A stretch of 25,837 bases of DNA. Source: a virus. A program made the translations under genes and the position numbers. The stretch is taken from positions 1 to 25,837 of IMG/VR virus record IMGVR_UViG_3300032271_000413. One strand, written 5' to 3'. The notes beneath the pieces are model-generated. The model had not been told where the DNA came from. It saw only the letters and a program-made list of their open reading frames with translations, and did not search any database. Below, piece after piece: positions 1-25,837 of this stretch; positions within the stretch are counted from its first letter, which is position 1; each line of letters begins with the position of its first letter.

Positions 1-622
1 AGTTGCAGAATATAGAGGTAAAATGGAAACTAAAGATTTTGGAAATTTTTTAGTTGGATTGGCAACTCAATATAATAGTGCATTATTAGTTGTTGAAAAC
101 TCAAATGTAGGATGGGCAACTATTCAACAATGTATTGATAGACAATATCAAAATTTATTCTATATGAGTAATGATTTGAAATATGTTGATATAGAAAAAC
201 AAATGAGTAATAAATATTATAGAGATGAGAAGCAAATGGTTGCAGGATTTTCTACAACAAATAAAACTCGTCCATTGATTATTTCAGCATTAGATACTTA
301 TATAAATGAGAAAGATATTCTTATTCGTTCTGTAAGATTGGTGGATGAGATGTTTACATTTATTTGGAATAATGGTAGAGCAGAAGCGATGAAGGGATAT
401 AATGATGACTTGATAATGGCATTGGGTATTGGTTTATGGGTGAGAAATACGGCATTGAGATTAAGACAAGAAGGAATTGATTTAACAAAAAATATGTTAA
501 ACTCTGCTACAATAACTCAACATGAGCAAGCAGTTTACACACAAAATAGTTTAAAACAAAATCCATATGAAATGCCTTTATCTAATGGACAAAAAGAAAG
601 CACACTTTGGTTATTAGGATAA
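1..622 (+). CDS. 17: Large terminase subunit (gp17-like), C-terminal nuclease part, 5'-truncated
   Basis: The frame is open from base 2, so the gene begins outside the window and only about 206 C-terminal residues are present; the first in-frame ATG at base 23 is internal. The protein would be the motor and nuclease that pumps DNA into the prohead and cuts the concatemer. Visible landmarks are AEYRGKM at the left edge, LLVVENSNVG (the acidic residue in ENSNVG fits the second metal-binding carboxylate of the RNase H-like nuclease) and YNDDLIMALGIGLWVR near the C-terminus (the DD pair fits the last catalytic Asp). The N-terminal ATPase with its Walker motifs is not in the window. The portal gene follows after one small gene, as expected of the docking partner. 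The family call is firm; the catalytic residue assignment is by motif resemblance to T4 gp17. Confidence 0.88.
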   Translation, partial: VAEYRGKMETKDFGNFLVGLATQYNSALLVVENSNVGWATIQQCIDRQYQNLFYMSNDLKYVDIEKQMSNKYYRDEKQMVAGFSTTNKTRPLIISALDTYINEKDILIRSVRLVDEMFTFIWNNGRAEAMKGYNDDLIMALGIGLWVRNTALRLRQEGIDLTKNMLNSATITQHEQAVYTQNSLKQNPYEMPLSNGQKESTLWLLG

Positions 623-624
623 AA

Positions 625-638
625 TATTTATATTTATA
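625..638 (+). promoter_or_regulatory. Candidate late-promoter element, two overlapping TATTTATA copies
   Basis: TATTTATA occurs at 625-632 and again at 631-638, in the short gap between the terminase stop and the ATG at 665. The same octamer recurs in other gaps of this window at a similar distance from the next start. Promoter function is inferred only from that recurrence. Confidence 0.35.
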
Positions 639-664
639 TGTTTAAACGATTATAATAAAAAATT

Positions 665-1285
665 ATGAAATTAATAAATTTAATACCATTTAAAGAAGCT
701 GCAAACGCTGCACAACAAGCTGCTATTGCAATTAATATGAAGAAAAAAGGTATAAAACCTAAAAATGAAAGTGAAGGCCCTTGTTGGAGTGGATACAAAC
801 AAGTTGGAATGAAAAATAAAAATGGTAAACAAGTACCAAATTGCGTTCCTGTTAATGAAAATGAATTAGGTAATTGTCCTAATTGTAGTAAACCAATGGC
901 ACAATGTGAATGTGGAATGTATGAAGGTGGTGATGATGATTATGATGAATTAGATGTTGAGCCAGAAGAAATTGATGATTTTATTCAATTTTTAAAAGCA
1001 TATAAAAATACTTTAGATGAAGGTGGTTGTCCATGTCTTTATGAAGCAGAATATCAAGGAAGAGAAGTAAAATTAGGTCATCCAATGCAGGGTGATGTTA
1101 AAAAGTTCAAAGTGTTTGTTAAAAACCCAAAAACAGGAAAAGTTATTAAAGTAAACTTTGGACAAAAAGGAATGAAAATTAGAAAATCAAATCCTGATGC
1201 AAGAAAATCTTTTAGAGCAAGAATGCATTGTGATAATCCAGGACCAAGAACAAAAGCAAATTATTGGAGTTGTAGAAAATGGTAA
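665..1285 (+). CDS. Phage head-module protein with Cys-rich knuckle and conserved FRAR-x-HC-x-YWSC tail; function unknown
   Basis: A 206-residue protein between terminase and portal. The N-terminus MKLINLIPFKEAANAAQ is short and amphipathic, like that of the protein at 6219. Residues 37-62 hold a CWSGYKQVGMKNKNG block ending in PNCVP. Residues 71-83 contain CPNC...CEC, which could form a small zinc knuckle. An acidic linker lies around 88-105. Residues 125-206 form a basic domain ending in RARMHC, PGPRTKANYWSC and RKW. I recall both the CW-GY-QVGMK and the RAR-HC/YWSC signatures from hypothetical proteins of other tailed phages, without an assigned function. The location suggests a prohead core or DNA-associated structural role; this is inference. 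The ATG follows an A-rich stretch with no Shine-Dalgarno sequence. Confidence 0.75.
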   Translation: MKLINLIPFKEAANAAQQAAIAINMKKKGIKPKNESEGPCWSGYKQVGMKNKNGKQVPNCVPVNENELGNCPNCSKPMAQCECGMYEGGDDDYDELDVEPEEIDDFIQFLKAYKNTLDEGGCPCLYEAEYQGREVKLGHPMQGDVKKFKVFVKNPKTGKVIKVNFGQKGMKIRKSNPDARKSFRARMHCDNPGPRTKANYWSCRKW

Positions 1286-1310
1286 TTTGGTAATATCAAA
1301 AAAATTACTT

Positions 1311-1322
1311 ATCTTCGAAGAT
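1311..1322. repeat. 12-bp perfect palindrome before the portal gene
   Basis: ATCTTCGAAGAT reads the same on both strands and sits 13 bases before the portal ATG. It could form a short hairpin only with a strained loop, so a protein-binding site or chance is as likely. No U-tract follows, so it is not an obvious terminator. Confidence 0.3.
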
Positions 1323-1335
1323 TAAAGAAACAAAA

Positions 1336-3099
1336 ATGGCAATAGAAAATAGAAACGATATAAATAACAGAGGTATATTTAAAAGACTTCAAAAGTTATT
1401 TTCAACAAATACTATCGTTCGAAAAACGGCAAAAGGAACTAAGGTAATTGATACCGATGAGTATCAAAGCATGACTACTAACTTAGTTGACCGTTTTATG
1501 AAAATAAAGGTTACAAATTGGGGAGATGGACATATAGATGGTGCACTAGCATATCAACAAGTTAGAATAGATTTGTTTAGAGATTATGATTCAATGGACC
1601 AAGACCCAATATTAGCATCGGCATTGGATATTTACGCAGATGAATCAACAGCAAAAAATGAACATGGCAATGTATTAAAGATACATCATGAAGATGACCA
1701 TATTAAGCAAGTATTAGAAAATTTATTTTACGATATTTTAAACATTGAATTTAATTTATGGCCATGGGCTAGAAATTTAGTTAAATATGGTGATTTCTTT
1801 TTACAAATTGAAGTTGCAGAAGAAGAAGGTGTTGGTATTGTAAACTGCTTTCCATATTCTCCATATGAAATTAGTAGAGTAGAAAATTTTGACCATAAAA
1901 ATCCACAAAGAGTAAAATTCGTTTATGCACCATATCAAAATCCATTGGGTGCTTATGGTATGACTGCAAAGAAAGAATTTGAAAACTGGGAAATGGCACA
2001 CTTTAGATTAAATTCAGATTCTAACTTTTTACCTTATGGTAAATCTATAATTGAAGGTGGTAGAAGAATTTGGAAACAGGTATCTTTAATGGAAGATGCA
2101 ATGTTGATTCATAGAATTACAAGAGCACCTGAAAAAAGAATATTTAAAATTGATGTAGGTAATATTCCACCAAATGAGGTTGATAACTACATGCAAAAGA
2201 TTATTAATAGTTCTAAGAAAGTTCCATTTGTAGATGAAAATACAGGTGAATATAACTTAAAATATAACCAACAAAATTTAATGGAAGATTATTACATGCC
2301 TGTGAGAGGTAATGATAATGGAACTTCTATTGATACATTGAAAGGTTTGGAATATAATATGATTGATGACCTTAATTATTTAAAGAATAAATTAATGGCA
2401 TCTTTAAAAATTCCAAAAGCTTGGTTAGGATATGAAGAAGATACTGGTGGTAAATCAACATTGGCAGCATTGGATGTTAGATTTGCAAAAAGTATTGAAA
2501 GAGTTCAGAAAGTAATTATTTCTGAATTAACAAAAATTGCAATTATACACTTATACGCACAAGGTATTCAAGATGATAGATTGACAGATTTTACATTGGA
2601 ATTAACCACTCCTTCTAAAATTTACGAACAAGAGAAAGTTGAAACATATACTGCAAAAGTTCAATTACTTCAACAAATGCAACAAACTAAAATGTTCTCT
2701 AAAGAATGGATGTATGAAACCATTATGGGAATGGCTAAAGATGAGCAAGATGAACAAACATTGGGTGTATTAGATGATACAAAACAAACATTCAGATTAA
2801 CTTCTATTGAAACACAAGGAACTGACCCTGCACAAGAACCAGAACAAACAAATGTGGAAGAAGAATTAGAAAGGTTAAAAACAGAATTAGAAGAAGAAGG
2901 AAATGTTGGTAGACCTAAAGACCCAAATAGATATGGTAAAGATGACCATCCATTAGGAAGAGACCCATTTGGCCAAAAAGCTAATAAAGAAAAAACGGAT
3001 TCTATAAAATATAAACCAAGAGTTAATTATCAAGAAATATTTAAGGATATGATGGGTAATAAAAAAACTATTTTGACAGAAGATTACGATAAAAAGTAA
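1336..3099 (+). CDS. 20: Portal vertex protein (gp20-like)
   Basis: A 587-residue protein, somewhat longer than T4 gp20 (about 524). It would form the dodecameric ring at one capsid vertex through which DNA enters and leaves, and on which head assembly starts. Family landmarks in order: YDSMDQDPILASALDIYADE (about 84-103), LVKYGDFFLQIEV (about 148-160), FPYSPYEISRVE, AHFRLNSDSNFLPYGKSIIE (about 222-241), APEKRIFKIDVGNIPP, YYMPVRGND (about 321-329), then LKIPKAWLGYEE and the ALDVRFAKSIERVQK helix. The C-terminal 90 residues are a charged, Gln/Glu-rich extension with GRPKDPNRYGKDDHPLGRDP, probably the disordered or crown-like part. The terminase two genes upstream is its partner. The family call is very secure. 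Confidence 0.95.
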   Translation: MAIENRNDINNRGIFKRLQKLFSTNTIVRKTAKGTKVIDTDEYQSMTTNLVDRFMKIKVTNWGDGHIDGALAYQQVRIDLFRDYDSMDQDPILASALDIYADESTAKNEHGNVLKIHHEDDHIKQVLENLFYDILNIEFNLWPWARNLVKYGDFFLQIEVAEEEGVGIVNCFPYSPYEISRVENFDHKNPQRVKFVYAPYQNPLGAYGMTAKKEFENWEMAHFRLNSDSNFLPYGKSIIEGGRRIWKQVSLMEDAMLIHRITRAPEKRIFKIDVGNIPPNEVDNYMQKIINSSKKVPFVDENTGEYNLKYNQQNLMEDYYMPVRGNDNGTSIDTLKGLEYNMIDDLNYLKNKLMASLKIPKAWLGYEEDTGGKSTLAALDVRFAKSIERVQKVIISELTKIAIIHLYAQGIQDDRLTDFTLELTTPSKIYEQEKVETYTAKVQLLQQMQQTKMFSKEWMYETIMGMAKDEQDEQTLGVLDDTKQTFRLTSIETQGTDPAQEPEQTNVEEELERLKTELEEEGNVGRPKDPNRYGKDDHPLGRDPFGQKANKEKTDSIKYKPRVNYQEIFKDMMGNKKTILTEDYDKK

Positions 3100-3117
3100 T
3101 AAACCAATAGAATAATA

Positions 3118-3125
3118 TATTTATA
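3118..3125 (+). promoter_or_regulatory. Candidate late-promoter element TATTTATA
   Basis: The octamer lies in the 46-base gap after the portal gene, 20 bases before the ATG at 3146. It matches the elements at 625, 10981, 11292, 16143 and 22635. Function is inferred from recurrence only. Confidence 0.35.
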
Positions 3126-3145
3126 TCTGAATAATTGTATAATTA

Positions 3146-4015
3146 ATGAAAAAAATCAAACATTCAAAGTTTAAAAATACAGGATTTATATTTGAATTAC
3201 TTGTAAGACAGATTACATCTGAAATCATGTCTTCAAATAAATCAATTGCAGAAAAAATTTTAAAAGAACATTTTAATTCTAAAAAAGAATTATCTAAGGA
3301 ATTAAAATTATATCAATACTTAATAAACGAAAAATATAATTCAGAAGCAAAAGCTGAAAAATTTATAGATACTATTTGTGAAGCTCGTAAAAGATTGGAT
3401 GAGAAAAAACTTATTAAAGAAAAATATAATCTTGTAAAAGAAATTAAAGAAACTTATAATTTGGATGAATTTATTAAATCTCCAATTTCTAATTATAAAA
3501 CATTAGCATCAATATATAAAATATTTGAAGAAGTAACTACGGATGAACAATATGACCCTACGGATATTGTAAGTTCTCGTTTTACGATTGCAGAAAATAT
3601 TATTAATTCTTCTATTCAAAATAAAGAAGTAAAAATTAAAGATGCTGTTTTGGAAGAATATAGAAAACAAGATGAAGATTTAAGAGCAATATCTTATAAA
3701 ATGTTAGTTGAAAGTTTTAATTCAAAATATAAAAATCTTACACAAGAACAAAAAGGATTATTAAGAGAATACATAAATAATATAAATAATACAGGTAAAT
3801 TATTAGAATATGTTTCAAATGAAGCAACTAAACTTATTACAAATTTAAAAGAAGTTGGTTCAAAAATTACTGATAAAGTAACAAAAATTAAATTAGCAGA
3901 AACAATTGCAAATATTAGAAAAGTTAAATCTGTTAAAAAAATTAAAGAAACCCATTTGTCTGCATTAATGATGACATACGAATTATTAAAAGAATTAAAA
4001 GAAAAATCAAAATAA
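3146..4015 (+). CDS. Conserved phage head-module protein, mostly helical, function unknown
   Basis: A 289-residue, Lys/Glu-rich protein predicted by eye to be almost entirely alpha-helical. It begins MKKIKHSKFKNTGFIFELLV followed by RQITSEIM. I associate this opening (KNTG-x-x-FELLVRQIT) with hypothetical proteins next to portal genes in other T4-like phages, but no function is known to me. Further features are a YDPTDIV loop near 135-142 and a long basic C-terminal helix region (KLAETIANIRKVKSVKKIKE). The strongly basic helical character and the position between portal and protease fit a prohead core or DNA-binding internal protein; this is inference. The stop is separated by one base from the ATG of the next gene, so the two are probably co-transcribed. 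Confidence 0.72.
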   Translation: MKKIKHSKFKNTGFIFELLVRQITSEIMSSNKSIAEKILKEHFNSKKELSKELKLYQYLINEKYNSEAKAEKFIDTICEARKRLDEKKLIKEKYNLVKEIKETYNLDEFIKSPISNYKTLASIYKIFEEVTTDEQYDPTDIVSSRFTIAENIINSSIQNKEVKIKDAVLEEYRKQDEDLRAISYKMLVESFNSKYKNLTQEQKGLLREYINNINNTGKLLEYVSNEATKLITNLKEVGSKITDKVTKIKLAETIANIRKVKSVKKIKETHLSALMMTYELLKELKEKSK

Positions 4016-4016
4016 A

Positions 4017-4265
4017 ATGACAAATTATAGAACATATAAAGCAATTGCCGTAACAGGTAGTTCACAATTACCAGCACCAAAGCAAGCTTGGGGAGTATTA
4101 GTAGTAGCTGGTTCATCCGGAAGTATATCTTTGGGTGATAAAGATTACGCAGTATCTGGAAATACATCTACCATTAAATTAGAACATTTAGTAGCAGGAA
4201 CACCATTTCCTTGTTATGTAAACGCAGTGACTTGTTCGGCAGGAACTGCATATATTTTACAATAA
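4017..4265 (+). CDS. Small beta-rich structural-type protein, function unknown
   Basis: An 82-residue protein with alternating hydrophobic and small residues (YKAIAVTGSS, AWGVLVVAGSSGSISLG, TSTIKLEHLVAG, YVNAVTCSAGTAYILQ), the pattern of a compact beta-sandwich or barrel. No transmembrane segment or signal peptide is evident. The Gly/Ser-rich turns and position in the head module suggest a capsid decoration or small head protein, but I do not recognise the family. It begins one base after the preceding stop, which favours translation coupled to the gene upstream. Confidence 0.7.
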   Translation: MTNYRTYKAIAVTGSSQLPAPKQAWGVLVVAGSSGSISLGDKDYAVSGNTSTIKLEHLVAGTPFPCYVNAVTCSAGTAYILQ

Positions 4266-4280
4266 TTAATTTAGAATAAA

Positions 4281-5327
4281 ATGCCAGCAGTATCAAAAGC
4301 ACAACAAAAATTTATGGGAATGGTTCATGCCGCACAAAAAGGTGATATGAAAAATCCATCTCCAGAAGTTTCTAAAGCAGCAAGTAGCATGAGTAAAAAA
4401 TCAGCAAAAGATTTTGCATCTACAAAACAAAAAGGATTACCTGACCATGTAGATGAAGATTATTTAAATCCTGCACAACAAAATGTAAAAAATGCAAAAG
4501 ATGCAGCTGCTTATACTACAACTAAGCATGACCAAGAAGCAGATATGATTCCTCAAGCCGAATATTTAGTAAAACTAAAAGAAGCAATTAGAAAGATAGT
4601 TAGAGAAAGAATGATGGAGGAAGATATCAATACTACTAGTGCTACACCTGGATATCAAACTCCATACGCATTTGGTAAAGATAAAGGTGAAAATTCTAAA
4701 GGTGAAAAAGCAAAAGGAGCAAAGCAAGCATCATTAACTGGATACTCAGTAGTTAAAGAAGTTAAGCAAGAAACGACAGTAGGTTTGGATGTTAAAGATA
4801 ATCCAACTCCAATTCCATATAAAGCAGTTAGAACTCCAAAGGGAAAAGATAAAGCAAAAGATAAAGAGATGGCAGATGTATCTGATATGGAATATGTAAT
4901 GGATACACATGATGGTGAAGATACAATGAAAACAGAAGATAAGACTGTAGCAGGAACTGGATATATTGATAATGCACCTGCATTTCCAACAAAAAATGTA
5001 GCAGCAAAATCACCTGCAGAAGATAAGAAAAAAGATAAAGAATTAGCTAGAGTATCTGATATGGAATTTGTAGCAGATATGCATGAGAATAGATGGTTAG
5101 ATTTAAAAAGAGAAGTTTCATCACCACAACAAAAAATAGGTAGAGGTATTTCTCAAATCAACGGACAATTGGCAGAAATGGAGAAATTTTTAGAATGGTA
5201 TGGTAAGATTAAAAATGAAAGTGGTGTTACTAACGAAAATTTCTGGAAAAGAACAAATAACAATATTTATAAGATAAAGGAACGTCTTATTAGATTAGAA
5301 CAAAAAATTCGTAAAATTGGAGAATAA
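4281..5327 (+). CDS. DUF3008-type head-module protein with an internal duplication
   Basis: A 348-residue protein. Residues 1-60 match what I know as the DUF3008 pattern of short phage proteins: VSKAQQKFMGMVHAAQKGDM, then SKKSAKDFASTKQKGLP. The rest is an unusual extension. A basic amphipathic helix LVKLKEAIRKIVRERMMEE lies near residues 96-114. A repeat of about 40 residues occurs twice (from D173 and from D230), each ending in KDKE-x-A-x-VSDMEYV/FV-x-D-x-H. The C-terminal 80 residues look like a coiled coil (INGQLAEMEKFLEWYGKI; IRLEQKIRKIGE). It may be an internal head protein processed by the gp21-like protease nearby; this is inference. The next gene starts one base after its stop. Confidence 0.75.
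   Translation: MPAVSKAQQKFMGMVHAAQKGDMKNPSPEVSKAASSMSKKSAKDFASTKQKGLPDHVDEDYLNPAQQNVKNAKDAAAYTTTKHDQEADMIPQAEYLVKLKEAIRKIVRERMMEEDINTTSATPGYQTPYAFGKDKGENSKGEKAKGAKQASLTGYSVVKEVKQETTVGLDVKDNPTPIPYKAVRTPKGKDKAKDKEMADVSDMEYVMDTHDGEDTMKTEDKTVAGTGYIDNAPAFPTKNVAAKSPAEDKKKDKELARVSDMEFVADMHENRWLDLKREVSSPQQKIGRGISQINGQLAEMEKFLEWYGKIKNESGVTNENFWKRTNNNIYKIKERLIRLEQKIRKIGE
4797..5084 (+). repeat. Duplicated ~115-bp coding module
   Basis: Copies at about 4797-4910 and 4968-5084. The last 54 bases of each (4857-4910 and 5031-5084) align without gaps and encode KDKEMADVSDMEYVMDTH and KDKELARVSDMEFVADMH. The upstream parts are more diverged but keep DN...P-x-K-x-V. The repeat is in frame and extends the protein rather than breaking it. 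Confidence 0.7.
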
Positions 5328-5328
5328 T

Positions 5329-5622
5329 ATGAAACTAAATCAATTAAAAGAACTTATCCATCAAGTGATGAGAGAAGAACAAGATTATAAAGCATTATTT
5401 AATCATATGTTAGATAAAACTGGTAAATCTATTCCAGATATGTCTGATGATGAAAAGAAAAAATTCTTCAATGCCGTTGATAAAGCATACAAAGCTAAAT
5501 CAGAAGGTAGATTGGTAGGATATAACGAAGCTGAATTGACAGCTGGTCAAAAAAAATTAGATGTTGATGGTGATGGTGAAATTGAAGGTTCCGATTTAGC
5601 TAAATTGAGAAAAAACAAATAA
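5329..5622 (+). CDS. Small head-module protein with EF-hand-like calcium loop
   Basis: A 97-residue protein. I chose the ATG at 5329: it lies one base after the preceding stop, whereas the TTG at 5317 is in the same frame but overlaps the upstream gene and adds only four residues. The N-terminus MKLNQLKELIHQVMREEQ is an amphipathic helix like other short head-protein leaders here. The middle, MSDDEKKKFFNAVDKAYKAK, resembles a motif I have seen in other phage head-associated hypotheticals. Near the C-terminus DVDGDGEIEGSD fits the 12-residue EF-hand loop with acidic ligands at positions 1, 3, 5, 9 and 12. Calcium binding is therefore plausible. The gene overlaps the protease gene start by one base, suggesting coupled expression and possibly a substrate or partner role. 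Confidence 0.75.
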   Translation: MKLNQLKELIHQVMREEQDYKALFNHMLDKTGKSIPDMSDDEKKKFFNAVDKAYKAKSEGRLVGYNEAELTAGQKKLDVDGDGEIEGSDLAKLRKNK

Positions 5623-6212
5623 TGAATAAAAATCTATTAATAGAAACTCATTTATTTGAAGCAAAACTTCAACAAGAAGATAATGGAACTTATTTAGTTA
5701 AAGGAATCTTACAAAGAGCTGGTGCACCCAATCAAAATAATAGAAGATATCCAAAAGAAATCTTAATGAGAGAGTGTGAAAAATATCAACAACTTATTAA
5801 GGAAAGAAGAGCATTGGGTGAATTAGACCATCCTGAATCTCCTGTTATTAACTTAAAAAATGTATCACATAATATTAGAGAAATCTATTGGGATGGTGAT
5901 GATGTTTGTGGATTGGTTGAAATTTTATCAACACCTTCTGGTAATATTTTAAAAGAATTATTAAAAAATAATATTCGTTTAGGTATTTCATCAAGAGGAT
6001 TGGGTTCGGTAAAAGAGTTAAATGATGGAACAGTAATGGTTCAGCCTGACTTTGAATTAGTAGGTTGGGATTTTGTATCAAACCCATCTACACATGGTGC
6101 ATTTATGGCTCCTGTTAACGAAAGTAAACAATGGGCTAAAATCGCAGAAGAATGTGGCAAATGGTGTAAAGCACAAGATTTGATGAGAGAAATTATCATA
6201 GAATTAAATTAA
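5622..6212 (+). CDS. 21: Prohead core protease (gp21-like)
   Basis: A 196-residue protein close to T4 gp21 (about 212). It would be the serine protease that sits inside the prohead, cleaves scaffold, core and capsid protein after assembly, and so triggers expansion. The expected core is present: GILQRAGAPNQNNRRYP (about 28-44), the catalytic His in GELDHPES (H70), and the catalytic Ser in LGISSRGLGSV (S123/S124), followed by FELVGWDFVSNPST and GAFMAPVNES. This arrangement matches the herpesvirus-protease-like fold of phage prohead proteases. The ATG overlaps the upstream stop (TAATG). Unlike T4, four small genes lie between this gene and the scaffold gene. Confidence 0.93.
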   Translation: MNKNLLIETHLFEAKLQQEDNGTYLVKGILQRAGAPNQNNRRYPKEILMRECEKYQQLIKERRALGELDHPESPVINLKNVSHNIREIYWDGDDVCGLVEILSTPSGNILKELLKNNIRLGISSRGLGSVKELNDGTVMVQPDFELVGWDFVSNPSTHGAFMAPVNESKQWAKIAEECGKWCKAQDLMREIIIELN

Positions 6213-6218
6213 AATAAA

Positions 6219-6485
6219 ATGGCAAGATTAGTAAGTCTTATTCCTGTAAATAAAGAAGTTGTAAATAAAAAGAAAATTCAAAAAGAAGATATTTCTGATA
6301 TTCATGCTCAAATACCAGCTTCAATAAAGCATGATATTGAGGGTATGACTAACAAAATTAAATCTATGAATTTATCAAGAGATAAAGAAGCATTGATTAT
6401 TGCAAAATTAGTTGATGCAATGGGTATGGATAAAGGTGATTTAAACAACGCAATATCTAAAATTAAAAAAGCTCACATAGTATAA
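6219..6485 (+). CDS. Small head-module protein, function unknown
   Basis: An 88-residue basic, helical protein starting six bases after the protease stop. Its N-terminus MARLVSLIPVNKEVVNKK shares the L-x-x-LIP-x-x-KE pattern of the protein at 665 (MKLINLIPFKE), which I take as a possible capsid-targeting leader. The remainder (IPASIKHDIEGMTNKIKSM; EALIIAKLVDAMGMDKGDLN) looks like three or four helices with no recognisable domain. Probably a minor internal or core protein of the prohead, by position only. Confidence 0.68.
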   Translation: MARLVSLIPVNKEVVNKKKIQKEDISDIHAQIPASIKHDIEGMTNKIKSMNLSRDKEALIIAKLVDAMGMDKGDLNNAISKIKKAHIV

Positions 6486-6496
6486 ATAAAATCGAT

Positions 6497-6928
6497 ATGA
6501 TAAGATTAAAAAACATATTAAAAGAAAATGAACAATTTCAAAAATTACCAACTGAATTAAAAAAACATTTTTTAGAAATCATTTCAACTTATGGACAACA
6601 TAGAGAAGGAATGGAGAGAAAATCTGATATTAGACAAGTTGCAGAAACATTGGGTGGTATTGCAGATGCTGCACAAGAATATACTTTAAGAGAAGGTGGA
6701 GATTGGTTTGATAATGTTACTATAAAAAGAAACATGAAAGAATTAAAATCTTTACAAGAAAAATTTGAAAAAGAAGCTAAAGAAGCAGCAACTCAAGAAC
6801 AAAGAATGCAAGCACTTTACGAAGATATGGGACATGTGTTGGGTAGATATTTTGAAATAGCAGATGTATCGGAAGATGTAATGAAAAAAAGATTAGGATT
6901 AAATGAGTGTAAAACTTGCAAAAAGTAA
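6497..6928 (+). CDS. Conserved helical head-module protein, function unknown
   Basis: A 143-residue helical protein. It opens MIRLKNILKENEQFQKLP, another short amphipathic leader with an early ENE. Mid-protein motifs GGDWFDNVTIKRNMKELKSL and MQALYEDMGHVLGRYFEIAD are ones I associate with uncharacterised proteins in head clusters of other T4-like phages. It ends in a Cys pair, CKTCKK. No catalytic motif is visible. Its stop codon is directly followed by the next ATG with no gap. Likely a prohead core component; inference from position and helix content. Confidence 0.72.
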   Translation: MIRLKNILKENEQFQKLPTELKKHFLEIISTYGQHREGMERKSDIRQVAETLGGIADAAQEYTLREGGDWFDNVTIKRNMKELKSLQEKFEKEAKEAATQEQRMQALYEDMGHVLGRYFEIADVSEDVMKKRLGLNECKTCKK

Positions 6929-7342
6929 ATGAAAAAAAATAAACAACAATTAAATGAATTTGGTTTAATAGATGTATTAAGACCTTTAGCTGTTTATTGG
7001 TTTGCTAAATTGCTTGGAAATCTTTTAACAGATTTTCAATCTTATATGGATGGTAGAGATTACAAAATAACTAAAGCAATTCAAAGTATTATAAAAAATT
7101 TACAATCAAATCCAAGAGTAGTTGCTAAAATGAATGATATAATTGAAAAATCTGGATTTAATGGTTTAGTTTATAAAGTTTTACAATTTCCAGAAACACA
7201 ATCCGAATTAAATAAATACAAAAATGATAAAAATATAAAGTTTGATGTTTTGCAAGATGAATTAAAAAATGTATTTGAAAAAGGATTTGATACTACTGCA
7301 CAAAAATACGCAGCACAACAATTAGAAAAAGATTTAAAATAA
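6929..7342 (+). CDS. Head-module protein of unknown function with a hydrophobic N-terminal segment
   Basis: A 137-residue protein starting directly after the preceding stop. Residues about 10-31 (EFGLIDVLRPLAVYWFAKLL and the residues after it) form a hydrophobic, aromatic helix that may pack against other core proteins; it is interrupted by Arg and Lys and is not a clear transmembrane span. The rest is a mixed-charge helical region rich in Asn, Lys and Gln (IIKNLQSNPRVVAKMNDIIE; DTTAQKYAAQQLEKDLK). I do not recognise a family. The tight packing with the two flanking genes suggests the group works together in prohead assembly. Confidence 0.65.
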   Translation: MKKNKQQLNEFGLIDVLRPLAVYWFAKLLGNLLTDFQSYMDGRDYKITKAIQSIIKNLQSNPRVVAKMNDIIEKSGFNGLVYKVLQFPETQSELNKYKNDKNIKFDVLQDELKNVFEKGFDTTAQKYAAQQLEKDLK

Positions 7343-7348
7343 ATTAAA

Positions 7349-7720
7349 ATGGAACAATTAGCATCATTATTTTTTCACAGTAGAACACAGGCACATGTGT
7401 TTCATTTAGGAGTAAAAGGACCGGGAGCATTTGCTGCACATTCTGCATTAAATACATACTACGATGAAATTATTGAATTAATAGATGGTTTAGTAGAATC
7501 ATATCAAGGAAAATATGGTTTAATTAAATTTCAACCAGTAAATGGATTGGATACAAATTGTGATATTAAAAATATTATTTCATATTTTGAAAAATTATGT
7601 GTAGCATTAGAAAAAATGAGACAAGATTCAAAATTAAAAGATAGTTGGATTCAAAATGAAATAGATAATGTAGCAAAATTATTATATTCTACAAAATATA
7701 AATTAGTTAATTTACAATAA
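7349..7720 (+). CDS. Ferritin/Dps-like helical phage protein (DUF5856-like)
   Basis: A 123-residue protein with the sequence feel of a short ferritin-like four-helix protein: LFFHSRTQAHVFHLGVKGPG, FAAHSALNTYYDEIIELIDG, LVESYQGKYGLI, then two helices (IISYFEKLCVALEKM; IQNEIDNVAKLLYSTKYKL). The H-x-x-H and H...YYDEIIELID spacing resembles the metal or dimer-interface helices of Dps-like proteins. I recall phage proteins of this type annotated as DUF5856, with no experimental role known to me. Placement as the last gene of the head module, just before a strong terminator, suggests a packaged or capsid-associated protein. Iron binding is speculation; several canonical Dps ligands cannot be confirmed by eye. 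Confidence 0.62.
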   Translation: MEQLASLFFHSRTQAHVFHLGVKGPGAFAAHSALNTYYDEIIELIDGLVESYQGKYGLIKFQPVNGLDTNCDIKNIISYFEKLCVALEKMRQDSKLKDSWIQNEIDNVAKLLYSTKYKLVNLQ

Positions 7721-7727
7721 TATTTTT

Positions 7728-7760
7728 AAAACCCTAAAGAAATTTAGGGTTTTTCTTTAG
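7728..7760 (+). terminator. Rho-independent terminator closing the head module
   Basis: A perfect 11-bp stem, AAAACCCTAAA (7728-7738) with TTTAGGGTTTT (7743-7753), is closed by a GAAA tetraloop and followed by a T-rich stretch. It begins seven bases after the stop at 7720. This separates the portal-protease genes from the scaffold-capsid genes. Confidence 0.85.
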
Positions 7761-7772
7761 TTTTCTAAAAAA

Positions 7773-7815
7773 ATTTGATATATATTATCAAATATTCCAT
7801 TTTTTATTATGGAAT
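7773..7815 (+). repeat. Two successive AT-rich inverted repeats upstream of the scaffold gene
   Basis: The first pairs ATTTGATA (7773-7780) with TATCAAAT (7786-7793) around TATAT. The second pairs ATTCCAT (7794-7800) with ATGGAAT (7809-7815). They directly follow the terminator and precede a TTATAA box at 7815-7820. They could be operator-like sites or part of a promoter region. Confidence 0.45.
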
Positions 7816-7936
7816 TATAAGACATAGTTGATTAATGAATACCCTTCTCTATAAGGTGTGACCGAACAATCGACATAATTACATTGGAGTTTCCTACACG
7901 AAATAACTTCACAAACAAATTTAAGGAAAAAACAAC
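7815..7936 (+). promoter_or_regulatory. Candidate promoter and structured 5' leader of the scaffold-capsid operon
   Basis: This region has no gene and is visibly less AT-rich than its flanks. TTATAA at 7815-7820 resembles the right half of the TATTTATA elements. A transcript starting about seven bases downstream would begin near 7827. From there GTTGATT (7827-7833) can pair with AATCGAC (7868-7874, one G-U pair), enclosing a smaller hairpin formed by 7839-7846 and 7853-7859 with one bulged base. AAGGA at 7922-7926 is a weak ribosome-binding-site candidate ten bases before the ATG. Folding was done by eye, so this is a hypothesis. Confidence 0.4.
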
Positions 7937-9256
7937 ATGGCAAATTCAAAATTATTGAAAGAAGCAATCGCTGATGCCAAAGCTGTAAAAGAAACTGCTT
8001 TAGCAAACGCAAAACTTGCTCTTGAAGAAGCATTTACTCCTAGACTTCAATCTATGTTATCTCAAAAATTGAGAGCAGAAGCTGAAGCAGAGGCAGAAGA
8101 TGCAGAAATGAAGAACGAGGAATTGGATTCTTCTGACATCGGTACGAAAGTAGATGCAGGATATCCAGAAACACCTGGTAAAACAGGAAAAGGTTTTGAT
8201 GCTCATACAGACTTATCTAAATCTGATGTTGGTATTGACATTAAGAGTGGTGATGCAAACAAAGATGCTGGCTACAAAAAAGTGGCTGACATTAACGAAG
8301 AGTGGGATGAGAATGGTGAGGATGAAAAACAAAATGAAATCGCACAATTAAGAGCTAGATTAGCTGAATTAGAGGCTGGTAACGAAGAAGACCCTAACGA
8401 TGAGTCTGATGAATACAGCATGGACCCAGATTCAGATGATGATTCTTATGATGTAGCAGGTCATGAAGATGAAGAAGCTCCAGGAATGGATGCAGACCAT
8501 TCAGATGATATGCATCATGATGAAGAATCAGAAGATGATATGGATTTAGAAGCTATTATCAGAGAATTAGAAGCTCAATTAGAAGGTGATGACATGGATG
8601 GTGAAAACCACGATGAAATGGATGGTGAGCATGAAGAAGATGAGAGTATGTATGAAGATGCATATTCTGATGGTTCTGAAGCCGGAACTGATAAAGGTGA
8701 AGACCCAAAAGTAGTTAAAGTAGAAAACGAAGACCCTACTAAAGCTAGTGGAAAAGCACCAAGAGGTTCATTTGATAAAGATTCTATTTCTGAAGATGTA
8801 ATCGACTTAGAAGAAATCTTAAGAGAAATGGAAGATGATATGAAAGGTGATGAAGCTGAGAAAAAAGATGAGTCTTTGAAAAAAGATTTAAACGAAGCTT
8901 ACAAAACTATCAAATCATTACAAAACACAATTAACGAAGTAAACTTATTAAACGCTAAGTTATTATTCGCTAATAAATTATTCAGAGCACACAATATGAC
9001 TAACGAACAAAAAGTTAAAGTGATTGAAACTTTGGATAGAACAAAATCAGTAAGAGAAGTTAAATTAGTTTACTCTACATTAGCAGAAAACTTAAAACAA
9101 CCTTCTATTACTAAAGCTACTAAAAAATCAATGACAGAAGGTATTGCTAGCAAAGTAACAAAATCAACTAAGCCAGCAGTTGCACAAAAGCAAGTAATTG
9201 CTGAATCTGCAAACTTTTCTGACAGATTTAAAAAATTAGCAGGTATTATTAAATAA
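7937..9256 (+). CDS. 22: Prohead scaffold/core protein (gp22-like), long acidic form
   Basis: A 439-residue protein, much longer than T4 gp22 (about 269). The N-terminal helix MANSKLLKEAIADAKAVKET leads to FTPRLQSMLSQKLRAEAEAE, as in scaffolds of marine T4-like phages. Residues about 45-325 are extremely acidic and low-complexity, with many Asp, Glu, His and Met runs (for example HHDEESEDDMD). The C-terminal 130 residues are the conserved scaffold part: coiled coil INEVNLLNAKLLFANKLFRA, TNEQKVKVIETLDRTKSVRE, VKLVYSTLAENL, and the ending SDRFKKLAGIIK. It would fill the prohead, guide capsid assembly and be digested by the gp21-like protease. It sits 19 bases upstream of the capsid gene, and both genes use C-ending codons (AAC, TTC, TAC) more than their neighbours, consistent with high expression. 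Confidence 0.9.
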   Translation: MANSKLLKEAIADAKAVKETALANAKLALEEAFTPRLQSMLSQKLRAEAEAEAEDAEMKNEELDSSDIGTKVDAGYPETPGKTGKGFDAHTDLSKSDVGIDIKSGDANKDAGYKKVADINEEWDENGEDEKQNEIAQLRARLAELEAGNEEDPNDESDEYSMDPDSDDDSYDVAGHEDEEAPGMDADHSDDMHHDEESEDDMDLEAIIRELEAQLEGDDMDGENHDEMDGEHEEDESMYEDAYSDGSEAGTDKGEDPKVVKVENEDPTKASGKAPRGSFDKDSISEDVIDLEEILREMEDDMKGDEAEKKDESLKKDLNEAYKTIKSLQNTINEVNLLNAKLLFANKLFRAHNMTNEQKVKVIETLDRTKSVREVKLVYSTLAENLKQPSITKATKKSMTEGIASKVTKSTKPAVAQKQVIAESANFSDRFKKLAGIIK

Positions 9257-9275
9257 TTAATTAAAAAAATAACAA

Positions 9276-10886
9276 ATGGACTTAAAGAAATTTATGACAG
9301 GCGCTAACCCACAAAGCATTATGCTTGAACAAACTAGAGGTTTGAAAAGCAAGTGGGAAAAAACGGGTTTATTAGAGAACGCAGGTTCTGAAACTCAAAA
9401 GCATGGTATGGCAGTAATGTTAGAAAACCAAGCTAAACAATTATTAGATGAGGCTACAACAACAGGTACTTCTGCAGGTTCTGAAGAATGGGCAGGTGTT
9501 GCGTTACCTTTAGTAAGAAGAATCTTTGGTTCTATCGCAGCTAAAGAATTCGTTTCAGTTCAACCAATGAACTTACCTTCAGGTCTTATTTTCTACATGG
9601 ACTTTAAATATGGTTCTAACCCAGCTGGTAACCCAGATTATTCTGGTTCTTCAGTTTATGGAACAGGTGGAACTTATGGTAAAGATTCATTAGCTCCAGC
9701 AGGTAACAAATTGGGTTCTACTCAAGATACAACTGGTGGTTTATATGGTGCTGGTAGATTTGGATATACAATCAATAACTTATCATCTTCAGTAACTGCA
9801 GCAACTTACGCTACAGCTTCTATTGGTGATATCAACTATGATTTATCTAATCAAACGGTATCTGCAGCTTTAGCTTCAGGTGCATTGAAGAAAGTAGGTA
9901 TTGCAATTCCTGCAGCAGCTGATTTTGAAGGATTTAGAGCATTTGAATTTGTTGCTACAACAGGTTCTTTCGGAGCTCAATATAACAACTACATTTCTTA
10001 TGATGGAACTAATGTTTATTTCTTAACAAGTGGTTCTGTAAATGGAGCAACTGTAACAGGTACTTTATACTATCATCAACAACCAGTTCAATACAACAGA
10101 GGTGACTTTGAAGATAAAGGTGTAAACTTACAAATCCCAGAAGTAAACTTAGAGTTGAAATCTGAACCAATTGTTGCTAAGACAAGAAAATTAAAAGCAG
10201 TGTGGACACCGGAATTGGCACAAGATTTGAACGCTTACCATAGTATTGATGCTGAGGCTGAGTTAACTCAAATGTTGTCTGAATACATCTCTTTAGAAAT
10301 CGATTTAGAAATCTTAGAAATGTTACAAACTAACGCTTTCACAACTGATTACTGGTCAGCAAGAGTAGGATACGATTGGAATGGTTCTTCTTTCCAAGTT
10401 GATTCAACTGCAGCAGCAGCTTACGCTTACCAAAAAAATACATGGTTCCAAACTTTGGGTATCAAATTACAGAAAGTTTCTAATAAAATTCATCAATTGA
10501 CTATGAGAGGTGGTGCAAACTTTATTGTTTGTTCTCCAAATGTAGCTACAATTTTAGAATCTATGAATGGCTTCTCTGCTAACCCAGGTAAAGATTCTTT
10601 ACAATTCGCAGCTGGTGTTTCTAATATCGGTCAAATCTCTAACAGATATGATGTTTATAAGAATCCATACATGACTGAGAATGTAATCTTATTAGGATTT
10701 AAAGGTTCTAACTTCTTTGAAACAGGTGCAGTTTACGCTCCATACGTTCCATTGATTATGACTCCTTTAGTTTATGACCCAACTAACTTTACTCCAAGAA
10801 GAGGTGTTATGACTAGATACGCTAAGAAAATTGTAAGACCAGAGTTTTACGGTAAGATTATCGTTGAAGGTTTAAACACTATCTAA
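9276..10886 (+). CDS. 23: Major capsid protein (gp23-like)
   Basis: A 536-residue protein, near T4 gp23 (521). Hallmarks: SVQPMNLPSGLIFYMDFKYG, AKTRKLKAVWTPELAQDLNA, YHSIDAEAELTQMLSEYISL followed by EIDLEILEMLQ, GGANFIVCSPNVATILESM, VSNIGQISNRYDVYKNPYM, FKGSNFFETGAVYAPYVPLI, and TPRRGVMTRYAKKIVRPEFY. It forms the hexameric lattice of the head. The N-terminal 59 residues are probably a propeptide: LLDE followed by ATTTG mirrors the T4 cleavage context, so the gp21-like enzyme likely cuts after E59. Residues about 105-290 are rich in Gly, Ser, Thr and Ala and correspond to the variable surface-exposed insertion region. No separate vertex gene (gp24) is seen in the window. Confidence 0.96.
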   Translation: MDLKKFMTGANPQSIMLEQTRGLKSKWEKTGLLENAGSETQKHGMAVMLENQAKQLLDEATTTGTSAGSEEWAGVALPLVRRIFGSIAAKEFVSVQPMNLPSGLIFYMDFKYGSNPAGNPDYSGSSVYGTGGTYGKDSLAPAGNKLGSTQDTTGGLYGAGRFGYTINNLSSSVTAATYATASIGDINYDLSNQTVSAALASGALKKVGIAIPAAADFEGFRAFEFVATTGSFGAQYNNYISYDGTNVYFLTSGSVNGATVTGTLYYHQQPVQYNRGDFEDKGVNLQIPEVNLELKSEPIVAKTRKLKAVWTPELAQDLNAYHSIDAEAELTQMLSEYISLEIDLEILEMLQTNAFTTDYWSARVGYDWNGSSFQVDSTAAAAYAYQKNTWFQTLGIKLQKVSNKIHQLTMRGGANFIVCSPNVATILESMNGFSANPGKDSLQFAAGVSNIGQISNRYDVYKNPYMTENVILLGFKGSNFFETGAVYAPYVPLIMTPLVYDPTNFTPRRGVMTRYAKKIVRPEFYGKIIVEGLNTI

Positions 10887-10927
10887 TCTTTGAGTAGATA
10901 AGATAAGTAATAAACTTACATAAAATT

Positions 10928-10959
10928 AAAGAGGGGATAGAAATATCTCCTCTTTTTTT
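10928..10959 (+). terminator. Terminator after the major capsid gene
   Basis: AAAGAGGGGATA (10928-10939) pairs with TATCTCCTCTTT (10944-10955) with one G-U pair, a GAAA loop and a run of T. It ends the scaffold-capsid transcript 40 bases after the stop. Confidence 0.9.
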
Positions 10960-10980
10960 GTGCTTATTGCATAAAAATAA

Positions 10981-10988
10981 TATTTATA
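10981..10988 (+). promoter_or_regulatory. Candidate late-promoter element TATTTATA
   Basis: The octamer sits 21 bases past the terminator after the capsid gene and 24 bases before the ATG at 11013. An element between a terminator and the next gene is where a promoter is needed, which makes this one of the better supported copies. Confidence 0.45.
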
Positions 10989-11012
10989 TACAAATAACTA
11001 AATTTAACAACT

Positions 11013-11225
11013 ATGCCACAATCATACGATACAATTATTGGACAAGCACCCATTTATAACATAATCACACCAACAAGTGGTTCTATGGTATTATTTAAAG
11101 ATGTTAACGGTCAATTTGGATACGCAACAGCAAAAAACTTTATAACAGAATTGGATAGAGATGGTTTGGCAAGTGATTTACAATTAAAAAATGCAGTTGC
11201 ACTTTCAATAGCAATGGCATATTAA
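11013..11225 (+). CDS. Small protein of unknown function, singly transcribed
   Basis: A 70-residue protein, MPQSYDTIIGQAPIYNIITP followed by TSGSMVLFKDVNGQFGYA and a short helical end (LQLKNAVALSIAMAY). The FKDVNGQFGYATAKNFI stretch looks like a beta-hairpin followed by a helix. I do not recognise the family. It has its own upstream element and its own terminator, so it appears to be a monocistronic unit placed between capsid and neck genes. A small virion protein made in its own ratio is one possibility; this is inference. Confidence 0.65.
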   Translation: MPQSYDTIIGQAPIYNIITPTSGSMVLFKDVNGQFGYATAKNFITELDRDGLASDLQLKNAVALSIAMAY

Positions 11226-11252
11226 TTTTATAAATAAATAAACTAATATTAG

Positions 11253-11284
11253 AAAGAGTAGGTAGAAATATCTACTCTTTTTTT
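11253..11284 (+). terminator. Terminator after the 70-residue gene, sister of the one at 10928
   Basis: AAAGAGTAGGTA (11253-11264) pairs with TATCTACTCTTT (11269-11280), again with one G-U pair, a GAAA loop and a T run. It has the same length and layout as the terminator at 10928 but with compensating base changes. Confidence 0.9.
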
Positions 11285-11299
11285 ATTTATATATTTATA
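11284..11299 (+). promoter_or_regulatory. Candidate late-promoter element, two adjacent TATTTATA copies
   Basis: Copies at 11284-11291 and 11292-11299, immediately after the T run of the preceding terminator and 19 bases before the ATG at 11319. The second copy is followed by AG, as in the copies at 16143 and 22635. Confidence 0.45.
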
Positions 11300-11318
11300 A
11301 GTAAATAATTCCTAAAAT

Positions 11319-12503
11319 ATGTCTTTAAATTTAGTATATCCTGGTAGTTCATCATTTTCAACCGGTTCAACACCATTTGGTTTATATGATACAGATACCA
11401 AATTTCAAACCGATGCACCTAGAACTTCTTATTGGTGTGCAACAAGATTGGGTTATCCAACAATTGATATTGAATTAGTTGATGCACAATTTTTTGCATG
11501 TTTTGAAGAAGCAACATCGGAATATTCAGCACAAGTTAATCAATTTAATATTAGAAACAATTTATCTGCACTTAAAGGTGTAAATAAAGGAACAAACTAT
11601 TCTCAAAAATTAGTTGAGGGTGGAATGATAGCAACTAATATTAGAATTGCAGAAGCATATGGTGCAGCAGTAGGTGTGGGTGGACATGTTACCGAACATA
11701 AAGCATATTTTTTATTAGATAAATCTCACAATAGACAAGTATATGATTTAACAACGGAATCATTATCTGCAGATTCCGGTTCATATGGACAAGCAATTCC
11801 AACAGGAAGTATTGTAGTAACAAGAGTTTATTATGACCAATTGCCAGCAATCACAAGATTTTTTGACCCATATTCGGTAGGTGCACAAGGAACATTAAAT
11901 TTAATTTCTGAATTAGGATTTGGTAACTATTCTCCAGCTGCACAATTTTTATTGATGCCTGTTTATGAAGATATTATGAGAATACAAGAAATTCAATTTA
12001 ATGACCAAGTTCGTAAATCAGCATTCTCATTTAATATTGTAAATAATAAAATTACAATATTTCCAACACCATCGGCAGGTATGGGAATGACACATATGTA
12101 TTATGATTATTATATTGCAGAAGATTTTGATAACGCTGCAACTATTGTAAAAAATGGTGTAGTTTCCGATTACTCCGATGTAGAATACGATTTTATACCT
12201 TATTCAAATATAAATGATGTGGGTAGACAATGGATTAGAAAATATACATTAGCATTGGCAAAAGAATTATTAGGTGCAATTAGAGAAAAATATAATGAAA
12301 TTCCAATTCCAGATGGCTCGGTAACATTGGATGGTGCAGCATTAAGAGCAGAAGCACAAGTTGAAAAAGATGAATTGATTAAACAACTTAGAGAAAACTT
12401 AGAAGAACTAAGTAAGAAAAATCAATTTGAGATAGAAAAGAATGCAGCCGATTTTGAACAAGATATGTTGAGAAAAATTCCATTAAAATTATATAAAGGA
12501 TAA
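11319..12503 (+). CDS. 13: Neck protein (gp13-like)
   Basis: A 394-residue protein that fits the gp13 neck family of T4-like phages, although longer than T4 gp13 (309). Supporting stretches are YWCATRLGYPTIDIELVDAQ followed by FFACFEEATSEYSAQVNQFN, FNDQVRKSAFSFNIVNNKIT with a following IFPTP, then YYDYYIAE, and NDVGRQWIRKYTLALAKELL with GAIREKYNEIPIPDG. The last part before the C-terminus is a long charged coiled coil (KDELIKQLRENLEELSKKNQ). The protein would bind below the portal to seal the filled head and present the tail-joining surface. It is the first gene of a unit that continues without large gaps through 15070. The family assignment comes from remembered motif patterns and should be tested by profile search. 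Confidence 0.7.
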   Translation: MSLNLVYPGSSSFSTGSTPFGLYDTDTKFQTDAPRTSYWCATRLGYPTIDIELVDAQFFACFEEATSEYSAQVNQFNIRNNLSALKGVNKGTNYSQKLVEGGMIATNIRIAEAYGAAVGVGGHVTEHKAYFLLDKSHNRQVYDLTTESLSADSGSYGQAIPTGSIVVTRVYYDQLPAITRFFDPYSVGAQGTLNLISELGFGNYSPAAQFLLMPVYEDIMRIQEIQFNDQVRKSAFSFNIVNNKITIFPTPSAGMGMTHMYYDYYIAEDFDNAATIVKNGVVSDYSDVEYDFIPYSNINDVGRQWIRKYTLALAKELLGAIREKYNEIPIPDGSVTLDGAALRAEAQVEKDELIKQLRENLEELSKKNQFEIEKNAADFEQDMLRKIPLKLYKG

Positions 12504-12506
12504 GAA

Positions 12507-12962
12507 ATGCCTAAATTTATAACACCCAGAGATGTTACATTCTTTAAGAGTATTGCAAGGGAAGTAGTTGATGTAGTTGTTCAAAATGTTATTTATTTGT
12601 ATAAAGTTAATTTGACTGATACAAAAATAAACATTTATGGAGAGTCATTAAACAAAACTTGGCATCCTCCAGTTCAAATGAATGCATTAATAAATAAAGA
12701 AGCGCAAAGTGCAATTTATGATGGATTTGGACCGGATGTTTTACAAGATATTGAATTTAGATTAGATAGATTTATGTTGGAAGAAATAAATGTATATCCT
12801 GAAATTGGCGATGTTATAAGTTTTAATAATGAATATTACGAAATTGGCAATACATCGGAAATACAATTCGCAGGTGGACAACCATACAATAACTTTAGTG
12901 TTGTATGTAATACATTTGCAGTTAGTAGAGCAACTCTTAATATTGAACAAAGAATTGATTAA
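12507..12962 (+). CDS. Probable neck/head-completion protein (gp14 position)
   Basis: A 151-residue protein starting three bases after the gp13-like stop. It shows a helix near the N-terminus (TFFKSIAREVVDVVVQNVIY), INIYGESLNKTWHPPVQMNA, and a beta-rich end including YPEIGDVISFNNEYYEIGNT. The pattern 'GD-x-I-x-F-N-x-x-YYEI' resembles small head-tail connector proteins. In T4 the gene after 13 is 14 (256 residues); this one is shorter and I cannot confirm homology, so I give no symbol. Its position between gp13-like and gp15-like genes makes a neck role likely. Confidence 0.58.
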   Translation: MPKFITPRDVTFFKSIAREVVDVVVQNVIYLYKVNLTDTKINIYGESLNKTWHPPVQMNALINKEAQSAIYDGFGPDVLQDIEFRLDRFMLEEINVYPEIGDVISFNNEYYEIGNTSEIQFAGGQPYNNFSVVCNTFAVSRATLNIEQRID

Positions 12963-12964
12963 TT

Positions 12965-14080
12965 ATGGCAGTTAACCCTTTATTAAAAAACGATAGAATA
13001 TTACAAACCAAATCTCAAGTTGGTGATGTAAAAAGTAGTATAACTCTATTTGATGTGGATAACGCTATCATGTCTTATTTGCAAGATGTAGCATTACCAA
13101 CTTTGGATGTTAACGGACAGGCAGTTAAGATGCCTGTTATATATGGTAACTCTGAAAGATGGACAGGTGCAAGAAGACAAGGTATTTTTAGAGATTCAAA
13201 AGGTAAAATTCAATTACCATTAATGATGATTAGAAGAACGACTGTTTCTAAAAATGATTCAATGATGATGCCAAATAGATTATTATCATATGCGGGTGTA
13301 ACTAAATATTCACAATCAAATAGATACGATAAATTTAGTATTTTAAATAACACTCAACCAAAATACGAAACATATAATATTACTATGCCTGATTATGTTG
13401 AAATTAATTATGATTGCATGGGTTGGACAAGTTTTACTGAACAATTAAATACAGTCATTGAATCAATGACATTTGCAAGTGATGAGTATTGGGGTGATAA
13501 AAAGAAATTTAAATTTATTACATATGTAACTGATTTTGATGTTCAAAATGAAGTAGGTGAAGGAACTGAAAGAATTAATAGAGTTGAATTTTCATTAAAC
13601 GTAAAAGCATATTTACTTCCTGAAAAATTTGATGGACAAGATACAACCAAAAAAGCATTTAATATCAGAAAAGTAGCATTTGCAACCGAAGTTGATATGA
13701 CAAGTGGGACAAATAGATTGGAAGGTTTATTGACAACTCCTTCTCCATATTATGATAATAAAGATTCTATTGATTATTTATCGATAAACAATAGTAATAG
13801 TGGATATCCCGTTGTAAATAACACAATAACATTGCAAAATGTAAAAGTTATACCAACACCACCACAACTTGCAAATATAGTATCTTCTGGATTATTATTT
13901 CCAGATGGTAAAACATATAATATACAAGTTTGGATAAATGGTGTAAGATTGGCACAATCAGGTAATTTTACATTAGCATATTCTAATAATAATTTAACTA
14001 TAAACTTTACTTTAGGATATACTGTCACAGCCGGTTCGGCATATGATATTGTAATAACTGGTAAATTTATAAATCCATAA
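12965..14080 (+). CDS. 15: Tail terminator / sheath stabiliser (gp15-like) with C-terminal extension
   Basis: A 371-residue protein, about 100 longer than T4 gp15 (272). The N-terminal 250 residues follow the gp15 layout: MPVIYGNSERW near 46-56, LPLMMIRRT, YNITMPDYVEINYDCMGWTS with FTEQLNTVIESMTFASDEYW, and TERINRVEFSLNVKAYLLPE. T4 gp15 caps the end of the tail tube and sheath and lets the tail attach to the head neck. Residues about 280-371 are an added beta-rich domain (TYNIQVWINGVRLAQSGNFT ... YDIVITGKF) resembling the C-terminal part of the protein at 14402. It starts two bases after the upstream stop and overlaps the next start by one base. Confidence 0.75.
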   Translation: MAVNPLLKNDRILQTKSQVGDVKSSITLFDVDNAIMSYLQDVALPTLDVNGQAVKMPVIYGNSERWTGARRQGIFRDSKGKIQLPLMMIRRTTVSKNDSMMMPNRLLSYAGVTKYSQSNRYDKFSILNNTQPKYETYNITMPDYVEINYDCMGWTSFTEQLNTVIESMTFASDEYWGDKKKFKFITYVTDFDVQNEVGEGTERINRVEFSLNVKAYLLPEKFDGQDTTKKAFNIRKVAFATEVDMTSGTNRLEGLLTTPSPYYDNKDSIDYLSINNSNSGYPVVNNTITLQNVKVIPTPPQLANIVSSGLLFPDGKTYNIQVWINGVRLAQSGNFTLAYSNNNLTINFTLGYTVTAGSAYDIVITGKFINP

Positions 14081-14409
14081 TGAAAAGAAGTTTATTGGAT
14101 ATTACTCAAAAAATTAGTAGAAAAGTTGGTAAAACAACATTAACTGCAATTGATTTGAATGATTCAACTTATTGGATATTTGAAGCAACTAATTATAGAT
14201 TTGTTGATATATTACCTGAAATTCAATATAGAACTACACAAGATAGAATTAAAATCACCATAAATACACAATCAATTGGTAATAGAGATTTTATAGTAGA
14301 GCAAGGTGTAAATGGGTTATTAATAAAATTTATAAAAGCAAGATTTGAATATTCATTGGATAAACAAGATGAAATTGTAATAAAAGGAGATATAGAAAGT
14401 TATGCTTAA
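14080..14409 (+). CDS. Protein of unknown function after gp15-like gene
   Basis: A 109-residue protein whose ATG overlaps the upstream stop (TAATG) and whose end overlaps the next gene by eight bases, so translation is probably coupled. The sequence is mixed alpha and beta: MKRSLLDITQKISRKVGKTT, YRFVDILPEIQYRTTQDRIK, VEQGVNGLLIKFIKARFEYS, LDKQDEIVIKGDIESYA. The last segment has the 'x-G-x-x-I-x-F...YSL...DEIVIKG' rhythm seen in the C-terminal domains of the proteins on either side. It may be a tail-completion or fibre-attachment component; I do not recognise it. Confidence 0.62.
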   Translation: MKRSLLDITQKISRKVGKTTLTAIDLNDSTYWIFEATNYRFVDILPEIQYRTTQDRIKITINTQSIGNRDFIVEQGVNGLLIKFIKARFEYSLDKQDEIVIKGDIESYA

Positions 14410-15070
14410 CAGATTTAAACCAAATAACAGAATATTAACAAAAACAATTGTTCCCATAAATCCTGTCCATTTGGATAATACAAATATAACTGGAAGTTTA
14501 TTAAGTATTCCAAAACCAAATACTACAAAATTTCAATCACATACAAAAGTAAACGAAAATAAAGTAGTATCGGTAATAAATCCAATTCATTTGGATAATA
14601 CAAATATAACAGGAAGTTTATTAAATATTGCAATTCCAAATACTACAAAATTTGAAGCACAAACAAAATCTAATGAAAATACCAATGTTATTAAAAACAA
14701 TAAAAATGTTATAAGTAAAAGTAATTCGGATATATTAGAATATAGTGCAAAATATATTGAAAGTGGATTAACAAGAGTAGATATTAATCAAAATCAATTA
14801 ATTATAGATGGAATAATGTTAGATTATGGAACGGAACAACCAAGTATAGATAATTTTGAAATAGTTGTTGGTGGTTTATACCTTCCCGATATTTATAACA
14901 TATATCAATCAGGTTCTTCGGTAGTAATTCAATTAAATGAAAATTTTATAGATTATACTGATTTTAGTATTTCAGATGTAATGGTTTATGGTAAATTGTT
15001 AAATATTGGATTAGATACTGAAAACGGATTTGATATAGATACTGAACTTGGTGAAAATATAATAATATAA
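14402..15070 (+). CDS. Fibre-attachment-like protein with a 40-residue tandem repeat
   Basis: A 222-residue protein overlapping the previous gene by eight bases. Residues about 19-54 and 59-94 are two copies of a 40-residue unit: INPVHLDNTNITGSLLSI with NTTKF...NEN, then INPIHLDNTNITGSLLNI with NTTKF...NEN. After a Lys/Asn linker comes a beta-rich domain (VDINQNQLIIDGIMLDYG; FEIVVGGLYLPDIYNIYQSG; VIQLNENFIDYTDFSISDVM, VYGKL) and an acidic C-terminus. The NITGSL phrase recurs in the fibre proteins downstream. A connector between tail and fibres is plausible; the function is unknown. Confidence 0.66.
   Translation: MLNRFKPNNRILTKTIVPINPVHLDNTNITGSLLSIPKPNTTKFQSHTKVNENKVVSVINPIHLDNTNITGSLLNIAIPNTTKFEAQTKSNENTNVIKNNKNVISKSNSDILEYSAKYIESGLTRVDINQNQLIIDGIMLDYGTEQPSIDNFEIVVGGLYLPDIYNIYQSGSSVVIQLNENFIDYTDFSISDVMVYGKLLNIGLDTENGFDIDTELGENIII
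14458..14680 (+). repeat. 120-bp tandem duplication inside a coding region
   Basis: The segment 14458-14560 recurs at 14578-14680 with exactly 120-base spacing. A core TTTGGATAATACAAATATAA is identical in both copies, as is CCAAATACTACAAAATTT. The length is a multiple of three, so the reading frame is kept. Confidence 0.85.
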
Positions 15071-15071
15071 A

Positions 15072-15659
15072 ATGGCAATAGTAAATCCTACAAAAAAAAT
15101 ATCACAATTACCTGTATTAATTAGTGCATCTTTTAATACTACAATTGTTGGTGATGATAATAATACAACGTATCAAATACCAATCGATGTGGTTGCAAAT
15201 TCTATTGTCACAAAAATAAACTTATCAGGTTCTGTAAGTGCATCTATTTCAACTGGAAGTTTAGCAACAACAGGTTCAAATATATTTAGAGGAACCCAAA
15301 CTATAACTGGTTCTTTACAATTAGATGCAACTTCTAATATTCAATATAGTCCTAGACTTGTAAGTGGAACGGTTGGTACGGTAACAATAGATTATAGTAA
15401 AGATTCAATTATTCATGTACATACAACCGGTTCTACGGTAAATATAACAGGTAGTAATTTAACTCCAGGAAAAGTAGTAGATATAATAATTCACAATGAT
15501 GTAGGTGGAACTTCTCAAATTAATCATGGAGTATCAAGTACAAATGCAAGTAATGGTTCATCTTTTTATTTAGCAACAAAACAATTAGCATTTTTAAGAT
15601 ATTATTGTTTAGTAGCAGATGGTGGAACTAATTTATTTGTAACCGCTATTATATCTTAA
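15072..15659 (+). CDS. Tail fibre-like protein with KISQLP-type N-terminus
   Basis: A 195-residue protein. The opening VNPTKKISQLPVL, then TTIVGDDNNTTYQIPIDVVA, is of the 'KIS-x-LP ... V-x-x-x-x-TY' type found at the start of many phage fibre or virion proteins. Residues about 62-82 carry TTGSNIFRGTQTITGSLQLD, which recurs in the large fibre at 18684 (TTGSNFFNGNQTITGSLTVS). The remainder is beta-rich (IIHVHTTGSTVNITGSNLTP; VVDIIIHNDVGGTSQINHGV) and ends in a hydrophobic strand. It is probably a short fibre or fibre-base protein exposed on the virion. Confidence 0.7.
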   Translation: MAIVNPTKKISQLPVLISASFNTTIVGDDNNTTYQIPIDVVANSIVTKINLSGSVSASISTGSLATTGSNIFRGTQTITGSLQLDATSNIQYSPRLVSGTVGTVTIDYSKDSIIHVHTTGSTVNITGSNLTPGKVVDIIIHNDVGGTSQINHGVSSTNASNGSSFYLATKQLAFLRYYCLVADGGTNLFVTAIIS

Positions 15660-15685
15660 TATAATAATAAAAATATTTATAAAAT

Positions 15686-16102
15686 ATGGCAAATTTAATA
15701 AGATTAAAACAAATAGAAAGTGGTTCATCATTGAGCACAGCTGCAAATGTAGGTCAAAACTTTACTGCATCGGTGCAAGCGGCATTACCTACTGGAATAT
15801 ATTCATCATCAGCACAATTACCAACGGGAATATTATCATCATCTATACAAGTTGCAACAGCATTGAGTGGAGCAGTAGTAAATAATTTAACAATTTCATC
15901 AAACACAGATGCATACTCATTAATAGTACAAGGTGCAGTAGCAGTAGTTGACGCAACGATAAATAATAATGGATTTATTGAAGATGTTCCTGGTGAAATA
16001 TTTATAAATGGTAGAACAGGTTCAGCGGCTCAACCAACGGCAACACCATATGATAGTAGTGGAAATCCAACCGCAAATATAATTGATAATGGTACTTGGT
16101 AA
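15686..16102 (+). CDS. Small fibre-module protein ending in IIDNGTW
   Basis: A 138-residue Ser/Thr/Ala-rich protein opening MANLIRLKQIESGSSLSTAA. It contains a repeat of the form LPTGIYSSSAQ and LPTGILSSSIQ (about residues 34-52), typical of short beta turns in fibre shafts. It ends GNPTANIIDNGTW, similar to the endings of the proteins at 18684 and 21869. No enzymatic motif is seen. Probably a short virion fibre component. The octamer TATTTATA lies at 15674-15681, only four bases before this ATG, too close to act as a promoter for this start. Confidence 0.66.
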   Translation: MANLIRLKQIESGSSLSTAANVGQNFTASVQAALPTGIYSSSAQLPTGILSSSIQVATALSGAVVNNLTISSNTDAYSLIVQGAVAVVDATINNNGFIEDVPGEIFINGRTGSAAQPTATPYDSSGNPTANIIDNGTW

Positions 16103-16142
16103 AATACTCAACTAAAAATCTATTGTTAAACTAAATAAGTTA

Positions 16143-16150
16143 TATTTATA
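16143..16150 (+). promoter_or_regulatory. Candidate late-promoter element TATATTTATAAGGG
   Basis: The 14-base sequence at 16141-16154 is identical to that at 22633-22646. It lies 42 bases before the ATG at 16193 in a 90-base gap that otherwise shows no feature. It is a better candidate than single octamers because the shared sequence is longer. Confidence 0.45.
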
Positions 16151-16192
16151 AGGGAATATTCATACATTTAAGAGAATAACTAATAAAAATAT

Positions 16193-18667
16193 ATGTCACA
16201 AGTCATTAAACTGAAACGTGGTAGTTTAGAAAACCTATCTACAATTACAAGTTCACTACAACAGGGTGAAATTTTAATAGCAACCGGTTCATCAAATATT
16301 ACCGCATCCAATGGTTCAGCAATACTTTATTATGCTTACGCAAGTGGAGCAATCGCACCTGCAAATAGAGTATTACAAGGAACAAACGCACCTAACATAT
16401 TTTCAGGTTCAATTTATAATGGATTACTAAATGGTGTTCCTTATTACGCATCTGCATCTTCAACTTTATATTTGTTGAATAGTGATGGTAATCAGGCAAT
16501 CAACTTAGTAGGTAATATTCAACCATTTAGTTCATCTGTATCGGCATCTATTGCTACTTTAAGTGCCAGTTTAGCTGCAAACACAGGTATATTTACCCCA
16601 ACAGGTTCTGCATATGCAACTATTAACAATATTCAAATTAGTGGTTCATTATCGGTTAGTAGTTCAATAACTGCATCAAACATAAATGTAGGTGCACCTG
16701 GAGCAAATGCATGGCAAACAAGTTTGAATGGTTCTTATTTTAATAACTTTACATCGGCATCAAATGTTTCTGATATATTAAGATTTGTAGCAGGTTTATT
16801 ATCAGCTTCTGCACCAGATGCTTCTCCAAACACAAGAACATTAGGTTCGGTAACTGCAAACTTAGCAAACTCAACAACTGGTACAGCATTAACAGGTAGA
16901 ATTCCACAATCTTCTACAAATACAACTATTACTTATTTGAATACTAAAGGATTTGCATCTGCAAGTTCAACTATTTTTAGTGGTATTGGAACAATATACA
17001 ATTCAAATACATTAGGATATAACTATACATCGGTAGCAACAGGAACAACTGTGGCTACTTCATCTGCAGATGCTCAATTATTTGGTGTTGGTAGATTAAG
17101 TGCAGGAACACCAACATCATTTACGGTAAGTAGTTCATTTACATTTAGATATTTTGATAACGCAGCTAAAACTCAAACAGCAACATCGGCATCAGTATTA
17201 AGTTTAACTCAAACTGGAGCAGGAACTACAAATGGTGTAACTTTAGCTTTAATCAACACGGTTAACCCAGCGGTTATTCCTCCAGGTTATCAAGATGGTA
17301 AATTTGTAGCAGTTGCAGGACAAACTATTTATAATGGTGGTTTATCGGTAACTGGAGCAAGTGGTTCTGGATATTACCATATATCTACATCAATTGCAAT
17401 TCAATCTGGTTCTTCGGCATTTACAACTCCATTGGCAACAAATGGTTCGGAATTATTTTACGCACCATTAACTACAATTGCATCAGCAATAACAACACAA
17501 ACACCAACAACAGGTAGCACAACAATTTCCGCATTAACAGCGGTATCTCGTTCTCTATCAGGTGCACCTTATTTGAGTGGTTCAACATATAGTATATCAT
17601 CATCTGTAAGTGGTACATTCTCTCCATTGTTCTTTAATGGTACTGATGCATCTTTAACACCAACAGGTACTGGTATCGCATTCACATCTGGTATCAATGC
17701 CGTTGCAACTTCAAATGGTCTAATTTCAACTGCAAATGCTGTTTACGCAGCAGATGGCACAACTCTTAGAGCAACATCTACTATTCCTTTTGAAACTGAT
17801 ACAATTAAATTAAACGGATTATATACATTTGGAGCAGCTAACATTACAAATATAACACAAACATCATTAACACCTACAACATTTACTTTAGGTGCAAACG
17901 GATACAACTATAATGGTGCAGCTACTACTTATAATAATACTGTCAATTATTTCACATCAGGTACATTTGGACAACCAATATCTTCAGGTTCTTTAGGATA
18001 TTATACAAGAACACAAGGAACTGATACCGCAACCGACTCAGGCTCATCAAACTTAGAACCATTTACAGGTGAGAATTATAGAATGCAAGTATCAAGTAGT
18101 GTATTAACATTCTCAGCACCATCATGGCCAACAACATATGGTGTATATAATTTAGCAGGTATTGATTTACAAATTAAACCAGGTTTCTTAGTTAAACCAG
18201 GTGGAGCAAATGCATATTGGTTAGGTGACCCTGATACAACGCAAACTTCTAAATATTATATTAGAAGATTTACAACCAATGGTGCAACTAAAACATCAAT
18301 GACAATAAATGTTGGACAAACATTAACTGCATGGACGGCTGCAACAACACCTTCAATAAGTGCAGTTGTATTGTTCCAATCATCAAAAAACCCAACATTT
18401 ACAAATGCTAGATTGTATGACCCAACGGCTACAACATCTAACTTTATAGCAACACAAACCGCAAATACATTAGGATATAACCCATTCAGTTCAGCTTTTG
18501 ATTTGTATGGTAATACCGGTGGTTCGTTAGCAACAACAACATATACTGTACCTTTGAGAAATGCAGATGGTATGACTTTGGATGCAACAAATACCGCAAT
18601 ATATGTGATAATTCGTTACAATGGAGACCCAACACCAATTACATCAATGACAGTAACATTCGCATAA
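16193..18667 (+). CDS. Large tail fibre/adhesin-like protein with anchor-type N-terminus
   Basis: An 824-residue Ser/Thr/Gly/Ala-rich protein with very few Cys and few Lys. The N-terminus MSQVIKLKRGSLENLSTITS then QQGEILIATGS matches the 'I-x-LKR ... GE-x-x-I' opening seen also at 21869 and 22701, which I relate to the N-terminal domain of phage tropism or fibre proteins. A short heptad-like stretch (SSSVSASIATLSASLAANTG, about 115-134) follows. Most of the protein is long beta-rich sequence with regular TSG/SGS turns; residues about 640-824 look like a globular end (LEPFTGENYRMQVSSSVLTF; TTNGATKTSMTINVG). It is probably a homotrimeric fibre exposed on the virion. Receptor binding is inferred. 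Confidence 0.72.
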   Translation: MSQVIKLKRGSLENLSTITSSLQQGEILIATGSSNITASNGSAILYYAYASGAIAPANRVLQGTNAPNIFSGSIYNGLLNGVPYYASASSTLYLLNSDGNQAINLVGNIQPFSSSVSASIATLSASLAANTGIFTPTGSAYATINNIQISGSLSVSSSITASNINVGAPGANAWQTSLNGSYFNNFTSASNVSDILRFVAGLLSASAPDASPNTRTLGSVTANLANSTTGTALTGRIPQSSTNTTITYLNTKGFASASSTIFSGIGTIYNSNTLGYNYTSVATGTTVATSSADAQLFGVGRLSAGTPTSFTVSSSFTFRYFDNAAKTQTATSASVLSLTQTGAGTTNGVTLALINTVNPAVIPPGYQDGKFVAVAGQTIYNGGLSVTGASGSGYYHISTSIAIQSGSSAFTTPLATNGSELFYAPLTTIASAITTQTPTTGSTTISALTAVSRSLSGAPYLSGSTYSISSSVSGTFSPLFFNGTDASLTPTGTGIAFTSGINAVATSNGLISTANAVYAADGTTLRATSTIPFETDTIKLNGLYTFGAANITNITQTSLTPTTFTLGANGYNYNGAATTYNNTVNYFTSGTFGQPISSGSLGYYTRTQGTDTATDSGSSNLEPFTGENYRMQVSSSVLTFSAPSWPTTYGVYNLAGIDLQIKPGFLVKPGGANAYWLGDPDTTQTSKYYIRRFTTNGATKTSMTINVGQTLTAWTAATTPSISAVVLFQSSKNPTFTNARLYDPTATTSNFIATQTANTLGYNPFSSAFDLYGNTGGSLATTTYTVPLRNADGMTLDATNTAIYVIIRYNGDPTPITSMTVTFA

Positions 18668-18683
18668 AATATAATATAACAAA

Positions 18684-21600
18684 ATGGCAGTAAATTTTAC
18701 CGAAAAATCAGAAAGACTACTCCAGAGTAGAAGATATACGCACGATAATTTCACCGATTCACAGGAAGCGTTCACATCTACTTTGGACATAAATGCCAAT
18801 GAGGTATATGTTGACCAAGGTTTAATACCATATACAAACTTACCTTTTAGTGGTAGTGGACAAAGTGGTTCAATATATTCAGTTAACGGACAAAACGTAG
18901 CACAATATTATTACAGATGGCCTTTGACTCGTTCAAACTTGGTTTCAGGTTCGGCGAATGAGGTTTGGTTTGTATTATCCCCAACGGGTTCATCTGCAGG
19001 TATCGGTGCGCAGTTGATTGACCCAGGACAACAAACAAACTTTATATCTCCAAAATACGCATCTTCTTCATTAGCAAACGCAACTGCGGAAGATAGTCCA
19101 GCTGGTTATGTAGCTAAAGTATTTGTTTCCAACAACGCAGCTGCACCAGCAGCGGGTGATGTAGTTTCTGCTAACAACTATACATTTGATTATAAGACGG
19201 GTGTTTTACAATTCCTTACAAACGCATTAGCACCTACAACGGCTCAATATGTTTACATTTCTGCATATCAATATAAAGGTAGAGTATTAAGTGATAATAT
19301 TACCAATGTATCTGCTTCAATTGCTGCAATTAGTGCATCTGTTGGTGGTAGTGGAACTGGTTCTTTACAAAGTAGAGTAACAAATTTAGAACAAGTATCT
19401 GCATCTTTAAATACATATACTGCATCAATCAATAATAAATTTACTACATTAGGAAGTTTAACTGGTTCATATGCAACAACAGGTTCTAACTTTTTTAACG
19501 GAAACCAAACAATTACTGGTTCATTAACGGTTAGTGGTTCGTTTATTGTAATAGGTTCTTCATCAATTCAAAACATTAGTTCTTCTACATTAAACATTGG
19601 AACTAATTTAATCACAGTCAATACTTCAACTCCAATTTCAAGATTTGGTGGATTGGCAGTAATTGATAGTGGTTCTACCAATTTATCAGGTTCAATTTTA
19701 TTTGACTCTATAAATAACCAATGGATATTCCAACACCAAGCAGTTAGTGGTTCATCTACTACTTCATCAATATTCATTACTGGTCCTGAAACATTAAACA
19801 ATTTAGGTAGTGAAACGAATTTGACTTTAAATAGAATACCTAAAATTAAAAATGGTGCACATTTATATGACTCAAATATTTCAGATGATGGTATTACAAT
19901 TTCATTAGGTAGTGCAACGGTTGTAACGGGTTCAGTAACAGCATCAGCATTTTTGGGAAGTATAGCGGCAACAAATAATGTTGTTTCATCTTCTTCAAAC
20001 ACATCTACAATTATCCACACAATTACCGCAGGTGTTGTAAGTGCATATGCAGTGGGTGGTATTGTTTCAGGTTCATCTCAAATTGATATAAATTCAGTTA
20101 CAAACTTCTCAACATTTAGTTCATCGGTTTCTACAAACTTTAGTGCATCAGCAGCATCGGTAGTATCTTTGAGTAGTTCAGTATCTGCATCAATTTATTC
20201 ATTATCCGCATCAGTTGGTAGTGGTAATATTGGTAGTTCTGTAACTCAATTAAATACATTCTCTGCTTCTGTTTTAACTCAGTTAACAACATTGGGCGGT
20301 GTAACTTCTTCATTTAACGGACATACTGCATCAGTAAACGCATTTACAGCATCAATACTTTCCGAAACTGGTAGTATTGAAAGTAGATTTGCAACTTTAG
20401 CAAGTATAACTTCTTCATACAATCAGGTAACTGCATCATTAAATGCATATACATCATCGGCAATATCTCAATCATTAGGATATAATGCATATACTGCATC
20501 AGCAATATCTCAATCATTAGGATTTAACGCTGAAACTGCTTCAATAGAAGGAAGATTTACAACATTAGCATCGGTAACACAATCATATAACGTAACAACT
20601 GCTTCATTAAACGCAGCAACTGCTTCTTTATACGCATTTACTGCATCAATACTTTCTGAAACAGGTTCAATAGAAGGTAGATTCACAACATTAGCATCGG
20701 TAACGGCTTCATTAAATCAGGTAACTGCTTCATTGAATACTTACACTGCTTCTGCAATTTCACAATCTTTAGGATTTAACGCATATACAGCATCAGCAAT
20801 TTCACAATCTTTAGGATTTAACGCTGAAACTGCAAGTATTGAAAATAGATTTGCAACTTTAGCAAGTGTAACTTCTTCATTTAATACATTTACGGCATCA
20901 ATTCTTTCGGAAACAGGTAGTATTGAAGGTAGATTTGCAACTTTAGCAAGTGTAACTTCTTCATTTAATACATTTACATCTTCTGCCGGAATTAGATTAA
21001 ATAACTTAGAAACAACTTCTGCAAGTGTAAATATTTCAGTAGCAAATATAAACTCATTTACATCTTCTGCAATTGGTAGATTGACTAACTTAGAATCTAC
21101 TTCTGCAAGTGTAAATACTTCATTAGCAAACATAAATAACTACACATCTTCTTTAATTGGAGCATTACAAGTAGTTAATACCAACAAATTACAAACTACT
21201 TCCGATTTAACAATTGGTGGTAACTTATATGTAAACGGAACAACTACGACTGTAAACTCTACACAAGTATCACTTTCTTCTTCTGTAATTGCAGTAGATG
21301 CAGGTGGTGGTGTGAATGGAGGTATTTATGTAACTGATAAAATTGGAACAACTGGAACAGGTTCATTCTTATGGGATGTTACTAACAACTATTGGATAGC
21401 TGGTTTAAGTGGTTCTGAGCAAAGAATATTGACAGTTGGTGGAATGAATATAGTTTCAGGTTCATCTCAAATCGATGTAACACAAACTACAAATTTCACA
21501 TCATTCAGTAGTTCAGTATCTTCATCTATTACTGCATTATCGGCATCAATCGGTAGTGGTAATATCAGTAGTTCAATTTCACAATTAAATACATTTACTG

Positions 21601-21824
21601 CTAGTTTAAGTCCTACATCAAATGTAACTTTTGCGGGTGTAACTTCATCATTCAACATTGCAACTGGTAGTGTAAGTGGTTCGGCTACTTCTAAGAGAAT
21701 GGCATTTAGAGATACTAATGGAACTTTAGCATTAGTTCAACAGGCAACAAATGTTGGTGATTTTGTTCAATGGGATGGTGGTAGTTTCATTATGAGTAAT
21801 GTGGTTGATGGTGGTTCATTCTAA
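18684..21824 (+). CDS. Giant tail fibre protein with long heptad-repeat shaft
   Basis: A 1046-residue protein, the largest in the window. Residues 1-200 form a distinct N-terminal region (NFTEKSERLLQSRRYTHDNF; VYVDQGLIPYTNLPFSG; FVLSPTGSSAGIGAQLIDPG). A short coiled-coil part lies near 225-258, followed by TTGSNFFNGNQTITGSLTVS. Two related modules starting VSGSSQID...NF lie around 460-530 and 925-990. Between them, residues 520-827 fall into consecutive seven-residue units (TASLNQV, TASLNTY, FATLASV, TGSIEGR and similar) with T, S, F or L at position 1 and mostly L, I, V or A at position 4, the pattern of a parallel coiled coil. The protein ends FIMSNVVDGGSF. It is most likely the trimeric shaft of a long tail fibre. 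Reverse-strand open frames here are by-products of the repeats. Confidence 0.8.
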   Translation: MAVNFTEKSERLLQSRRYTHDNFTDSQEAFTSTLDINANEVYVDQGLIPYTNLPFSGSGQSGSIYSVNGQNVAQYYYRWPLTRSNLVSGSANEVWFVLSPTGSSAGIGAQLIDPGQQTNFISPKYASSSLANATAEDSPAGYVAKVFVSNNAAAPAAGDVVSANNYTFDYKTGVLQFLTNALAPTTAQYVYISAYQYKGRVLSDNITNVSASIAAISASVGGSGTGSLQSRVTNLEQVSASLNTYTASINNKFTTLGSLTGSYATTGSNFFNGNQTITGSLTVSGSFIVIGSSSIQNISSSTLNIGTNLITVNTSTPISRFGGLAVIDSGSTNLSGSILFDSINNQWIFQHQAVSGSSTTSSIFITGPETLNNLGSETNLTLNRIPKIKNGAHLYDSNISDDGITISLGSATVVTGSVTASAFLGSIAATNNVVSSSSNTSTIIHTITAGVVSAYAVGGIVSGSSQIDINSVTNFSTFSSSVSTNFSASAASVVSLSSSVSASIYSLSASVGSGNIGSSVTQLNTFSASVLTQLTTLGGVTSSFNGHTASVNAFTASILSETGSIESRFATLASITSSYNQVTASLNAYTSSAISQSLGYNAYTASAISQSLGFNAETASIEGRFTTLASVTQSYNVTTASLNAATASLYAFTASILSETGSIEGRFTTLASVTASLNQVTASLNTYTASAISQSLGFNAYTASAISQSLGFNAETASIENRFATLASVTSSFNTFTASILSETGSIEGRFATLASVTSSFNTFTSSAGIRLNNLETTSASVNISVANINSFTSSAIGRLTNLESTSASVNTSLANINNYTSSLIGALQVVNTNKLQTTSDLTIGGNLYVNGTTTTVNSTQVSLSSSVIAVDAGGGVNGGIYVTDKIGTTGTGSFLWDVTNNYWIAGLSGSEQRILTVGGMNIVSGSSQIDVTQTTNFTSFSSSVSSSITALSASIGSGNISSSISQLNTFTASLSPTSNVTFAGVTSSFNIATGSVSGSATSKRMAFRDTNGTLALVQQATNVGDFVQWDGGSFIMSNVVDGGSF
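20754..20824 (+). repeat. 42-bp tandem repeat in the fibre shaft
   Basis: The 29 bases at 20754-20782 recur exactly at 20796-20824, a shift of 42 bases (two heptads). The unit encodes AISQSLGFNAYTAS / AISQSLGFNAETAS. A diverged pair of the same unit lies near 20460-20550, so the module has been duplicated as a block. Confidence 0.8.
20847..20977 (+). repeat. 84-bp direct repeat in the fibre shaft
   Basis: The 47 bases at 20847-20893 recur without change at 20931-20977, a shift of 84 bases, equal to four heptads. They encode RFATLASVTSSFNTF followed by T. Confidence 0.85.
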
Positions 21825-21831
21825 TTTGTAA

Positions 21832-21854
21832 TTTTAATAATAAAGTTATTAAAA
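21832..21854 (+). repeat. AT-only inverted repeat after the large fibre gene
   Basis: TTTTAATAA (21832-21840) pairs with TTATTAAAA (21846-21854) around a five-base loop. It contains no G-C pairs and no strong T run follows, so I do not call it a terminator. Confidence 0.3.
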
Positions 21855-21868
21855 ACTAAAATAATCTG

Positions 21869-22612
21869 ATGGCGCAAAATATATTATTAAGACGTTCAAA
21901 CATACAAGGTAAAACACCGACCACAGCATCAATGTCGGTAGGTGAAATTGCTCTAAATACATTTGATGGTAAAGCCTTCATGTATGTATCAAGTTCAACT
22001 ACACAGAGTATTCAACAAGTTGTAGTTACAGGCGCTCAAATAACAGGTTCAATAAATTTATTTGGTAATCAAAGCATTACTGGTTCATTAACAATTGCTA
22101 GTTCTTCTTTAACATTAAATAATGGTAGTAATTTAATCATACAAAGTGGTGGATTTTTAAATGTAATAGGTAGTGGTTCATTTGGAGAATTAAGTGTATC
22201 AAACGATATTAATGTAACGGGTTCAATATATGTTGTAAAAGATATTGTAGTTTTGATGGATATAGATGTTGTAGGAAACATTACGGGTTCTACAATTTCA
22301 GCATCATTTTTTAAAGGAGATGGTTCTCAATTAACAAATGTTGTAGTATCACCTTCAAATAATTATGATTTTAATGTTGCACCATCTGCAGGATTTGTTG
22401 GATATATGGCAGATAGTGGTTCAAACTACTATGTAACACCATATTCAAATAGTGTAAAAATCACAACAGGTTCAGTAACCGTTGCTTCATTTAGTTCATC
22501 AAGTATTCAATTATTAGGTATTGGTGATGTGGTTTCATTTAGTAGTTCAATTGCATCTCAAATTGCAGCATTACAATATTCTTCTTCAATGGTAGATGCC
22601 GGAGTATTCTAA
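21869..22612 (+). CDS. Short fibre protein with anchor-type N-terminus, paralogue of the protein at 22701
   Basis: A 247-residue protein. Residues 1-50 (MAQNILLRRSNIQGKTPTTA, then VGEIALNTFDGKAFMY) align closely with the start of the protein at 22701. ITGSINLFGNQSITGSLTIA follows, then a beta-rich stretch (NDINVTGSIYVVKDIVVLMD) and a module TGSTISASFFKGDGSQLTNV, which in other phage fibres introduces intertwined beta-strands. It ends SSSMVDAGVF, like the endings at 18684 and 15686. It is probably a short trimeric fibre or an adaptor using the same docking site as its paralogue. Confidence 0.74.
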   Translation: MAQNILLRRSNIQGKTPTTASMSVGEIALNTFDGKAFMYVSSSTTQSIQQVVVTGAQITGSINLFGNQSITGSLTIASSSLTLNNGSNLIIQSGGFLNVIGSGSFGELSVSNDINVTGSIYVVKDIVVLMDIDVVGNITGSTISASFFKGDGSQLTNVVVSPSNNYDFNVAPSAGFVGYMADSGSNYYVTPYSNSVKITTGSVTVASFSSSSIQLLGIGDVVSFSSSIASQIAALQYSSSMVDAGVF

Positions 22613-22634
22613 TTTCGTTTATTAAAATTTTTTA

Positions 22635-22642
22635 TATTTATA
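22635..22642 (+). promoter_or_regulatory. Candidate late-promoter element fused to a terminator
   Basis: TATTTATA followed by AGGG, within the same 14-base sequence found at 16141. It directly abuts the terminator hairpin that starts at 22642. Transcription starting from it would begin within the hairpin and so would lack the full left arm. Confidence 0.4.
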
Positions 22643-22670
22643 AGGGTACTATATAGTACCTTTTTTTTTT
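22642..22670 (+). terminator. Terminator after the fibre gene at 21869
   Basis: GGTACT (22645-22650) pairs with AGTACC (22655-22660) around ATAT, extended by A-A-G with T-T-T, and followed by ten T residues. It lies 30 bases after the stop at 22612. Confidence 0.85.
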
Positions 22671-22700
22671 GTTATATAACACTTAATAGATAGCATATAT

Positions 22701-23933
22701 ATGTCTCAAAGCATTATACTAAAACGCTCCGCCGTTTCTGGTAAAGTTCCTACTACATCCTCACTTGCAATAGGTGAGTTAGCAATCAATACATACGATG
22801 GTAAGATTTTCTTAAATCAAAGTGGGTCAACGCAGGCTATTCAAGAAGTAATTATAACAAATGCAACCAATACAGGTTCAATAAATTTAATAGGTAATCA
22901 AAATATTACAGGTTCAGTTGGTATTACTGGTAGTTTGACTGTATTAGGTTCAATCAACGCACAACAATTTAATATTGGTATAATTTCATCATCAGTAATC
23001 TATCAAAGTGGTTCATCTAAATTTGGAGATACCGGAGATGATACAATGCAAGTCACAGGTTCTTTACAAGTTAGTGGTTCTCAAACTATATCAGGTTCGT
23101 TAATTGTAAATGGAATAACTACATTATCCGGTAGTTTATCACTATCACCATCACAATCTGCATTTTTAGTATCACATTCTATTTCTCAATCGACAACAGT
23201 AGGTTCTACCGTATATGGTGTAAACATAACACCTTTATTTACAAATGTAACCTCATCACAAACACAAACGGCATTGAGAGTAATGCCAACGTTTACTGGT
23301 CGATTTAGTGGTTCAAATACTACGAATATAATTGCAGATTTTGGAGCAGCTTCAGTAGGTTCTCAATTTACAATTAATGATGTAGTATCTGGTTCAATTT
23401 ATATGGTAAATGATGTTTCAGGTTTACCAATTATAGAAGCATTATCGGATGGACAAGTTAATATGTATGATTTTCCATACAAAGCATTTAATAAAAGTGG
23501 TTCGTATTTATCATTAGGTACATCTTTAACACCATCTTCATCCGTTACTGTACAATCGGACTTTATAGTAAATAAAGGATATGGTTTATATTCTCGTACA
23601 ACACAAGCAAGTGGTTCAACGGTATCAAATGTAACATCTTCATTGTTTAATTTAGTATTTTCAAATGTATCATCTTCGGTATTTATGTCCGCAGTTGTAA
23701 CAGGATATGATACAGGTTCAAGACAAACAATAACGGGTGATATAAAATCAACAATAAAATACAATGCAGGAGTAACATCAGTAGTGGGATATAATCAGAA
23801 ATTTATAAATTCAGAAGTTGCAAATGTAAATTTTGATATAGTAGCATCATCAACATCTGCATCATTATTAGTATATGGTTCTGGTAGTACAACATATAAA
23901 TGGGGAGCAACAATAACATATCAAGTAATATAA
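22701..23933 (+). CDS. Tail fibre protein with anchor-type N-terminus and distinct C-terminal domain
   Basis: A 410-residue protein. Residues 1-50 (MSQSIILKRSAVSGKVPTTS, then IGELAINTYDGKIFLN) repeat the anchor-like domain of the protein at 21869. TGSINLIGNQNITGSVGITG follows, then several TGSL/SGSL turns (QVTGSLQVSGSQTISGSLIV) forming a beta-rich shaft to about residue 155. The C-terminal 250 residues differ from the paralogue: YGVNITPLFTNVTSSQTQTA, VSGSIYMVNDVSGLPIIEAL, MYDFPYKAFNKSGSYLSLG, and the final ASLLVYGSGSTTYKWGATIT. The C-terminus is probably the tip. Sharing the N-terminus but not the tip suggests fibres that dock alike but bind different targets. Confidence 0.76.
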   Translation: MSQSIILKRSAVSGKVPTTSSLAIGELAINTYDGKIFLNQSGSTQAIQEVIITNATNTGSINLIGNQNITGSVGITGSLTVLGSINAQQFNIGIISSSVIYQSGSSKFGDTGDDTMQVTGSLQVSGSQTISGSLIVNGITTLSGSLSLSPSQSAFLVSHSISQSTTVGSTVYGVNITPLFTNVTSSQTQTALRVMPTFTGRFSGSNTTNIIADFGAASVGSQFTINDVVSGSIYMVNDVSGLPIIEALSDGQVNMYDFPYKAFNKSGSYLSLGTSLTPSSSVTVQSDFIVNKGYGLYSRTTQASGSTVSNVTSSLFNLVFSNVSSSVFMSAVVTGYDTGSRQTITGDIKSTIKYNAGVTSVVGYNQKFINSEVANVNFDIVASSTSASLLVYGSGSTTYKWGATITYQVI

Positions 23934-23939
23934 TAAGTT

Positions 23940-25187
23940 ATGGGAACAATATTAGGACAATCAAATACTCCAAAATTTTATAGGAATTTTGCTAAAGATA
24001 ATGTTTTAAATTATCCAAATGAACCATATCCTATAACATTTACACGTTCAACAACGGCAACATATTATAATGGTAGTGGTTTACTTGTAAGTGCATCTAT
24101 AAATCAACCAAGATTTGATTATGACCCATATACATTGGAAAGTAAGGGGTTGTATATGGAAGAATCTAGAACTAATATACACTATCCTTCAATACCAACG
24201 GCAACTGCAACGGGTTCAACAACATTAAATTATGCAATTGCACCTGATGGCACTCAAACTGCAACAAGATATCAATGGAATTCTCAATCAAATGTATATT
24301 ATTACGGAAATAGTTCAACAAATTCTACTTCATCATATTATACAGTTTCGGCATATGTTAAAGCAAATAATAATGGTTCAGGTAGTTTGGGTATTGTTTA
24401 TGGTGGAAATAATGGTATTAACCAAATTGGATTAACTATAACTACATATCCATCACTTAGTATAACTAAATATCAAAATGTTTCTGGTATTGTAACCAAT
24501 TCAGGAAGTATAAACGTAGCAAATGGTTGGTATAGAGTATATGCAACTGGACAAATTACAGGTAGTATTTCAAATGCCGCATTTGGATTATTTGCACTTT
24601 CTTCAAATAATGATGTATTAGTTTGGGGTGGTCAAGTTGAAGTAGGAACTTTTATGACATCTTATATACCAACAACCATAGCAACTGCATCTCGTGGCAT
24701 TGAAAGTGCTTATATATCTAATACATCAACTTTAATGTCACCTGATAATGTGCATACCTGGTATGCTGAATTTAGAGGAGGTAATGAAAGTAATCAAAAT
24801 GGATATGGTAGAGTAGTATCTATGGGTGGAAATGAACTTATTGGTACAGAGGGTGGTGGTGGTGGTATTGGTCAACCTAATATTTTAACTGCTGGTTCTT
24901 GGAATGGTAATACTAGTTTAAATATTTTTACAAATACAAATTATTGGACCACATTTGGAAAAGCAGCTGTTTCTTACAATACATCAACATTAGAACGTTC
25001 TTTTTCATCTCAAGGATTATTAACTACAACAATAATGGGAAGTATTGGGAGTTGGACACCAAATAGTAACAACGTTTATATAGGTGGTACATCAGCTGGT
25101 AATAATATGTCTAACGGTTGGATAAAACAAATAAAATATTTTCCTAAAAAATTGGACGATACTTATTTAAAAGTTATAACAAAATAA
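23940..25187 (+). CDS. Spike/adhesin-type fibre protein with two carbohydrate-binding-like regions
   Basis: A 415-residue protein starting six bases after the previous stop. The opening FTRSTTATYYNGSGLLVSAS, then NQPRFDYDPYTLESKGLYME and EESRTNI, is a pattern I know from phage head-spike and minor tail adhesin proteins. Residues about 80-250 look like a jelly-roll domain (YYTVSAYVKANNNGSGSLGI; NGWYRVYATGQITGSISNAA; VLVWGGQVEVGTFMTSYIPT). Residues 260-415 resemble a second concanavalin-like sandwich (TWYAEFRGGNESNQNGYGR; VYIGGTSAGNNMSNGWIKQI) ending near KYFPKKLDDTYLKVITK. It has no shaft-like repeat and no anchor domain of the neighbours. Sugar binding is inferred from the fold pattern. Confidence 0.72.
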   Translation: MGTILGQSNTPKFYRNFAKDNVLNYPNEPYPITFTRSTTATYYNGSGLLVSASINQPRFDYDPYTLESKGLYMEESRTNIHYPSIPTATATGSTTLNYAIAPDGTQTATRYQWNSQSNVYYYGNSSTNSTSSYYTVSAYVKANNNGSGSLGIVYGGNNGINQIGLTITTYPSLSITKYQNVSGIVTNSGSINVANGWYRVYATGQITGSISNAAFGLFALSSNNDVLVWGGQVEVGTFMTSYIPTTIATASRGIESAYISNTSTLMSPDNVHTWYAEFRGGNESNQNGYGRVVSMGGNELIGTEGGGGGIGQPNILTAGSWNGNTSLNIFTNTNYWTTFGKAAVSYNTSTLERSFSSQGLLTTTIMGSIGSWTPNSNNVYIGGTSAGNNMSNGWIKQIKYFPKKLDDTYLKVITK

Positions 25188-25191
25188 TAAT

Positions 25192-25837
25192 ATGATACAC
25201 GGACCACTACCAATAGTAACAAATGGTTTAGTATTAGCATTAGATGCTGCAAATCAAAAATCTTATGTATCTGGTTCTACTATATGGAATGATTTAAGTG
25301 GGAATGGATTAAACGCAATTCCAATAGGGTCTGGTTTTCCTACTTACAATACAGGAAATAGTGGTAATCTTGTTTTCAGTAGTAACCCATTAAGTGTAGG
25401 AAGCGGGTCAATTCTTAATTTAACTAACCTAACGCTTTCTGTTTGGTACAAGACAACAAATACTAATAATCAGATATTAATAGGAAAGAGTTATACTACA
25501 TCATATTATTTAAATGTAGCACCGGGTGCTAATACTTTTTCTTTGTGGACAAGTGGAAGTTCATTAGGAGCTAGTGGAATAACAACATTAGGTAATGGAA
25601 ATTGGCATAATATATCAGCAACAATGTCTGGAACTACCAAAACCACTTACTATGATGGAATACAAGTATCAACAGGAACAGGAAACATCCCTGCCGTTGA
25701 TAGTTATAATTTAGTAGTAGGAAACTCAGGAAATACTAGTGCTACTTTTTCAGGAAGTATGGGAAACGTTATGGTTTATAACCGAGCCCTATCAGCATCA
25801 GAAGTCCTACAAAACTACAACGCTCAAAAATCAAGAT
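25192..25837 (+). CDS. LamG/concanavalin-like adhesin, 3'-truncated by the window edge
   Basis: The frame opens at the ATG at 25192, four bases after the preceding stop, and runs without a stop to the window end, giving at least 215 residues. The sequence NGLVLALDAANQKSYVSGST followed by IWNDLSGNGLNA opens a LamG-type domain common in phage adhesins. LTLSVWYKTTNTNNQILIGK, GNWHNISATMSGTTKTTYYD and SGSMGNVMVYNRALSASEVL complete a concanavalin-type beta sandwich. The final visible residues QNYNAQKSR match the usual last line of this domain, so the gene probably ends within a few codons. It is likely a receptor-binding component; the ligand is unknown. Confidence 0.8.
   Translation, partial: MIHGPLPIVTNGLVLALDAANQKSYVSGSTIWNDLSGNGLNAIPIGSGFPTYNTGNSGNLVFSSNPLSVGSGSILNLTNLTLSVWYKTTNTNNQILIGKSYTTSYYLNVAPGANTFSLWTSGSSLGASGITTLGNGNWHNISATMSGTTKTTYYDGIQVSTGTGNIPAVDSYNLVVGNSGNTSATFSGSMGNVMVYNRALSASEVLQNYNAQKSR

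Follow-up and report, generated by a model that had tools for sequence, protein, structure and literature searches.

Several proteins in one T4-like phage head module begin with similar short N-termini, raising the question of whether these act as leaders that load different proteins into the head. Leaders of this kind are already known from the internal proteins of T4 and other T-even phages. Targeting of T4 IPIII needs no more than its first 10 residues, of which 4 and 7 matter for targeting and 8 and 10 for processing; gp21 cleaves after L/I-x-E, and Asp at residue 10 stops processing but not targeting (PMC9026906). The prohead protease also removes the first 10 residues of gp24 (PMC9958956), and the internal proteins of T-even phages are diverse, sharing only the conserved targeting sequence (PMC3012670).

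Head module of the window and its T4-like cleavage motifs

The window, by which we mean the whole stretch of DNA analysed, is a complete 25.8-kb IMG/VR record (25,837 nt; IMGVR_UViG_3300032271_000413) that carries a T4-like phage head module. Its genes run from the end of a large terminase through a gp20-type portal, a gp21-type S77 protease, an acidic scaffold-like protein and a gp23-type capsid protein to neck and fibre genes, and the gp20, gp21 and gp23 homologues stand in the head-module order of Far-T4/T4-like Caudoviricetes. Judged by protease identity, Microcystis phage Mel-JY01 is the nearest isolate (61%), followed by Flavobacterium phage immuto (50%). Without an MCP tree, we say only that the window resembles the uncultivated Far-T4 phages, which were described from freshwater viromes (PMC4360716). 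The following features frame the analysis:

1336..3099, + strand: gp20-type portal (Pfam Portal_T4, E=5.5e-74), without a leader
5622..6212, + strand: gp21-type prohead protease, Peptidase S77 (PF03420, E=7.9e-29; phrog_207, E=1.2e-53)
7937..9256, + strand: acidic scaffold-like protein, assigned by composition (net charge -58) and by a location, after the protease and before the MCP, that immuto and Mel-JY01 share
9276..10886, + strand: gp23-type major capsid protein (phrog_138, E=5.9e-75)

The protease has a T4-like site resembling a self-cleavage site near its N-terminus, at residue 8 (LLIE/T, that is LIE/T, the slash marking the proposed cut), and [LI]xE is kept close to the N-terminus in 48/48 homologues. 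The capsid protein has a T4-like cleavage motif at residue 59 (LLDE/A, that is LDE/A), with LLDEA present in 21 of 22 distinct homologues and the remaining one not scored. Given these two conserved sites, the same cleavage specificity as in T4 is likely. The scaffold-like protein, which begins with MANSKLLKEAIADA in 34 of 35 homologues, is likely the gp22-type core on which leaders could dock. The module also encodes a Dps/ferritin-like protein (7349-7720; phrog_858, E=1e-16), which has no leader and is kept in the head modules of most relatives.

Leader-like N-termini in the window

The N-termini under study, together with one internal helix, are as follows:

665..697, + strand: leader MKLINLIPFKE of a 206-aa protein (665-1285); proposed cut after Glu11 (FKE/A)
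4566..4622, + strand: internal basic helix LVKLKEAIRKIVRERMMEE in the DUF3008 protein at 4281
5329..5379, + strand: looser leader MKLNQLKELIHQVMREE of a 97-aa dockerin/EF-hand-like protein
6219..6257, + strand: leader MARLVSLIPVNKE of an 88-aa protein, with the core MARLVSLIP at 6219-6245; cut site uncertain
6497..6526, + strand: leader MIRLKNILKE of a 143-aa protein; proposed cut after Glu10 (LKE/N)
6929..6958, + strand: N-terminus MKKNKQQLNE, with LxE (LNE/F) at residue 10 and without the hydrophobic residues 4 and 7

A preliminary description of this DNA had listed four similar leaders, at 665, 6219, 6497 and 5329. All four N-termini are present at these coordinates and in these frames, and the likeness holds for the first three, which have a common core M(x)[KR]Lxx[LIFM][LIMVF] (observed form M(x)[KR]Lxx[LI][LI]); the 5329 protein has only a looser version. 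The core opens just these 3 of the 26 genes in the window, against an expectation of 0.03 when its rate in the interior of these proteins is used and of 0.05 when N-termini are shuffled, and the shuffling puts the probability of three or more such starts at about 1e-4. Across five large related contigs, a leader regular expression matched the starts of 1-7 genes per contig versus 0.05-0.3 expected, and in each of the five the motif at gene starts exceeded both the internal and the shuffled rates. Pfam gave no clear function for the 665, 6219, 6497 and 6929 proteins; some relatives of the 6929 protein begin M[QI]KL.

Direct DNA repeats in the window were considered as a source of the leaders and do not explain them. 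As the preliminary description had stated, no neck or fibre protein begins with a leader. Several fibre proteins share a different start: the genes at 15686, 16193, 21869 and 22701 have in common a separate N-terminus, xxxIxLKRSxxxGKxPTxxSLxxGELAxNTxDGK, which is probably an attachment module.

The 6497-type leader and the T4 register

Homologues of the 6497 protein keep L4, [IL]7, [LM]8 and E10 in 49/49 cases, with residue 9 variable, and the codons of the leader vary synonymously (Leu8, for example, is written TTA, TTG, CTA or CTC). The leader stands in the register of T4 ipIII (MKTYQEFIAE) and gp24 (MAKINELLRE); more generally, MIKLKxLLxE leaders have the IPIII arrangement of hydrophobic residues at 4, 7 and 8, a free residue 9 and Glu10. 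The earlier proposal of a T4-like capsid-targeting leader is thereby upheld in its spacing for the 6497 type; packaging, cleavage and injection are not something that sequence can demonstrate. AlphaFold predicted a helical structure for the 6497 protein, with low confidence (pLDDT 55).

On T4 itself, the register pattern M..h..hh.E recovers ipII, ipIII, gp24, gp61.1 and one probable chance match. The closest T4 match to MIRLKNILKE is the gp24 propeptide (MAKINELLRE/S), which is nearly the same in sequence and length and is removed by the prohead protease; gp24, however, is the shell vertex protein, and no similarity between it and the 6497 protein was detected. IPII and IPIII (MKTYQEFIAE/A) resemble the present system in having the 10-residue register on unrelated bodies, in being accompanied by an encoded gp21-type protease and in having genes partly outside the head module. 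They differ in that the leaders here are basic (KLK), Leu-rich and without aromatics, that a second, proline-containing LIP-type form exists, and that many more cargo types are involved, along with conserved head-module genes.

The uncharacterised T4 gp61.1 (NC_000866, 18966-19130) begins MKTFKEFIKE/D, close to the IPIII targeting sequence; on this resemblance, it is possibly an unrecognised packaged protein.

LIP-type leaders on the 665 and 6219 proteins

The body of the 665 protein consists of a CWxGY...VPNCVP module and an HVA1-like C-terminal domain. Its family keeps the leader M[KR]LINLIP[LFI]KE, and in most members the CWxGY body follows directly after KE; the window protein has an extra 22-27 residues in between, and its leader has Phe rather than Leu or Ile at P3 (FKE, not L/I-x-E). 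For the 6219 protein, homologues were drawn from 80 loci chosen by protease similarity alone. This family keeps MA[KR]L[IV]NLIP at about 90% conservation per position, followed by a linker variable in both length and sequence and by a body of median identity ~42%. A hydrophobic-x-E motif occurs within the first 40 aa in 24 of its 36 homologues and is absent from the other 12; (L/I)xE ends the leader in the 6497 protein and in most 665-type proteins.

The leaders also move between bodies. A long form, ...NFTDIKVLTKEEFxE, is found on both 665-type and 6219-type bodies, and one locus (L056) shows a leader swap: it has no 6219 gene, and the 6497 body there carries a leader of the 6219 type. The LIP-type leader (665, 6219) fails the T4 register, being at least 11 residues long (one or more extra) with proline at 8 or 9, and its kinship to the T4 targeting sequence is claimed only in the sense that it would work alike.

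The 5329 leader and a helix inside an apparently fused protein

Because the 5329 leader (in homologues, MKHTELKELIRQVVKEE) is no more conserved than the body behind it, it is weak evidence taken alone. The basic helix that the preliminary description had placed within the 4281 protein is real. The second half of this protein is a separate gene in relatives, which the helix opens, ending at IDE/M. Such standalone genes, with MPETLKTEQLNKIREIVRKMVRERMIDE running directly into MNTTG...TPYAF, occur in L064, L037, L024 and others, and phage immuto has a shorter standalone form, MKKSQIVKAVQEVLEE followed by MSTTG. A regular expression for the internal helix matched the window only; the split genes were seen on direct reading of the homologues. 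Internal leaders following apparent gene fusion were found in L007, L068, L070 and L317, and the 4281 helix is such a case.

Two side observations concern these fused proteins. The 4281 protein contains an imperfect 67-nt direct repeat (4846-4912 and 5020-5086; DKEMADVSDMEYV and DKELARVSDMEFV), and a 579-aa protein at L317:2744-4480 has, besides the leader at its N-terminus, a second one (MIKLKDVLRES) in its interior.

Leaders across IMG/VR

Pattern scans of IMG/VR DNA, which give only a lower bound on leader abundance, recovered MI[KR]LKx[LF][LF]KE in at least 120 stretches versus 2 for the reversed pattern in the whole collection, with 118 of the 130 matches listed lying at ORF starts. M[KR]LINLIP[LIF][KRQ]E was likewise found on several unrelated bodies. 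Among the matches listed, MI[KR]LKxLLKE and M[KR]LINLIP open about 90 mutually unrelated proteins; once 12 residues are removed, the leader proteins listed fall into 91 body clusters without detectable mutual similarity, counts that are approximate because a BLAST cut-off and single-linkage were used. Since the exact pattern itself selects the letters, we examined an unselected set of 75 ORFs from the same loci that start MxKLK and do not match the search pattern. These have a hydrophobic residue at 7 in 97%, a hydrophobic residue at 8 in 95% and Glu10 in 83%; the corresponding values for internal controls (the same tetrapeptide inside proteins) are 20%, 31% and 8%.

Across 84,980 prokaryote genomes, the forward pattern was matched 37 times, mostly in very short ORFs or internal to proteins, with about 2 of the matches resembling leader genes. 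Matches in Mucilaginibacter were rejected as leaders, being an internal motif of a uracil-DNA glycosylase-like protein. This near-absence, from a set that includes many AT-rich genomes, bears on the idea that the shared starts are a translation-start or nucleotide-level signal, such as an AT-rich, low-structure 5' end, in which the peptide has no role. The phage genomes are indeed AT-rich, and codons for Lys, Leu and Ile are frequent at gene starts in such phages; shuffled N-termini of the same composition nevertheless fail to reproduce the motif, it is confined to a few genes in each genome, and E10 and the hydrophobic residues at 4, 7 and 8 persist despite codon variation. We find such a signal scarcely credible.

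The preliminary description had proposed aligning homologues to see whether the leader is conserved while the body varies, and this expectation was met: the same leader stands on many unrelated bodies and is swapped between them. The bodies also speak against whole-gene ancestry, in which the leader proteins would all have arisen by duplication and divergence from a single ancestral head protein. Paralogous triplets do exist, as in Mel-JY01 (60276, 60923 and 62056), but the bodies at large are non-homologous (NUDIX, cytidylyltransferase, 2H/Acb1-like, AAA/zeta-like kinase, nucleotidase and OmpA), and leaders both swap (L056) and occur inside the fused proteins listed above, which leaves common descent of the whole genes with next to no weight.

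When two leader proteins were compared with cultured phages by tblastn, no matches came up. None of the four leader strings tried is printed in the literature searched. The T-even internal-protein loci are alike in containing diverse proteins that have only a targeting sequence in common; here, by comparison, the leaders span about 90 body clusters in a wide lineage of uncultivated phages. The head propeptides of phiKZ and SPN3US are also N-terminal, cut after Glu by a related protease and borne by many substrates, ejected proteins included. Their motif, however, is S/A-x-E, many of them are long, and we found no report of a shared 10-residue leader among them.

Phages that carry the leaders

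Of 100 leader loci 5 kb or longer, 96 have at least two genes in common with gp21/gp23-type phages; among random loci the figure is 19 of 92. Among large contigs, an S77 protease was found in 13 of 31 leader contigs versus 3 of 22 random ones; three of an original 34 (from L127, L151 and L184) were chance pattern matches and are excluded from the counts. A gp21-type S77 protease is encoded on every one of the 12 leader contigs in which gp23 was recognised. No S77 protease was detected in 18 of the 31 leader contigs of at least 40 kb, and an S78 protease sought in leader contigs lacking S77 was not found; these contigs are probably fragments, because gp23 (and S78) is also absent from them.

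Within genomes, leader genes are adjacent to one another above chance in G001 (p=0.005), G018 (p=0.001), G025 (p=0.03) and Mel-JY01 (p=0.02); no such excess was seen in G002, G016, G066, immuto or T4. In Mel-JY01 and immuto, KLKxLLxE-type leaders stand on genes that do not belong to the core head module; the head modules of both isolates are without LIP leaders, and their counterparts of the 6497 and 6219 proteins start differently. Leader proteins of the isolates begin, for instance, MIKLIDLLTE/S (24977) and MGNLADLLLE/E (109812) in immuto and MIKLKSLLQE/I (60276) in Mel-JY01. Since P-SSM4 and HTVC008M showed no significant leader enrichment, we do not extend the claim to all T4-like phages.

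A basic amphipathic helix, as inferred from the sequence, can also bind membranes or other acidic partners, and the leader might direct proteins to another site, such as the host membrane, the nucleoid or a replication compartment. The clustering of leaders with head genes and gp21-type phages, the match of the 6497-type register to the experimentally defined T4 signal and the protease motif that ends the 6497 leader and most 665-type ones make such a destination very unlikely.

Three further observations were made in these genomes. Mel-JY01 encodes, a few genes upstream of its head genes, a 639-aa cytidylyltransferase-like protein with a leader-like start, MGKLINILLSE (PP395634, 11243-13162). 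In L357, six or more neighbouring leader genes with different bodies lie within less than 5 kb, a dense cargo cluster. In G018, the major capsid protein itself (52048-53691; L544) has a leader-like beginning, MKISSLLEDN, which suggests that cargo leaders mimic a capsid propeptide.

Cleavable capsid-targeting propeptides as the favoured reading

Leader sharing, module swapping, a register and motif conserved in the 6497 type, and restriction to T4-like phages are observed. From them we infer, with a probability of roughly 0.78, that the leaders are cleavable capsid-targeting propeptides; core binding, packaging and cleavage are inferred, and injection less certainly so. No virion proteomics or N-terminal sequencing was found for these phages. 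In the proposed mechanism, short basic amphipathic leaders would bind the acidic scaffold core beside the portal during prohead assembly, so that the proteins bearing them would be incorporated into the prohead. Cutting after the hydrophobic-x-Glu at the leader end, the gp21-type protease (5622-6212) would then free the body inside the head. As a separable module, the leader could therefore be attached by the lineage to many different bodies, some of which may be conserved head-assembly proteins (6497 and probably 6219). The remainder, the products of 665 and of genes in other parts of the genome, would be variable cargo and might reach the cell together with the DNA.

The cleavage step is where another reading comes closest to these observations. 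The leader could be a helix that docks on the scaffold and directs proteins to the prohead without being a protease substrate, the conserved Glu being part of the helix. The third of 6219 homologues (12 of 36) that have no hydrophobic-x-E fit docking alone, as does the 5329 leader, which is as conserved as its body, and the effect of Asp10 in T4 separates targeting from processing (PMC9026906). Against it, E10 is invariant with residue 9 free, body sequence begins directly after the Glu, and a gp21-type protease gene is present in these genomes, with LxE sites conserved elsewhere. We regard docking without cleavage as unlikely. The cleavable propeptide remains our preferred reading, and the head-loading proposed in the preliminary description gains support from the range of bodies, the swapping, the (L/I)xE end of the 6497 leader and of most 665-type ones, and the phage restriction; the 5329 protein and part of the 6219 family fit it less well, and the off-register LIP leader and the different head-module starts of Mel-JY01 and immuto count against it.

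Leader-bearing proteins as candidate cargo

Domains recognised in leader proteins comprise NUDIX, cytidylyltransferase-like, DUF6267, 2H phosphoesterase and AAA_33/zeta-like kinase, with weak matches to NT5C nucleotidase and OmpA; most of the proteins have none. A leader is not proof of injection, because T4 gp24, a shell protein, bears the same kind of leader; by this example, the leader alone cannot separate injected cargo from structural proteins of the head. Judged on sequence, the 10-13 residue tag probably marks a large set of proteins carried in the heads of uncultivated aquatic phages. A broader proposal, that one cleavable leader on dozens of unrelated bodies, enzymes included, constitutes an open, lineage-wide cargo system whose members are both carried in the head and injected, with the injected proteome readable from the leader alone, is tentative, and we put it at somewhat under even odds. 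Its enzymes would include Acb1-related 2H phosphoesterase (anti-CBASS), NUDIX, cytidylyltransferase and kinase proteins.

If the leaders work as in T4, the packaged and possibly injected proteins of widespread uncultivated phages could be listed from sequence. Most of the proteins so listed would be uncharacterised, and some resemble counter-defence enzymes. The leaders would also be new targeting tags, for which the isolates Mel-JY01 and immuto allow testing. A leader-bearing 2H phosphoesterase at L286:1173-1700 scores just above the Pfam cut-off for the anti-CBASS protein Acb1 (27.6 vs 27 bits).
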